From positions 434,001-498,000 of the forward strand of contig WSYJ01000030.1 in NCBI GenBank assembly GCA_020186115.1: a DNA stretch of 64,000 bases, read 5' to 3'. A program made the position numbers and the translations under genes. Positions 1 through 64,000 of the stretch are shown piece after piece (the first letter of the stretch is position 1; the number at the start of each line of letters is the position of its first letter). The notes under the pieces were generated by a model that saw only the letters and a list, made by a program, of their open reading frames with translations, searched no databases and was not told where the DNA came from. The DNA comes from Histomonas meleagridis. Taxonomy: Eukaryota > Parabasalia > Tritrichomonadida > Dientamoebidae.

Positions 1-2348
1 ACTTTAAATTGATTATTTGTTAAACATGGCGGAACTTGAATGAAATATTTTAGAGCAGATAATGAATGTAAAGCGATTTGTTTTTGTTTAGAAGTATTAT
101 TTATAAAACTATTTATTATATATTGGAAGAAATAATCGGGATTTTTGATTGAAAAAGAAGTATTTTTATTAAATGTAATTCTTTCGCAAGCACTTTCTAT
201 GCAAAATATTGCATTTACTTCTTTCTTTTTGGTTAATATATAAATTAAATGAAATATATAATCACGTATCTTATTAACAAATGAATTAATTTGTAATTCT
301 TTTATAATATTTAATAATGTTTTTGAGATGAAATAATTTGTTATTGGGATTTTATTTTTGCCCATTAAAATCGGTGATTTCATTTGTATCCATTTATCTA
401 AAATTGGAAATATTAATTCATCATTATGCGATGAAACTTTACCTAAAAATATTGAAAAAGCATTTAATAAATTATTATCATCAAAAGTATATATTAAAAA
501 CAATTTATCTAAACTTGAAGAACTTACATCACTTGGTAAATAAGGAATTAATGCATTAAATATTCTTAAACAATTTATGGTATGTTTTATATTAAAATTA
601 TTTTTGATTTCTTCAATTATAACTGAACATAAAGAAAGTCGAAAATTATTATCATTAATTGAATTCATTAAATTTGATAATAATATATCAATTGAAGAAT
701 TTTCATCTTTATTTTGTTCAAATAATTTATTTGCTGTATTAAATACATTTCTAATTTCTTCAAATGCCATCGGAAATGTAAAGTTAAAGAAAACAGATAA
801 AATAGATATTAATGATGAAGAATAAGGATGAAATATTCCAAGTGAAATTAATGATGAAATAGATCTTAATAAAAATATTGACTTTTCATTCACATTTTTC
901 TTCATGAATATCGTAGCTAAAGGATGTAATTCACTTGATTTTGAATCTTCATCAGGTTCATGTACATAAAAAGAAGTATTTTTTTGATTTAATCCTAAAC
1001 TAATTAAATACATAATCGAAGATATTAACGGGATTTTAGTATCATCAAATAAATCATCACATAATATATCAAAAACTTGTGACTTATAACATTCGTTTAT
1101 ACTTAACATTTGTAAAAAGTAATGTGAATTTTGTAATGAAATTGCAGAATTAGTAATATAATTAATCATTGATACTAAATCAGTATCAGATACATTATCT
1201 TGTTGTAATATATCTAATGATAAACGACATAATGATGGATATATAATTCTTCGTGATGCGATTCCAATTATAGTACATATTATCATTTGAATTTGTTCTT
1301 GTGAAAATGAAATTGTTTTAATAAGATTTGAAATAATATGAAATATAACAGAAGGAATATTGGTATCAATCATTGATAATAATATCGATAATACAATTTC
1401 TGTGTTTTCTTTCGATATTTTAATGATTGTCTCAAGTGAATGTGTAAAGAGTATTGTTGAACAAATATGTTCCATTTCAGCTGCTACAATTGGAAAGTCT
1501 CCGCCTTTTGATATAGTTACATTTGATTTTTTATATTCTGAACACATTACATTTATAATAAAATTCATTGAAACTGTTATTAAATTATTCGTTATAGAAA
1601 ATAATGAAAACATATCAATGTACAAAAGAATGATATCTTCTGATAAATTTATGTTAATTTGATTAAGTTTCTTGGCATATTGATTAAGTAAAATTGGACA
1701 TGCTTCAGGATATAATGAATTAAAAATATTAATAATGCAATCACATCCTTCTTTGGTTGGATGATCAAGGTTATGATGGAATATATATCGGAAACATTTG
1801 CTAAGAAAGAGTGTAGGCTCATGTGTATGCTTTGATAAAGATGAAACAAATTGAATAAAATATTTGTTGTAATTTGGAATAATAGGATTTTTTACCTCAT
1901 CTAATGTAGAGATAATTTTATTGGAAATATAGGTAGAACAATGTGTAAGAGTAATAAGATTTGTGATTGAATTTAAATTATTGATAAAAACTGAATTTGA
2001 TGATTCTTCAGAAATAATAATTGACTTGCAAATTGTGTCCCAAAGAGAGAAAACTTCTTGACTTTTTGAATCTAAAATTCGTGTTTGAAATGTTTGGAAA
2101 ATTTTTAATGCAAGATCATTGTTTTCTTCTGACTGAAAGTATATTTCATTAAATATTCTAAGTGTCCTTTCTGATATAGGAATTTGTCCTTCAATTAATT
2201 TTAGAAAAAATTGTAGTACTAAATGTTGTTTTGTTTTTGATATTGCCTTCAATGCTTTCATGGATGCCTCAAGTACATCACCCTTTCGTATTGTAATATT
2301 AGATATTAATCTGATAATAACTTTGGAAAATTCTTCTTGTTCCGACAT
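1..2348 (-). CDS. Large HEAT/ARM-like helical protein, 3' part missing at the window edge
   Basis: I translated this by hand on the minus strand: an ATG at 2346-2348 opens a frame that stays open to base 1, giving about 782 codons, so the C-terminus lies outside the window. The protein starts MSEQEEFSKVIIRLISN and consists of leucine/isoleucine-rich amphipathic helices separated by short polar turns, as in HEAT or armadillo solenoids. There is no signal peptide, membrane segment or catalytic motif. It could belong to the importin-beta superfamily or be another scaffold; I cannot place it in a family. It is divergently arranged with the C2-domain gene, with only 80 bp between the two starts and three Myb-type motifs in that gap, so the two probably share a promoter region. 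Existence of the gene is well supported; function is not. Confidence 0.75.
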   Translation of the reverse strand, partial: MSEQEEFSKVIIRLISNITIRKGDVLEASMKALKAISKTKQHLVLQFFLKLIEGQIPISERTLRIFNEIYFQSEENNDLALKIFQTFQTRILDSKSQEVFSLWDTICKSIIISEESSNSVFINNLNSITNLITLTHCSTYISNKIISTLDEVKNPIIPNYNKYFIQFVSSLSKHTHEPTLFLSKCFRYIFHHNLDHPTKEGCDCIINIFNSLYPEACPILLNQYAKKLNQININLSEDIILLYIDMFSLFSITNNLITVSMNFIINVMCSEYKKSNVTISKGGDFPIVAAEMEHICSTILFTHSLETIIKISKENTEIVLSILLSMIDTNIPSVIFHIISNLIKTISFSQEQIQMIICTIIGIASRRIIYPSLCRLSLDILQQDNVSDTDLVSMINYITNSAISLQNSHYFLQMLSINECYKSQVFDILCDDLFDDTKIPLISSIMYLISLGLNQKNTSFYVHEPDEDSKSSELHPLATIFMKKNVNEKSIFLLRSISSLISLGIFHPYSSSLISILSVFFNFTFPMAFEEIRNVFNTANKLFEQNKDENSSIDILLSNLMNSINDNNFRLSLCSVIIEEIKNNFNIKHTINCLRIFNALIPYLPSDVSSSSLDKLFLIYTFDDNNLLNAFSIFLGKVSSHNDELIFPILDKWIQMKSPILMGKNKIPITNYFISKTLLNIIKELQINSFVNKIRDYIFHLIYILTKKKEVNAIFCIESACERITFNKNTSFSIKNPDYFFQYIINSFINNTSKQKQIALHSLSALKYFIQVPPCLTNNQFK

Positions 2349-2355
2349 TTTTTGA

Positions 2356-2413
2356 GCGGTTATTAGGTAAGATTGAATAGAAAACCGTTTATTTTTCTTG
2401 TAAATATAAACGG
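2356..2413. promoter_or_regulatory. Shared divergent promoter with three AACGG/CCGTT motifs
   Basis: The 80-bp gap between two divergent starts (2348 minus, 2429 plus) holds GCGGTTA (2356-2362), ACCGTTT (2384-2390) and AAACGG (2408-2413). These match the Myb consensus YAACKG, and the same core recurs upstream of many genes in this window. Regulatory role is inferred. Confidence 0.45.
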
Positions 2414-2428
2414 CAGCTAGAACAGACG

Positions 2429-5400
2429 ATGAAAGTAACAGTAAGAATCGAAGAAGCTGTTGGACTTGATGAAAATCGAGCGCACTCTGTTTACTGTGTT
2501 GCAAATTTTGAAGACCGGAATACAAAGAGAAAAACAAAAATACAACAAGGATGTGATCCAGTATTTAATCAGGATTTTACATTTCAGAATATAGACAATG
2601 ATTCTGTTTTGGTGGTACAGCTTTATGACGCAGTTACAAATGGAACTGATGAAAAAATTGGAATTTCAAGAATACCTTTCAAATCTCTTCAATTAGATAA
2701 ACCAATTGATGATTGGTTTGATATTCTTGAGATAGATGGTAAAAATGAAGCTAAATTACATCTTGTTATTTCAGCACAAAATAAATCTGATTCAGAAGAT
2801 TTTGACAATTTCTTAGAATCTGTTGATTTTGACTCAATATTAGGAAAAAATAATTCAGATTCAGAAGAGGAAGATATTGATATCGAAAAACTTTTGAAAG
2901 ATTCAGATGATGACGATGATTATGATATATTAAAACAACTCGCTGAAGAAGATGATGACGAAGAACCAAATCAAAGTGACGAAGAGAAACTAAGGGCTGA
3001 GGAAGATGAAAGATTAAGGGCAGAAGAAGAAGAACGCCTCAAAGCTGAAGAAGAGGCAAGATTAAGAGCTGAGGAAGAGGCAAGACTTAAAGCTGAAGAG
3101 GAAGCAAGACTTAAAGCAGAGGAAGAAGCAAGACTTAAAGCAGAGGAAGAAGCAAGACTTAAAGCAGAGGAAGAAGCAAGACTTAAAGCAGAGGAAGAAG
3201 CAAGACTTAAAGCAGAGGAAGAAGCAAGACTTAAAGCTGAAGAGGAAGCAAGACTTAAAGCTGAGGAAGAAGCAAGACTTAAAGCTGAAGAGGAAGCAAG
3301 ACTTAAAGCAGAGGAAGAAGCAAGACTTAAAGCAGAGGAAGAAGCAAGACTTAAAGCAGAGGAAGAAGCAAGACTTAAAGCTGAAGAGGAAGCAAGACTT
3401 AAAGCTGAGGAAGAAGCAAGACTTAAAGCTGAGGAAGAAGCAAGACTTAAAGCAGAGGAAGAAGCAAGACTTAAAGCTGAGGAAGAAGCAAGACTTAAAG
3501 CTGAGGAAGAAGCAAGACTTAAAGCTGAGGAAGAAGCACGTAAGAAGGCTGAAGAAGAAGCAAGACTTAAAGCTGAGGAAGAAGCACGTAAGAAGGCTGA
3601 AGAAGAAGCAAGACTTAAAGCTGAGGAAGAAGCAAGACTTAAAGCTGAGGAAGAAGCACGTAAGAAGGCTGAAGAAGAAGCAAGACTTAAAGCTGAGGAA
3701 GAAGCACGTAAGAAGGCTGAAGAAGAAGCAAGACTTAAAGCTGAGGAAGAAGCACGTAAGAAGGCTGAAGAAGAAGCAAGACTTAAAGCTGAGGAAGAAG
3801 CACGTAAGAAGGCTGAAGAAGAAGCAAGACTTAAAGCTGAGGAAGAAGCAAGACTTAAAGCTGCGGAGGAAGCCAGACTTAAAGCAGAGGAGGAAGCACG
3901 TATTAAAGCCGAAGAAGAAGCACAAAGAAAAGCTGAGGAAGAGGCAAGATTAAGAGCCGAAGAGGAAGCACGTAAGAAGGCTGAGGAAGAAGCAAGACTT
4001 AAAGCTGCGGAGGAAGCCAGACTTAAAGCTGAAGAAGAAGCAAGATTAAGAGCTGAAGAGGAAGCCAGACTTAAAGCTGAGGAAGAAGCACGTAAGAAGG
4101 CCGAAGAAGAACGCCTTAAAGCTGAGGAAGAGGCACGTATTAAAGCAGAAGAGGAAGCACGCAAGAAGGCTGAAGAAGAGGCAAGACTTAAAGCTGAGGA
4201 GGAAGCACGTAGAAAGGCCGAAGAAGAAGCGCTCATGAAAGCAGAAGAAGAAAAACTCAGAGCTGAAGAAGAAGCCCGGATAAAAGCCGAAGAAGAAGAA
4301 TTTCTGTTGTTCGAAGAAAGCAGAAAGAAAGCCAAATCCGAAGAATTCAGTGACTCTGATTCAGAAACCGGGTTAATAAATGAGGAAGATGCGAAGTCAG
4401 AAGGAGATGAGTCCACATCATCAGTGCATAAGACAGAATCAGCGCCCATTAAACCCAAAGAAGAACCGAAACCAATTGCAGCCAAAGCGGCATCACATTC
4501 ACGAACCAAACCCAAAGAATCATCAGCACATTCAGTCGGCAAAAACCAAAAGTCCGAACCAAAGCCAAAAGAAAGGCCAATTAAGAAGTCCATCGAACCT
4601 AAAGCTAAAGATCTCAAATCTCGAAAGAGCGAAACAGTCAAAAGCAAACTCAATGAAAGAACAATTCCAAAGCGAACAGAGAAGAACACCGCCAAACCCT
4701 CCAGCATACCAATCTCCACCACTCGCAAAAGCGTCAGTTCCATTTCAAGCTCAACGAAAACAACAAAGCGCTCAACCACTACATCTGTTTCATCAATTCC
4801 AAAGCGAACTACAACAACTAATACCAAAGCACAGTCGAGTCGTATTCCACGTACATCGCAAACTACAAATACTGAATCAACGCTCACGATTACAATCATT
4901 AGTGCGGATAATTTGCAAGCGCCAACATCAGATCGATGCGATCCGTTTTGTCGTATCAAGTTATCGAATCAAGATCGAATTGAGGAGACAGAAGTTGTTG
5001 AGAACACATTAATTCCACAATGGAATGAAACATTTACATATACAATAACTGACGTTGAAGATGCGTCAATTGAAGTTGATATATATGATCAGAAGCAAAT
5101 AATTGAAGAAGGGTTAATCGGTTCAATATCATTACCATTATCACAAATCAATAACAGTTTCGATGGTTGGATTCCACTTATTCCGGATGGAAGTGGACGT
5201 ATACATATCAAAGTGATACTTAATTTACCGCCCAAAAAAGTTTCTGTTACAACTACAAAACGCGCAACGAACACTGGCGTCACACTTAAAAAGAATTCCA
5301 AACCTAAAGTTATTCAACAAAAGTCAAAAGTACAAAGTAAATCATCGATATCTGATGTTAGAAGTATCACAACGAGAAGTATTACTCCATCAGATACTAA

Positions 5401-5974
5401 AAGTAATGCTTCGCAATCGAGAATCAAATCAAAGAGTAATATTCCATCATCGAAAACTCGAAATAATATTTCAGACACGAAAAGTGTTTCAAATGTTTCG
5501 AACTTAAGACGGAAAAGTAATATCCCAATCGAGAAAAGAAGTATAACATCGCCGAAAAGTAAAACTTCTGACTCTCGAAGCGTTGTTTCACCACCGAAAC
5601 GTAAAAGTCGAATTCCTTCTGACGTTAGAAGTACTATTTCTCCTCCGAGAATGAGCAGTAACTCATCGGTAACTTCGCCATATAAAAACTACGCAAATTC
5701 CGTAGTGTCAAGAGCCGAATCAATAAGTTCGCAATCGCCAAGATCGAGGAAAGAAAGATTAATGCAATCAATAGAGAACTTCGATGGCGATGCCGAAGAA
5801 ATAGAAAACACTGCAAGAAATGCGGCGGCTGAAGCTTACGAAAGAATGTTGAAGAGAATCGCGCCAATGTTCTCAACAAAATATTCACAAAGAAATATTT
5901 TTGCGAATCGTGAAACTATAGATCAAATCGAAATCGAGCTTCAAGGAAAAAATATTGACGAAAACGATAAATAA
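2429..5974 (+). CDS. C2 - long charged helix - C2 domain protein
   Basis: Residues 1-115 form a C2-type beta sandwich ([20 protein letters not shown], then FNQDFTF). An acidic Asp/Glu stretch (118-183) follows. Residues about 184-628 are some 54 copies of an eight-residue unit of the type KAEEEARL or KAEEEARK, and a Ser/Lys/Pro-rich linker follows. A second C2 domain lies at 817-932 ([16 protein letters not shown], then PQWNETF), and a basic Ser-rich tail to 1181. C2 domains usually bind phospholipid, often through calcium. Here loop 1 of the second C2 keeps an Asp pair but its other loop is degenerate, and the first C2 lacks most calcium ligands, so calcium dependence is doubtful. E and K/R at i/i+4 spacing suggests a single alpha-helix stalk rather than a heptad coiled coil. 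It may tether membranes to the cytoskeleton. No signal peptide or membrane segment. Confidence 0.85.
2982..4312 (+). repeat. 24-bp in-frame tandem repeat coding the charged helix
   Basis: About 54 tandem 24-bp units code for KAEEEARx. The first third uses almost one sequence (AGACTTAAAGCWGAGGAAGA). From about 3530 to 3840 a 48-bp higher-order unit alternates ARLKAEEE with ARKKAEEE. Units after about 3840 are more diverged and GC-richer, so the array seems to expand near its 5' end. The period is a multiple of three, so length changes keep the reading frame. Confidence 0.95.
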
Positions 5975-6022
5975 ATAATTTTTTATATAACAATAAGATG
6001 TCACTTGTTTATGTTTATATTA

Positions 6023-9000
6023 TTATTTATTGATATGAACCTTTTCTTCAAAGATTTTTAGCGACGATTCAATAAATACTCTTCGTGCATCAAGCAAACC
6101 GTCGCGAGTAAAGTTATCAAATGGAACCTCATGTCCGAGAGATTTCATCCCCTCTCGAACAACATAAAACTCATCAACTAATATCGTTAAAGGTTCTCCA
6201 TGTGTGTCATTTTCTGTCTTCTTTTGCATGAGATTAAGCCACTTAAAGATAATTTGACATAATGTTGATGGATCATTTTGAGCAATTCTTTCGTTAAGAA
6301 TTTCAATAAGTCGAATCTCTGACGCAAAAGGTATTTTAAGCATGTCAGATAATGCTTTCATAGTTAGCGTTCGAACTCTTGGTACATCATCAATTAAAAG
6401 TCGATATGCTATCATAATACCTTTCTTCTTGTCAAACAAAAGCATTGGAAGAACTTCTGCTAATGCAATATGTATTGGTGTCATCTCTTCGCTTAAATTA
6501 TATACAAAATTTAAGAACAAATCAAATAATGATCCAATTTGTAATTCGGATGCTTTCGATGCCTTCAAAAGTCTAATCAAATCGGCCGTGACTTGTGGAG
6601 GGAATTCACCACGAATTAATTGTATTATAACATTTGAATCAACATTTGGTAATTCCTTTTGTTTGCAAATGAAATCCATTCCGGAACAAACCAATGCTTT
6701 GTCCATATTTATCATTTCCTCATTGATGATAGTATTTGTTAAAATTTGTAAAAGATCCTTTGGTGGCTGATTTTTTGCATCAATACTTGCAAGCAATGCC
6801 ACAAGTGCTGATGTATTTAAATTTTGAGAAACAGCGCCTCTATAAATAAATAATGGAACTTGGTCATATACGAAACAATTGAGTGGAATTTCATCGTCAG
6901 GAATACGTTTAATTTCATTCAATTTTGACATCACGAAAAATAAATCATTGAAAATAAACGGTGGAATATTTTCCACTTCAATTTCAGGAATTTCTATTTC
7001 ATGAACAATAAAATCTTCATCCAATAAAAGTTCTTTTAACAATAAAATATTACCATGTAATAAATTGAAATTATCAAAATTATTTAAATTCGAAATAATT
7101 TCATTAAATAAATTGATTCTATCTTCACCTTTTGCTGTAACAGAAACACAAACACGTGCAGCTAAGCGACGCACTCTTGAATTTCTCGAACCTAAATATA
7201 ATTTTACATAATTTCGAAGTTCGAAATCAGTTTCAGTTGTTGTGAACATATTCAAAACAATTAAAGAAAGATAAATAAGATGAAAATTATCAGAATTTAA
7301 ACTTTCGATTATTACTTCCTTTGAGTTTTGCATTTTATTAAAGAATTGTTGCAAATCCAATGAATTATTTGATGCATTATTTTTGATAACTTTACGTACA
7401 ACTGCAACGATACATAAGTTTACAGCGGTTATTAAATCCCAGCTATTTAACCGTTTGCATAAATTGAAAGATAAAACGAACACTTTTGATATAAACGATT
7501 CAATTATGGGTGAAGTCACTTTATCAGTTAAAATTGCACGAATTACATTTAAACAATTTGTAGCTTCTGTTAAACTATTTGTATTTGAAATAACATTAAA
7601 AAGTAAGTTCATTAACTTTTCGAAAATGTCTTCATTTGATTTCATTATATTTGGAGGTTGAAGTCTTAAAATTGTTTGAGCTAAAAATGGTAAAGCAGCA
7701 GAACGGCGCATGTTTTCCATATCGAATCCGTCCATTATTGACACTATTTTATTCATCCAATTATTTATTATTACGTTAAGCTTTGTTTGAGGTAAATATG
7801 TTGCTATTGTTTCGAGTGCAATTTGTCCATTACAAGCTATACCTAAAGTTCTTGTGTTTAATACTATTTCGAATATTTCGTTTAATGTCATTTCGATTAT
7901 ATTATTTGAAATGTTTCCTTTTGTTATTATATCAGTAATTTGTTGGAATAAATTACATTGTTCATTCCATTGTTTTTCATTTTTAAGTGTTTCGATTAAT
8001 TTTATTATTTTATCATCTTCATTTATTTTTATAATATTATTTTGTTGTTGTACTTCTAAAAGATATTGTTGAAGTGATTTACATTGTAATAATTTTAAGT
8101 AATTTAATGTTTCGATATCATTTATGAGATTTTTTATTAAATTTTTCACTTGTGAAACAAGTTGTGCATTCGAATCTGTTAATAATGAAACAACAGATTT
8201 CAAATGTTCTTCTTCGAGTATATCATTATATGAATTATATATCGACATAAACAAATCAAATACAAATTGATGATGACTTGAAATAAAAGAAGGAGTCATA
8301 TGACTTGTAATTATATCCAATAATTTCTTTAATAACTTTTCATTAAGTTGTTTTAATTCCGGTTTTGATCTTGTTTTAATTCGTAAAATGAAATCATTAA
8401 ATGTTGTCACAAAAGATGAAATATGTTTCGGTGAATCAATATATAAAAGATGATTAAAATTCGAACATAAGAATTCAACATCATATTCATCATTTGGATA
8501 TTTCGCTAAATTATATATCAAAAAACCTAAATCACGTAAATCCCAATTACCCGAATCAAATGATATTTGTATATCTTCTTTAAGGTCATCTTCTTTAATT
8601 ATCCATTTCGTTCTTGGAATAGAAATTAAACATTGAAATCGTTTCCAGATTTCTAAATATGTTTTCCCTTCACTAAATCTTTCAAAAATCGAATTTATTA
8701 ATTTCGGTTGGTTTTCTATTATTGGCTCAAGAATAGGTTTAAACATTGGTAATGATTGATCAATTTGATAATCTTTTGTTGCTTCAATATAATTATTAAT
8801 TAAATCATTACATATTTCAGGTGACTTTGCTAATGTTTTTATACATTTAGTTACAAATCCGGATGATGATGGATCTTGTGCTAAGTTAAATAATTCATCG
8901 AAAATATTCCCTATAAATTCATCGATATTGGAATATGGTAATAATAATGGTAAAAGCCATGATTTAAGTTTCGAATGAAATGAAAGTGGATTCATTAACT

Positions 9001-10054
9001 TAATTAATTTGTTGGATATTTCATTGATTTCATTTAATGATTTCGATTTCTTTATTATCGATTTAATTAATGTACGTAATGGACTTGAGACAAGATTATT
9101 AGAATCAAAGTCACGAAGTAAATATGTTCCAATGTTATCAATAATCAAATCTATTGTTGAAAGTGAATTAATAATTTGTGTAAGTGAATGATAGCCATAG
9201 ATTCGATCTATAAGTGTTGGATTTTCTTGAAGAAGGTGTTGGCATAAATGTAAACAAAATTCTGCTTTAGTATTATCACCTTTAAATAGTCTGGTTAATA
9301 CTGATAAAAATAAGATATAAAGACTGCTTTTGATGTTTTGCGTAATAAACAATTTAAATTCTGTATTGTTTTGTTCAAAAAGTTCTTCGAAAAGTGAAAC
9401 TGGAAGAATTTTACTTAACATGTCAACAAGAGAACGAATAAATGAAAATGTTCCTTCAAAATGTAATTGCATGTTAGCAATACGAAGAATAGATGAAGAT
9501 AAAAGTGAATGAGATGTAGTTTCATGTGTAAATTTTATAAAAAGATCTTGATAATTATCAAACGATTTCATAGGTATTGGTGTTGTTTGATATAAATTAA
9601 ACTTTTCTACAATTTTTGAAATTGAAACATATGCTTCTGTTGATAAAGTTGGTGGTAAATTTAAACAAAGAATTTTGACAAAATCAGTTTGGTGATTAGT
9701 AAAAAAGATATCAGACGAAAAGAAATTAATGGCATTAATGGCTATGGAAAAGTTTGGGTTTGTTGAATTCCAAAAATTGATTTCAATTGATTTTTTAGAA
9801 ATTTCTTCAAATTCTTGAAGAAGTTGTTGTTTTCTTAAAAGCGTGTTAGTTTGAGATGCAAATGCTTGTATTGCAGAAGTTGAGTTAATATTAAAAAAAT
9901 AATCATTAATAATTTTATAAGTTTCATGGACATTTTCCTTAAGAGATTTTTCTACACAAGAAATCATATGCTTTAAATCTTTGGTGGTTACATCAGATGA
10001 ATTTAATATTTCTTTCAGACCATTCATTCTGTGCATTGAGTAACGTTCTTTCAT
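6023..10054 (-). CDS. THADA / Trm732-like tRNA methylation cofactor
   Basis: A 1343-residue helical-repeat protein. The middle resembles the DUF2428 region of human THADA and yeast Trm732. In order I see MRRSAALPFLAQTIL near residue 780 (family pattern TRRSAGxPF), a stretch equivalent to the HALNILRALF segment (NCLNVIRAIL), QQFFNKM, then SRVRRLAARVCVSV near 963 and HGNILLLKELL. The length is close to yeast Trm732. Family knowledge: with the Trm7/FTSJ1 methyltransferase it directs 2'-O-methylation of nucleotide 32 in the anticodon loop of tRNAs including tRNA-Phe; THADA itself is not catalytic. It is cytosolic with no targeting signal. The start is the ATG at 10054 in TTTCAATG. A tRNA-Phe gene begins 48 bp upstream on the opposite strand. 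The alternative would be an unrelated HEAT protein, but the run of matched motifs argues against that. Confidence 0.75.
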   Translation of the reverse strand: MKERYSMHRMNGLKEILNSSDVTTKDLKHMISCVEKSLKENVHETYKIINDYFFNINSTSAIQAFASQTNTLLRKQQLLQEFEEISKKSIEINFWNSTNPNFSIAINAINFFSSDIFFTNHQTDFVKILCLNLPPTLSTEAYVSISKIVEKFNLYQTTPIPMKSFDNYQDLFIKFTHETTSHSLLSSSILRIANMQLHFEGTFSFIRSLVDMLSKILPVSLFEELFEQNNTEFKLFITQNIKSSLYILFLSVLTRLFKGDNTKAEFCLHLCQHLLQENPTLIDRIYGYHSLTQIINSLSTIDLIIDNIGTYLLRDFDSNNLVSSPLRTLIKSIIKKSKSLNEINEISNKLIKLMNPLSFHSKLKSWLLPLLLPYSNIDEFIGNIFDELFNLAQDPSSSGFVTKCIKTLAKSPEICNDLINNYIEATKDYQIDQSLPMFKPILEPIIENQPKLINSIFERFSEGKTYLEIWKRFQCLISIPRTKWIIKEDDLKEDIQISFDSGNWDLRDLGFLIYNLAKYPNDEYDVEFLCSNFNHLLYIDSPKHISSFVTTFNDFILRIKTRSKPELKQLNEKLLKKLLDIITSHMTPSFISSHHQFVFDLFMSIYNSYNDILEEEHLKSVVSLLTDSNAQLVSQVKNLIKNLINDIETLNYLKLLQCKSLQQYLLEVQQQNNIIKINEDDKIIKLIETLKNEKQWNEQCNLFQQITDIITKGNISNNIIEMTLNEIFEIVLNTRTLGIACNGQIALETIATYLPQTKLNVIINNWMNKIVSIMDGFDMENMRRSAALPFLAQTILRLQPPNIMKSNEDIFEKLMNLLFNVISNTNSLTEATNCLNVIRAILTDKVTSPIIESFISKVFVLSFNLCKRLNSWDLITAVNLCIVAVVRKVIKNNASNNSLDLQQFFNKMQNSKEVIIESLNSDNFHLIYLSLIVLNMFTTTETDFELRNYVKLYLGSRNSRVRRLAARVCVSVTAKGEDRINLFNEIISNLNNFDNFNLLHGNILLLKELLLDEDFIVHEIEIPEIEVENIPPFIFNDLFFVMSKLNEIKRIPDDEIPLNCFVYDQVPLFIYRGAVSQNLNTSALVALLASIDAKNQPPKDLLQILTNTIINEEMINMDKALVCSGMDFICKQKELPNVDSNVIIQLIRGEFPPQVTADLIRLLKASKASELQIGSLFDLFLNFVYNLSEEMTPIHIALAEVLPMLLFDKKKGIMIAYRLLIDDVPRVRTLTMKALSDMLKIPFASEIRLIEILNERIAQNDPSTLCQIIFKWLNLMQKKTENDTHGEPLTILVDEFYVVREGMKSLGHEVPFDNFTRDGLLDARRVFIESSLKIFEEKVHINK

Positions 10055-10101
10055 TGAAATAATTTTTACATAAATCTTTTCTTCTTAAAAAGAAAATGAA
10101 A

Positions 10102-10174
10102 GGGACTCTAGCTCACCTGGGAGAGCACACGACTGAAGATCGTGAGGTACGTGGTTCGAGTCCGCGGAGTCCCA
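10102..10174 (+). tRNA. tRNA-Phe (GAA)
   Basis: A full cloverleaf can be folded by eye. The acceptor stem pairs GGGACUC (10102-10108) with GAGUCCC; the D stem is GCUC/GAGC. The anticodon stem is CACGA/UCGUG around the loop CUGAAGA, giving anticodon GAA. The T arm CGUGG-UUCGAGU-CCGCG supplies a B box (GGTTCGAGTCC). The discriminator base is A at 10174. There is no intron and no encoded CCA. A run of T follows at once, the usual RNA polymerase III terminator. Anticodon loop C32, G34 and G37 are the bases normally modified in tRNA-Phe. Confidence 0.97.
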
Positions 10175-10190
10175 TTTTTTTTATTTTTTT
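10175..10190 (+). terminator. Pol III T-run after tRNA-Phe
   Basis: An almost uninterrupted run of T directly follows the tRNA discriminator base, the standard RNA polymerase III termination signal. Confidence 0.8.
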
Positions 10191-10624
10191 TGTTCCTTTT
10201 GATTATGAAATTTGGTCACTCAGGGAATAAAAGTTTAAAGTTATACGATTGCTTGTGTATTAATTTTAGATGCATGCGTGTTTGGTGTTAACTATAGAAA
10301 AAAGATAATGCGAAAGTTTTGATAAATTTGATTTCAGATTATTTATGGCATATAATAATTATGACATAAATTTTTTGGTTTTAATTATTTTAAATTTAAT
10401 TTTATGTTTTTGCTTTTTGTTTGTGTAGGTATCACATGAGTTCATTTATCGAAAAAAATATTTTTTATAAATTAAATGAATGCGGCAATTCCTTTGAATA
10501 AAGCAGCCTTGATGAAAATACTAGATTCATTTTCTTGAGCAAAATGAGTCTAATTCAGCCTAAAATCCTTTTCTGGACCACGTTATATTTTGACAGTCTC
10601 TGTTAAAAAAATTTCATTGTCCCA
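10191..10624. other. Intergenic gap between tRNA-Phe and the importin gene
   Basis: AT-rich, no open frame of note and no RNA I can fold. A TCTGTTAAA (CNGTTR, Myb-like) lies about 25 bp before the importin start and a TTTCATTG, initiator-like, about 15 bp before it. Confidence 0.4.
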
Positions 10625-13597
10625 ATGTCGAGCCTTGAAGAAATATTTTCAAAACTTCAGACAGCAACAGATAATGAGACAGTAGAACAAATTACCCAAA
10701 TCATCATGAACGCGTATTCAGATCCAATGACAATATTTCCTTTAATTGAACTTTTATGTACAAATCAGAATCCCTTTGTTCGTCATCAAAGTTCTATTGG
10801 TATTAAGCAAATGCTTGAAAAACATTGGCGAACATATTGTATGACACCACATGGCGAACAAATAAAAATAGCTTTATTAAATGCGCTTTCCAAAGAAAGC
10901 ATTTTTTCGATTCGACATTCCATTATTTATTCGCTTGAGCCAATTTGTCAAATTAGAGAAATTCCATGGCCAGAATTAGATAATTTTGCGATTCAGCTAA
11001 TACAAAGTTCTAATCCATCAGAATTAGAGATTGGAATGTCTCTTTTCGAAGTTATCATTCCATATCTTCCAGAATCTTTTATTGTTTCAAACATAGAACA
11101 AATATGTGAACGAATTGGTTTTGCAATGACATTAAATTCACCTGAATTATTAATTGCCACAATTGATTTCATGACGTCTCTTTTCCAATTATTTGATCCA
11201 CCAATCCCTGAAGGCCTTAGCCAATTAATGGAAAAGCTCTTAATGGTATTCCAAATGTCACTTATCCAAAATTGGCCATTTGCATATCAAATTGCAGAAT
11301 CTATAAACAAAACTATATGTACTCCACCGCGTGTCAGCTCCAAAGATCTTCTTGATTTTCTTCTTAATCTTGCTAATAATGAAGCTGTTCCTCATGAACT
11401 TCTATTCCATATATTCAACCCTATTAATACACTTGTTTCTACTCAATACAAATCAATCCGTAAGCAGCTCCCTGCATTAGTCATCACTGTTATCAAGTGC
11501 GCGGCTTACAGCCTCCAAGACGACTGCTTCAATAATCAATCAGACCTCATCTTCATAACCGACGTAATTGAGGGGATAACCGCCGAAGAAGGAGAAGATC
11601 TTTTTTATACAATCCAAGAAATTCTTAATGATTCTTCACCTAATATGTCCTTTGTGAGTCTTATTATATTTCAATTTTTCATTGATGAGATGCCTGGTGT
11701 TGTTGCTGAAAATCTTCAATTTTTTGTTGAGTTTATTATCAAGCAATATACTAATCAACAACATCACTGTATTAAAGAGGAGTCATTAGTTTGTATGCAA
11801 CATTTAATCCGTATTATAAATGGTGGAATTTCTCAACATACACAATTAATCTTAAGATGTTGTTTAGATGCAATTTCTTGTGATCATGAAACTTTGGTTA
11901 ATCTTGGATTGATTGCAATAGCCGAGTTAATGTCAACATTAGATTTTCCACATGAACTAATTCCACAAATCTTTAATTTATTATGTTCGCTTCTTGGGAA
12001 ATCCGCTGAGCTTCAGTACAATGTTCTTTATTCCTTGACAGCCTTAACATTTGCATCTCGAGAAGACATTTTACCATTTGTCCCACAGCTAGCGACCGTT
12101 TTTGGGAATTCAGCTAATTTGAATGAAACCGTTCATCCCACACTCAAATCGATAGGAATTGAAGGCTTAGCCCGTTTATTATGTTCTCTACCTAATCGCA
12201 TTGATACTATTGCAGTACCTACATTAAATTTATTAAATGAATCAACCAAATGTTCAGATTATGATGTTTTATCAAGTGTCATTACATCATTTAAACTTTT
12301 AGTTGAATCACAATTTCCACAAATCGAAAGCATATTACAAAATCCAGTTGAATTAGCGATGAAAATACTTTCAACAGAATTACCAATTATCCAAAGTGAT
12401 AGTGAATATATTCCTTCCATTATTGTCTTAAAAAGTAAATCATTTTCATTCATCTCAGTATGTATCCAAAGGTTTCCGAATGTATTTACAAATTTTGTAG
12501 TTTCATGTACACAAATTGCTATTTCACATCTCGAATGTAATATTTCGATGTTACAAATCGAATGTATGAACACATTAATCATATTGACGACAACATATGG
12601 ATTAAATCCGACAGAAATCATTATGCACTTATCACAACTAATTGATAATGATGACCCATATACAGTTTCAAAATTATTATCATCATTTCGTAAACTTTTA
12701 TCCTTCACGACAATCGAAATTAATGCTGAACAACTTCAAGGAATAGTAAACTTTTCATATAAAGCAATGATGCATAAACTTCCATGTCAATATGATAGTT
12801 ATGATAATGACATTGATTTAATTCGTTCGCTTTATAAGTTTTATTGTATGTTAGCACAAAGATATCCAAACTATTTCCCTTACGATCAATATATTAGTCA
12901 TGGTAGAGCATTAAAGAAACAAAAACAATTTCAAGAACTTTCGTTTTTGACGTTACCTCTTTCATATCTATATAAAACGTTTGGAAGTCAACTTCCCGGT
13001 GTTGCTATTAAGGCAATGATTGGGTTAATATTTAGTACGATCTCTTATTGTGATGGAACTATTTCGCCATTACCAATTAAAGCAATTTACGTGTTCATTG
13101 ATTTCGATTTCCAAACTTCGATGCAATTTTTGCCGGAGTTATCACATACATTAAAAATGATTCTTTCATTGGAAAATAAGGGTCAGCCTACATACGAAGA
13201 AACAAAAGTTTTTGCAATTTCATTGTTGTTTTTGTTGGCTGTAAAGGGTTGTGACGTGAATGAGTTTTTGGCTTTAATGATTTCGATAATACCTTCGAAT
13301 ATGTACGATGAGGCTGTGAATATTTTTAACTGTTTAATTAATTTGTCAATGAATAAATTCGAAATGTTTCAGCCGGTGTTGCAACAATTGTTCGTTGCAC
13401 TGGTGAAAACTTTGGCATTGAGTGATAATAATTTGAGGTTAATGAAATTAAATAACGAAATTGTGAATGGTTTAATCGGATTATTTATGAAGTTAATGAG
13501 CGTCGTCCCAGATGCGCAGAATGTAATTCCGCAAATAATTGGGGACCAAAATGATCAACAAAGACTTGCTGCTCGTCTTTCAAAGCCACAGATGTAA
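10625..13597 (+). CDS. Importin-beta family karyopherin (importin-4/Kap123-like)
   Basis: A 990-residue all-helical HEAT protein. The N-terminus has the importin-beta pattern: a first helix pair, then NPFVRHQSSIGIKQMLEKHW near residues 48-67, where karyopherins carry the R-x-x-A-x-x-x-L-K motif before a conserved W. Later repeats such as NLGLIAIAELM and LIFSTISYCDG fit the C-terminal arch. The overall length is near that of importin-4/Kap123 (about 1080) and importin-5. Family role: it carries ribosomal proteins and histones through nuclear pores, releasing them on RanGTP binding. The exact subtype is my inference. The start codon is the first ATG (CCAATGTCG), with an initiator-like TTTCATTG just before it. 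Two nucleoporins (gp210, Nup35) are coded elsewhere in this window. Confidence 0.8.
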   Translation: MSSLEEIFSKLQTATDNETVEQITQIIMNAYSDPMTIFPLIELLCTNQNPFVRHQSSIGIKQMLEKHWRTYCMTPHGEQIKIALLNALSKESIFSIRHSIIYSLEPICQIREIPWPELDNFAIQLIQSSNPSELEIGMSLFEVIIPYLPESFIVSNIEQICERIGFAMTLNSPELLIATIDFMTSLFQLFDPPIPEGLSQLMEKLLMVFQMSLIQNWPFAYQIAESINKTICTPPRVSSKDLLDFLLNLANNEAVPHELLFHIFNPINTLVSTQYKSIRKQLPALVITVIKCAAYSLQDDCFNNQSDLIFITDVIEGITAEEGEDLFYTIQEILNDSSPNMSFVSLIIFQFFIDEMPGVVAENLQFFVEFIIKQYTNQQHHCIKEESLVCMQHLIRIINGGISQHTQLILRCCLDAISCDHETLVNLGLIAIAELMSTLDFPHELIPQIFNLLCSLLGKSAELQYNVLYSLTALTFASREDILPFVPQLATVFGNSANLNETVHPTLKSIGIEGLARLLCSLPNRIDTIAVPTLNLLNESTKCSDYDVLSSVITSFKLLVESQFPQIESILQNPVELAMKILSTELPIIQSDSEYIPSIIVLKSKSFSFISVCIQRFPNVFTNFVVSCTQIAISHLECNISMLQIECMNTLIILTTTYGLNPTEIIMHLSQLIDNDDPYTVSKLLSSFRKLLSFTTIEINAEQLQGIVNFSYKAMMHKLPCQYDSYDNDIDLIRSLYKFYCMLAQRYPNYFPYDQYISHGRALKKQKQFQELSFLTLPLSYLYKTFGSQLPGVAIKAMIGLIFSTISYCDGTISPLPIKAIYVFIDFDFQTSMQFLPELSHTLKMILSLENKGQPTYEETKVFAISLLFLLAVKGCDVNEFLALMISIIPSNMYDEAVNIFNCLINLSMNKFEMFQPVLQQLFVALVKTLALSDNNLRLMKLNNEIVNGLIGLFMKLMSVVPDAQNVIPQIIGDQNDQQRLAARLSKPQM

Positions 13598-13834
13598 TTA
13601 CATTAGAAAAAGTAAAACATAAATAATAATAATTTTTATTTAAATCGTTTTTCGTGATGAAATTTTGCTCAAATCTTTAAAATTCTTCATTTGTTAAGAA
13701 ATGGGAAATTAACAAATGTAAAAACAAAAAATGACTTACAATATAATATTAAATTCTAAATATTATTTCCTTCTGAATTGATAATAATAAAAAAAGATAT
13801 AATGATAAACACATATTTTACTTAATAACAAATT

Positions 13835-15235
13835 TTATTTGCCATAAAACTTTTTCCTTAGTTCATTTTCATTCAGTTTCTTAATATGTTGCACTAATCC
13901 CTCACAATGTGCCATAGCGAATTGTCTATCGCTTGATTTCAACTCATATTCACTAAACTGTGCACAATATTCCAACATTTCCAACAGCTCATCTACGCCG
14001 AAAGCAAACACACAAACCAACATATAAGAAAACAGCTCATCAAATCCAGGCGCGTCATCAACTTGATTATTTGACTGTAACATTTTTAATTTTTGTGTCA
14101 CATCAGTCGTAAAAGCTAAAACGTCCCAAAACAAATCCGCAATTATAAAAGGATCACATTGCACCAAAATCACGAAGAACTTCTCAGATATCTCACGCAA
14201 AGGCCAATCAGTACTATTCAGTTTCGAAAAAGGCACATCGATATACTCAGAAGGGAAAAAAGGCGGACCAAAAACGCGAGGAGTCAAATCGAATATTTTT
14301 GGTAACCTTAACTCATGAACAGAAGAAAAAGGAAATAAATATAATTGCCAAGACCTTTCGAATATAAATGTGCGCACTCTTGTGTACATTTTCGGCGACG
14401 ATTCACAGATGGCTTTGATGATGACTTCGGCATCAGGATATGTCATTTCTTGAAGGTTTTCAAGGAATCGATGAATTACGCGGCCCGAACGACGCTTCAT
14501 TGATGTGATTATGCAGACCCAATCGTTGCGTGGAAGGTGGACTTGGATATATTGTCTTTGCACCTTGGAAAGAAGTGAAATTTCTTTCTCAACTTTGGTG
14601 AGATCAGGAAATGGCTGAAGAAAATTGAGAAAAAATTTGTCAAGATCAACGCTTGGGACAGCTTTATGATCGTGACAATACTTGTCAAGGAATTTAAGAA
14701 ACTGTTCGCATGTTTGAATGTTGGATTGGATGGATGTGATGATTTTGGAGCAACGATTTATGTTCTTTCTGTGATAAAGTTCTTTGAGAATAAAGTTCCG
14801 ACGAATATAACGTATAATATTTTTGTAATTGGAAATGAGATTGCAAAGTTCATTGATGGAATTCATATGTTTGGATGATTCTGATAAAAAATCATCAATA
14901 TCATCATAGTTTTGCTTGATGATTGCATTGATGGATGACTTAATAGCATCAAGTGGAATAAAGTCACTCGGGCTTTTTGAGGTTGATATCAATGAATGAA
15001 AATCTGGAACAATTTCAATTTTTTTCCGAACTCGCGCTAAAGGTGGATTGACTTGTTTTGGTGCTTCTCGAAGATTAAATCCGAATTGATTATGTTTTTC
15101 AATGTAATTTGAATCAAAACTATTTGAAATATCTTCTGAATTCGATGTTATATTTTCTGTATTATCAAGAGGATCTTGAACAGAGGCATCATCTGAAATA
15201 TCAATGAAGAATTGGTCTTTTACATTTGGTTTCAT
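13835..15235 (-). CDS. Uncharacterised protein with a possible VPS9-like C-terminal domain
   Basis: A 466-residue soluble protein. Residues 1-95 are acidic and Ser/Asn-rich and probably disordered. A helical region follows with several basic stretches. The C-terminal part (about 395-455) reads DELFSYMLVCVFAFGVDELL, then SSDRQFAMAHCEGLVQHI, which resembles the second half of VPS9 domains, where a helix bearing the D and Y catalytic residues precedes an aliphatic helix ending near the AxxFI region. VPS9 proteins are exchange factors for Rab5-type GTPases on endosomes. The similarity is weak and the expected DDLLP-like core is altered, so this is tentative. No signal peptide or membrane segment is present. 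Start is the ATG at 15235. Confidence 0.5.
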   Translation of the reverse strand: MKPNVKDQFFIDISDDASVQDPLDNTENITSNSEDISNSFDSNYIEKHNQFGFNLREAPKQVNPPLARVRKKIEIVPDFHSLISTSKSPSDFIPLDAIKSSINAIIKQNYDDIDDFLSESSKHMNSINELCNLISNYKNIIRYIRRNFILKELYHRKNINRCSKIITSIQSNIQTCEQFLKFLDKYCHDHKAVPSVDLDKFFLNFLQPFPDLTKVEKEISLLSKVQRQYIQVHLPRNDWVCIITSMKRRSGRVIHRFLENLQEMTYPDAEVIIKAICESSPKMYTRVRTFIFERSWQLYLFPFSSVHELRLPKIFDLTPRVFGPPFFPSEYIDVPFSKLNSTDWPLREISEKFFVILVQCDPFIIADLFWDVLAFTTDVTQKLKMLQSNNQVDDAPGFDELFSYMLVCVFAFGVDELLEMLEYCAQFSEYELKSSDRQFAMAHCEGLVQHIKKLNENELRKKFYGK

Positions 15236-15406
15236 TGTTTTGTCTTGGTTATGAAAAGTGCTTTATTTCTTTTTCGAAAAAAAGTCTTTAAAAATTAAAA
15301 AAAAATATTCATCCTGTCCATTCAAATACTTATATAGTAATTAAATCAAGAATATATTTCATGAAAAAGAAAATGATTAAAAAATTTGTATTTATCAAAA
15401 ACAATT

Positions 15407-15625
15407 TTATTTTGCAAAATTAAAATTACCTGGGTTTGTAAAGAACTCCACTGCAAACTCATTGACGTCATCAGGTTTTTCTTTTAAAACAGAATAAACA
15501 AATTCTTGAATAGCTTGATTTATTTCTGGATGTTCTCGCAAATATTTTTCATTCTCTATTCTGAGTTCATCGAGTTCTTTCTGTGAATTTTGGTTATCAG
15601 GTGCGGAGGAATGTGGTGACGACAT
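15407..15625 (-). CDS. Small RIIa/Dpy-30-like dimerisation-docking protein
   Basis: A 72-residue protein. After a polar N-terminus and a short charged helix, residues 34-70 read INQAIQEFVYSVLKEKPDDV then NEFAVEFF. This matches the RIIa fold: helix 1 with the hydrophobic dimer face, a KPxDV turn, and a second helix with the F-A-x-x-F-F pattern seen in PKA regulatory subunits, ROPN1 and RIIAD1. Such modules dimerise and bind amphipathic helices of AKAP-like scaffolds, frequently in flagellar axonemes; a flagellar role is plausible in this organism but is inferred. The gene is short and complete, with ATG at 15625 and a TAA stop. Confidence 0.7.
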   Translation of the reverse strand: MSSPHSSAPDNQNSQKELDELRIENEKYLREHPEINQAIQEFVYSVLKEKPDDVNEFAVEFFTNPGNFNFAK

Positions 15626-16286
15626 TTGACATCAGAAACCTTTTTCAGAAGCTTACGAAAAACTCACATTTGTGAACTGCGTCAGACGATCAAATATCGA
15701 TCAGTGAACGATGACATCACTCTTATGTCAAATTTGACAACGATATGTATACAATTTGGTTTATCGGGCTTCAAAACTATCAGAACCATAACCTTGGTTC
15801 CACTCCATATTTTAACAACACTGATAAAAAATGTACACAAATAAAGAATTTTCAATATATGCATTTGTTCGAAGATATCATAAAATCGATCCCAAGCCTT
15901 AAATCAGTTATATTTTACAGAATTTTTTTGACTTTGATAAAAGGTTTAGCTCATTTTTCATTCAAAAACGACAACGGTTATTATGCCCATACCAACCCTT
16001 TATCAAAGAAAAAAAAATTTTGTCTGCTCCAGAAATAGGAATAAATTCATCTTCACCTTATATTAACCCAACTTTATTGATCACTACGACACAACAAAAA
16101 ATTATAATTGAACATTTTTATGAAACTTTGAATTTTTCAAGATTTTTACACCTTTGTTTTAATCTTTCAACTATTACTTACAAATTCTTCTCATATTTTT
16201 CAGATATTTTTTCTTTCTTAATTAAAAATATTTCAATAATTTTTTTGTTTGTTATTTTATTCATATTCACTTTAGATTTGATTAAT
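15626..16286. other. Intergenic region upstream of the damaged BspA copy
   Basis: Several short open frames exist on both strands but none has recognisable protein features. One ACAACGGTTATT (about 15971-15982) is a Myb-type motif, roughly 300 bp before the ATG at 16287. Confidence 0.35.
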
Positions 16287-16451
16287 ATGATAAATTTTAC
16301 CCATTATAAATTTTACAATAAATATAAAATTAATTTTAAAATCATTTCTTTATTAATCATTATTTATTTCACATTTTCATATACAATATCCGACCCAACA
16401 ACACAAACACTTTCAGTATTGAATTCTAACGAATATTTTGGGGAAAAATAG
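16287..16451 (+). pseudogene. Severed N-terminal piece of BspA-like gene copy A
   Basis: From ATG 16287 the frame codes a basic stretch and a hydrophobic anchor (ISLLIIIYFTFSY), then SDPTTQTLSVLNSNEYFGEK and TAG. This parallels the N-terminus of the other BspA copy (hydrophobic run, then NTLTITKEDEFDG). The next BspA segment begins downstream in the same frame, but two in-frame stops (TAG 16449, TAA 16455) intervene, and the downstream frame codes VGSAFKQRNSL before its first ATG, a typical BspA repeat start. I read this as one gene broken by stops. An alternative is a separate tiny membrane peptide. Confidence 0.5.
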
Positions 16452-16517
16452 TTCTAAAGTACAAACAAAATATATTACTCTTTCGTTGGGAGTGCTTTTA
16501 AACAAAGGAACTCATTA

Positions 16518-17594
16518 ATGAGAGTAATAATATCAGTTGAAATTGGGAAATCAATGAATTCATTTGGAACTTCTGCATTTGGATCATGTTCATCCATAAA
16601 AAATATTACAATACCTAATTCAGTTACATCAATTGGAAATTATGCATTTAGTTCTTGTTCTAATTTAGAAACAGTTATTATTGGAGAAAATGTCACATTA
16701 ATTGGAGATTCTGCATTTTCCGATTGCATTAATCTGAAGTGTATTTATTTTACAGGTTATAGATCGCCAACATCTTTCGGTGCAAATGTATTTTCTGGTG
16801 TACCAACGCAATATGTAATGACATCATATTTATATCAAAACACGACATTTGGACCACTTAATATAATCTATAATCTGGCTGATGAATGTGATATTTATCT
16901 TTGGCCAACTCTTACATTTACGAAATCAAACACATTTTCGAATACATTTTCTAAATCGAATACATTCTCTAACACATTCTCTAAATCAGATACATTCTCT
17001 AAATCAAATACATTTTCTAATACAAATACATTTTCTAGTTCGAACACATTTTCTAGTTCAAATACATTTTTTAATACAAATACATTTTTTAATTCAAATA
17101 CATTCTCTGATACAAATACATTTTCTAATTCGAATACATTTACGGCTTCATTAAATTCAAGTGTATCGTATACTGTAACTATGATTCATTTTTATTCCGT
17201 TACAAATACGTATATCATCAACACATATTTATCGAACACATTCATTAGATCAAGTTCCATTTATATCGCCACCAAATTAATATTTTATAATTACACAATA
17301 TATCAGTATTCGACATATTATAATATTTATACCGTATTTTATACAATAATTCATACTAAATCACAACACCAAAATATTTCAATGAATCTGTTGATTGGTA
17401 TCATTTGCGGCACAATTGCATTGGTACTTATTATTGTCGGAATTGTTGTATTCATTATTCGACATAGCAAACAACAAAATTCAAGTTCAGACAAAAGTTT
17501 CGATATTTTGTCAGCAGAAGATAAAGGCGAACAAATCGAATGTGTTAAAGCTGAATTAAATGACTATGTTAATGAAGAAGACCAATGGATATAA
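16518..17594 (+). CDS. BspA-like leucine-rich-repeat surface protein, copy A (5' end broken)
   Basis: The 358 residues contain three BspA/TpLRR units (GSCSSIKNITIPNSVTSIG, YAFSSCSNLETVIIGENVT, SAFSDCINLKCIYFTG; residues about 20-100). Then come a conserved cap, a low-complexity Ser/Asn/Thr/Phe stalk built from repeats of SNTF/KSNTF (about 137-212), a Tyr/Thr-rich linker, a membrane segment (LIGIICGTIALVLIIVGIVV) and a roughly 40-residue acidic cytoplasmic tail. BspA-like proteins are the largest candidate surface families of trichomonads and may bind host or microbial surfaces. The ATG at 16518 lies inside a repeat, and the frame is open upstream only to a TAA at 16455, so the signal/anchor part is severed. 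Bases 16602-17055 are almost identical to the inverted copy at 21308-21761. Confidence 0.7.
   Translation: MRVIISVEIGKSMNSFGTSAFGSCSSIKNITIPNSVTSIGNYAFSSCSNLETVIIGENVTLIGDSAFSDCINLKCIYFTGYRSPTSFGANVFSGVPTQYVMTSYLYQNTTFGPLNIIYNLADECDIYLWPTLTFTKSNTFSNTFSKSNTFSNTFSKSDTFSKSNTFSNTNTFSSSNTFSSSNTFFNTNTFFNSNTFSDTNTFSNSNTFTASLNSSVSYTVTMIHFYSVTNTYIINTYLSNTFIRSSSIYIATKLIFYNYTIYQYSTYYNIYTVFYTIIHTKSQHQNISMNLLIGIICGTIALVLIIVGIVVFIIRHSKQQNSSSDKSFDILSAEDKGEQIECVKAELNDYVNEEDQWI
16602..17055 (+). repeat. Left arm of a 454-bp inverted duplication
   Basis: Reading 21761 down to 21308 on the minus strand gives the same 454 bases with only two mismatches that I can see (near 16613 and in VTL/VTS IGDSAF). Flanks diverge abruptly on both sides. 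Confidence 0.9.
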
Positions 17595-17986
17595 ATATTA
17601 CTAAGTAACAAATTGCGAATAAGGAAATATGTTTTACATATGATATTTAATCTCCGAATTTGTCACTTTGGAATGCATGTGATCCTAGGATTCAAATTCT
17701 GTAATGTATTGCCACAACTAAAAACGCTGTTTTACATCCATTAGACTTGAATATCACATTTCATTGCTAAGAATAGAAAAAATCGTTTGTTATTCGGCAG
17801 GACACTTCGCATTAGTAGGAAAATCTGTTTTATTGAATGCATTCGAAAGTAATAACAAATTTTAAGCGATGAATTTCTTCATAATGGCATATTAATGTGA
17901 CTAAGTTCAAAGCACCTTTGCTGGTGCTTAGTGCTCAGTTAACTCACATTTAGAATGCTTGTAAGCATTGGACGCTCTCTGTTTAC
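17595..17986. other. Intergenic DNA with two perfect hairpins
   Basis: No gene found. AAGCACC-TTTGCT-GGTGCTT (17910-17929) and AATGCTT-GT-AAGCATT (17954-17969) are two perfect 7-bp inverted repeats 25 bp apart. They could be RNA structure at the 3' end of either flanking transcript, or chance. Confidence 0.4.
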
Positions 17987-18151
17987 TTATATTACAAAAA
18001 TGCTTTCATTGTGGAATTGCATCTCTGAGTCTTTTGTAACGTCAAACATCGATTTGAAATAAATTTGTTGAATATTTTGAGCAAGAGAAATTTCTGATGA
18101 TTCCGATCGTACTGTCACACAAATTGAGACGTTATGACGATTACATTGCAT
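17987..18151 (-). CDS. Possible 54-residue protein of unknown function
   Basis: From ATG 18151 the minus strand codes a small soluble peptide starting MQCNRHNVSICVTVRSESSE and ending NESIFVI before TAA. About 40 bp upstream is ACCGTTTATCGTTTTG (18176-18194 region), which combines the CCGTT and TATCGT motifs seen before other starts here. Amino-acid composition is ordinary for a folded protein. I recognise no family. It may be chance. Confidence 0.25.
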   Translation of the reverse strand: MQCNRHNVSICVTVRSESSEISLAQNIQQIYFKSMFDVTKDSEMQFHNESIFVI

Positions 18152-18273
18152 ACAAAAAGTTGTGTATTCTATCAAAACGATAAACGGTCAACGATCAGAT
18201 TTTATACGTTTTTTTATTTGTTATTTCCTTATAGAAGTTAATAAAAAAACATTTATTCGATAAATTTGTTTTT

Positions 18274-19203
18274 TCATTCTGCTGCATCAAGTATAGAATC
18301 GAAACTTTCGGTTTTCTTCTTTCCCGCACAAGAAAATGACACTAAAAACATAATTAATGACGCAACACTTACCACAAATACTAACACTGTGAGCCAAATC
18401 ATTGCAAAAGCAATGTGTTGGAACTCTCTGTGCTCTTTGGAAGCCAAAATATAATTCAAATATTTGTGATCTTTCGATCCTTCAGTATACTTAACTTTTC
18501 CTGTGTCATCGTCTAGCTTAAGAGACGCAAACATTCCGACAGATGCATCGTTTGAGAACTCGGAATCAAGCTTTGTTATTGAGCCGACAACGATATTAAA
18601 TGATACGGTACTAAACTTTGATGACGAAATATGGATAAGGCCTGGTCCTTTTAATGGAATTGTGTCATTTTGTTTGCAGATAATTTCAACTTCATCATTT
18701 TGAGTATAATTGAAGAAAGTAAGAGCAAGTCCCGTATCACGTGGATGTTTAAAAATTCTAACGTCTAATCGAGCGTCATCACCAAAATCAAAAAATGTTG
18801 GGTAACGACTGGGAACAGTGATCTCTTCGGCACAATAAATACAACCTGCTGTATCACCGACAAAACTTGCTTTATCTTTGTCATAACGTGCATGCCATAT
18901 TGTAAAGAAGCAATTATCTGCACCTGATTGGGAACATGTGACTGTGAAGTTAGAAAGTAAAACTTGAATGCCATTTCCAGATGTCAAATCTGGAATTGAC
19001 TCACTCATCAAAGGTGATGTTATTGATGCAGTGCTGGTGTATTTGTTATGAAGATAAAGAGCTGTTTGTCCTTGTGGATAAAAATCAATTGACTCTCCTT
19101 TTTCCAAAATGCAACGAGTGAATCTACTTTCATAACTGTAGTTGCCTTGGCACTTATCAATGGAATAAACGAGAGTAGGTAGAGATAGAAGCAGGAAAAA
19201 CAT
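18274..19203 (-). CDS. Type I membrane protein of unknown function
   Basis: I start at the ATG at 19203 because it opens a clean signal peptide (MFFLLLSLPTLVYSIDKC); the longer frame upstream has no ATG before it. The roughly 250-residue extracellular part has six or more Cys and several N-glycosylation sequons (NYS, NFT, NYT, NDT). A membrane helix (FAMIWLTVLVFVVSVASLIM) is followed by a short Cys/Lys-rich tail ending DSILDAAE. The lumenal part looks beta-rich, but I do not recognise the family. A CAACGGAG motif lies about 45 bp upstream of the start. Codon use resembles the neighbours. It lies between the two BspA-like copies and is therefore inside the inverted duplication. Confidence 0.7.
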   Translation of the reverse strand: MFFLLLSLPTLVYSIDKCQGNYSYESRFTRCILEKGESIDFYPQGQTALYLHNKYTSTASITSPLMSESIPDLTSGNGIQVLLSNFTVTCSQSGADNCFFTIWHARYDKDKASFVGDTAGCIYCAEEITVPSRYPTFFDFGDDARLDVRIFKHPRDTGLALTFFNYTQNDEVEIICKQNDTIPLKGPGLIHISSSKFSTVSFNIVVGSITKLDSEFSNDASVGMFASLKLDDDTGKVKYTEGSKDHKYLNYILASKEHREFQHIAFAMIWLTVLVFVVSVASLIMFLVSFSCAGKKKTESFDSILDAAE

Positions 19204-19567
19204 GTTGTTCCTTCGAAAGTCAAATTGTTCAATTTTTACGTTCAGAGGATTACAACGGAGTAATCGCACATGATAAAAATCAAAATATGTCTTGGAAAAC
19301 TAATATTTTCTCACTAATAACTCATTAGATTAATAAAACTCATGCGAATATAAATCATATTAAAAATGCATTTGATTTTATTAATTTTTGTATATTAGAT
19401 AAAAATGAAATTTTCTATAACATAAAATCCTTTCATAGCTTTTAACGAGAGCATGAGCAGTACTTATGAAAAAAATAGTTTAAGGGAGCAAAATTTAAGA
19501 TTTGGAAATAAAAAAAAATGATTTAAAAAAAAATTTATTACGAATTAAAAGAATGACAATAAGGTTT

Positions 19568-20239
19568 CTATGCTGTTTCTGTGATTGTATATTGACGATC
19601 TTGAAATACAAGTTTGAGATTACAACTTTCATCTGTTTCAAGCTCAAGCTCTTCAAATATCTGTGATGGCTTTTGACCGGTGCTTTCACAAAGCGTGTCA
19701 ACGATTTGTTTGCAAAGAGCTTTTCGTTTTCTCCATTGTTCACATCTAGTGAAATACTGTTTTTGAATATTCGTGGCATCATCAAATGTTATACCTTGAG
19801 CTGCCTCCTCTAGTTCATCCCTTTTTGCCTTTGATTTTTCTAAAAGATCATTGCATTCTTGATGGTAATCTCTTAATTCTTGAATAGTTTTAGTGGCTAA
19901 TAATCTATCTCTTCTAGCTCTCAATTCGTCAGCTTGCTCTTTAAGTGTTTCTACCCTTTTCCTTAATTCTTCCAAATTTGCATCCATTTTAGCTAATTCA
20001 TCAGAACTTGCAACTTCTAACCCATCTTGATTTGCGAAATATAATTTAGTTGATTTTCCGAAAAGTTTGCATGTAATTTTTCCATTTGCTGCAAGAGCAT
20101 CTAGAGCTTTTTGAACAGCAGATTTTGCAAATTCTCCATGTAATTCATCAGTTAAAGTTGTTGAGCTATACGGGCGATTTTTCTCTGATAAAACTTTTAT
20201 AATTGCAGGAGATGGATCCGCTTTTGATTTTGGTGGCAT
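19568..20239 (-). CDS. HOP2: Homologous-pairing protein 2 (HOP2/PSMC3IP)
   Basis: The 223-residue protein has the HOP2 layout. Residues 1-75 are a winged helix (IIKVLSEKNRPYSSTTLTDE, then VQKALDALAANGKITCKLFG, KLYFANQD). A charged leucine-zipper coiled coil spans about 80-150, and a C-terminal helical cap is present (CEQWRKRKALCKQIVDTLCE). Length is close to human PSMC3IP (217). HOP2 works with MND1 to stimulate DMC1/RAD51 strand invasion between homologues in meiosis, and acts in the nucleus. The start is ATG 20239 (MPPKSKADPSP); the extra upstream codon in frame is TTG. The leader contains TTTCATTT, initiator-like, and GCCGTTTAC lies about 70 bp upstream. Confidence 0.88.
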   Translation of the reverse strand: MPPKSKADPSPAIIKVLSEKNRPYSSTTLTDELHGEFAKSAVQKALDALAANGKITCKLFGKSTKLYFANQDGLEVASSDELAKMDANLEELRKRVETLKEQADELRARRDRLLATKTIQELRDYHQECNDLLEKSKAKRDELEEAAQGITFDDATNIQKQYFTRCEQWRKRKALCKQIVDTLCESTGQKPSQIFEELELETDESCNLKLVFQDRQYTITETA

Positions 20240-20306
20240 CAAAAATGAAATGAACAGTGTGTAAAGTATTCAAGCAGATTTGATGGAGGAAGTCACACAT
20301 ATGGGG

Positions 20307-20315
20307 GCCGTTTAC
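20307..20315 (-). promoter_or_regulatory. Myb-type motif upstream of HOP2
   Basis: GCCGTTTAC about 70 bp before the HOP2 start; same core as other upstream motifs in this window. Confidence 0.35.
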
Positions 20316-20775
20316 TTCAATAACGTCTTTTTAGAAATTTAAATGATAAAACACATTGAACAACACACAAATATTCGAATATTTCATTCACATTATTATG
20401 GAAAAAATTTCAAATGACACTTTTATGGAGATAGAAAAAAATTATAGTGATTTTTAAATGATTAGTTGTCAATTACATCAAATGTTTATTTTAATACACA
20501 AAATCAATATGCATAATTTTCATGAATATGTATCATTTAAAATATTTGATTTTTTCTCATTGTGTATAAATGAATAATTTGACTAATTATATAGGTCCAT
20601 TTTAGAGAGTTTTTTTCCCTATCAAAGTACTTGAAAAATATATAAAATACAAATTATTTTCTCGAATTTTATAATCATTTATAGCCTTAGTAGTGAACAT
20701 TATACATATTTTTAATTTTCTTATGCTTTTTTATTATCTCAAAAAAATATAAATTTTATTCGCTTTTATTAACTT
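20316..20775. other. Intergenic AT-rich DNA
   Basis: Nothing recognisable on either strand apart from AT-rich low complexity. Confidence 0.4.
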
Positions 20776-20984
20776 CTAAATATGATTGAGAAATTTTTCT
20801 TCTTTGAAATCTTCAGCAAACGGATCTTCTTCAATGTTATTCTATGTTAAATTTTGAAATGAACTTTCGATTTCGTTGTTATCATGTTCTGAATTTTCTT
20901 CTTCTTGAATATCATCAGAATGTTTCTTATGTTTGATTTTAATCAAAAGAATAACAATTAAAGTTCTTAAAATAATTCTGATTA
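20776..20984 (-). pseudogene. Out-of-frame remnant of a BspA-type membrane/cytoplasmic tail
   Basis: Directly after the stop of BspA copy B, but in another frame, the minus strand codes IIRIILRTLIVILLIKIKHK (membrane-like plus basic anchor), then an acidic stretch HSDDIQEEENSEHDNNEIES, a TAG, and then NNIEEDPFAEDFKEE and a final TAG at 20776. This looks like a former transmembrane and cytoplasmic tail cut off by a frameshift and an internal stop. Confidence 0.5.
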
Positions 20985-22178
20985 TTACAGATCAAACAGA
21001 AATGATAATGACATTCCAATTTTCTTTCGTTTGAATTTCATTCGATAATAAAATTGTATAAAAATAAGAATAAAAACTATAATAACTTGAATAAACAATG
21101 ATCGTATAATCATAATAAATAAATTTTGTTTTAATATATGTTGTGATGAATTAAGAATTGAATATGAATATGAATTCATTTGTGTTTCATATATCGTAAT
21201 CGTTTGTGTAATAGAATATGAATATGTTAAAGTACTCATAAATGTTAATGAAGAACTAATGAAAAATGATTTTGTAAATGTATTTGTATTAGAAAATATC
21301 TTCGAATTAGAAAATGTGTTCGAACTAGAAAATGTATTTGTATTAGAAAATGTATTTGATTTAGAGAATGTATCTGATTTAGAGAATGTGTTAGAGAATG
21401 TATTCGATTTAGAAAATGTATTCGAAAATGTGTTTGATTTCGTAAATGTAAGAGTTGGCCAAAGATAAATATCACATTCATCAGCCAGATTATAGATTAT
21501 ATTAAGTGGTCCAAATGTCGTGTTTTGATATAAATATGATGTCATTACATATTGCGTTGGTACACCAGAAAATACATTTGCACCGAAAGATGTTGGCGAT
21601 CTATAACCTGTAAAATAAATACACTTCAGATTAATGCAATCGGAAAATGCAGAATCTCCAATTGATGTGACATTTTCTCCAATAATAACTGTTTCTAAAT
21701 TAGAACAAGAACTAAATGCATAATTTCCAATTGATGTAACTGAATTAGGAATTGTAATATTATTTAATGATGAACAATATTGAAATGCAGCACCTCCAAT
21801 TTCATTTAAATTATCACTTAGTTGTATTATTTCTAAGGAATAACAATTATAAAATGCAGAACTTCCAATTGTTGTAACTGAATTACTCATATTAATCGAT
21901 TTAATTGTTGTCCATTCATTAAATGTATTATTTGGAATATTATTAATTAAATCATCAATAATCACATGTTCTGCTATATTTTTATATGTGCCATCAAATT
22001 CATCTTCTTTTGTTATTGTAAGTGTATTCGTTATATTATCAAATGTTTGAAAAGTATTTATAAAAAATACAAAAAATATTATAAATAAATTACTTTTCTT
22101 GTTTTCTTTGATAAAAATATTGTTTGAATTATCATGATTTCGAATGAAAATTATTATGATAATGAAAATAATAGTCAA
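20985..22178 (-). CDS. BspA-like leucine-rich-repeat surface protein, copy B (no ATG at expected start)
   Basis: The 397-codon frame codes an N-terminal hydrophobic anchor (NLFIIFFVFFINTFQTF). Then come five BspA/TpLRR units (for example MSNSVTTIGSSAFYNCYSLE, then QLSDNLNEIGGAAFQYCSSL), the same cap and SNTF/KSNTF stalk as copy A, and a membrane segment with a basic stop-transfer (YYRMKFKRKK). The frame begins at a TTG preceded by an in-frame TAA; the first in-frame ATG is 21890, which would delete the anchor and first repeat. The end is also odd, because a better tail lies just downstream in another frame. The gene may therefore be a pseudogene or be recently damaged. Bases 21308-21761 are nearly identical to copy A. 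Confidence 0.6.
   Translation of the reverse strand: MTIIFIIIIIFIRNHDNSNNIFIKENKKSNLFIIFFVFFINTFQTFDNITNTLTITKEDEFDGTYKNIAEHVIIDDLINNIPNNTFNEWTTIKSINMSNSVTTIGSSAFYNCYSLEIIQLSDNLNEIGGAAFQYCSSLNNITIPNSVTSIGNYAFSSCSNLETVIIGENVTSIGDSAFSDCINLKCIYFTGYRSPTSFGANVFSGVPTQYVMTSYLYQNTTFGPLNIIYNLADECDIYLWPTLTFTKSNTFSNTFSKSNTFSNTFSKSDTFSKSNTFSNTNTFSSSNTFSNSKIFSNTNTFTKSFFISSSLTFMSTLTYSYSITQTITIYETQMNSYSYSILNSSQHILKQNLFIMIIRSLFIQVIIVFILIFIQFYYRMKFKRKKIGMSLSFLFDL
21308..21761 (-). repeat. Right arm of the 454-bp inverted duplication
   Basis: Matches 16602-17055 in inverted orientation with two visible mismatches. It covers the last leucine-rich units, the cap and the start of the SNTF stalk. Confidence 0.9.
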
Positions 22179-22494
22179 ATCTTAAACAAATTTTATGATC
22201 ATAACATGCACATTCTATTGGGAGCCCTAAGCTCTCACGTGGTATATGTGTTAAACTTGATAATTTTTTGTTTTTTAAATAATCAGTATTAAATCTTGCA
22301 AATTTTTTGAATATAATATTGGAAATTATTGAGTACATCATGTTTGTAAGTGATTTGCCTCCTTTGTTTTTGTACTGCTGCATGTGATAATATGTTAAGT
22401 TTAAAAAAACTTGTTTGCTGTATAGTCCATTGGATATTAAAACATATGTTATAGGAAGAACCAGAAGGAATTTTGGAGTTTCCATGTTACACAT
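22132..22494 (-). CDS. Doubtful 120-residue protein with N-terminal hydrophobic segment
   Basis: From ATG 22494 the minus strand codes METPKFLLVLPITYVLIS (signal-like) followed by a Lys/Asn-rich stretch and a Cys/His/Tyr-rich end. It overlaps the 5' end of BspA copy B by 47 bp in another frame. No family is recognised. It might be chance or the decayed leader of the neighbouring surface gene. Confidence 0.2.
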   Translation of the reverse strand: MCNMETPKFLLVLPITYVLISNGLYSKQVFLNLTYYHMQQYKNKGGKSLTNMMYSIISNIIFKKFARFNTDYLKNKKLSSLTHIPRESLGLPIECACYDHKICLRFDYYFHYHNNFHSKS

Positions 22495-23136
22495 GAAAAT
22501 ATGGATGAAGCACGTTACAAAAATTTATTTAGTTTCTCAAAAAGCTAAAAATTTCAGAGATATAACCAAAACAATGAATTTGTCACATGATGACACACAG
22601 ATTTGAAAAAACGTATTCTTGTTATTTAACACATAAAAGGAAATCCTCAAGCCTTAAATAGCTTTTGAGACACTTTTAAGATAATACATAGAACAGTGAT
22701 TGTAACAAACTTTTTTTTGGAATGTTGTACGTTAATGGCATTTTTTTTGAACTAATATATCTCAATAAAGGAAGAAGATATTTTCCAAATTCCTGTAGTG
22801 TTTCATTTTTTACATACGTTCCTTCATAAGTATTATATTTTTAATGATAGAAAATTTGTTGATTTGATTAATGTTTTTTTTCTTATCTTTGGCTATTTTT
22901 AATTTCATGATGATTTAATCATAATTAATTCTATTGAAACTTCATGAGTCGCTTTTGCTTCTTCTATATTTTGTCGAAATGATTGAACATAATAATTATT
23001 TGCTTTTCCTTAATATTCTATGGATTGATTTATACATTTATGTAATTGACTCTATATTGTAATAAACATATTTGTGGTAAATCTTGATGCATTTTTGCAT
23101 AGAACATTAAATGATTTCGATAGGAAACACGATATA
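22495..23136. other. Intergenic DNA
   Basis: AT-rich with no supported gene. A short minus-strand stretch near 22915-23020 would code GKANNYYVQSFRQNIEEAKA and could be a gene relic, but it has stops close on both sides. Confidence 0.3.
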
Positions 23137-23188
23137 AACCGTTCAGGAAAGTGAAGTTTCTAACCGCTCATTTCACACTGACGGTTTA
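23137..23188 (+). promoter_or_regulatory. Three AACGG/CCGTT-type motifs before the DUF3447 pseudogene
   Basis: AACCGTT (23137), TAACCGC (23161) and GACGGTTT (23180) lie 70-120 bp before the ATG at 23258. Confidence 0.4.
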
Positions 23189-23257
23189 TTTACTTCAAAA
23201 AGTCGCATTATTTTCAAAAAGTGCATTTTCATTCAAATTTTTAATCATTTCTTTCTG

Positions 23258-24416
23258 ATGGAAAAAGAGCTTTCAAGAAATGAAAATGATGGATTTCCTG
23301 ATAAATTGGAAACACCACTACTAATTAGCAAAATAATATATGAATTAAATCGAGAAAATATCACAGAATCTTCAAGTTTCATAATCAAAAAATTTGATGA
23401 TGAGCATCCATTATATTTTAATTTAATAATCAGTCAAATAATATTTTCTGTATTGATAGCAAGCCAGAAAGATTTTGATATATATATATATTAAATTTTT
23501 AGAAGAAATTGAACAATTTGAAGAAACAAAACAAATTAAAAACAAAATATTTGAAATATTTACTAAGTTTCTGCTTTTTGATGGACATACACAAGATGCA
23601 TATTTTCTTCTCAATGAAATGGTTGAACATAATTTTATCCAAAAAAATGTGCTGTTGGAACATAAAAAGATTTCATATTTTGTACATTATATTACCAATG
23701 AAGAAATTCAACAAATGATTAAATATAATCAAAAATTTAAATATGAAATCAAAAAGAATATTTTAAAAAAAGAAAAATATATGTTCATCGATAAAATTAA
23801 CGAACATTATGAAGAACTTTCAAAGAATGATTGGGAATTACATAAGCAATTAATTAGAGAAGGAGTAAATCCGAATGAAATTGCGAAAATAATTCGAAAT
23901 GATGAAATAGAGAAACTACAAGAAATATCATCACAAACAAATTTTGATTTTAATCAAACAATTCCAAAATCACTTTATGAAAAATGTTCATATATTAATC
24001 AAAAAAATGTTTCAATAATTGATTATGCAGCATTTTTTGGATCAGTTAAATGTTTCAAATATTTACTTATGAATGGTGCAAAAGTAGAAAACACAGGCAA
24101 ATATACAATTGCAGGTGAAAATAAAGAAATTATTCATTTATGTGACCAAAATAATTCAACATTTGAAGGTGTATATGAAGCAGCAATTAAATTTCATCGA
24201 AATGATATCTTTCATTCTTTTTATGATAATACATTTAAAGAAATTAATAATTTAGAAGAATTAGGAAAACTTTGCATTTTATATCATAAAAATGAAATAT
24301 TTTCATTTTTAGTTAAAGAAGGAATGAAAATCAATAATGATATTATTAATGAAGCAGCAAATATTGGAAATATTTTTTTAGTTGAATATTTTCTTAAACA
24401 CGTTTTTATTCAATAA
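23258..24416 (+). pseudogene. DUF3447-type ankyrin protein, frameshifted and truncated
   Basis: ATG 23258 opens a frame that ends after KDFDIYIY at a TAA (23492-23494). The protein continues in another frame from the same TA run (IKFLEEIEQFEETKQIKNKI) to 24416. Aligned with the intact relative at 29.7-30.9 kb, the two halves match continuously (that gene reads DSDLYLNFLKEVENFEERKK), so the break is an indel in an ATATATATATATA microsatellite at about 23478-23491. The second half holds the conserved block YAAFFGSVKCFKYLL and NEAANIGNIFLVEYFLK, then stops early at HVFIQ, whereas the relative runs on into ankyrin repeats. Function of the head domain is unknown. A sequencing error in the repeat is possible for the frameshift but not for the truncation. 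Confidence 0.8.
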
Positions 24417-24483
24417 AAAAATTATAAAATAAAATTTGATTTTAATGAATTTCTATTTTTTGTTTTTAATTTTCATAAAAATA

Positions 24484-26244
24484 CTAAGCAGTTGTTGTTG
24501 TATTTTCAGGCAGTGCCCATTCAGGGAATTGTTCTGCGTCGAATACCGCCGGTATTATAGCCATCGATAATCCAATTATTACGAATATTGCCACAACTGT
24601 CACGAAAGCGCCATGCAGCAAGAAGTCGGACATTTTGAGTCTTCCATATCCGTAAGCGATTAAGTTTGGTGGTGTTGATACTGGCAGCAAGAAGCAGCAG
24701 CTTGTCATGAAGCAGACGGGGAACATGAGCATCCACGGGTGGTACTTCTGGGACTGCTGCGCGAAGACAGCCATGATCGGGATCAATATGTTAGCGCACG
24801 CCGTGTTCGATGCGACAGTCGATATCACCGCTGTCACGCACAAGATCGCCAGCAGCAAGACAAACAGTGGCAAGTTCGCAAGTCCTTTCATCACGTTGCC
24901 CAACCACGTGTCCATTCCGGAGTCCTTGAAGCCTTGGTTCAGCACGAAGCCGCCCGAAAACAGGAACAAGATCGTCCACGGGATCTTCTCTTGCGCGTAG
25001 TTCCACTCTAACAATGGGATCCACTTACGTCCTGTCTTCTGTGGGTTCGCTTGCTCTAATGTCATGTTGTCTTCTGTGCCATCGATGATGTTGGCTTCAC
25101 TCGCTTCTTCGCGAAGTTCACTGTCTTCTGTCTCTTCTTCATCTGATGATGATTGGTGTTGCTTGGTCTGTGGCTTGATCTCGAGGTTAATCTCTGATTC
25201 TTGCATCGCACGCTCTTCTTTCTCAGTAGGCTCGGGAACATGGATGATGAAGAATAACATTGACAATAAAATGGCAACTGTCCCATCGGCAATGTAATTG
25301 GTGCCTTCGCCAGGATATAATGTGTTCGCCCAGCCTGTTAAGTTAGCATTGCTACCAAATGATAAGTCGCTACGGAATAACCAAAGACATGCTAAAAGAA
25401 TAAAGAGTAATACAATGATAATCTCGGCTGGTTTCATCTTGCCTAACTTGTTGTAGTTCTCACGAAAGGCACTCTCGTCAACACCTGGAGGGATTTTGAC
25501 CTTGCGGATGAAGACAATTAAGAAATAGAAATACATGATAACAAGAATTGATAATGATATGGGAAGTGAAACAAACATAAACTCAGTAAAGCCGATTTCT
25601 TTGGCCTTTGGAAAACGCTCACGAGCAATTTGTGATAAAATTAAGTTGGGTGGTGTACCAATTAATGTAATAAAACCACCAACAGAACAGGAATATGCAA
25701 TGGCAAGGAAAAGACACTTGGCAAATGGATCAACCATGGCGGAATCCCCGGTGATTTCTTCAAGTTTGGTGATGATGGCTAACGCATTGGGAATCATGGT
25801 AAGAGCAGTGGCTGTGTTGGAAATCCACATGCCTAAGAATGTGGTAACTAACATAATACCGAGTAATAAAAGCCATGGTTTTAATCCAAATATTAAAACC
25901 GTTTTGAGGGCAATTCTAGAATGAAGATTCCATTTGACCATAACAGTGGAAAAAAGAAAGCCACCAAGAAATACCATTGATGTATCACTGAACATTGTAT
26001 TAGCAACAACACTAGCTTTGGAAATCTTTAATAGTGGCATAAGAAAAACAGGGAAGAATGATGTGATAACAATAGGAATTGGTTCAAAGACCCAATAAAG
26101 AGCTGTTAATAATGTTACCCCAAGACAATTTCCTGCTCTTGGGTAAGCTTCATCAAGAGTGACTGCACCGAACATAAATGGACAAGATATGATCAGTGGA
26201 CCTAGAAATTCAGCCCACCAGATAATTCTTTTCCAGTCAACCAT
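24484..26244 (-). CDS. SLC13/DASS-type sodium-coupled dicarboxylate or sulfate transporter
   Basis: A 586-residue polytopic membrane protein with about a dozen hydrophobic segments. It carries both halves of the DASS signature: WISNTATALTMIPNALAI with GFITLIGTPPNLIL in the first half, and ISTVASNTACANILIPIMAV with PVSTPPNLIAYGYG in the second. The paired SNT motifs bind sodium and carboxylate in this family (VcINDY, NaDC, NaCT). The long cytosolic loop at residues about 325-410 is acidic and Ser/Glu-rich and may be regulatory. The likely role is uptake of di- or tricarboxylates or sulfate at the plasma membrane or an organelle; the substrate cannot be told from sequence. The 3' half (about 24.65-25.05 kb) is strikingly GC-rich (57% in the 60 bases from 24901) compared with the 5' half (about 37%). 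Confidence 0.9.
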   Translation of the reverse strand: MVDWKRIIWWAEFLGPLIISCPFMFGAVTLDEAYPRAGNCLGVTLLTALYWVFEPIPIVITSFFPVFLMPLLKISKASVVANTMFSDTSMVFLGGFLFSTVMVKWNLHSRIALKTVLIFGLKPWLLLLGIMLVTTFLGMWISNTATALTMIPNALAIITKLEEITGDSAMVDPFAKCLFLAIAYSCSVGGFITLIGTPPNLILSQIARERFPKAKEIGFTEFMFVSLPISLSILVIMYFYFLIVFIRKVKIPPGVDESAFRENYNKLGKMKPAEIIIVLLFILLACLWLFRSDLSFGSNANLTGWANTLYPGEGTNYIADGTVAILLSMLFFIIHVPEPTEKEERAMQESEINLEIKPQTKQHQSSSDEEETEDSELREEASEANIIDGTEDNMTLEQANPQKTGRKWIPLLEWNYAQEKIPWTILFLFSGGFVLNQGFKDSGMDTWLGNVMKGLANLPLFVLLLAILCVTAVISTVASNTACANILIPIMAVFAQQSQKYHPWMLMFPVCFMTSCCFLLPVSTPPNLIAYGYGRLKMSDFLLHGAFVTVVAIFVIIGLSMAIIPAVFDAEQFPEWALPENTTTTA

Positions 26245-26336
26245 TATATTTGATTTCAGCGATCATTCAATTTTTTTACAATCATATAGAAAAATCTTGA
26301 ATAAATGACTTCAATTAATGGAACAGAAACGACCGG

Positions 26337-26350
26337 GACGGTTTTAACAG
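26337..26350 (-). promoter_or_regulatory. Myb-type motif upstream of the SLC13-type gene
   Basis: GACGGTTTTAACAG contains two overlapping AACNG/CNGTT cores, about 95 bp before the start at 26244. Confidence 0.4.
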
Positions 26351-27462
26351 ACTGATCGGACTCACTACAAAGTCATCTTTAGAAATTTGAAATATAATTT
26401 TCTTAACTTTTTCTTCCGATAATTATAGGAAAACATTCAATGAAGTTGTCTCAATGAACAGATTTTCACATTTTTCGTTCCAAACTATAACCATTCAATT
26501 AACGACCACAAAATTATTTCTGAAAATTCAATTGTAAAGGATAACATTTCCTTTGTTTCTTCGTCAAACAGACTCTGTCAATTGTCTGACTATAATTTTC
26601 AATTTCTGTTTTTTATGTCAATATAGTGGTGGAATTGATATAATAAACTATTGAAAAAATTGTGAAGAATTTTTTAAACTCGTTGATGGGCCTTTTGTCC
26701 ATTGAAACGGATACGTTTTAATTTTACACAAAATAAAATGAACTATTTTGCTAAAAACATCAAGCTACAAATTTCCTTTTGTAAATTAGGATAAAAATTG
26801 ATCATCATTTGCATTTTCAATAAAACATGAATAACATGAAAAATTTTGATACAATCCTCTTTGAATTATCTGTTTCTATTTTCGTTTCTTGAAAGTTTTC
26901 GTGTGCAAATCGATATTTAATCTTTTATAATTATTTATATCGTTTTTTTATATAATCACATCTTGAAAAAAAATTTCGAAATTTGTTGAGATGTAAACTA
27001 TTCAAAACATTTGTTCCAAAAAATCAAAAATGGTAATAACAATAGAATTTTTGTAAGACAATTCACTCGAATTTGATCGTTTTTACTCGATCGACTTTTG
27101 GTTTAAAATATTAGTAGTTTGTAGTAATTTCAATATTGAAATAAAAGTGAAGAACTTTTGATTGCAGCCGACGGATTTCTGCCAAAAATCATGATCAAAT
27201 TTCTTCAACATGAAATTTCATGCAATTCTTAGTATGGAAGACCAAAATATATTATCAATAGATGATTTATCAAAACAGTATTATTATATATATATATTGA
27301 CATCATAATTCTTCTGAAACATAAATTATCACAACTAATTTTTATGTGAATGCTTTAATTAATTCACAATTTTGGAAAAGGCTCAAATGTATCTAAAGTA
27401 ATTAAGATTTTAATAATAACATTACGCGAAAGATATTAATATTAATATTATATCCACGATTT
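26351..27462. other. 1.1-kb intergenic region
   Basis: AT-rich, many stops in every frame. I see no gene, RNA fold or repeat relic in it. Confidence 0.4.
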
Positions 27463-29716
27463 CTACTCGAGATGGGGGTAATGACTTTTTGAACACCCAA
27501 AATTGTATAAGAATTTTCTTTTCAATCGATTATGATATAACACGTCATTAAAATAATCCAGGGCAGGGATATTGATACCTTCGTGTTCAAACATCAAATT
27601 AACAATTTCAATGTTTCCTTCAACACATGCTTTCAGAAATGCTCTTAAAAAATTCAAATATTCATCGCTTGATATTTTGGAAAACAAAATTATCAAAATA
27701 AATTTTAAATAAAACAAATAAATATTTTCAGCATTAATATCAATTCCTTCTTGTTCAAGAAGTAATTTAAATATTTCTGTATGACCATTTTTAGATGCTA
27801 AAATAAGTGCTGTACTAAATAATTTAAATAATTTCCAAATATTATTTTGAAATATTAAATGTTTAAAATAAATATTAAATAAAACAAATAAATATCTTTA
27901 GCATTAATATCAATTCCTTCTTGTTCAAGAAGTATTTTAACTATTTCTATATTGCCATTTTCAGATGCATAAATAAGTGCTGTATAAAATAATTTAAACA
28001 ATTTCCAAATATTATTTTGATATATTCCAAAATTATTAAAATAAATATTAAATAAAACAAATAAATATCTTTAGCATTAATATCAATTCCTTCTTGTTCA
28101 AGAAGTAATGAAACTATTTCTGAATGACCATTTTTAGATGCATACATAAGTGCTGTTTCAAATATTTTAAATAATTTTCAAATATTATTATTCAAAAAAA
28201 ATATTAAATAAAACAAATAAATATCTTTAGCATTAATATCAATTCCTTCTTGTTCAAGAAGTAATGAAACTATTTCTGTATGACCTTTTGAAGATGCATA
28301 CATAAGTGCTGTATAAAATATTTTAAATAATTTCTAAATATTATTTTAAAATATATAATTATTAAAATAAATTTCAAATAAAACAAATAAATATCTTTAG
28401 CATTAATATCAATTCCTTCTTGTTCAAGAAGTATTTTAACTATTTCTGTATGACTATTTTCAGATGCATACATAAGTGCTGTTTCAAATAATTTAAATAA
28501 TTTCTAAATATTATTTTGAAATCCAAAATTATTAAAATAAATTTTAAATAAAACAAATAAATATCTTGAGCATTAATATCAATTCCTTCTTGTTCAAGAA
28601 GTAATTTAACTATTTCTGAATGACCATTTTCAGATGCATAAATAAGTGCTGTTCTAAATATTTTAAATAATTTCTAAATATTATTTTAAAATATATAATT
28701 ATTAAAATAAATTTCAAATAAAACAAATAAATATCTTTAGCATTAATATCAATTCCTTCTTGTTCAAGAAGTATTTTAACTATTTCTGTATGACTATTTT
28801 CAGATGCATACATAAGTGCTGTTTTAAATATTTTAAATAATTTCCAAATATTATTTTGAAATATTAAATGTTTAAAATAAATATTAAATAAAACAAATAA
28901 ATATCTTTAGCATTAATATCAATTCCTTCTTGTTCAAGAAGTAATTGAACTATTTCTGTATGACCATTTTCAGATGCATACATAAGTGCTGTTTCAAATA
29001 ATTTAAATAATTTCTAAATATTATTTTGGAATATAAATTTCAAATAAAACAAATAAATATCTTTAGCATTAATATCAATTCCTTCTTGTTCAAGAAGTAA
29101 TTTAACTACTTCTGTATGGCCATATTCAGATGCATACATAAGTGCTGTTCTAAATATTTTAAATAATTTCCAAATATTATTTTGAAATATTAAATGTTTA
29201 AAATAAATATTAAATAAAACAAATAAATATCTTTAGCATTAATATCAATTCCTTCTTGTTCAAGAAGTAATGAAACTATTTCTGTATGACCTTTTGAAGA
29301 TGCATACATAAGTGCTGTTCTAAATATTTTAAATAATTTCTAAATATTATTTTGGAATATAAATTTCAAATAAAACAAATAAATATCTTTAGCATTAATA
29401 TCAATTCCTTTATGTTCAAGAAGTAATTTAAATATTTCTGTATGACTATTTTCAGATGCATAAATAAGTGCTGTTCTAAATATTTTAAATAATTTCCAAA
29501 TATTATTTTGAAATATTAAATGTTTAAAATAAATATTAAATAAAACAAATAAATATCTTTAGCATTAATATCAATTCCTTCTTGTTCAAGAAGTAATTTA
29601 AATATTTCTGTATGACCATTTTTAGATGCTAAAATAAGTGCTGTACTAAATAATTTAAATAATTTCCAAATATTATTTTGAAATATTAAATGTTTAAAAT
29701 AAATATTAAATAAAAC
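27463..29716 (-). repeat. Array of 12 ankyrin modules plus terminal module, each preceded by an AT-rich spacer
   Basis: On the minus strand, thirteen spacers alternate with coding modules. Twelve modules are exactly 99 bp (29547-29645, 29377-29475, 29221-29319, 29051-29149, 28895-28993, 28725-28823, 28555-28653, 28385-28483, 28215-28313, 28059-28157, 27886-27984, 27716-27814), each coding one 33-residue ankyrin repeat of the type TALMYASENGHTEIVK then LLLEQEGIDINAKDIY. The last (27646-27463) codes a diverged ankyrin repeat and a stop. Spacers are 71,71,57,71,57,71,71,71,71,57,74,71,69 bp, all start GTTTTATTT and all contain stops if read through. Modules 6 and 8 are identical and modules 3 and 9 code the same residues, showing block duplication. 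With spacers removed, the frame joins the DUF3447 head to the final stop (853 residues). Confidence 0.85.
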
Positions 29717-30906
29717 AAATAAATATCTTTAGCATTAATATCAATTCCTTTTTGTTTTAAAACGTATTCAACAAGTTCAATATTTCTTGATCCTGCTGAA
29801 AATACCAATATATCATGCGGAATTGAATGTTCTTTAAGAAAATATTCAACTAAAAAAATATTTCCAATAATTGCTGCTTCATTAATAATATCATTATTGA
29901 TTTCCATTCCTTCTTTAACTAAAAATGAGAATATTTCGGAGTTATGATATGAAATACAAAGATTTCCTAATTCTTCTAAATTGTTGATTTCTTTTAATTT
30001 ATTATCATAAAAATATTTAAAGATATCATTTCGATGAAATTCAATTGCTGTTTCATATGCTTTATCAAATGATGAATGATTTTGCTCACACAAATGAATG
30101 ATTTCTTCATTTCCTCCTGCAACTGCATATTTACCTGTGTTTTCTACTTTTGCATTGTTAATAAGTAAATACTTAAAACATTTAACAGATCCAAAAAATG
30201 CTGCATAATCAATTAATGAAACATTATCTCCATTTATAAAATCACATCTTTCATAAAGTGACTTTGGAATTTTCTGATTATAATCAAAGTTTGTTTGCGA
30301 TGAAATTTCTTGAAGTTTTTCAACATTATCATTCCATATAACTTTTGAAATTTCTGAATGATTAATTCCTTCATGAATTAATTTTTTATGAAGCTCAAAA
30401 TTGTTCTTTGAAAGTTCTTCATAACTTAAAGAGGTATAAGACGGAACTTCTTGGATTTCAATTTCTGTTTTTGGTTGGTAGTGCAAAAAATAGCGATAAT
30501 TATAACTGACAACTTTTTTTGGATCCATCAAATTGTGTTCAACTAATGCATTAAGAAGATAAATTGATTCTTTTCGGCTTGAAAAATGGATAAGATACTG
30601 TTTAAAAACATTAAAAAAATTTGTTTTGAATTTTTTTCTTTCTTCAAAATTTTCAACTTCTTTTAAAAAATTTAAATACAGATCAGAGTCACGCATTCGG
30701 AATGCAAGAACTGTGTACACCATTTGAGTGATAGCAATGTTAAAAGATAATGAATAACTTTCATCAAATATGTTAATTAATGAATTTAATGATTGTGTAA
30801 TATTTTCTTGATTTAAGGTAAAAATTAATTCCTTAATCAATAGGAGTTTTTCCCATTCGTTATGAAGTTTTTGATTTTTATTTTTCTCGATGACAGACAT
30901 CCTCAT
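29686..30906 (-). CDS. DUF3447-type head domain of a trichomonad ankyrin protein
   Basis: The continuous frame begins upstream at a TTG, so I take the ATG at 30906 (MRMSVIEKNKNQ) as start; ATG 30900 is also possible. About 406 residues: a helical N-terminal region, then the conserved DUF3447/ankyrin block NVSLIDYAAFFGSVKCFKYL, a repeat-like KAYETAIEFHRNDIFKYF, NEAAIIGNIFLVEYFLKEHS, and one full ankyrin repeat ending GIDINAKDIY. It then runs 30 bp into the first spacer and stops. Removing the spacer continues the protein into the twelve-module array. Ankyrin proteins mediate protein binding; specific partners are unknown. It is paralogous to the broken gene at 23.3-24.4 kb. An ACCGTTA motif lies about 100 bp upstream. 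Confidence 0.8.
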   Translation of the reverse strand: MRMSVIEKNKNQKLHNEWEKLLLIKELIFTLNQENITQSLNSLINIFDESYSLSFNIAITQMVYTVLAFRMRDSDLYLNFLKEVENFEERKKFKTNFFNVFKQYLIHFSSRKESIYLLNALVEHNLMDPKKVVSYNYRYFLHYQPKTEIEIQEVPSYTSLSYEELSKNNFELHKKLIHEGINHSEISKVIWNDNVEKLQEISSQTNFDYNQKIPKSLYERCDFINGDNVSLIDYAAFFGSVKCFKYLLINNAKVENTGKYAVAGGNEEIIHLCEQNHSSFDKAYETAIEFHRNDIFKYFYDNKLKEINNLEELGNLCISYHNSEIFSFLVKEGMEINNDIINEAAIIGNIFLVEYFLKEHSIPHDILVFSAGSRNIELVEYVLKQKGIDINAKDIYLFYLIFILNI

Positions 30907-31003
30907 TATTTTCGAAATAGGCTTACCGCACGGTAATTCTCGTAAATCATTCAATTCATGAGTAAACTATTCAATTAGAAATTATCACTCTATTGTACTA
31001 GCG

Positions 31004-31010
31004 ACCGTTA
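31004..31010 (-). promoter_or_regulatory. Myb-type motif upstream of the ankyrin gene
   Basis: GACCGTTA about 100 bp before the start at 30906. Confidence 0.35.
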
Positions 31011-31143
31011 TAGGCCGCAGGAAGTCTATCGTTGCCGATATGAAGCACCAAATGCAGATTAAATTTAATTTGGCACGCTGAATCTCATAAACAGTGAGAA
31101 GAACTTATGATTCTTGTGGACCGCCCCAAAGCCACTTTTTTTT

Positions 31144-31560
31144 TACATCTAGACAAGGAAATATAGAAATAGTTAAATTACTTATTGAACATGAAGGAAT
31201 AAATGTTAACTTTAAAAATATTGTTTTATTTTGTTTAAAATTTGTTTTAATTATATGATAATTTTTCGTTATATTCGGAAATTATTCAATTTATTTGATA
31301 CAGCACTTATGATTTCAAAGAAATAATAGGCTTATTTCATAAACATACTCAAGTTGATCCCAATTTCCAATCTGGAATGATTTTGTAATATGCAGTTTTT
31401 TTTTCTTGCAAAGACATAATAAAATTGGCAGGATGCCCACTAAACGCTAGTATCAAACAACTGTCACTTCAAATAATTTAAATAATTTTCAAATATTATT
31501 TTTAAACATCAAATTATTAAAAGAAATTTTATATTAATATTATTGGAATTGATATCAAAA
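31144..31560 (+). pseudogene. Decayed ankyrin-module/spacer fragments
   Basis: Plus strand 31144-31222 codes TSRQGNIEIVKLLIEHEGIN then VNFKNI, one ankyrin repeat. It is followed at 31223 by a spacer that again begins GTTTTATTTT and ends ...TTATTTGA before ACAGCACTTATG (31300 on), then a frameshifted ankyrin piece (KEIIGLFHKHTQVDPNF). At 31465-31540 a spacer of the array type lies in the opposite orientation. This is a relic of the same family as the 27.5-29.7 kb array, outside any intact gene. Confidence 0.65.
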
Positions 31561-31636
31561 ATCGTTCCAAATTGCCATTTTAATTTTTTTTTATTTACCA
31601 TATTAAAACGATCATTTTATATCACAATTCACACAA

Positions 31637-31645
31637 AACCGTTAA
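31637..31645 (+). promoter_or_regulatory. Myb-type motif upstream of VPS41
   Basis: AACCGTTAA about 80 bp before the VPS41 ATG at 31724; ATCGTTACGG follows at about 31684. Confidence 0.4.
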
Positions 31646-31723
31646 TTTGTGAAATCCCATTTAAACGTTCTTTTCAATATTATATCGTTACGGCACTTTT
31701 CTAAACATTGTTTTGTCTCTTGC

Positions 31724-34078
31724 ATGGAAAACCCAATAACTTCTACAGATGAACAAGATCCTATGCTTAAGTATACCAAACTTGAGCTTTCTTTTCCTCC
31801 CAAGCCAACTAATAGGAAAATAAACCAAGATCCAAACGAGCAACCACAAATTTCTGCTTTTGCATCTTGCAATAAATACTTTGCATGCGGACTTTATGAT
31901 GGTAGGGTTTTCGTATTTCGTCATGGTGAATCAGTTCCTGTTTATAATATTTTTCAAAATCAAAGAACATGTTCGCTTTGCTTTGATCCCACAGGTGATA
32001 TTTTACTTGCATCATTTTATGGAGGCACATTAATAGCACAAGATTATTCAGCTCCATCAATCAAAGAATATACATATAATCACAAGTGCTCAATACCTAG
32101 TTCTATTTCTCCATGCGCAATTGATCCTGACTTTAAGCAATGTAGTGACATTTCATGCATTTATTATTCAGCAAATGAAAATGTTATTATTCGATTAAAA
32201 CCAGGAATTTCATTCTTACGCCATGCAGGACATTCTGATCCTATTGAACTTGCGCGTGGTGTATCTAACGTTACAGCTATTTCATGGAAGGGTGATTTTA
32301 TTGTATGGACAAGTAAGGATAGTATTACTGTTTACCGAGCATCACGTAATGAAAAAATCTTTAACATTAACACAGCAAATCCTAAAAATCAGCCACGTAA
32401 CAGCAACATTAATTATTTGCATGATTCCATATTATTCAATACCAATGATTCATTGACTGTTTTATATAAAAGTGACATATTTACTGTTCAAATTTCTTCT
32501 AAACAATATCATGTTAAACATACAAATGAAATCATATTGGACATGACAAAAACTCCATCACTTACAGCTAAACTTCTTGAATTATCCAAACTAACAATTC
32601 AAGTTGATAATAAAGGAACGATACTTAATGAGGCAATACCAGAGAAAACTGACCTCACAAAATACTTTTGCATATGTCCAAATCGCAACGACTTATACTT
32701 TGCAAACTCAACCAGTGTATTTAGTGTTACACGATTTACAGATTCAGAGCGAATTCTTTTTTATTTAGACCAACGTAAAATGGACACATGTCTTAAGCAA
32801 TTTGAGTCCATTAAAGATTCACTTCCATCGGATGAAAAGCTTAATTTGTTATTCAAAATCATCCAAGTTCTTTTTGAGCTTAATCAACCAGAACGTGCCA
32901 CAGAGATCTGTAAGACCCTAAAAACTGATCAAGAGTGGGGTAAAATGATTATTTTCTTTCGGCAACTTGACAAATTACATTACATTGCTCCAATAGTTCC
33001 ACTTGATAAACTTAACTTAGATCCCTCAGTGACTACAGAGATCTTAATTATCATTGCAAAGAATGAGAAACCCGAAGTATTTTGCCAAATATTCGACAAC
33101 TTAACACCCGACAAATACATTGCTTCAAGTTTAATGTACACAGTTACTGAAAAGTCCGAAGAACATACAGAGTTTAATATTCCTAAGATGAAACTACAAC
33201 ATCTTTTACAAGAACATTCCAAAGCATTTACTACTGCCTTATCAATTGGTTATAAAGATTTCTTTAAAGATATCCAAACATATAATCAATATTCATATCT
33301 TAAAGAACATTTTGGAGAGATATTAAAAGTATATCCCGAGTTCCCCAATTTTTTAATGGAACATTTAGATCAATGTCCACCATTAGAGATTCTTAAACAA
33401 GTTAAAGTTGAACTTAATAATACCAAACGAATTACTGACAAACAAAAGTCTAAGCAACAAATGGAATTAATCGACAATTTCAAGATGAATTATTTAGATA
33501 ATTTATATGAAATTAAGTCTCCAATTTTATTACAGAATGAACAAATTGGTACAGAGTTAGCGTTAATGTATATCAAATGTAAAAGTAATAAAACATTAAA
33601 TTACTTAAAGACGACAGGTAACTTTAATGTATTGGCAGTATTCGAAGCTGCTAAAGAACAAGGCATGTATCAAGAGGCCGCATATCTATGCAAGTTATCA
33701 GGTGATAGAGTGCAAGGAATGAAAATACATTTGCAATACTTGGATGACCCGATTTCGACGATAGAATATGCTAAAGATTGCGACGATAACGAAGTATATA
33801 AGTTATTGATAGAACATTCATATAAAAACCCAAAGTATATGGAGTGCATGCTCGAGGACTTGTCCAACTTGAACATTAACCCGGTGAGGTATATAGAGGG
33901 AATACCTGACGTAAAAATGATTAATAACTTCGAAAAATTGGCTGCTAAAAGTGTAAAGGAATATAAAAGAAAATTGAGTACAGCACAGCTGTCCCAGGAA
34001 ATAGTGTCAAAAGATGCTTTTGGTGCTTTCAAAAGAAGTTTTAATAACTATATAATGGGCAAAAAAACACATTTTTAA
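31724..34078 (+). CDS. VPS41: VPS41, HOPS tethering complex subunit
   Basis: The first ATG of the frame is 31724 (MENPITSTDEQD); the frame is open further upstream only through a GTG. The 784 residues show a beta-rich N-terminal WD40-like propeller (ISAFASCNKYFACGLYDGRV, GVSNVTAISWKGDFIVWTSK; the G-W-x-G-x-x-I-x-W pattern is characteristic of VPS41). An alpha solenoid with clathrin-heavy-chain-type repeats follows. Near the C-terminus is YLCKLSGDRVQGMKIHLQYL, then DDPISTIEYAKDCDDNEVYK and LLIEHSYKNPKYMECML, matching the VPS41 DVDKAIEFAKEQDDGELW segment. VPS41 acts with Rab7-type GTPases in fusion of late endosomes with lysosomes. Human and yeast VPS41 end in a RING-like zinc domain; here no C-x2-C pairs follow and the protein ends at GKKTHF, so that domain is absent. 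Confidence 0.85.
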   Translation: MENPITSTDEQDPMLKYTKLELSFPPKPTNRKINQDPNEQPQISAFASCNKYFACGLYDGRVFVFRHGESVPVYNIFQNQRTCSLCFDPTGDILLASFYGGTLIAQDYSAPSIKEYTYNHKCSIPSSISPCAIDPDFKQCSDISCIYYSANENVIIRLKPGISFLRHAGHSDPIELARGVSNVTAISWKGDFIVWTSKDSITVYRASRNEKIFNINTANPKNQPRNSNINYLHDSILFNTNDSLTVLYKSDIFTVQISSKQYHVKHTNEIILDMTKTPSLTAKLLELSKLTIQVDNKGTILNEAIPEKTDLTKYFCICPNRNDLYFANSTSVFSVTRFTDSERILFYLDQRKMDTCLKQFESIKDSLPSDEKLNLLFKIIQVLFELNQPERATEICKTLKTDQEWGKMIIFFRQLDKLHYIAPIVPLDKLNLDPSVTTEILIIIAKNEKPEVFCQIFDNLTPDKYIASSLMYTVTEKSEEHTEFNIPKMKLQHLLQEHSKAFTTALSIGYKDFFKDIQTYNQYSYLKEHFGEILKVYPEFPNFLMEHLDQCPPLEILKQVKVELNNTKRITDKQKSKQQMELIDNFKMNYLDNLYEIKSPILLQNEQIGTELALMYIKCKSNKTLNYLKTTGNFNVLAVFEAAKEQGMYQEAAYLCKLSGDRVQGMKIHLQYLDDPISTIEYAKDCDDNEVYKLLIEHSYKNPKYMECMLEDLSNLNINPVRYIEGIPDVKMINNFEKLAAKSVKEYKRKLSTAQLSQEIVSKDAFGAFKRSFNNYIMGKKTHF

Positions 34079-34562
34079 ATAAGTAAAGTTTTGAACTATA
34101 AAGTGTTTTGTGTACGTTACAGGGAAAGTGTCAAAAGGATTTTTTCTATTCGTAATAAATATAAAGTGTAATGTTTGTGCGTTTTGCAGTGAAATGTTGT
34201 TTGTGAAATAAAATATGTTTTACAATGTAATGTCATTTGTGTAATAAAATATGTTTTGCAATGTTTTACTTATCAAATAAAATAAAAAATTAAATTGCTT
34301 TTCTTTTATGAAGAGTTGTATTAACGAAATCAGAGTTATATATAAAATAATAAAGAGTTCATCCATGTGTATATATTCTTCGAAAGCTCATTTTCAGCAA
34401 TAACAATAAAAATAAATACAAAAAGTTACAGAGATCCAAAATGTATTAATGAAACACGTATAATATTTCGCACATGTTCATGATCATATTAATATTTTGC
34501 AACATAAAACCAAAAAAAAAACCAGAAAGATAAATGAATTTGTGGATAAATAAGTTTAGTTC
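34079..34562. other. Intergenic region with a short tandem duplication
   Basis: No gene. A 28-bp sequence (TTTGTGWAATAAAATATGTT...) occurs at 34200-34227 and again at 34236-34263 with two differences, period 36 bp. This lies in the presumed 3' flank of VPS41. Confidence 0.5.
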
Positions 34563-35366
34563 CTAAAGAAATGAGTATAGATCTTCTCTATGAAGGCCAT
34601 AATCTAGATCAAAGTTTGGTGGCACGAACGAAGATGCAGCTTGCGAATCAGCATCAATCGTTTGTAGTTCTTCATCTGTCAGAATCGAACGTATTTCGGG
34701 TGTAACAGTTTCATTTTTGTTTTGCGCATTTATTGTCGGCACTTCGATTTCATCATTTTGAGCATTTGGATGTGTGTCACGTGGTGGTATCAATGGGGCG
34801 TCAAGGTCTTCTTCTGTTTGAGTTGGTTCTTGTGAGTTGTGCTGTGTTTTTTGTATAATTTCTGTTTTGTATTGTTCAAGATTTTGCTTTTCATTGTTCC
34901 AAATTTCATAAAGCTCATGAAGTGCCGAATTAGTTGCATCTGGGTCATTACTTGATATTGTGTTTTGCAATTTAGCAACTGATGAATTGAGTTTAGTGAT
35001 AATTGTATGATATTGAGAAACTACACGTTGAATATCATGGGTTGATTGATTCGGTGGTGGTAATGTGGAGGGCTCATGAGAATTTGTTGCAGGTGAAGGT
35101 GAAGATTGTTGTTGACTTAATGATTCACGAGATGGAACAAGATTAATTTTGGCGCCGTTTGAAATGTTGTAATGAGAAAGATTTGAGTCATTACTTAGAG
35201 CTCTTCCTTTATATATAAAACGCATTTTTTCGATTGGAATATCTGTATAATCAGATACTAGAATTTTTAACGATTCTACTTCAATGTTTTCTGGAACAGA
35301 CATCTCAACTGGTTCGGTATTTCCGAGGATTTTGATAGAAATATCAATTAAATCAATATCCTCCAT
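34563..35366 (-). CDS. N-terminal ubiquitin-like domain protein
   Basis: A 267-residue protein. Residues 8-78 form a ubiquitin-like beta grasp (DISIKILGNTEPVEMSVPEN, then EKMRFIYKGRALSNDSNLSH and NISNGAKINLV), with the family's FxYKGRxL turn. There is no C-terminal Gly-Gly for conjugation, so it is an integral Ubl domain as in ubiquilin, BAG6 or HERP-type proteins. A Pro/Ser/Gln-rich linker follows, then a helical bundle (residues about 110-165: VVSQYHTIITKLNSSVAKLQ) and an acidic disordered tail. A proteasome-shuttle or chaperone-adaptor role is likely by analogy, but no UBA or STI1 motif is visible. Start ATG 35366; two CCGTTT motifs sit 20-45 bp upstream. Confidence 0.75.
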   Translation of the reverse strand: MEDIDLIDISIKILGNTEPVEMSVPENIEVESLKILVSDYTDIPIEKMRFIYKGRALSNDSNLSHYNISNGAKINLVPSRESLSQQQSSPSPATNSHEPSTLPPPNQSTHDIQRVVSQYHTIITKLNSSVAKLQNTISSNDPDATNSALHELYEIWNNEKQNLEQYKTEIIQKTQHNSQEPTQTEEDLDAPLIPPRDTHPNAQNDEIEVPTINAQNKNETVTPEIRSILTDEELQTIDADSQAASSFVPPNFDLDYGLHREDLYSFL

Positions 35367-35383
35367 TAACTGGCGACAAGGTG

Positions 35384-35410
35384 ACCGTTTAAAAGTACTG
35401 TAAGCCGTTT
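35384..35410 (-). promoter_or_regulatory. Paired CCGTTT motifs upstream of the ubiquitin-like gene
   Basis: ACCGTTTAAAA (35384) and GCCGTTTAAG (35404), 20 bp apart, lie 18-45 bp before the start at 35366. Confidence 0.45.
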
Positions 35411-35683
35411 AAGTTTTTCAAATTTTTATATTTTTGGTGTGTAATTCGAATAAAAATAGTCACAATTTTCTCATAAAAATAAATCAAGATGTTATATAAC
35501 TTTCAATGAAGATTTAATATTTATAATGATTTATATAAAGCCACTGAAAAATCAAAATGTATATATGTTTCTAAGAATATTAAAAAGAAAAATTTTATTG
35601 AAAATAAATTTATTATTTACATGTGGCAACTATACACAAATTTTTTGATACTTTTAAAAATTTTTATTACATCAAAAAAATAA

Positions 35684-37534
35684 ATGTTGTTTGTTATTAC
35701 ATATTTCATTATATCTAATGGTATAATTTATCTAGATGCAAATATTAATGATAAAGGAAATGTTAATTTGAAATGGACAGGTAACCAAACAGAAAATTTA
35801 ACATATGTTGTATATAGATCACAAGATCAAGGGTTAAATTGGGAATCAATTAGCTCTTTTAATTTTAACCATACTAAAAGAATAAAAGTTCTAAATGTTT
35901 ACAATGATGATTCTTCTGATAATTTAATGCAAGAAGTTACTTTTTATTATCGTAATAAGACAAAATTTAAAACTAAATTATCAGCAATTTTAAAAATTTG
36001 GATGGAAGGAGGAGAATTCATATGTCATGATAATATTACACTCTTCTTTAATCCAATTGGATACAATCCATATACAAATCAGCAAATAATTTGTGTAGAT
36101 CTTATTCCACTTAATGAATTTGATAAGTTTTCGCTAGATGAAATGATGAAATATGATGTTATAGTTTTTGGCTTTTGGGTAAATTATGGGGATTTATATC
36201 CAAAAGAACAAACAATCAATCGAATTAACAAATATATTGACTTAGGTTATGGTGTATTGCTTTCTCATGGCTTACTAAGAAGGAGTTTGAATAATAACTT
36301 AGGTTTTAATAAAATTTCAGAAAAGTTTGGAATAATGCCTGGTATAATTCCAAAAAATGCTTTTAAAGATGTTTACCGTTATAAAGGAAATGAATTATGC
36401 GGCGATTATTATGCACATAATATTAAGTTATCTAGGAATATGTTTACAGATTATCCGAATTCAATTGATTTTTATAATGCTGAAATTCCAACCCAATTTT
36501 ATACACATCATAATGTTGCATTTGGTGATGTTTGGATTGAAACAGATAATATAACTTTTCGTGAAAATAAAAATGTAAAATATGAAAACTTAAGTGAACT
36601 TATATGGAAAATTCCAGGGAAAGGATCTAAAAAAGGAAATCCATTTTTCTATTTGACAACATTAAATAATACAGCAATGATAAACGTAGGAGGTAAACCA
36701 GTGTGTTTATTAGATATGGAAGAAATAAAAATCATAGCAAACACAATCTATTATTTAGTTCAGAGAACACATAATGATAATTCGATAGATTTTTCATTTA
36801 AATATACTACAATTCCAAAAATCTCAATGCTTACAAATAAAAATAGAATGCTTGTGATAACTTTAGCAGAACAAAGGAAAAAATATGTTTATAAAGTCAT
36901 TGGTAGATCTCATGATGGAAAAATTAGTGTTACCTCAAATCATGCTCAAATTAAATATGAAGCAAATATTAAATATTTATATATCATTGATGATATGAAC
37001 AAAACTCAAATCACTTTCAAAAATCATATGAAAGCTCAACAAACTTATAAAAATATTGAAATTAATGAAACTCATAAAGGAAAGTTCATACATATCGCTG
37101 CAATAAATCAATATGGAATTATGAGTAACACAATACACTTTTATATTCATAGCATAGATTCAAAATATCAAACACAATATTATTCACTATATGACAATCA
37201 AACTATAACAACGTTAAATCTCGAACCTAAAAATAAAAAGCGAAATATTAAAAGACATAAGCAAAATTATTCAAATCAAAAAACTTTTACTCAAAAATCT
37301 ATTAATACACAAAATCAAACTCTAAACCAAATGAATTCGGCTCTCAATGTACAAAAGAAAAAAACGCAAAATCAAGACAATGATACTCACATTAATAACA
37401 ACTCTAAAATAGTAAGATTTCCAATAATTTTAGCAATAGTGATTACACTTGTAGCTATAACTTTTTTAGTTATATTATATTGGATATGGAAAAAAACTCA
37501 TAATCAGAAAAACGAAGAAACACCACCAATATAA
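35684..37534 (+). CDS. Secreted type I membrane protein with a DUF5057-like domain
   Basis: The 616 residues begin with a short signal peptide (MLFVITYFIISNGIIYLDAN). A fibronectin-like or Ig-like strand region follows (residues about 20-80). Next is a domain reading KYDVIVFGFWVNYGD and NKYIDLGYGVLLSHG (about 165-210), with conserved Cys, His and aromatic residues to about 380. The pattern of a buried strand, GFW, and a helix leading to GxGVLxxH resembles the amidotransferase-like DUF5057 fold found in large bacterial and trichomonad surface proteins. The C-terminal third is Lys/Asn/Gln-rich, with one membrane helix (FPIILAIVITLVAITFLVIL) and a short tail. It has many N-glycosylation sequons. 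Function is unknown; bacterial origin by transfer is possible. Codon use is very AT-rich. Confidence 0.75.
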   Translation: MLFVITYFIISNGIIYLDANINDKGNVNLKWTGNQTENLTYVVYRSQDQGLNWESISSFNFNHTKRIKVLNVYNDDSSDNLMQEVTFYYRNKTKFKTKLSAILKIWMEGGEFICHDNITLFFNPIGYNPYTNQQIICVDLIPLNEFDKFSLDEMMKYDVIVFGFWVNYGDLYPKEQTINRINKYIDLGYGVLLSHGLLRRSLNNNLGFNKISEKFGIMPGIIPKNAFKDVYRYKGNELCGDYYAHNIKLSRNMFTDYPNSIDFYNAEIPTQFYTHHNVAFGDVWIETDNITFRENKNVKYENLSELIWKIPGKGSKKGNPFFYLTTLNNTAMINVGGKPVCLLDMEEIKIIANTIYYLVQRTHNDNSIDFSFKYTTIPKISMLTNKNRMLVITLAEQRKKYVYKVIGRSHDGKISVTSNHAQIKYEANIKYLYIIDDMNKTQITFKNHMKAQQTYKNIEINETHKGKFIHIAAINQYGIMSNTIHFYIHSIDSKYQTQYYSLYDNQTITTLNLEPKNKKRNIKRHKQNYSNQKTFTQKSINTQNQTLNQMNSALNVQKKKTQNQDNDTHINNNSKIVRFPIILAIVITLVAITFLVILYWIWKKTHNQKNEETPPI

Positions 37535-37629
37535 GCATGAAGTACTTGAACAGTAAAACTAAATAAACATTTTTTTACTAATCGTAAACATCTTTTTATT
37601 AAAAGAAATTGATAAACTAATAAAAAGTA

Positions 37630-37950
37630 TAATATTGTGATTGTAACTTTTCATCAAATTTACCTGATTGATTAATAGCTTTTGGAACTTCTGGATTTTT
37701 GCATGTAAAAAGTGGTGTTTGTCCATTTTTATCTTTTATATTAGATCAATTCCTGCTTTCAAAATTTTAGCAATTTCTGGATATTTACAACCGAAAAGTG
37801 GTTTTTTTGTTATTTCATAACAAATTCTTTGTATCTTTTATAATTTTTTTTTGCAATTTTTGAATTCTTGTATCCAAAAACCGATTTATAAATTTTATCT
37901 TTGGCATTTGTACAAACCTGATTCTTGAATTCGCATTTAAGATTAAAAAA
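37630..37950 (-). pseudogene. Decayed ankyrin repeats
   Basis: On the minus strand, in two frames broken by stops, I read NAKDKIYKSVFGYKNSKIAK, then PLFGCKYPEIAKILKAGIDL and KDKNGQTPLFTCKNPEVPKA. The D-x-x-G-x-T-P-L-F-x-C pattern and period of about 33 residues mark three degraded ankyrin repeats of a subtype different from the 27-30 kb array. Confidence 0.6.
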
Positions 37951-38120
37951 TGACTTTTTTTGAAACACTATAAGAAAATAATTGATGTTGAGTTAGCATT
38001 AAAATCTTTATTTTCTTGGTAAAACTTAGAAGTCTTCGTGTTTACTTGAAAACGGGTGAGATTTACATTAACATCTTTTAAACGTGCATTAAGTTGAATG
38101 GATAGTCAATTTTTTTAGGT

Positions 38121-38144
38121 CCGTTTCATGTATGGCGGTTTTCT
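38121..38144 (+). promoter_or_regulatory. CCGTTT and GCGGTTT motifs before gp210
   Basis: CCGTTTCATG (38121) and GCGGTTTTC (38135) directly precede the ATG at 38148; the TTTCATG also looks like an initiator. Confidence 0.4.
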
Positions 38145-38147
38145 TAG

Positions 38148-41100
38148 ATGCTTCTTCTTTTCCCTATTTTTGGATGCTCAATCTTTAAGATATCACATTT
38201 AAATGCCTTGTTACCTTTCAAAGATCCAAAAAGCATAAAAACACCTCATTTTACAATCACAGCAGAAGGAAGTTGCGCAAATTGGACTTCATTAAATCCA
38301 TCAATAATTAGAGTTATTCCAAATTATGAAACCCCAAAGTGCTCTCAATCTGCACTTGTTGAAGTTGTCACTACTGGTCCAAAACGTAAAACAACAGCGA
38401 TTATTGTTGAATCAGATTCTGGCTCAACTCTAAAATGCGATATTTTTGTTGACTATGTCACAAATGTATCTGTATTAACAACCACAAAATCTATTTATGT
38501 AGAATCCTCTTATGAAACACTCTCAGTTCAAGGTTATGATTCAGAAAATAATGTTTTTACAAGTTTAGAAGGAATAGACACAAAGTGGAAGATAGACAAT
38601 GAACACTTAAAAACAGTTGCTGCAGCAGATGCCAAAGTTACTCTTCCAAACATCAACGCAAATAAATCAGCATGTTTAATTGTTCAAGGAACCAAAGTTG
38701 GCCAAACGTGGGCCACTGTTTCACTTAGTAATGGTCTTACAGCCAAAGCTGATTTAGTTGTCGTTGAACCAATTTCACTCTTTCCCTCACCGATAGTTTA
38801 TATTTTACCATATTCGCATATACCATTTAAACTCTGCTCCATTCGGGGCACCATTGACTCTGAGTTGGAATATCAATGTGTTTCAGAGATTTCTCTTCCA
38901 TCGAAACAATATCGATTTAACACATCGAATCCAACCGTTTTAACCGTTGACCAATCTGCTTATGGCAGTTCATATATTGAAGGCGTTGCCACTGTTTATG
39001 CGATTGATAATGCTATATCAGACAATGTTGCCATGTCGTTAGTATATGTAGCATATCCATATCGAGCTGAGCAAGAAGTTCAATACATTGCATTAGGAGA
39101 TGATCCTATTTTTGATCCAATATTATACACTAGAGATGGACATATAATTAAAACATATGAACCAATCAAATGGGAAATAGAAGGGAAATGGGATACGATT
39201 GGTCGCAAAGAAATCATTTTAAGATATCATGATTTTTCATTCATTGCAATTGTCATAGTATGTCCACCAATTAAATTCGATCATGATGAAGTTGTTCTTC
39301 CACAAAGTTACTCAGGATTTCCACTTCATTTATCAGGCGGCTCTGGTAATTATAGTTTTGTTATTGAGAATCCTTCTTTACTTGATTATTCTAATTCTCG
39401 TATACAAACTTATAAAGAAGGTATCACAAAAATCCGTGCATATGATCGTTTAATACGAAAATATGAAACATTTTGTACAGTTATAATTAGCAAAGTTGAA
39501 TATGTTGACATCAAACTCGAAAAACGTGAACTGTTGATCGGCTCCACTTTTTCACCGAAATGTGATGTGTTCGCCATTGAAAAACGACGGTTTTCGGTTG
39601 AGGTGATGTCAAGGTTTGTATCGGAGCAAACAGAAATCGTTTCATCGAAATTGATAGCACTCCATCCAGGTTTTTCAAATATTATGTGTTCAGCAGAAGG
39701 TACCACCTCTGAAAGTATTAAAGTTAGTGTTGCAGATTATTTACGAGTTGAAATGAAAGGACGAACATCACCAAACTCTATAACGCCAATAACAATTGCA
39801 GGCGGAGTATTACAATGGCCAAATTCACCACCACCTTCATTAAATATAACTTGTCCAGGAGCTAATACGACAATATTACAACATAATCATTTCTCTATAG
39901 ATAGTGAATATAATGGGGAATGCGAAGTGACAATGCAAAACAAGAAAACACATTTAAATCCAGAGCCATTAGTTTTAACGCAAAAGTTCCATTTAGATTG
40001 TTCGAAAGTTAATTACTTAAAACTTCATGTTGTTGATGAAAAAGCATCGACATTTAAAGAATGTAATTCACCACCACAAAAGTTAACAAGTAATGTTTCC
40101 AACTTATATAAAATAGTACCAGATCATTTACATAAGTTATATGTATTTGCACATGATATATATGATAACATTATTAATTATTATTCGATAATTACATTCG
40201 AATTAAGAACAAGTAATAATCAAATACTTAAGCCTCTAGATACACATGGATTTGATGGTGAAACAATATATCATTTCGTGCCTCGTCAAGATGTTGATTT
40301 ATCTGTTGTGTCACCTGATTTAGAGACTGTAATTGTATCATTAAAATCAATTTTACCATTTTATACAGAAACTTCAAAAACAGTTTATCATGTCCCAAAT
40401 AAAAATTATACGTTCCATATCGAAGGTGGTTCAGGTTTATTCCAAACAACTACAGAGAACAGTTATATTTATAAAGATAATTTAATTGTATATCCCAAAA
40501 ACTCTGGAATTACACATTATAATTTAAGTGATTTATGTACTGATTATCAACCATTAGATATTGAGTTGAATTCAATTGTTGTTAAAACATTAGAAATTAT
40601 CGCACCTACTTCAATACCTGTTGGCATCGAATTCCAACCAATTGTTAATGCTTATGATGAAGATCATAACTTAATACCATTTGATTTATTAAAATATGCC
40701 GAAATTAAATTAATACCAAATGAAGCAGAACAAATTAATATTAATACATGGAAACTTATACCAACTAAAACAGGAATTTTAACATTAATAGCTAAAGCTT
40801 CAAATGGAGTAACAGCTGAATTAAATGTTACTGTAATAAAACCTTTATTAATATCACCACAATATATTACATTACTTCCGGGTGAAACAGAACATTTAAC
40901 AATAATTGAAGGTCCTTCTGATATTGAATTTAATTATGGCGATGGTAAAATAGCCGAAATTAATGGGTTAGAAGTTATAGCTAATAATCCAGGAAAAGTT
41001 ATAATTAATGCAACAATTAAAGGTATTGATGGAATTCAACCATTCCCTATTTATGTTAAAGTATTAACACCAATATCACTAGAAATAATACCATCTACAA

Positions 41101-42683
41101 AAGAAGTTATTGAAGAAGGATTATTGATATTAAACTTAATTGTTAAGACAAATGAAGAAGATCGAATACCTCGAAAAGCTCAATGGTTATTATCTAATAA
41201 TGAATTTCCATATTATGAATTTAATTCATCGACAATATTAATTAATTGTACAAGTGATAAAGAATTATATGTAAAAGTTAATGCATATTCATTAACTACA
41301 ACTTATAATGTTAATATTGAATCTAAATTAATATTATTATCACCTAATCAAATAATTTTACCACCATTATGTTCATATCAAATTAAAATCAATAATAATT
41401 TACAATGTCAATATATATCTGATAATGAATCAATTATCATCATTGATAATAATGGATTAATTAAATCAAACATTAATGAAGGAGAAACTACAATACATGT
41501 ACAATATTGTCATCAAATAATACCTATACATATTCGAGTATCAAATCCATCCATATTACATATTCATCAAATTGTTCCATCTGAATTTAGATTATTATTA
41601 TTAGATCCATTTGGTTTAGAATATACATCAACAAATGGAATTAATTATGAATTAACTTCAATATCCGAAAACTTTAGAAATAATGGAATTGATATTAATG
41701 GATATTGTAAAACAGAATTCTTAACACAAGAAACAATTGAATTAAATGCAATTGCATATAATTCGGAATTTAAATTAATTACTTCAATGAATATATCTGT
41801 TATACAAAAGATTACTCCTGAAAATGTTTATTTACAAAAAGGTATAACATATAAATTCCATTGTACTTCTTCACATCCTAATTGGTTTACATCAGATAGA
41901 TCTATAGCACAAGTTAATAACGAAGGTATTGTTACTGCATTACGATCTGGTAAGACAACACTTTCATGTAATACGAACATTGATACTAATATTAATATTG
42001 TTGATTTAACAGATATACAAATATTTAATAATATACCAAATCAATTCCAAGTTAAACCTTTATATTCAAACAATGTTATCGAATCTAAAGTTATAAAACC
42101 TTTAGATAATGTATTAAAATGTGAAATCGATAACACATATTGTGGTGTAATGAGTCCGATCATTAATTCAACAGGTTATTTCTGTATATTCGAACCTAAT
42201 CCGAAATCACAATGTCCTCCGAAAACGAAACTGAAAGTAACTTTATCATCAACAAGTGGTAGAAATCAAGTTACAACTGAATATCCAATTGGTTATTCGG
42301 ATAAAATTAACTTCGGCTTTCCAAATGGAATTCGAGTTTCTGTATCTTCATTAAATAGAAAGGTCGAAATTCCATTTAAACTTAAACAATCAGAAATTAA
42401 ATATGAAACTCCAAAAGGTATTACACTTTCATTCCCAAATAACGGAGGAATCATTCTCCGCGCTGACGATTCATTTAAGACAAATGGTATCGTCGTCATC
42501 GAACATAAGTTGTCAGGTGAATACCATAAAATTGAAGTCGTGCATGAACAAGCAGAACAACAGAAATCAATGTTCCACAAAAGAGACTTCAGAATTAACC
42601 AGGATCTGCTGTTCTACATGTGTTTGATAGCTTTGTTCGCTTGTATTTGGTATATTATTTTCATGATTACTTCTAAGAAATAA
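38148..42683 (+). CDS. NUP210: Nuclear pore membrane glycoprotein gp210 (NUP210/POM210)
   Basis: A 1511-residue protein with an N-terminal signal/anchor, a very long lumenal array of Ig-like beta domains, one C-terminal membrane helix (LLFYMCLIALFACIWYIIFM) and a tiny tail (ITSKK). The start of the mature part follows gp210: a CxxWxSxxPxIxxV element (SCANWTSLNPSIIRVIP), then CSQSALVEVVTTGPKRKTTA, CDIFVDYVTNVSVLTTTKSI, LSVQGYDSENNVFTSLEGID and VQGTKVGQTWATVSLSNGLT, in the same order as in human gp210. Near the C-terminus is a BIG2-type domain (DRSIAQVNNEGIVTALRSGK). Length is below the human 1887. gp210 anchors nuclear pores in the envelope and forms the lumenal ring. It would be co-translationally inserted. 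Confidence is good because several ordered motifs agree. Confidence 0.8.
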   Translation: MLLLFPIFGCSIFKISHLNALLPFKDPKSIKTPHFTITAEGSCANWTSLNPSIIRVIPNYETPKCSQSALVEVVTTGPKRKTTAIIVESDSGSTLKCDIFVDYVTNVSVLTTTKSIYVESSYETLSVQGYDSENNVFTSLEGIDTKWKIDNEHLKTVAAADAKVTLPNINANKSACLIVQGTKVGQTWATVSLSNGLTAKADLVVVEPISLFPSPIVYILPYSHIPFKLCSIRGTIDSELEYQCVSEISLPSKQYRFNTSNPTVLTVDQSAYGSSYIEGVATVYAIDNAISDNVAMSLVYVAYPYRAEQEVQYIALGDDPIFDPILYTRDGHIIKTYEPIKWEIEGKWDTIGRKEIILRYHDFSFIAIVIVCPPIKFDHDEVVLPQSYSGFPLHLSGGSGNYSFVIENPSLLDYSNSRIQTYKEGITKIRAYDRLIRKYETFCTVIISKVEYVDIKLEKRELLIGSTFSPKCDVFAIEKRRFSVEVMSRFVSEQTEIVSSKLIALHPGFSNIMCSAEGTTSESIKVSVADYLRVEMKGRTSPNSITPITIAGGVLQWPNSPPPSLNITCPGANTTILQHNHFSIDSEYNGECEVTMQNKKTHLNPEPLVLTQKFHLDCSKVNYLKLHVVDEKASTFKECNSPPQKLTSNVSNLYKIVPDHLHKLYVFAHDIYDNIINYYSIITFELRTSNNQILKPLDTHGFDGETIYHFVPRQDVDLSVVSPDLETVIVSLKSILPFYTETSKTVYHVPNKNYTFHIEGGSGLFQTTTENSYIYKDNLIVYPKNSGITHYNLSDLCTDYQPLDIELNSIVVKTLEIIAPTSIPVGIEFQPIVNAYDEDHNLIPFDLLKYAEIKLIPNEAEQININTWKLIPTKTGILTLIAKASNGVTAELNVTVIKPLLISPQYITLLPGETEHLTIIEGPSDIEFNYGDGKIAEINGLEVIANNPGKVIINATIKGIDGIQPFPIYVKVLTPISLEIIPSTKEVIEEGLLILNLIVKTNEEDRIPRKAQWLLSNNEFPYYEFNSSTILINCTSDKELYVKVNAYSLTTTYNVNIESKLILLSPNQIILPPLCSYQIKINNNLQCQYISDNESIIIIDNNGLIKSNINEGETTIHVQYCHQIIPIHIRVSNPSILHIHQIVPSEFRLLLLDPFGLEYTSTNGINYELTSISENFRNNGIDINGYCKTEFLTQETIELNAIAYNSEFKLITSMNISVIQKITPENVYLQKGITYKFHCTSSHPNWFTSDRSIAQVNNEGIVTALRSGKTTLSCNTNIDTNINIVDLTDIQIFNNIPNQFQVKPLYSNNVIESKVIKPLDNVLKCEIDNTYCGVMSPIINSTGYFCIFEPNPKSQCPPKTKLKVTLSSTSGRNQVTTEYPIGYSDKINFGFPNGIRVSVSSLNRKVEIPFKLKQSEIKYETPKGITLSFPNNGGIILRADDSFKTNGIVVIEHKLSGEYHKIEVVHEQAEQQKSMFHKRDFRINQDLLFYMCLIALFACIWYIIFMITSKK

Positions 42684-42941
42684 AGAGAACTTAATATTAA
42701 TAATTTTGTTTTCAAACGATTAAATATAAATTCGATGCAAAATATTCACAAATATACTTCATGAATATCGAAACATGTTTCGAAAAGTATTCACGAACTG
42801 AAAATCAAATGGGAAGAAGAATTCACTCAAAAAATATTCTGTTTAAACAGAAAAAACTATCGTCGTTTTGAAATTTCTATCGTCACTCATCCGAACTGTT
42901 TAATATTACAAATTAGTGTAAAACAAAATATTTGAAAAACT

Positions 42942-43637
42942 TTAATTTTTATTCCAATTAGCGTGTGAAAGCATTTCAGGTGGTATCAATGAATTTAATT
43001 GTTGTATTTCTTCTGGATTTGTTACAACTGAATCACCAATAAACTCATTTGCCATGTTTAGAATTTGCGTTGGCGAATATTTATCCATGTTAGGAAGCTC
43101 ATTTCTTCTTTTAACAATTGTGCAAAATGAAATTGTATCAATTTTCTCTGTGAGTTCTTTCAAATCAAGTTGATCAAAGATAAGTGGCATATATCTTTCG
43201 CATATCTTTCGAAGAGCACTTGAAGTACCATATGTGTAACATAAATCAATAAAGAAATAAGCATTTTGAGCATTGAAATTGTTATCTAAAATATCATATA
43301 TTCTTTTTTCTAGGACTTCTATGCCATAGAAAATAGAAAGTTCCAATAGTGGTATGATATTTTGAGGTGTAATGTCTAATTCTGAAGTGTACATAAAATT
43401 AATTACTTTTGGCATTAAATTATCAATATCCAAAGAAAGCTCAACAACACCAGTAGAGTTTTCTTGGAAACACTTATCTGAAAATGCATTACAAAAGAAG
43501 TTTGATAAATTGGATAAAATAATCTTATGTGCCTTATATTCAACGCCATTAATAACAATAGTACAGTCGCATAAGGTATTCTCCATATCTCCAAAGTTGA
43601 AAATATCTGTGTAATAGCAATGATAGTAATCTTCCAT
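42942..43637 (-). CDS. BTB/POZ domain protein
   Basis: I choose ATG 43637 (MEDYYHCYYTDIF); the longer frame begins with TTG and hydrophobic codons overlapping the opposite promoter. The 231 residues contain a BTB domain at about 18-115: TLCDCTIVINGVEYKAHKII, LSNLSNFFCNAFSD, then VVELSLDIDNLMPKVINFMY with TSELDIT and LLELSIFYGIEVLEKRI. A BACK-like helical region follows (NAQNAYFFIDLCYTYG). No Kelch or zinc-finger partner domain is present. BTB proteins dimerise and commonly act as cullin-3 adaptors; trichomonads have many. It shares a gap of 37-64 bp with the divergent helicase gene. Confidence 0.85.
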   Translation of the reverse strand: MEDYYHCYYTDIFNFGDMENTLCDCTIVINGVEYKAHKIILSNLSNFFCNAFSDKCFQENSTGVVELSLDIDNLMPKVINFMYTSELDITPQNIIPLLELSIFYGIEVLEKRIYDILDNNFNAQNAYFFIDLCYTYGTSSALRKICERYMPLIFDQLDLKELTEKIDTISFCTIVKRRNELPNMDKYSPTQILNMANEFIGDSVVTNPEEIQQLNSLIPPEMLSHANWNKN

Positions 43638-43674
43638 TTCGTCAGAATTTAAAAGTACCAAAAATACGATCAAA

Positions 43675-46600
43675 ATGCATTCAATCAAAGTTTACCACAA
43701 AATGGAGCCAAATTCTGCTATTCAGAAGTTCAGAGAATGGGCTCTACTTTCTTATGTAAATCAAGAAGTCAGGAAAATATTAAAAATCGAAAAGCTAAAT
43801 GTTTCTCGATTTTTAATCGATATTGCAAGAAATTCTGATTCAATTGATTCTTTCATTTCTAATCTTCAACAAAAGAAAGTATCAATCCCAATAGATTTAA
43901 CCAAATCAGTCTTTGAGATAGTTAAACGTCATGATGCTCAACATATTCAAGTTGATTCTACTATTCCTGTCAATATTCCACAACCTCAACCGACTGAACC
44001 ACCTAAGATTGGAGAAATTATGAGAGGGCGTGTTACATCTGTTAATGCTCATGGTGCATTTATTAAACTTGAAGATTATCCAGGAAAGCCAGTCGGTTTT
44101 TGCCATAAATCCGAGATGAAATCCGATCCCATGTCCACCATCACACCATTTGAAATCCTTAGTACAGGTGAAAAAGTATATGTTCGAGTTATTGAGTCAA
44201 TTTCCAATTCTATTGCCTTATCTATTCGTGGCATTGATCAAATTTCTGGCAAAAGCATTGAAGAAGTATCTTATACATCTAGTAAAACATATGATTCAGG
44301 TCCACGTACACATCGAATGAAATCGCCAGATCGTTTTGAACTCGAACAACTTCAAAATTCTGGTGCCATTAAATCCAGTGACATGTTTGATTATTCTGGT
44401 GACTATGGTCTATTATCTATGGCTACAAATATTGAAGAAGATTTCGAAATCGCACTTAACACTAATGTGCCTCCATTTTTAGCCGGCTTAAAGCGACAAA
44501 AGCGTACACATTCTCCAACTAAAGTACAAATAAATCCTGAAGGATCATTAGCACGTGGCGCACGAGAAGCAGCGCGTTTAACTAAAGAGCGCCAAGAACA
44601 ACAACGATTACAATCGATTGCAATTACACAAGGTAATGTACCCGGACTTTTAGATGATGAAACGCCATCAGTTATACCCAAAAACTTATCCAAATTACCT
44701 GAATGGAAGCGCCAAACATTTCAATCATTTGGACCATTACATAAACGGAAGACCGAGTTACCGATTGCTAATTATAAAGAGCGTATCTTTGACATGTTAA
44801 AAAAGCATCGCGTGTTTATCTTAGTTGGCGAAACAGGTTGTGGTAAAACTACGCAAATACCACAATACTTATATCAATGGGGAATTACAAATAAGAAAAT
44901 TGCTGTTACACAACCACGTCGAGTTGCTGCGATTAGTGTTGCTAAAAGAGTAGCGCAAGAAATGGGTACAGTTGTTGGAGATATTGTAGGGTATTGTGTT
45001 CGATTTGAAGAATGTACATCTAAGAACACAATGATCAAATATGTTACTGATGGTATGTTACTTAAGGAATGTTTAAGTGATCGATCATTAAGTGAATATG
45101 GAGTTGTAATGTTAGATGAAGCACATGAACGTACTATTCATACTGATGTATTATTTGGATTAATGAAAGAAATACTTGAAACAGATTCAGATTTAAAAGT
45201 CATTGTAACATCTGCGACACTTCAACAAGAGAAATTCTCCGAGTTTTTCTTTGATTGTCCAGTGTTAAATATCCCTGGTCGAACATTCCCAGTACAAACA
45301 TCTTATTTAAGTAAGCCGACAACTAATTATTTAGATACTGCTATTCAAACTGTTCTATCATTACATTCATCAGAGCCTATGCCCGGAGATATCTTATTAT
45401 TCTTAACAGGACAAGATGATATTGATAGTGCATGTGAAATTATATATCAAAAATCCAAAGCAATGGAAGCACGTTGTGGGACATTAATAGTATTACCTAT
45501 TTATTCAACATTACCAAGTGAACAACAATCAATGATCTTTGAAGAAACGCCTCCAGGTAGTCGTAAAGTCGTTGTCGCTACAAACATTGCAGAAACTTCA
45601 ATTACTATTGATGGAATTCGCTATGTTGTTGATCCAGGATTTGTGAAAGAGTTATGGTATGATCCTAAAATCGGAATGGACACATTAAAGATAGTGCCTA
45701 TCTCTAAAGCTGCTGCAAATCAACGTAAAGGTAGAGCAGGTCGAACAGCTGAAGGTAAATGTTTACGTTTATATACTGAAGAAGCGTTCAACAAAGAAAT
45801 GAAGGATTCAAGTGTACCTGAAATCCAACGTTCGAATATGGCAATGATTGCATTACAATTGAAGGCTATGGGCATAGAAGATTTAATCAACTTCGAGTTT
45901 ATGGATAAGCCACCAACACATACTATCATTGATGCATTAGAACAACTTTATGTTTTAGGCGCGTTAGATGAAGAAGGTAATTTAACATTACAAGGTAATC
46001 GAATGGCGCAATTCCCATTAAGTCCACAACTATCAAAGATGTTAATCACTTCAGCTGACTTTGGATGTAGTGAAGAGATCATTACTATTGTTGCGATATT
46101 AAGCGTACAAGGTATATGGTATCGACCACGTCAACAACAAGCTAACGCTGATGCAATGCACGCGCGTCTTAATCGTGAAGAAGGTGATCATTTAACATTG
46201 TTACACGTGTATAGAGAATGGGTGAAAGCGAATCGTTCTGAACAATGGTGTCGTGATAACTTCGTTCATTGTCGATCATTACGACGTGCGGAAGATGTGC
46301 GGAACCAATTGAAGGGTTTAATGGAGAGATATCATTTGCCTTTAAGGTCTTGCGGTAATGACATGCAACTCGTGCTTAAGTCTATTGTCTCAGGATTCTT
46401 CGCTAAGGCTGCAAGAAAAGAAGGACAAAAGGGTTACCAAACATTGGTGGATAACCATTTGGTGCATATGCACCCGGGAAGCGCATTGTTCGGAAGAGAC
46501 CCGGATTACGTGGTGTACCACGAGCTGGTGAACACATCGAAGGAATTCATGAGAAATGTGGTGGCGATAGAGCCAAAGTGGCTCGTGGAACTGGCGCCTG

Positions 46601-46734
46601 CATTCTATAGAAAGGCTTCGCCGTCGGAAATAACAAAGAGGAAACGTAACGAACATTTGACACCGCTGCATGATAACTTGAGAGAACATGAGAGAGATTG
46701 GAGAATTACGGATCAAAGAATTGTAAGGTTGTGA
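43675..46734 (+). CDS. PRP22: DEAH-box splicing helicase DHX8/Prp22
   Basis: Of 1019 residues, the N-terminal helical region (REWALLSYVNQEVRKILKIE, FLIDIAR) matches the DHX8 N-domain. An S1 RNA-binding domain follows at about 112-185 (IGEIMRGRVTSVNAHGAFIK). The helicase core shows GETGCGKTTQIPQ near 386-398, TQPRRVAAISVAKRVA, LDEAHERTIHTD near 480, SATL near 512, TNIAETSITIDGI and QRKGRAGRTAEGKC near 682, then the HA2/OB-fold C-terminal domains (VDNHLVHMHPGSALF). The S1 plus DEAH layout is diagnostic. Prp22 releases spliced mRNA from the spliceosome and proofreads 3' splice-site choice. An alternative start is ATG 43702 (MEPNSAIQKF). The 3' end is richer in G+C than the rest. Its presence shows that the organism splices some pre-mRNA. 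Confidence 0.93.
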   Translation: MHSIKVYHKMEPNSAIQKFREWALLSYVNQEVRKILKIEKLNVSRFLIDIARNSDSIDSFISNLQQKKVSIPIDLTKSVFEIVKRHDAQHIQVDSTIPVNIPQPQPTEPPKIGEIMRGRVTSVNAHGAFIKLEDYPGKPVGFCHKSEMKSDPMSTITPFEILSTGEKVYVRVIESISNSIALSIRGIDQISGKSIEEVSYTSSKTYDSGPRTHRMKSPDRFELEQLQNSGAIKSSDMFDYSGDYGLLSMATNIEEDFEIALNTNVPPFLAGLKRQKRTHSPTKVQINPEGSLARGAREAARLTKERQEQQRLQSIAITQGNVPGLLDDETPSVIPKNLSKLPEWKRQTFQSFGPLHKRKTELPIANYKERIFDMLKKHRVFILVGETGCGKTTQIPQYLYQWGITNKKIAVTQPRRVAAISVAKRVAQEMGTVVGDIVGYCVRFEECTSKNTMIKYVTDGMLLKECLSDRSLSEYGVVMLDEAHERTIHTDVLFGLMKEILETDSDLKVIVTSATLQQEKFSEFFFDCPVLNIPGRTFPVQTSYLSKPTTNYLDTAIQTVLSLHSSEPMPGDILLFLTGQDDIDSACEIIYQKSKAMEARCGTLIVLPIYSTLPSEQQSMIFEETPPGSRKVVVATNIAETSITIDGIRYVVDPGFVKELWYDPKIGMDTLKIVPISKAAANQRKGRAGRTAEGKCLRLYTEEAFNKEMKDSSVPEIQRSNMAMIALQLKAMGIEDLINFEFMDKPPTHTIIDALEQLYVLGALDEEGNLTLQGNRMAQFPLSPQLSKMLITSADFGCSEEIITIVAILSVQGIWYRPRQQQANADAMHARLNREEGDHLTLLHVYREWVKANRSEQWCRDNFVHCRSLRRAEDVRNQLKGLMERYHLPLRSCGNDMQLVLKSIVSGFFAKAARKEGQKGYQTLVDNHLVHMHPGSALFGRDPDYVVYHELVNTSKEFMRNVVAIEPKWLVELAPAFYRKASPSEITKRKRNEHLTPLHDNLREHERDWRITDQRIVRL

Positions 46735-47340
46735 TGATTAAATGGTTTAAATGTTTAAAAATGTGTTTGAGCTTTGATATGTTGCAATTATTGAGCAAAA
46801 AAGATTTGGTGTTAATGCTGAAGATATATTTGGAAATAATTTAAATTATATAATACAGCATTTTTGATTGCTTATCATAATAAACGTATTTTGAACTCCT
46901 TCTTCAACAAGAAGAAATTGATAGCAATCCTAAAAATAGATTTTGTTTTGATGCTTTTGTGTTTCAAAGAAATATTTAAAATATTTCTAGGGCTATTTTT
47001 AGTATTTCTTTTAATAAAACATTTCCAATTTTAGGATTAAAAGTATTTGTTATATTTGCATATCTAAGTAATTTAAAGCAGTACATATAACATCAATGGT
47101 CACATATCAATAGTTTAATATCAATTCCTATTGTATAAATTATTTAACACAGTTGCATGCAACTAAAAATGATCAAACGAACTCAGCTTTTATAATTAAA
47201 ATTCACGAATTTCTACACCTAAGCAACACGTTATTGTGCTATCATCAAAAACGCATATTAGATTTAACAACAAAAACAAATATGTGCACATAAACGATAA
47301 CTAATCAAAACAGTCAAAAAAAGTGTTTTAAGCCGTCGTT
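46735..47340. other. Intergenic region with an ankyrin/spacer relic
   Basis: Around 46798-46935 the plus strand reads GVNAEDIFGN, then a spacer-like GGAAATAATTTAAATT, then ACAGCATTTTTGATTGC (TAFLIA) and LLLQQEEIDSNPKNRF in a shifted frame. This is a decayed member of the ankyrin-module family whose spacer is far shorter than those in the main array. The rest is AT-rich with nothing recognisable. Confidence 0.5.
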
Positions 47341-48351
47341 TTAAGGAAGCTTTGGAAGGTGCTTAATATAGATATGGTCAAGCGAGTGAACATCTTGGAA
47401 AGGAGGCCTATTTTGCTCGATTCTTTCTGACTCTGGCCTTGCCTTGAATGTATTAATTGTATAAGTTTGAGCACTTCCACCCTTTTGTCCGAATTGTGAA
47501 GTCTGGGCGTGCATTTGTACGACGGAAGCAGCGTTTTGGATCCAGCCGCAAAAGTTAGGAGCTGACCACACTGTGATACATTTGCCATTAAAGAGATTAG
47601 TGTGGCCATTCATGCAGAGTTGCTTCGACCTGATGATGCAGCTGAGACCGTTATCTTTGAGGAATTTGTCAATTTGGGGCTCCCCAAAGAAATAACCGTG
47701 GTGATTTTCAATGGGAGTGAAGTTGGTATATCCCTCCTTGGGAATCGACCAAACGAGCGAGGACCATGAATCGGCTAATGGGACTTCAACAAAGCGGTTG
47801 AATTCGTTGATTTGGTTTAGCTTAACAATGGACTTGTCAATGCCTCCTGATAAACAGAAAAATTGATAACAGACTTGGGCTGCTAAGGGAAGTGAATCAA
47901 ATGCATCCATAAGTGCTTCCCATGCTCGGGGTGATCCATACGCATTGATAATTTCTTCATAGAGTCCACATACTAGTGTAAGACGGCGTGACTCATGAGC
48001 TCCACGAAGAAGATAGACATGGTCTGGATACTTAAGCGCAAGTGAGAATAAAAGACAAACTGTAGCAATGTTCCTATCACCATAGTTAACAAAGTCACCT
48101 AAAAATAGGTATGAAGTGTATGGAACAGCACCACAGACATCAAACAATTCATGGATATCATCAAGCTGGGCGTGAACACTTCCGACAATAGTCATTGGTT
48201 GAGTTATAGATAGAAGATTAGGAAGTGTAGAATAATGACGTTGGAATTGTTGACATAGGCGAACAAACTCATCCTCGTTTGGTTCCACTGGGTGTGGCTT
48301 CATGGCATCATTAAGGAATTGGTTGATGTCGAAATTTGCTTCAGTAGTCAT
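47341..48351 (-). CDS. PPP-family (PP1-like) phosphatase with lost catalytic residues
   Basis: The 336 residues follow the whole PP1/PP2A fold in order, ending with TVWSAPNFCG, so family membership is clear. The catalytic motifs are altered: GDxHGQ reads GSVHAQ (metal Asp to Ser), GDxVDRG reads GDFVNYG (second Asp to Asn, Arg to Tyr), RGNHE reads RGAHE (metal Asn to Ala), xHGGLSP reads CLSGGID (metal His to Ser), and the RxHQ region reads RSKQ (metal His to Lys). By comparison with PP1, four of six metal ligands are replaced, so hydrolysis is unlikely and a scaffold or substrate-trapping role is more plausible. The reading frame is intact and the fold-specific residues are kept, so it is not a simple pseudogene. 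Start ATG 48351 (MTTEANFDINQF). Confidence 0.85.
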   Translation of the reverse strand: MTTEANFDINQFLNDAMKPHPVEPNEDEFVRLCQQFQRHYSTLPNLLSITQPMTIVGSVHAQLDDIHELFDVCGAVPYTSYLFLGDFVNYGDRNIATVCLLFSLALKYPDHVYLLRGAHESRRLTLVCGLYEEIINAYGSPRAWEALMDAFDSLPLAAQVCYQFFCLSGGIDKSIVKLNQINEFNRFVEVPLADSWSSLVWSIPKEGYTNFTPIENHHGYFFGEPQIDKFLKDNGLSCIIRSKQLCMNGHTNLFNGKCITVWSAPNFCGWIQNAASVVQMHAQTSQFGQKGGSAQTYTINTFKARPESERIEQNRPPFQDVHSLDHIYIKHLPKLP

Positions 48352-48361
48352 TTGATTGACA

Positions 48362-48396
48362 AACCGTCGTTAATTCCTTCAAAACGGTTTTTCGGT
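48362..48396 (-). promoter_or_regulatory. Two AACGG/CCGTT motifs upstream of the pseudophosphatase
   Basis: AACCGTCGTTAA (48362) and AAACGGTTTTTCGG (48382) lie within 45 bp of the start at 48351. Confidence 0.45.
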
Positions 48397-48722
48397 TTTT
48401 CATTGCATAAACACAACGATTATTTTTGGAAAAAATGAAAAACGACCAATTTAAAATTGTACCGAAATTATAATTGACACTTTATTTGTGAGAAAATATT
48501 AAATGCCAATTGTGGAACGCTGAGTTTCATTGTCAATATAAATATAAAAAATCATTGCATGATGATTTAAGCACAGTTTTTGGTATAAAAGGTTGAGTAT
48601 AAAAAGCACTTTTATAAAAATTCATTTTTATAAAATCATTTATCATACATATTAAACCATCCTTTTTTACTGTAAAAATGACTTAAGTTCACAGATGACA
48701 CCATTTTATTAAAGTGGATCAA
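48397..48722. other. Intergenic AT-rich DNA
   Basis: No gene or repeat recognised between the pseudophosphatase promoter and the Nup35 stop. Confidence 0.4.
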
Positions 48723-49382
48723 TCACCAAAACTTTAGTTTGGACAAAGAATTATATAAAGATGATAAAAATGTTCCATTCTGATTTGAAACTGTATCTTT
48801 TCCAAGGATCATTTCCTGGAATAATGTGAAATAACTTTTTTCTTCTAATGGAATTGAAGTTAGATCAGTCTGTTTAGGAAGTTTTAGTAAACGCTCTAAC
48901 TCAGGTTCAACCTTTGCTGCTCTTGATGGTATTTGTAATAGTTCTTCTTGTTGAAATTTGCCGATGTAGCAGCCTACCATAATATGTTCGTCAATCTGCA
49001 TTGTTGGTGTTATCTCTTCAATATCTTCAATGTTTTTGTCAAACTCTAAATAAGCCCAGTTGCCTCTATTGCTCATTTCAATTTTTGGATGATATCCAAT
49101 TTGAGAAAAGTAATTAGATAATATATACTTTTGGGAAGGCAACACACCAATAACAGAGATTACATTTAGTGAAGTTGGTGAATTAATTTCTTGTGCACTT
49201 AATTGGCCATATATTGATTTATCAGGAATATGAAAATCACTAATAAATTCATCATTATTTGTTAAGTTACTTGAGTTTTTGTCCTTCCTTTTTTGTACAT
49301 ATCCGAATTGTCCGTAAGGGCGCTCTGTTTCTAATCTTTTTGGCAGCAAACTTGACTCCATTTTGGTCTTGGCCGTTAACAT
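48723..49382 (-). CDS. NUP35: Nup35/Nup53-type nucleoporin (MPPN RRM)
   Basis: I start at ATG 49382 (MLTAKTKMESS); ATG 49361 is also possible, and the frame upstream has only TTG. The 219 residues contain the atypical dimeric RRM of Nup35/Nup53 at about 66-145: SLNVISVIGVLPSQKYILSN, FSQIGYHPKIEMSNRGNWAY, LEFDKN and DEHIMVGCYIGK. The MSNxGNW and IMVG motifs are specific to this family. Flanking regions are polar and probably disordered. The extreme C-terminus (SLYNSLSKLKFW) is an amphipathic helix ending in Trp, as in the membrane-binding tail of Nup53. It links inner-ring scaffold nucleoporins to the pore membrane. ACCGTTT sits 9 bp upstream of this start. Confidence 0.85.
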   Translation of the reverse strand: MLTAKTKMESSLLPKRLETERPYGQFGYVQKRKDKNSSNLTNNDEFISDFHIPDKSIYGQLSAQEINSPTSLNVISVIGVLPSQKYILSNYFSQIGYHPKIEMSNRGNWAYLEFDKNIEDIEEITPTMQIDEHIMVGCYIGKFQQEELLQIPSRAAKVEPELERLLKLPKQTDLTSIPLEEKSYFTLFQEMILGKDTVSNQNGTFLSSLYNSLSKLKFW

Positions 49383-49390
49383 GCCAGGAG

Positions 49391-49397
49391 ACCGTTT
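49391..49397 (-). promoter_or_regulatory. CCGTTT motif next to the Nup35 start
   Basis: ACCGTTTCTTTC immediately upstream of ATG 49382; a TTTTCATAAC, initiator-like, lies a further 20 bp away. Confidence 0.35.
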
Positions 49398-49649
49398 CTT
49401 TCTCCCAGTTATGAAAATCTGACAATTTTTGAAATAAAATATTGGATGAATTTTGATCGTTTTTGAATGTTTTGCGATTTTCTCATTCAATAAAGCATTA
49501 TAATCAATCAGACATTTTCACCCATAACAGACGGTAGTGTCATTATTTCCAACATTCCTCTTCTTATTGAAGCTCAGATTTCAAATTATTAATAAAGTAT
49601 AACGCATTATAACAATTTATTTACCGATTTTTTATTAAGTTGATACAAA

Positions 49650-52004
49650 TTAGTCACTTGTCTTCTTTGAGCGTCTTTTGACTAAAATAATAATCAAAGC
49701 CACTACGACAATCACTACTACTACGCATATTACCGCTATACCTGCAATTGTGCCATTCGATAACATATCAGGATCCATTTCTACTGTCACTAATCGATAA
49801 TGTCTATCTGCATGATTCCAAGTCGTAGTTACAGTTACATTATAATCATCATGTACTTCGCAAGTTGTTTCTAATGCCTCGAAAATACATTTTGGCCTTA
49901 TTGGGAACCTCAATTCCACAGTTCTTTTGAGAGTTTTCATTTCTTCATTTTTTGATCCATAACCAATGAATACATTTGTCCAACATACTCCTGTTTGTTC
50001 ATTACAAAATGTTGATAATGTTTGAAGGTCTGTGTTCATGTTATCACTTACTTCTGGTGTATTTCCTTCAGTTGGAATCGAGTATACAACTCCGCAATTA
50101 TTTGCTTTAAATACTGTATGATTTAAAACTTTTCTTATTGTTGGTGCCCATCTAACATAAAAAGGTCTCATGTCAGCAAGTTGTTCTGGATCTTCTAAAA
50201 ACCCACGACAATTAATCGGCTGACTTGAAGGAGTTATACCAACAGAAAACATAATGGAAAATGTGTCTTCTGCATATTTTGGTAATGTTCCATACGCTTG
50301 ATTTTCAAGCATTGACATTGCTCGAGATCCTATAGCATAACGAAGGGACCAAAAGTTTTGACGATATACATAATTAATATCTTGTCCATAATTTGATAAA
50401 CCTATTTCCCAACCAACAGATGCAACAAATTTTGCAAGTTGAGGCGCAAGGTAATTGGAATTGAAAGCAATTCCTCTAGGAATTAATTCCGATTTATTCG
50501 AGAACAAATGGAAGAAACCGGACATAATTGATTGCATTGGAATTGTTTCTCCTTCAATTAAAGTGAATGGTGATATATCTTCAGCAGGAATATGATCATC
50601 GAATTCATAATCTGCTTCATAATGAGAAAATGAATCTAATCCAATCCCAACAAACCAATTATTTGGATTAAAGAATCCTCGCCAAACATCAGCGACCATT
50701 CTTCTTTGATAAAGTTCATGATCCCATGTGTTCGTATAAAGGATACCTCCATTTGATCCGAAATAATCGCCACTACTTGAAATTGATCTTTTTCCATTCT
50801 TATTACGAATTGCATGATCAAGTGCTATTTGACATTCTTCTTCGATGTTATCATATGAAAACGTTGGTACACAATTTCGTAAATTCGCTTCCATTTGATC
50901 AGGATCAGAAGAATACTCAATCGGAATTCGGTATATAGTCGTTTCGGAATAAATATAATTTGGAACAGATATCTTTTTTGGTGGTCCACAGCCCCAAAGA
51001 AAGTTTCCAAGATATAAATCAACTTCTTCAGTACTATTCTCAAATAATATATTAAGGTCAGGATTAGGAAGCCATGCACCAGCACCATTCGGTTGTGTCT
51101 TATATATCTCGGGGAATAAATCATACCAATGATCAAGTGCATCTAAATAATTATCACTAGAAACTTCACATACATATATACTGAGATTAAAGTCACGTCG
51201 TACTTTAATGGGCATTTGGAAGTACGAACAATCATTGGAACTTTTTAGTTGCCATGGAATAAAGAAGCGTGAATCATCAACATCAATGCCTACTATATGT
51301 GTTGCATTGGCAACAATTGGAAAAGAGGTACAACTATATGTTGATGGATAAAAATTGATTTGACCATTTGTAACAGATGGTCGATCATATGAATTAAGGA
51401 CACCAAGTGTTTGAAGGTTGAATGAACCATCAGTTTGCTTAATTGAAACGGTGTGTTTGACTAAATTTGGTTGAACATTTTCATTTGTAATTCGATCATC
51501 TGAGAATTTAATGGGAGAACGAAGTTGAAATGACAGCTTAGGAAGCTTGAATCGTGATGTTGTGACTTGATTATGAAGGAATAATTGAATTTGAACTTTC
51601 CCTCGTGGAGTTTCTTTTAGTGCATGTGCGGTTCGTAAACCAAGTCTTGAATTTTGACCATACGCTGGTATCCTCTGAGATCCATAATACATATCAATAT
51701 AACACTCACTCGTAGTTTGAGTTACTTCGTCACTTGGGCATTCTGTCACAAAGTGTGTGTAATTAACATCAGGATCAAAATTAAAAGTGAAATCAGCGGT
51801 TGCACCTCTTACAACACCAGAAATTACAAGTACGTCACCATCTAGTTTTGAAGATGAATCTAGTTTCCAGAATGATGTATTTGTAAACGGTTCTAAATGA
51901 ATTTCATAAGTTTTAGATCCAGAAAATTCACTCTTGGTGAAGGGATCTATTGAAAAATCTCCGTCAGAATAGCATAGGCGAGAAAAAATCAAATAGAAAA
52001 GCAT
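49650..52004 (-). CDS. Large secreted type I membrane protein of unknown family
   Basis: A 784-residue protein with an N-terminal signal peptide (MLFYLIFSRLCYSDGDF), a long lumenal or extracellular region, one membrane helix (GIAVICVVVVIVVVALIIIL) and a basic tail (VKRRSKKTSD). The first 270 residues look beta-rich. The centre has many aromatic and acidic residues (YLDALDHWYDLFPEIYK, DVWRGFFNPNNWFVGIGLDS) and may be a TIM-barrel glycosidase-like domain, but I see no certain catalytic signature. There are numerous N-glycosylation sequons and paired Cys. It may be a surface or lysosomal glycoprotein. I do not recognise the family. The start ATG 52004 is the first in frame, and GCCGTTAA lies about 85 bp upstream. 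Confidence 0.75.
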   Translation of the reverse strand: MLFYLIFSRLCYSDGDFSIDPFTKSEFSGSKTYEIHLEPFTNTSFWKLDSSSKLDGDVLVISGVVRGATADFTFNFDPDVNYTHFVTECPSDEVTQTTSECYIDMYYGSQRIPAYGQNSRLGLRTAHALKETPRGKVQIQLFLHNQVTTSRFKLPKLSFQLRSPIKFSDDRITNENVQPNLVKHTVSIKQTDGSFNLQTLGVLNSYDRPSVTNGQINFYPSTYSCTSFPIVANATHIVGIDVDDSRFFIPWQLKSSNDCSYFQMPIKVRRDFNLSIYVCEVSSDNYLDALDHWYDLFPEIYKTQPNGAGAWLPNPDLNILFENSTEEVDLYLGNFLWGCGPPKKISVPNYIYSETTIYRIPIEYSSDPDQMEANLRNCVPTFSYDNIEEECQIALDHAIRNKNGKRSISSSGDYFGSNGGILYTNTWDHELYQRRMVADVWRGFFNPNNWFVGIGLDSFSHYEADYEFDDHIPAEDISPFTLIEGETIPMQSIMSGFFHLFSNKSELIPRGIAFNSNYLAPQLAKFVASVGWEIGLSNYGQDINYVYRQNFWSLRYAIGSRAMSMLENQAYGTLPKYAEDTFSIMFSVGITPSSQPINCRGFLEDPEQLADMRPFYVRWAPTIRKVLNHTVFKANNCGVVYSIPTEGNTPEVSDNMNTDLQTLSTFCNEQTGVCWTNVFIGYGSKNEEMKTLKRTVELRFPIRPKCIFEALETTCEVHDDYNVTVTTTWNHADRHYRLVTVEMDPDMLSNGTIAGIAVICVVVVIVVVALIIILVKRRSKKTSD

Positions 52005-52556
52005 TTTGAGTCGTGTTGGGGTTTAGCCACACACACAATAATAGCTTTCAAAATTCCAAAGGGAGTTGTTATGGGAGTTGGGTTAAAAAGCCGTTAATTG
52101 CACTGATTCGATTCAAAATCCGACTTTTTAAATATTAACAAAAATTCAAATAAGTAAACTTCTGAATTAAGCGCTTAAAATTTATGGTAAATTTATATCG
52201 TATTTTCACAACTTCTTAGATCACCATAAAAAAATTCGAATATAAATAGATGAAGTTGGGTAAAACAAAAAAGAAATCATGGTGATCTTTTAAGCCATTT
52301 TTGCGAATCATAATATCTACAAAGTATTATTTATCATATTAATCATACTTATAGTTCAAAACACATAAAATTATAGTGTTTTATTGAATACGTTGTGTTT
52401 TCATCATGCCGTTGGTTATTAGTCATAAGGTAACATACCTGCAATTTAAAAAAAAAAAATTGCTGAAAATTCATCACAATTAATTGAAGTTCTGGAAATT
52501 TTCTTTTGTAAACAAATAATGCTTTAAAACCTATTACTCAAATTATTAAATTTTTA
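52005..52556. other. Intergenic DNA
   Basis: One Myb-type GCCGTTAATTG (52090-52100) belongs to the upstream region of the 52004 gene. Nothing else recognised. Confidence 0.4.
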
Positions 52557-53138
52557 TTAATGAGTTTCTGGAAACAAACAAAACAAAGACTGAGCGCATG
52601 TAATTACTTTTGTGTTACACTCTTTTTCAGCTCTTTTTGATACTGCATTTAATAGCTGATATCCAAGTGCGTGCTGCTCTTCATCTTTGTCCATAAACAA
52701 AGGAACATACAAAAGAGTGTCTAGCATCACTCTTGTTGATGGAATAAATGATTCTCTTTTATATATGGCATTTAATACTTTAAGAGATTCAAGAAGAGCT
52801 GAGTCAGGCAAAAACCCACTTTTGAAAAAGAAGTAATGAAGCGAAAGATCTGCTAGCGGAAGATTTTCAATGTTTTCTGGTGATGCTGGTGGAGTCCATA
52901 TTTTTCTGATTTTTTTTTCTTGTGATGGGTGAGCTTCTTGTTCAAATTCAAACTCTTGAAACTGAGTTACAAGCAAAGCATTTAACACAACACTTTTTAG
53001 AAGAGAAGATGTTAATTTCTTTATTTCTTCATTACCTGTTATATTTAAATAGATAAGCGATGGAATGTTTTCTGTTGTTGCAATTCTTGGGTTGCTTTGA
53101 AGAAATTCAAGTTGGTTTTCTGCATCCAGCACGCTCAT
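52557..53138 (-). CDS. Unknown soluble alpha-helical protein
   Basis: From ATG 53138 (MSVLDAENQLEFLQSNP) the frame codes 193 residues without signal or membrane segment. It is mainly helical, with a Pro-rich loop in the middle (IRKIWTPPASPENIENLPL) and a helical C-terminal half (TRVMLDTLLYVPLFMDKDEE). I recognise no family. Length and codon use are normal for the window, and AAACCGCTG, a weak match to the local Myb-type motif, sits about 50 bp upstream. It might be a subunit of a larger complex; this is speculation. Confidence 0.65.
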   Translation of the reverse strand: MSVLDAENQLEFLQSNPRIATTENIPSLIYLNITGNEEIKKLTSSLLKSVVLNALLVTQFQEFEFEQEAHPSQEKKIRKIWTPPASPENIENLPLADLSLHYFFFKSGFLPDSALLESLKVLNAIYKRESFIPSTRVMLDTLLYVPLFMDKDEEQHALGYQLLNAVSKRAEKECNTKVITCAQSLFCLFPETH

Positions 53139-53242
53139 CAATTAACCCTTTTGTTATCAGGGTGCCCCACTACAAAGATTTATTCAATAAACCGCTGTCT
53201 ACGATCGTTTTCGATGCAATTTCCTGAGTTCATATTTTGCTC

Positions 53243-53266
53243 ATATATATATATATATATATATAT
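53243..53266. repeat. (AT)12 microsatellite
   Basis: Twelve uninterrupted AT dinucleotides in the gap between the unknown protein and the RRM protein. Confidence 0.9.
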
Positions 53267-53414
53267 TAATTAGTTAGATAAATAACAAAATCGAATATTA
53301 TAGAGAATATTAATTGTTACTTTTTCGAATAATTCCAAAAGTAAATTAAAAATTTTTGTTGATTAAATAATTTACCAAAAATGAACTTTTATATGCGAAT
53401 TTATAAAATGTCAT

Positions 53415-53957
53415 TTATTCAGAGTAATCGTATGACTTCTTTTTTTGCGAATTTTTCTTCTCTTTTTTATGATGGTGACTATGATGTTTTTCACTTTTAG
53501 TTTTTTCCTTTGTTTCTTTTTTCTTTTTTCCCTTCTTGTCATATTCGCTATATTCATTCTCGGAGTAGTCGTCTTTCTTAATTTTTTGAGAATGGTGGTG
53601 ATGGTGGTGATGATGATGTTTGTGAGACTTGTGCTTCTTTGGTTTTTCTTCCTTTTTAGTGGCTCTGTTTTCAAAGTTCAGATTTCTTCTATTTGGAAAT
53701 ATCCTTTTTCTGGAACGAAAAAATTCAACTCCAATGATTCTTCCATCAACTGTTGCTTCGTCTTTTTTAAGAGCAGCTTGGGCTTGTTCTGGCTTTGCAA
53801 ATCGAATATATGCAAAGCCTTTTATTCTTCCATCATCTCTTCTTGGCAACATAATTTCTTCAATTTCACCAAATTCACGAAATAGTGAATTAAGCTTGTC
53901 TTCTGTTGTTTCAAAGTTTATTCCACCAACATAGATAACTCTAGTTTTTTTTTCCAT
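53415..53957 (-). CDS. RRM protein with His/Lys/Ser-rich tail
   Basis: I start at ATG 53957 (MEKKTRVIYVGG), since the two preceding codons begin with TTG. Residues 6-82 are a canonical RNA recognition motif with RNP2 VIYVGGI and RNP1 IKGFAYIRF. The order is RRM, then RKRIFPNRRN, then a low-complexity tail rich in Lys, Glu, His and Ser, with nine consecutive His and Tyr-Ser-Glu repeats, ending SYDYSE. Such RRM-plus-charged-tail proteins are frequent among splicing factors and cyclophilin-33/PPIE-like RRMs, where a GGI(N/D) start is typical. Nuclear speckle targeting by the His/Lys tract is plausible but inferred. A GCGGTTA motif lies about 15 bp upstream. Confidence 0.85.
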   Translation of the reverse strand: MEKKTRVIYVGGINFETTEDKLNSLFREFGEIEEIMLPRRDDGRIKGFAYIRFAKPEQAQAALKKDEATVDGRIIGVEFFRSRKRIFPNRRNLNFENRATKKEEKPKKHKSHKHHHHHHHHHSQKIKKDDYSENEYSEYDKKGKKKKETKEKTKSEKHHSHHHKKEKKNSQKKKSYDYSE

Positions 53958-53978
53958 TACCAAGAAGAATGGCGGTTA

Positions 53979-56360
53979 TATGGATCTGACAATTCAGCTT
54001 CGAAACAATGCCTGGAAATCATAAAAAGCTTTATTTGGTAAATGTGTTAGTAGTTTTTTTTGTTGGATACAAAGAATCTGACTAACTGTTGGTAACAACA
54101 TACAAAATTAATGTTATGAAAACTTTTTGAGGTGACAAGCTAAACTATTTTTAGTGATTAAAATAAAATCATTAATTTTTTGATTAAAATTATAAAAAAA
54201 ATTCAAAGGCAGTGGGTGATATTGAGGTGCAAACAGCTGTTCCTTCTCTTCAATTTAAATGAACTTTAATAAATATTTAAATTATACATTTCAATGAGGT
54301 GATTAAATATCATTCAATATTAAAAACCCCGCCAATCCAAATTTAGCATGAAATCCACCAATCATTCAACCAAATTATATTTGAACTCAATGAAAACAAT
54401 ATTGAGGCAATCTACAATAAATTTGTTTGATTCCATATACATTCAAATACCTTGTTCGCAAATTCTTGTATTCTGCTTTCTTTGCTCGAAAGAAAGGCTC
54501 AAATACATGCGTTAAATATTTGATAGCTCTTGAGAAGGATTTTATTTAAAGAAAAAAACACCAGAGGATCAAACATATTTTTTGTGATTATCGACTCGAA
54601 CTCAAGAATCAAGAATCATGTCATTTACTTGGAAAGTTGAATGAATATAAATTAATTGATCCAAATGAAATTGCAAAAATAATTCGAAATGATGAAATAG
54701 AAAAACTTCAAGAAACAGAAAATTTTGATTTTAATCAGAAAAAAAAATCTTTTTTCAAAAATATATTCTAATTTGATTTTTTATAAAAAATTCTGTTTAG
54801 ACATTTTAAAATTCTCCTATCTGAAGTGTTTGGATTAAAATTGTACTCCAAACGGTCGCCACCGAAAAAATATTGTTTGTTAATAAATCAATACACATTT
54901 ATAATTTTAATATGTAAACCAAAAAATATTTATAATTATTAATACTCTTTGTTAGATACTAAATTATTTTAATTTTAATTTTTTTATGATAGATGATCAA
55001 TTTCACTTTGAATTAAAAAGTTGAAAAATCTCTCTATTACATTTTTTAGAATTATATGATATATTTAAATTTTTTATTAATTTTGATTTATATTCAGTTA
55101 ATATTGAGTTCTATTCATTTTAAAATCAAAAAATCATGAAAATTGATTTTGAAATATAATAAACAATATAATAATTTCATTTGATGTCACCATATTATTT
55201 TAGTAAATTACCAGTATAATTTGATTTGGCAATGAAAATTTTTATAACAAGAAGATGCGATCAAAAAGCATGAAAAAGACCTAAAAGTTGGGACATGAAG
55301 AACCTGTTTCCGAATATATTTTTTATATTATTTACTATTTCTAAATGTAATTCTCTTACATCAAATACATAACATAAGTATATATATACATATATCGAAT
55401 TTTATAAATAATATGATAATATTATGATGTTATCTTGTGATTTACGATTGAATTTTATATCGAAATTTCTCCAATTTTTCTCTATTACTTTATTTTAAAT
55501 ATTTTTTACAATATTTTGATGTTATTTATTCAATTTTATTCCTTGTGTTCATTCCTTATCTCTGTTCGTTTTAAGTTTCATTTTTTTATAATTGAATTGT
55601 TTTTAATCCTTCTGTATTCAATACATTCGGAAATGTATCATAAGTTTATTAAAAATGACACACATTGCGCATAAACACATAAATAGATAATATATATTTT
55701 TGAATATTAATCGAAATGATAAAAAATTGTATGCATTATGAATATCCAAACTATTTTATAACTATTTTAATAATATTTAGAATATAATTATGCATAATAT
55801 TAAAATTTAGTGAGAATGATAATTGATATATTTTTTTCGAAACTTAGTTTGAACGTTTAATACCCAAATAAACATGCATTAAAACAGCATAAGTAGAACT
55901 CACAATGCATTAAGAATATATAAATTGGAAAATTAAATTCAATGCAATTTTATTTGACTAAATTTATATAAATTTAGATCGACAAAACATCGATAACGGT
56001 TTTGACATTTATCAGCGGTTTATCGATATATCAGAGCCCAACCTAAAAAAACCTTATCTGTCTTGTTTCAGGCGTTACAACGAAAAATTAGAAAAATCGA
56101 TACGGGCATGTTTTTTTTTTAAACGGCTTCGTCGCTGGCAAAAAAAATATTTTTCTTGAAGTTTTTCTATTCTCAATAATTTTTGATTTCATTCGAACTA
56201 TGTCCACTTTTAACATATTTCTAATGATGTTCCCAATCATGCTTTGATTAAATAATAATTATATTGATTGGGAAAATAAAAATTCATAAATTTAAATTTT
56301 TTAATGTTATTTTTCTCTCATAACTTGATGTGTTTTTCAATACCAAATTCCAAAAAGTTA
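53979..56360. other. 2.4-kb gene-poor AT-rich region
   Basis: No intact gene recognised. It holds a small ankyrin-gene relic (54637-54771), and near its right end a group of GATAACGGTTTT (55992), AGCGGTTTATCGATA (56013) and AAACGGC (56121) motifs around a T10 run, with no coding frame close by. The remainder is AT-rich with stops in all frames. Confidence 0.5.
54637..54771 (+). pseudogene. Fragment of a DUF3447-type ankyrin gene
   Basis: This codes LNEYKLIDPNEIAKIIRNDE, then IEKLQETENFDFNQKKKSFF and a stop. It matches the segment PNEIAKIIRNDEIEKLQEIS of the pseudogene at 23.9 kb almost residue for residue, but has lost the codons for ISSQT and everything beyond. No promoter or other gene parts are visible nearby. 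Confidence 0.8.
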
Positions 56361-57125
56361 TTACTTATTATCTTTATTTAACATTTCGCAATGCTTATCA
56401 TAGTAAAGAAAAGCACTTAAAGAAACAAAGTCGTGAATTTTTGAATATATATTTTCTAACTTAAAAATCCGATTACATACATTCAGCCTTATTTCTTTTC
56501 CATTTAGCTTCATTATTTCGTCTGTTGGAAGTTCTTTTTCATAAAGTAAAATATGCGTTTTATTATCGCAAGGTCCGGAATATGGGTATATTGAATCAAA
56601 CTTACCATTAGAAGCCTCCTTAATAAGATCTCTATACTGTAATGGATCTGTTTCGAAGTTGCAATGTCTTTTTAAGAATTCATATACATATTCAGGTGTT
56701 GGAAAATTTCCTTTAGTCTTCTCAAAAGGAAGAGTAGCATGTATTTTCCCTGTTGGAATCTGTATTTCTTCGGTTAGCAAGCAATATTTTTCATGGGTTT
56801 CTATTGAAATTAATATAACAAGAACCATTATTGAATGGCCTTCTAGCATAATTATCCTTGGAATTTTCCCACCATTTCTTGTGTTAACTGTGTCTAATTT
56901 TAAATATTCTATTTCTCCTTTAGAATTCCTTTTAATATTTTGAATTTTAATTGATTCAACATGAATAGAATCATCAAGGCTATCAATCCAATCATTCAGT
57001 AATGTACACTCAGAAACATCTTTTACAATTGTATCATTTTCTCCAGTGATTGTAAAATCAAATTTTCTTTTCTTTTCCATTATCCTAATTAACATACCAG
57101 TTAAAAAATTGACAGTAATTTTCAT
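56361..57125 (-). CDS. NUDT14-like protein lacking the Nudix box
   Basis: The 254 residues align in order with plant NUDT14-type ADP-sugar diphosphatases. The core strand block EGHSIMVLVILISIETHEKY is followed by LLTEEIQIPTGKIHATLPFE, and later FDSIYPYSGPCDNKTHILLY, DEIMKLNGKEIRLNV and ENIYSKIHDFVSLSAFLYY. The segment after PTGK should carry the Nudix box (G-x5-E-x7-REUxEExGU). Here it reads LPFEKTKGNFPTPEYVYEFL and has no REVxEE, so the magnesium-binding glutamates are gone and catalysis is unlikely. It may be a regulatory or binding relative. The frame is intact. Start ATG 57125; a second Met at residue 16 (MEKKRKFDF) is an alternative. TATCGTTT and ACAACGATAG motifs are found 95-150 bp upstream. 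Confidence 0.7.
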   Translation of the reverse strand: MKITVNFLTGMLIRIMEKKRKFDFTITGENDTIVKDVSECTLLNDWIDSLDDSIHVESIKIQNIKRNSKGEIEYLKLDTVNTRNGGKIPRIIMLEGHSIMVLVILISIETHEKYCLLTEEIQIPTGKIHATLPFEKTKGNFPTPEYVYEFLKRHCNFETDPLQYRDLIKEASNGKFDSIYPYSGPCDNKTHILLYEKELPTDEIMKLNGKEIRLNVCNRIFKLENIYSKIHDFVSLSAFLYYDKHCEMLNKDNK

Positions 57126-57458
57126 GTCACTTCAAAAGGGTGCTCCAACGAAACTCGAAATCAAAGCCTCTAAACTGATCATTTTTTCTTCAGTTTATGA
57201 TTACGATAGGAATTTCAGAACAACGATAGTTTTTTTTCTGTGGAAACACTTCTAAACGATCATTTAAATTGCCTATCGTTTGTCTTTGGACCCCTTTAAG
57301 GGTAATTTCCATTCAAAATTCAATCAAACCGTTTCAATCCAAAGTAAAGTGACTGTATTTAGCATATGATCGAATTTTGTGTTCTTTGCACTGAATCCAT
57401 TAATAATTACATCAACAGCATAGTGCCATAAAAAGCAAAAACGAAATTCTGAGAATGT
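57126..57458. other. Intergenic region with Myb-type motifs
   Basis: ACAACGATAG (about 57220), CTATCGTTTG (about 57275) and AAACCGTTTC (about 57325). The first two match the TAACGA/TATCGT Myb sites known from Trichomonas promoters. No gene. Confidence 0.4.
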
Positions 57459-59339
57459 TTAATAGACTTGTTTTGATTTCCTATATTTAAGGTATGCAGA
57501 CACATAAATTGCGCCCACGAACACTACCACAATTACAGATATCGAAGCTACCATTGGTGTCGCATATGCCGGAGTTACTGTTTCATATATCCACCCAGAA
57601 GAACACTTATATCCCATCGATTCTTGAGGTCCATCCTTTTCTCCTCTCATACATTTCTTGTTCTTAAAGCAAAATCCGCATCCCGGCACGCTCTTACAAG
57701 ATTCCTTATCATTACCTCCATAAATTTCGCAGTAATCCTTTGGCCTAAATGTGATCCAATCATGTTTATATGTATCCTTAAGACCTTTACGTGTAACATC
57801 AGGCCAATCCAAGAAACTAAATGGCGCATTATATTTATATTCCGGCGACAATATTGCATCCCATGTTTGGTTCTCCAAAAACCATGAAAGTCGAGCAGCC
57901 TTTGTATCTAATCCGCCAAAGCAATTCTTTGCGCCATAACTTGTTCCATTTTCAGGTCTCAAGTCATATCTTGATAAAATTCCTTGTGCAGGTTCTGGAA
58001 TTCCATCAATTAACAATAATGGATCATGTAAATAATCATTATATCTCATGAACTCTTGGAAATCATTATAGCCAGTGATTTTTGGTACGTCGCGTTCAAT
58101 GATCTTATAACGTGGTTGATCCCAATATGACCAAAAGTCTTTTTTCTTCGGTTCGCGTTGTTGTTCTCCTGGATAATCAGCTAAGTTAAAGACGGATTCA
58201 AAGATTGGCGAGTTGACTGATCCGAAATAACTTGTGTTATACAAAAGATCTGTTAAATCTGCTGACTCATAAAATCCTGGAAGTTGTTCGAGAACCCATA
58301 AAAGATTCTTTGGACGCTCATGTTTTGTTGAGTTCTTAACAAATAATTTGGTGTCGAGAACAATGTATTGGTTATTATATGTTCCCGAGTTTTCTTTGAT
58401 GAATTCTTTGGTCCAATCTTCGCCATTGTCTGTGACAAATGTTGCATAATATGATCGTAACCATGTTAAAACACTTTGTGGCTTGACATAAAGTTCATAA
58501 AGTGTGTTGTTAAAGTTATGCATAGTGGTTTCCATAATCAAAAGGCCTTGGTCAGTGGTCCAGAAGTCATCGACACTTGGAAGATGTCCTGTTCGGGTAC
58601 TAACTGTTACATGATGTGCTTTAAATTCGGGAATGTTAAGGTTATAGTCTTTAAGATAGGCATGAAGATCAGTATAATGACTCCATGTGTCTTGTGCAAA
58701 ATAAATATCATCATAATCTGGTGAATACATAACAAGTCCTGTGCACTTAAGTGTAAGCTCAGGATCACGTGGAGCTGAACCTTCTAATATGCCTGCAAGA
58801 TCATCAAGATCACCAGCTGATTGAAGAAGCCAAAAATCAATTTCAGATAATTGATCTGACTCTGGGACTCCTTCATTAAGACCTCGAAGCATACCATCAA
58901 CTTGATTGATAACAAGTCCAATGTCTTTCCAATATTTAGAAGCACTGTTCATGATGTTTGATCTGACATAATTGATGTTCTCTGAGATGAATTGTTTCCA
59001 GCTAGCTGGCCAGTCTTTACCTTTGCCAACTTGAACTTCTTTGTAGTTTGTAAAGGCTTCTCTGACACGTTCTTGAGTAAGATATGTATCAACAAAACCA
59101 GCACAATACATTTGATTGTAACTTGGAGAATGTGGGTTAGTCCAAATATGAATCTGTCCCCAACCAAGTTCATCATAAGAATCTTCAAATGTTGCCCATG
59201 CATCATATGTTTTATCGAATTCTAATTTAAAAGTAAGATTACCACTGGCATCAATTTTGCACGAAGCTGTCGTGTTCTGATATACTGAGTACACGAATTG
59301 CGATAAAAAGATGCAAAACATGATTTGCAATAAGACCAT
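57459..59339 (-). CDS. Phospholipase B-like (PLBD/lamina-ancestor) protein
   Basis: The 626 residues have a signal peptide (MVLLQIMFCIFLSQFVYSVY), a long lumenal domain and a C-terminal membrane helix (TPMVASISVIVVVFVGAIYV) with a short basic tail. The domain follows PLBD1/PLBD2: GWGQIHIWTN and NQMYCAGFVDTYLTQERV early, CTGLVMYSPDYDDIYFAQDT near residue 198 (the Cys is the expected N-terminal nucleophile after self-cleavage), later KPQSVLTWLRSYYA, ENSGTYNNQYIVLDTKLF, and ARLSWFLENQTWDAILSPEY with the conserved KDYCEIYGG end. It is an Ntn-hydrolase of lysosomes or secretion, acting on phospholipids or amides. Trichomonads often add the C-terminal anchor, as here. A Cys-rich stretch (SCKSVPGCGFCFKNKKCMRG) precedes the helix. 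Confidence 0.88.
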   Translation of the reverse strand: MVLLQIMFCIFLSQFVYSVYQNTTASCKIDASGNLTFKLEFDKTYDAWATFEDSYDELGWGQIHIWTNPHSPSYNQMYCAGFVDTYLTQERVREAFTNYKEVQVGKGKDWPASWKQFISENINYVRSNIMNSASKYWKDIGLVINQVDGMLRGLNEGVPESDQLSEIDFWLLQSAGDLDDLAGILEGSAPRDPELTLKCTGLVMYSPDYDDIYFAQDTWSHYTDLHAYLKDYNLNIPEFKAHHVTVSTRTGHLPSVDDFWTTDQGLLIMETTMHNFNNTLYELYVKPQSVLTWLRSYYATFVTDNGEDWTKEFIKENSGTYNNQYIVLDTKLFVKNSTKHERPKNLLWVLEQLPGFYESADLTDLLYNTSYFGSVNSPIFESVFNLADYPGEQQREPKKKDFWSYWDQPRYKIIERDVPKITGYNDFQEFMRYNDYLHDPLLLIDGIPEPAQGILSRYDLRPENGTSYGAKNCFGGLDTKAARLSWFLENQTWDAILSPEYKYNAPFSFLDWPDVTRKGLKDTYKHDWITFRPKDYCEIYGGNDKESCKSVPGCGFCFKNKKCMRGEKDGPQESMGYKCSSGWIYETVTPAYATPMVASISVIVVVFVGAIYVSAYLKYRKSKQVY

Positions 59340-59547
59340 TCAATTTATATCAAAAAGTCATTTCTCTATACATCGTTTTGGCTCGATACGTATCGTTTCA
59401 GAAAAAATGTTGCAAAAACAATCATCGTTTTTATTTTGGAGTCGAGTTTAGGATTCTCATTTATGCAACCATTTCTGTGAAGACAGTAATCATATGAATT
59501 AACTAAAGGAAAAATATTTAAAAATTGAATTCAATTTGTTGCATATT

Positions 59548-59880
59548 TTATTTCTTACCTTTCCTGCCCTTTGGAGCTGCTTCAGCTTTTGGAGCTTCTT
59601 CAACAACTTCCTCTTTGGCTCCGGCTGGACGACCATAAGCAACGAGTTTTGAATGTTTGATAAGGCAAACAATCTTACCATCTGCTTCAAGTTGCTTTAA
59701 GACTTGGCGGGCTACCGTGAGAGAAATCTTGTAACGATCTGCAAGCTTGGATGGTGTGATAAGTTTGCTGCGTGGAACAGCCTTTTCGATTTCTTCTGCA
59801 ACTTCGGAAAGAAGGACTGTTGCCCAATCCCTCTTTTCCTTGTTGGTAGTCTTGGTCCACTTCTTCTTAACTTGTGGCAT
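59548..59880 (-). CDS. RPS25: 40S ribosomal protein eS25
   Basis: The 110 residues match eS25 throughout: a basic N-terminus (MPQVKKKWTKTTNKEKRDWA), the winged-helix core (ITPSKLADRYKISLTVARQV, then LKQLEADGKIVCLIKHSKLV, AYGRPAG) and a Lys/Ala/Glu tail. eS25 lies in the head of the small subunit near the P and E sites and is needed for IRES and some non-canonical initiation. ATG 59880 is preceded by GCTGAA. Its promoter has a tight pair AAACGG and TAACGGTTAACTG within 40 bp. Codon use is richer in G+C than the neighbours, as expected for a highly expressed gene. Confidence 0.97.
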   Translation of the reverse strand: MPQVKKKWTKTTNKEKRDWATVLLSEVAEEIEKAVPRSKLITPSKLADRYKISLTVARQVLKQLEADGKIVCLIKHSKLVAYGRPAGAKEEVVEEAPKAEAAPKGRKGKK

Positions 59881-59894
59881 TTCAGCAAAAGGCC

Positions 59895-59914
59895 AAACGG
59901 GTAACGGTTAACTG
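59895..59914 (-). promoter_or_regulatory. Paired Myb-type motifs at the eS25 start
   Basis: AAACGG and TAACGGTTAACTG, the latter an overlapping inverted pair of AAC(G)G cores, 15-35 bp before the eS25 start at 59880. Confidence 0.5.
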
Positions 59915-60286
59915 TCCTGAAGATAATATAAACTATTCAATTTTAAAAGTGGACACTGAGATATAAGATTTGTGAATTTAGAGGCAAAGAGTTCGAACTC
60001 TAGTATCAGATTAACTAATTATGAAAATTGTATAATTAAATGGCTATAATATAAGTTTAAATATTTAAATTTCTAATTAATTTTTGGAATTGTTCAGCAA
60101 ATTTTTTTTATTTGTCCATAATTTCAAAAAATACACAAAGGCATGATTGTAAAAGAAACAGATCCTGTATTTTCGCTTTTTTAATCACAGAAATCAGGAA
60201 AGGAATTGGTGAAGAAAAACAATTTCCTTCTTCAATTGGAGGTTTTATTCAAAAATTCAATATGAATACGTTTTGCATTCAGCCAG
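59915..60286. other. Intergenic DNA between eS25 and IFT27
   Basis: AT-rich. GAGTTCGAACTC at about 59988 resembles a tRNA T-arm but no cloverleaf can be built. Nothing else seen. Confidence 0.4.
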
Positions 60287-60850
60287 ATGAGCCATGCTGT
60301 TTTAAGGTCAAAGGTCCTTGTTGTTGGACCACCAACAGTAGGTAAGTCATCAATAATTAAATCATTTTCATCAGATGGCGCTTCATTCTCTTCAACTTAT
60401 ACAATGACATTATCAGCAGAAGTTACAATAAAATCAGTAACAAATGAAGAGCACAATACAACTGTAGAATTTTTCATGTATGACATAAGCGGGTCACCAA
60501 TTTATGAATATGAATATCCTGATGTTTTCCGAGATGCTAATCAAGTTCTCCTTGTATTCGATGTAACAAGAGCTTCAACACTTAAAGAATGTGGGCTTTG
60601 GCTTGATAAAGTTGCAAAGTTTGCAGGTAAATCTTTGCCTGGTGTTATTGTTGGCAATAAGAATGATTTGTCTGAATTCGCAGATGTTTCAATGGATGAT
60701 TGTAAAAACTTTGCAACAGAACATGGCCTCGATTATTTTGATGTTTCTGCTAAGACAAACGCAGGAATTATTGATCCTTTTAATACTTTAGCCGAAAAAT
60801 TTATTACAGTCTACGAAAACGAAGTTGATCAATTTATCAATGCTGATTGA
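60287..60850 (+). CDS. IFT27: IFT27/RABL4-type small GTPase
   Basis: A 187-residue Ras-superfamily GTPase. It has the P-loop GPPTVGKS (residues 14-21), switch I region SSDGASFSSTYTMTLSAEV, G3 DISGSP in place of DxxGQ, G4 NKND and G5 SAKT. The segment SSDGASFSSTYTMT and FDVTRASTLKECGLWLDK match IFT27, including the loss of the catalytic Gln in switch II (human reads DSAGKE). It has no C-terminal Cys, as is usual for IFT27, so it is not prenylated. IFT27 pairs with IFT25 in the IFT-B complex and links to the BBSome in flagella. Start ATG 60287; the stop is followed by short intergenic DNA. Confidence 0.88.
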   Translation: MSHAVLRSKVLVVGPPTVGKSSIIKSFSSDGASFSSTYTMTLSAEVTIKSVTNEEHNTTVEFFMYDISGSPIYEYEYPDVFRDANQVLLVFDVTRASTLKECGLWLDKVAKFAGKSLPGVIVGNKNDLSEFADVSMDDCKNFATEHGLDYFDVSAKTNAGIIDPFNTLAEKFITVYENEVDQFINAD

Positions 60851-61119
60851 ATTTTAAATGATAATGAATAAAATGATTGTTAACATATTCCAATGTTTTA
60901 CTTCAATAAATTCGTAAATAGATCAAGTCATGTAAATTTGTTAATCAACTTAAATGACAAATAACAGTAACTATTGACTCATTATGCAATAGAGTGATTC
61001 AAGTTTAGCATCCAAACCAAAAAGTGCTTATTGAACGGGATTCAATGAAAATTGATCGTTTTGATTATGTTTTGACTTTTTAAAAAAGTAAAGTTTTTAA
61101 TTATCGGTATCAATTTTGA

Positions 61120-61569
61120 ATGAGAAGAAATGTGCATTTCTCTGATGAAAAAATAGACCAAATTAAAAAGAAATTTCAATATCTAGACATCACAGGTACA
61201 GGGAAATTATCAAGGGAAACAACAGCACAAATATTAATGGAAGAAGGTGCTCAATTAGATAGACTAATGATTGCATTATTATTTGAAAAGTATGACGCAG
61301 ACGGCGATGAAATGATTGACTTAAATGAATTTGTTTGTTTTTGTAAGGAAATGGAACAACTCCAAGATATTGATATTTTAAGGCAAATCTTTGATTTGGC
61401 TGATGTAGACAAAAACCAATATTTAGATTTATCAGAAGTCAAAAGGATTGGTCAGTTAATGGGTCTTGATGTTACTGAAGATGATTCTATGGCTACCATT
61501 ATGGCGTTAGATGAAAACAATGATAATTTAATAGATTTTGATGAATTTTGCAAGATACTTTCTTTTTGA
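61120..61569 (+). CDS. Calmodulin/centrin-like EF-hand protein
   Basis: 149 residues with four EF-hand positions. EF1 (near 23-34, DITGTGKLSRET) is degenerate. EF2 (59-70, DADGDEMIDLNE), EF3 (95-106, DVDKNQYLDLSE) and EF4 (131-142, DENNDNLIDFDE) keep Asp/Asn at 1, 3, 5 and Glu at 12, so three calcium sites are expected. Length equals calmodulin, but the N-terminus is basic (MRRNVHFSDEKIDQI) and sequence departs from canonical calmodulin. It could be a flagellar or cytoskeletal calcium sensor. Start is ATG 61120, preceded closely by ATCAATTTTGA. Next to IFT27, with 269 bp between, but no operon logic applies. Confidence 0.9.
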   Translation: MRRNVHFSDEKIDQIKKKFQYLDITGTGKLSRETTAQILMEEGAQLDRLMIALLFEKYDADGDEMIDLNEFVCFCKEMEQLQDIDILRQIFDLADVDKNQYLDLSEVKRIGQLMGLDVTEDDSMATIMALDENNDNLIDFDEFCKILSF

Positions 61570-61897
61570 TATATTTGGATATATGTACTGATAAATGCAT
61601 AATTAATTAATAAAACGAAACTTTTTAACATAAATTAGAACATAATAAACTCATTTTTAAAATCTGTAAGATGAAACCATTAAAATTGTGTACTGATTTT
61701 TATAAATGAGTTTATGTTTTGTTAAGAAAATGTCTAATGAAAGTTTGCATTCTAATTTTGGAAAAACCAAATTTATTTGTGATTAATTCTTTAGTTTAAC
61801 AAAAAATTCAACTGATATTTTATCTTGGTTTTTAATAAATTTTTCTTGGAAAAGGTAATAAAAAGATAATTAATATTAGTATTAAGTTCTAATTCTT
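61570..61897. other. Intergenic AT-rich DNA
   Basis: No gene, repeat or motif recognised. Confidence 0.4.
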
Positions 61898-63823
61898 ATG
61901 TTTATTGAAGATGAAAATGAAGATATGATAACTTATAAAAAAAGAATAAATCCTTTTTCACATTTTTGTTCGCAATATATATGGGTTTTAATATTTTTTT
62001 GCTATGCTTTTATAGGACCAAAAATAATTTGGAAACAGGAATCAGGTATTATCAGATCATCATCTCCAATTAATCCATGGGATGATTCAAAAGATCCTGT
62101 TTGGTTTGGTTATGTTTCAGATTTACATATTTCTAAAAAAGATGTGCCAAAAATAAACAGAGTTAAAAGATCAATTGAAAACATTAAAAGGTTTTCATGT
62201 GATACCCTTTTGGTTCCAGGTGATTTAATTGATCAATGGGGACCTTCAGGTTATCTTGCAATTATGGGTGGACATGATAAAGAAAATCAGAAAACATATA
62301 TTGATAATTTTCACCCGTTATATTTGAGCTTTAAGCATGTATTTGATATGCCAGGAAATCATGATGAAACTGAAGTAGATAAATTTGGTTCAGATTATCA
62401 TTATTTTTTAAACTATTCATATTATTACAAAAATAACACCCGAAATATACAGAAATATTGGATACATACAAAAGAAACAGATGATTTCATCTTCATATTT
62501 ATAAATTCATTTCTATTCCCAACCACTAAAGGTTTATTTGATTTTTATCCTAAGGAAAATAATGAAATGATTGAATTAATAGAAAAAGAATTTAATAATC
62601 TTAAAAATTTGAATTCAAAAAAGAATATAATTGCTTGTACACATTTTCCTCTTAGTTTATGGGAATACAAAGGGAAATCGTTAAGCGGAAAAACATTTAA
62701 ACAAATCCTTCAGGAAAGTTCTGCGAGTGTACTTCTCACAGGTCATCTTCATCCACGTGATAATGTTTTTAAGCACCATAATGGGTTTCTTGAAGTTATT
62801 GCTCCTATAGCTTCCACTGCAAAAATTGGATTAGTTATATCTGATAATGGTAGAGTATCGATTCATGCATTTAGACAAAATAAAGTAGCAATTGTTTTAA
62901 TACACCCTATTCCATATAAAAAATTACAAAACAAAAGTGTTTTCAATGAAGAAAAAACATCAATTAGGATTTTATCATTTGGAAGAAAGATTGTAAATAT
63001 TAATGTTACAGGTGATGTTAATGGTAAAATGATTTATCAAAGAGAAGTTCGGGAAAATGTATTTTTATATTCGTTGCCAATGAATCTTAAAAAAGGATAT
63101 CATAAGATATCATTTAGTGGTGATTATATTGATGAATGTGAATTTTTCATTGGAGAAAAAGTTGATAGCTTTAAGGAAGTTCGATATGATAAATTTGATG
63201 TTTTACATACTGTAAAAATATATTCAGTTTTGTTACCAATAATTCTGATTATTATTACATTTCCATATGAATTTAAAACAACATTTGCATACAATCAATT
63301 ATTAAAATTAAGTAGATATAGAATATCATGGTTTAATTTCTTTTGTGGGTTCCTTTCAATTCGACATAATTTACAAAAATTACCATTTTGGATGCGAAAT
63401 ATTATTTTCTTTGGTGTATTTATTCCTTATATTTTTCCACATTCAATCATTGAAGTTAATGGACATTATGGAATGACATTTTATTATGGATATTGTGTAG
63501 GAGAAACAGTTCTTTTTGATCCATATGGCCAAATTTTCGCATTCATTTCTCATGCGATTTTTTTACTTTTAATACTTTATTCATCAGCATTCGGAGCGAC
63601 TAAAATAAATTGGTCATTTATATATATATTAGATATATTAATTGGAATATTTGCATTACTTATTGGAATATTTTTTGTAAATTCACAACTGTATCGAAAT
63701 TCTGGTCCTTTATGGGCAAATACAAGTCCAAATTTTGTAATCTTTCCTATATTTTTTTTGGTGTTAGCCCCATCATCTCTAATATCTATCAAATCCAATG
63801 AAGATGAATCTATTTCTTATTAA
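61898..63823 (+). CDS. TMEM62-like membrane calcineurin-type phosphoesterase
   Basis: 641 residues. An N-terminal membrane helix (YIWVLIFFCYAFIGPKIIWK) leads into a metallophosphoesterase domain: SDLHIS near 74, GDLID near 107, GNHDE near 152, THFPLS near 248 and GHLHPRD near 282. All five metal/phosphate-binding motifs are complete, so the enzyme should be active. Then comes a beta domain (IRILSFGRKIVNINVTGDVN) and six or so C-terminal membrane segments (for example HTVKIYSVLLPIILIIITFP, IIFFGVFIPYIFPHSII). This is the layout of human TMEM62, a secretory-pathway protein whose substrate is unknown. Two short Met codons precede the helix; ATG 61898 gives the full N-terminus. Codon use is very AT-rich. 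Confidence 0.85.
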   Translation: MFIEDENEDMITYKKRINPFSHFCSQYIWVLIFFCYAFIGPKIIWKQESGIIRSSSPINPWDDSKDPVWFGYVSDLHISKKDVPKINRVKRSIENIKRFSCDTLLVPGDLIDQWGPSGYLAIMGGHDKENQKTYIDNFHPLYLSFKHVFDMPGNHDETEVDKFGSDYHYFLNYSYYYKNNTRNIQKYWIHTKETDDFIFIFINSFLFPTTKGLFDFYPKENNEMIELIEKEFNNLKNLNSKKNIIACTHFPLSLWEYKGKSLSGKTFKQILQESSASVLLTGHLHPRDNVFKHHNGFLEVIAPIASTAKIGLVISDNGRVSIHAFRQNKVAIVLIHPIPYKKLQNKSVFNEEKTSIRILSFGRKIVNINVTGDVNGKMIYQREVRENVFLYSLPMNLKKGYHKISFSGDYIDECEFFIGEKVDSFKEVRYDKFDVLHTVKIYSVLLPIILIIITFPYEFKTTFAYNQLLKLSRYRISWFNFFCGFLSIRHNLQKLPFWMRNIIFFGVFIPYIFPHSIIEVNGHYGMTFYYGYCVGETVLFDPYGQIFAFISHAIFLLLILYSSAFGATKINWSFIYILDILIGIFALLIGIFFVNSQLYRNSGPLWANTSPNFVIFPIFFLVLAPSSLISIKSNEDESISY

Positions 63824-64000
63824 AAGAAAATATGAAGAAGGGTTAAAAACTTTAAAAATTTTATCAGCTACTTTGAAAATAAACCAAGTATAAATAATTT
63901 TATAATCAAATATATTGATAAAAAAAGATATGTGCTTGATATTTTTTGTGATTTTGGGAAATTGATTTAAATCAAAGTCCAAATATTTATAATGAAAAAT
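63824..64000. other. Right-hand end, no gene seen
   Basis: AT-rich DNA after the TMEM62-like gene; nothing recognised. Confidence 0.4.

What the first reader, a model, noticed from the sequence alone, without database searches (positions are those of the whole stretch)
27463..30906. Ankyrin gene in pieces: 12 exact 99-bp modules separated by 13 AT-rich spacers; removal restores an 853-residue frame
I measured the array module by module on the minus strand. The head has 1190 coding bases up to the first spacer, each of twelve modules is exactly 99 bp, and the terminal module has 184 bp. The sum, 2562, is divisible by three and ends at a stop. The join gives uninterrupted 33-residue ankyrin repeats. 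Modules carry no indels in 1188 bp, while spacers vary (57-74 bp) and all introduce stops. Frame-preserving constraint on modules but not spacers argues for a functional product from which the spacers are removed, by splicing or by some other mechanism. A repeated spacer in every repeat is not how known trichomonad genes are described, as far as I know.
Basis: partly seen in the sequence, partly recalled or inferred. Interest (0 to 1): 0.88.

Follow-up and report, generated by a model that had tools for sequence, protein, structure and literature searches.

The report
Intron-like spacers in every ankyrin repeat
In a poultry parasite, a large family of ankyrin genes has an AT-rich insert between its repeats; the repeats are kept readable while the inserts are not, so the inserts are probably cut out of the RNA, by signals unlike those of the parasite's known introns.

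Summary
The organism is Histomonas meleagridis (contig length and protein name). The window array is one of many: an exact anchored pattern finds 1,729 module junctions with a 61-91 nt gap and none with 3-30 nt. In 285 units of 170 bp, module codons hold 2 stops and spacers 132 in the next module's frame, beside 2,915 and 2,510 stop-prone codons (Fisher 1e-40). Histomonas has canonical introns (GTATGT...CTAACACACAG), but none of 397 spacers holds CTAAC. An unnamed diverged head reads into a spacer of the same length and phase. Best reading: intron-like removal from RNA without the usual splice signals. Against it: no transcript was seen; module pN/pS is near 1; spacer length changes favour multiples of three; and the next module's frame has somewhat fewer stops in spacers than column shuffles give (132 against 166). 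Removal is inferred, not shown.

The parts
29716..30906 (-). Head: 5' coding part, DUF3447 plus ankyrin; its ORF runs on to a stop in spacer 1 (406 aa, 29686-30906)
   Evidence: 94 of 107 matches of the head in the genome have no internal stop (only 105 of 3,129 candidates scored)
29645..29715 (-). spacer 1, 71 nt
29546..29644 (-). ankyrin module 1, 99 bp
29475..29545 (-). spacer 2, 71 nt
29376..29474 (-). module 2, 99 bp
29319..29375 (-). spacer 3, 57 nt, in-frame length but with a TAG
29220..29318 (-). module 3, 99 bp
29149..29219 (-). spacer 4, 71 nt
29050..29148 (-). module 4, 99 bp
28993..29049 (-). spacer 5, 57 nt, in-frame length but with a TAG
28894..28992 (-). module 5, 99 bp
28823..28893 (-). 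spacer 6, 71 nt
28724..28822 (-). module 6, 99 bp
28653..28723 (-). spacer 7, 71 nt, open in the module frame, enters module 7 out of frame
28554..28652 (-). module 7, 99 bp
28483..28553 (-). spacer 8, 71 nt, open in the module frame, out of frame
28384..28482 (-). module 8, 99 bp
28313..28383 (-). spacer 9, 71 nt, open in the module frame, out of frame
28214..28312 (-). module 9, 99 bp
28157..28213 (-). spacer 10, 57 nt, in-frame length but with a TGA
28058..28156 (-). module 10, 99 bp
27984..28057 (-). spacer 11, 74 nt, open in the module frame, out of frame
27885..27983 (-). module 11, 99 bp
27814..27884 (-). spacer 12, 71 nt
27715..27813 (-). module 12, 99 bp
27646..27714 (-). spacer 13, 69 nt, diverged 3' half
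   Evidence: by subtraction
27463..27645 (-). terminal module (diverged) and C-terminus, ends at TAG, no spacer inside
   Evidence: read by eye

Best explanation
The array encodes the repeats of one ankyrin protein: head with DUF3447, then modules, then a terminal module with the stop. The spacers are intron-like and are removed from the RNA before translation. The protected part is the codon before 'TAL' through codon 31 of the module, so removal takes out roughly 71-74 nt of each 170-bp unit, with AT-rich borders near '...GATATT | TATTTG ... AAATTA(TTT) | NNN ACA'. Shown: the layout, its genome-wide spread, strong selection against stops in modules and in the codon before them, and absence from the spacers of the CTAAC-AG signal that Histomonas uses elsewhere. 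Inferred: that removal happens at the RNA level, by a route other than ordinary GT-AG splicing, and that copies arose by duplication of a unit that already carried the spacer.
For: Module codons 1-93: 2 stops beside 2,915 one-step codons; spacers in the next module's frame: 132 beside 2,510; Fisher 1e-40. The same codon CAA: TAA in 1 unit (257 CAA) at module position 61, in 25 units (217 CAA) at spacer position 135. The codon before each module: 0 stops in 285 units (about 32 expected from column frequencies) and 0 of 397 over all units. Spacer and module have diverged equally between loci (0.176 and 0.164 per base), so youth does not explain the missing stops. No spacer-free junction with exact anchors: 0 against 1,729 (gaps of 31-60 and over 91 nt not searched). 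P0005, an unnamed record at most 55% identical to the 101 matches listed in this genome, reads into a first spacer of the same length and phase. Of 18 related proteins viewed, 5 end right after the ...K-x-I/V codon, where the spacer begins here (whether by a stop codon I could not see). Weak support: array ends lie in modules rather than spacers in 38-42 of 51 cases by eye (p = 0.012 to 2e-4; not all independent).
Against: No RNA or peptide was examined. The genome paper reports introns as scarce, at most one per gene, and its main text does not mention ankyrin (PMC8529796, passages). pN/pS of modules is 1.06. Length changes of long spacers are multiples of three in 27 of 39 units (p = 5e-6 against one third), which a freely removed spacer does not need; slippage of 3- and 9-nt repeats is my guess for it. 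Leaving out the protected codon, the next module's frame still has fewer stops in the spacer than column shuffles give (132 against 166, sd 5; the module's own frame 206 against 217, sd 7), as if part of the spacer were or had been read. No conserved RNA fold (RNAalifold on 267 sequences empty; mean z -0.5 in 60, modules -0.3) that could bring the ends together.
Confidence: 0.5

Rival explanations
1. The working protein is the head alone (about 400 aa, ending in or soon after spacer 1); the arrays behind it are untranslated, either decaying or kept as a store of cassettes for gene conversion.
For: The head is free of stops in 94 of 107 matches. In 32 heads read onward, the frame stops inside the first spacer in 20 and runs past it in 12, mostly into the next module out of frame (my anchors). 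Module pN/pS is near 1.
Against: Untranslated modules should gather stops as spacers do; they do not (2 against 132), although both diverge equally. Of module length changes 8 are multiples of three and 3 are not. Many terminal modules keep the frame and stop after the second ankyrin helix. A cassette store could also protect modules, so this is lowered, not excluded.
Confidence: 0.22
2. Ordinary spliceosomal introns with very weak signals.
For: A spliceosome is indicated: U2 snRNA with GTAGTA and canonical-looking introns. TTTGTTTTATTT, with a GT, is in 185 of 397 spacers, and the loose 5' motifs GYAYGY/GTWYWD of the T. vaginalis paper match somewhere in 305 of 397.
Against: 0 of 397 spacers have CTAAC or the 3' motif, 2 have GTATGT, 12 have CTRAY. 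The only conserved AG, in ACAG, lies behind the protected codon, and joining the GT to it gives 94-nt exons, which breaks the frame. AG in the protected codon (AGA or AGT) occurs in 20 of 285 units. Of 54 short units 7 have TTTGTTTTATTT and 11 any GT near the 5' border.
Confidence: 0.14
3. The ribosome copes with the spacers by a -1 frameshift, a hop or stop read-through.
For: Long spacers need a net -1 shift and short ones none; length changes favour multiples of three. Some open path with one -1 shift exists in 234 of 285 units (column shuffles 212, sd 5; 225 if the protected codon is left out), and the best fixed site opens 185 (shuffles 137, or 155 without the protected codon; sd 5). Of 37 loci with at least four units, 9 have no next-frame stop in any (4.1 expected, p = 0.0045), though units within a locus are alike by descent.
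Against: Even the best fixed shift site leaves 100 of 285 units closed. Of 54 in-frame short units 26 contain stops. Window spacers 3, 5 and 10 have in-frame length and a stop. A hop over the whole spacer is not excluded.
Confidence: 0.12
4. Assembly artefact: a base lost in each unit by long-read error in homopolymers.
For: The assembly is nanopore-based, polished with short reads (PMC8529796, passages); arrays are hard to polish.
Against: A separate record, P0005, shows the same spacer length and phase; adding a base at one fixed place would still leave stops in 100 of 285 units, and 26 of 54 short units have stops.
Confidence: 0.02

Closest known systems
Spliceosomal introns of trichomonads (types A and B)
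   Same: Short, AT-rich, non-coding stretches inside protein genes; 68-74 nt falls in the type A length range (PMC12316389, passages).
   Different: Known ones have GT-AG with a branch site fused to the 3' end, one or at most two per gene; these spacers lack the 3' motif and sit in every repeat of the arrays seen.
Nonconventional introns of euglenids; noncanonical introns of diplonemids
   Same: Variable non-canonical borders and unknown removal (start of the abstract of PMC4770533); for diplonemids only title and abstract start of PMC12621601 were seen.
   Different: Euglenid ones have a secondary structure joining the ends; none is conserved here. Here the spacers are one homologous set in one gene family.
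Mitochondrial bypassing elements (byps) of Magnusiomyces yeast
   Same: Many short inserts in coding sequence (recalled; one search showed only a search listing).
   Different: Those are skipped by ribosomes in mitochondria (recalled); here nuclear genes, and no positive evidence for a hop.
DUF3447/ankyrin proteins of Tritrichomonas
   Same: Head domain and ankyrin repeats are homologous.
   Different: P0025 carries adjacent repeats in one frame without such inserts. But P0031 has a short insert between repeats and P0027 ends in a hydrophobic tail after a repeat, so a related feature there is possible and untested.

Membership tests
Trichomonad spliceosomal intron | 5' GTATGT-like and 3' [AT]CTAAC...AG motif | tested here: not met
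   0 of 397 spacers with CTAAC or the 3' motif, 2 with GTATGT. Positive control: of 8 genomic hits of the two 3' 12-mers (reversed controls 3) 7 were fetched; 5 have GTATGT 59-101 nt upstream by script, one GTATTT at 50 nt by eye, one none; GTATGT lies within 110 nt of 12 of 1,222 random points
Trichomonad spliceosomal intron | GT-AG borders compatible with the reading frame | tested here: not met
   no conserved AG at the protected border; GT joined to ACAG gives 94-nt exons
Trichomonad spliceosomal intron | absent from mature mRNA | not testable with these tools
   no transcript data held
Intron-like element in the wide sense | interrupts a constrained reading frame and tolerates stops itself | tested here: met
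   stop scan; but next-frame stops are somewhat fewer than in column shuffles
Euglenid nonconventional intron | RNA structure bringing the ends together | tested here: not met
Programmed -1 frameshift site | one fixed site from which the new frame is open | tested here: not met
   best site opens 185 of 285 units; shuffles 137
Pseudogene array | stops and frameshifts spread evenly over modules and spacers | tested here: not met
   2 against 132 stops; module length changes 8 in multiples of three, 3 not
Ankyrin repeat | Pfam ankyrin match above cut-off | tested here: met
   two single modules and the head tested

The most novel reading that the evidence does not exclude
Histomonas and relatives run an RNA-excision route outside GT-AG splicing that removes more than 1,700 near-uniform spacers of about 70 nt, one per ankyrin repeat, from a single large gene family: about three times as many sites as the 573 introns annotated in the genome.
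Probability: 0.35. Interest if true: 0.92.

Novelty: new variant of a known kind. Interest (0 to 1): 0.72.

Why it matters
Trichomonads and their kin are known as intron-poor eukaryotes. A gene family with an intron-like spacer in every repeat, lacking the lineage's splice signals, would mean either a second excision route or a much looser spliceosome, and a family of long ankyrin proteins whose reading frames now appear to end at about 400 residues. One existing RNA-seq data set could decide it.

Tried and rejected
Tried without gain: RNA fold of spacers; pair covariation in spacers, noise only; U1 search, nothing found, but controls were silent too; a protein search with a naturally open stretch of L015, which listed generic ankyrin proteins (120 of 480 hits shown); literature on Histomonas, trichomonad introns and ankyrin, in which no listed title or abstract start described such spacers; full texts were searched only for passages in PMC12316389, PMC8529796, PMC11978803 and PMC10063853. 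Considered and rejected: TAA = Gln or TGA = Trp, since module CAA and TGG codons stay free of them but for one TAA; spacers as plain translated linkers, since 26 of 54 in-frame ones have stops; DNA elimination with TA borders, by frame arithmetic only. My first search for GTATGT...ACTAACACACAG gave 0 because I allowed too small a gap; correct it. The indel tally was wrong and is not used; replace it. Positions '63' are, I think, a register slip of my fuzzy match; with best matching finds -6 in 2 units. The shuffle results that favour some reading of the spacer made me move 0.02-0.03 from the best explanation to the translational rival.

Full report
What is there. The lengths sum to 854 codons. 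I checked this by arithmetic and by reading each piece, not by building the join. The head carries DUF3447 and ankyrin matches, and two single modules match Pfam Ank.

Organism. One search names one homologue from Histomonas meleagridis on a contig of 3,384,422 bases; contig C120 of the window's genome has that length, and the genome paper gives the same largest contig, 43.4 Mb and 28.7% GC for its virulent strain (PMC8529796, passages). The paper reports 573 introns for that strain, at most one per gene, and its main text does not contain the word ankyrin.

A family, not one gene. The head has 107 matches in the genome, 94 without an internal stop (only 105 of 3,129 candidates were scored, and some matches are fragments). 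A 29-base module start occurs at 1,148 places with up to 3 mismatches, none for the reversed control. A module end followed by a module start within 61-91 bases occurs 1,729 times; within 3-30 bases, never (exact anchors; other gaps not searched). So with these anchors no junction without a spacer was found.

Which parts are protected. I cut 397 units from 75 loci; 285 units, in 73 loci, are exactly 170 bp. Of 397 modules 391 have no stop. In the 285 units, codons 1-93 hold 2 stops beside 2,915 codons one step from a stop; the spacer read in the next module's frame holds 132 beside 2,510; Fisher 1e-40. The codon directly before each module takes many values but is never a stop: 0 of 285, about 32 expected from its columns, and 0 of 397 in all units. 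On the other side stops appear from codon 94 onward (7 at 94, 3 at 97, 1 at 100, 11 at 103), and all 22 of these units have a module without a stop. The protected stretch is therefore one codon before 'TAL' plus 31 codons, with the border codon TTT before it undecided.

Age. Units from different loci differ by 0.164 per base in modules and 0.176 in spacers (000 random pairs), so both look equally old and the missing stops in modules are selection. Module pN/pS is 1.06, or 0.78 without the five most variable codons, and spacers read as codons give 0.91-1.17. I read it as diversifying surface positions plus a base composition that hides synonymous change, but that reading is an inference.

Ends of arrays. 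Of 73 arrays scanned, 22 run off their locus; of the 51 ends seen, the script found 36 last modules without a recognised spacer and 15 with one. By eye, about nine ends break inside a spacer, four more (L011, L013, L031, L032, all ending in the same way, and at least some sharing their flank) lie on the border, and the rest break in a module: 38-42 of 51, p = 0.012 to 2e-4 against the length share. Many terminal modules stop soon after 'EIVKLL', as an ankyrin C-terminus would. The window has a diverged terminal module that the script missed. I count this as weak support only.

Relatives. Of 18 related proteins viewed, 5 (P0002, P0003, P0006, P0010, P0011) end right after the ...K-x-I/V codon, the place where spacers begin here; all five are among the eight that I chose to align, which are 41-49% identical to the window head. 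P0005 (at most 55% identical to the 101 matches listed in this genome) reads through 31 codons that line up with the 71-nt spacer and ends in the frame that enters the next module wrongly. P0016 carries the short in-frame spacer type.

Not the usual introns. Two branch-site 12-mers hit 8 places in the genome (5 and 3; reversed controls 1 and 2). Seven were fetched: five have GTATGT 59-101 nt upstream by script, one has GTATTT at 50 nt by eye, one has none; GTATGT lies within 110 nt of 12 of 1,222 random points. U2 snRNA keeps GTAGTA. Among 397 spacers, 0 have CTAAC, 0 the 3' motif, 2 GTATGT, 12 CTRAY; the very loose 5' motifs of the T. vaginalis paper match in 305. No fixed pair of GT and AG fits the frame.

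Translation through the spacers. Some -1 path is open in 234 of 285 units, against 212 in column shuffles, or 225 when the protected codon is left out; the best fixed site opens 185, against 137 or 155. Next-frame stops in the spacer number 132 against 166 in shuffles (sd 5), module-frame stops 206 against 217 (sd 7). So the next module's frame shows a mild deficit of stops, which shared descent of units or past coding could cause. Yet 100 of 285 units stay closed at the best fixed site, and 26 of 54 short, in-frame units contain stops, so reading through cannot serve the arrays as they stand without a hop or read-through.

What stays unexplained. Spacer length changes favour multiples of three: 27 of 39 long spacers that are not of the standard length (units, not independent events). 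Nearly uniform length (292 of 392 placed units, in 73 loci) also asks for a reason, either recent spread of the unit or a length rule in removal. No conserved RNA structure was found.

Verdict. The frame evidence makes a product that skips the spacers more likely than not; the absent signals make an unusual route likely if they are removed from RNA; without RNA neither is shown.

Noticed in passing
window 43675-46734 (+): A DEAH-box helicase with S1, HA2 and OB domains, the domain set of the splicing helicase Prp22/DHX8 (name recalled), lies in the same window.
   Followed up: partly
L043, L046, L047 around position 1500: Three of the canonical-looking introns are followed by no long ORF and contain TGATGA/CTGA-like boxes, as snoRNA-bearing introns would (by eye).
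   Followed up: no
window 2996-4207 (+): 24-bp tandem repeat, about 50 copies, inside a 1181-aa ORF with C2 domains.
   Followed up: no
window 16937-17141 and 21276-21426: Two separate arrays of an 18-bp repeat that look like reverse complements of each other.
   Followed up: no
L008 (198-bp unit) and L002 (190-bp unit): Spacers in which an inner piece of about 20 nt is itself repeated three and two times: the spacer can grow by its own tandem duplication.
   Followed up: no
P0018, record on contig C120: The deposited Histomonas member of this family is named caskin and has a proline-rich insert and a tail unlike the array; it may be a gene-model error.
   Followed up: no
window 10102-10174 (+): A tRNA gene, the only Rfam match in the window at the gathering score.
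   Followed up: no
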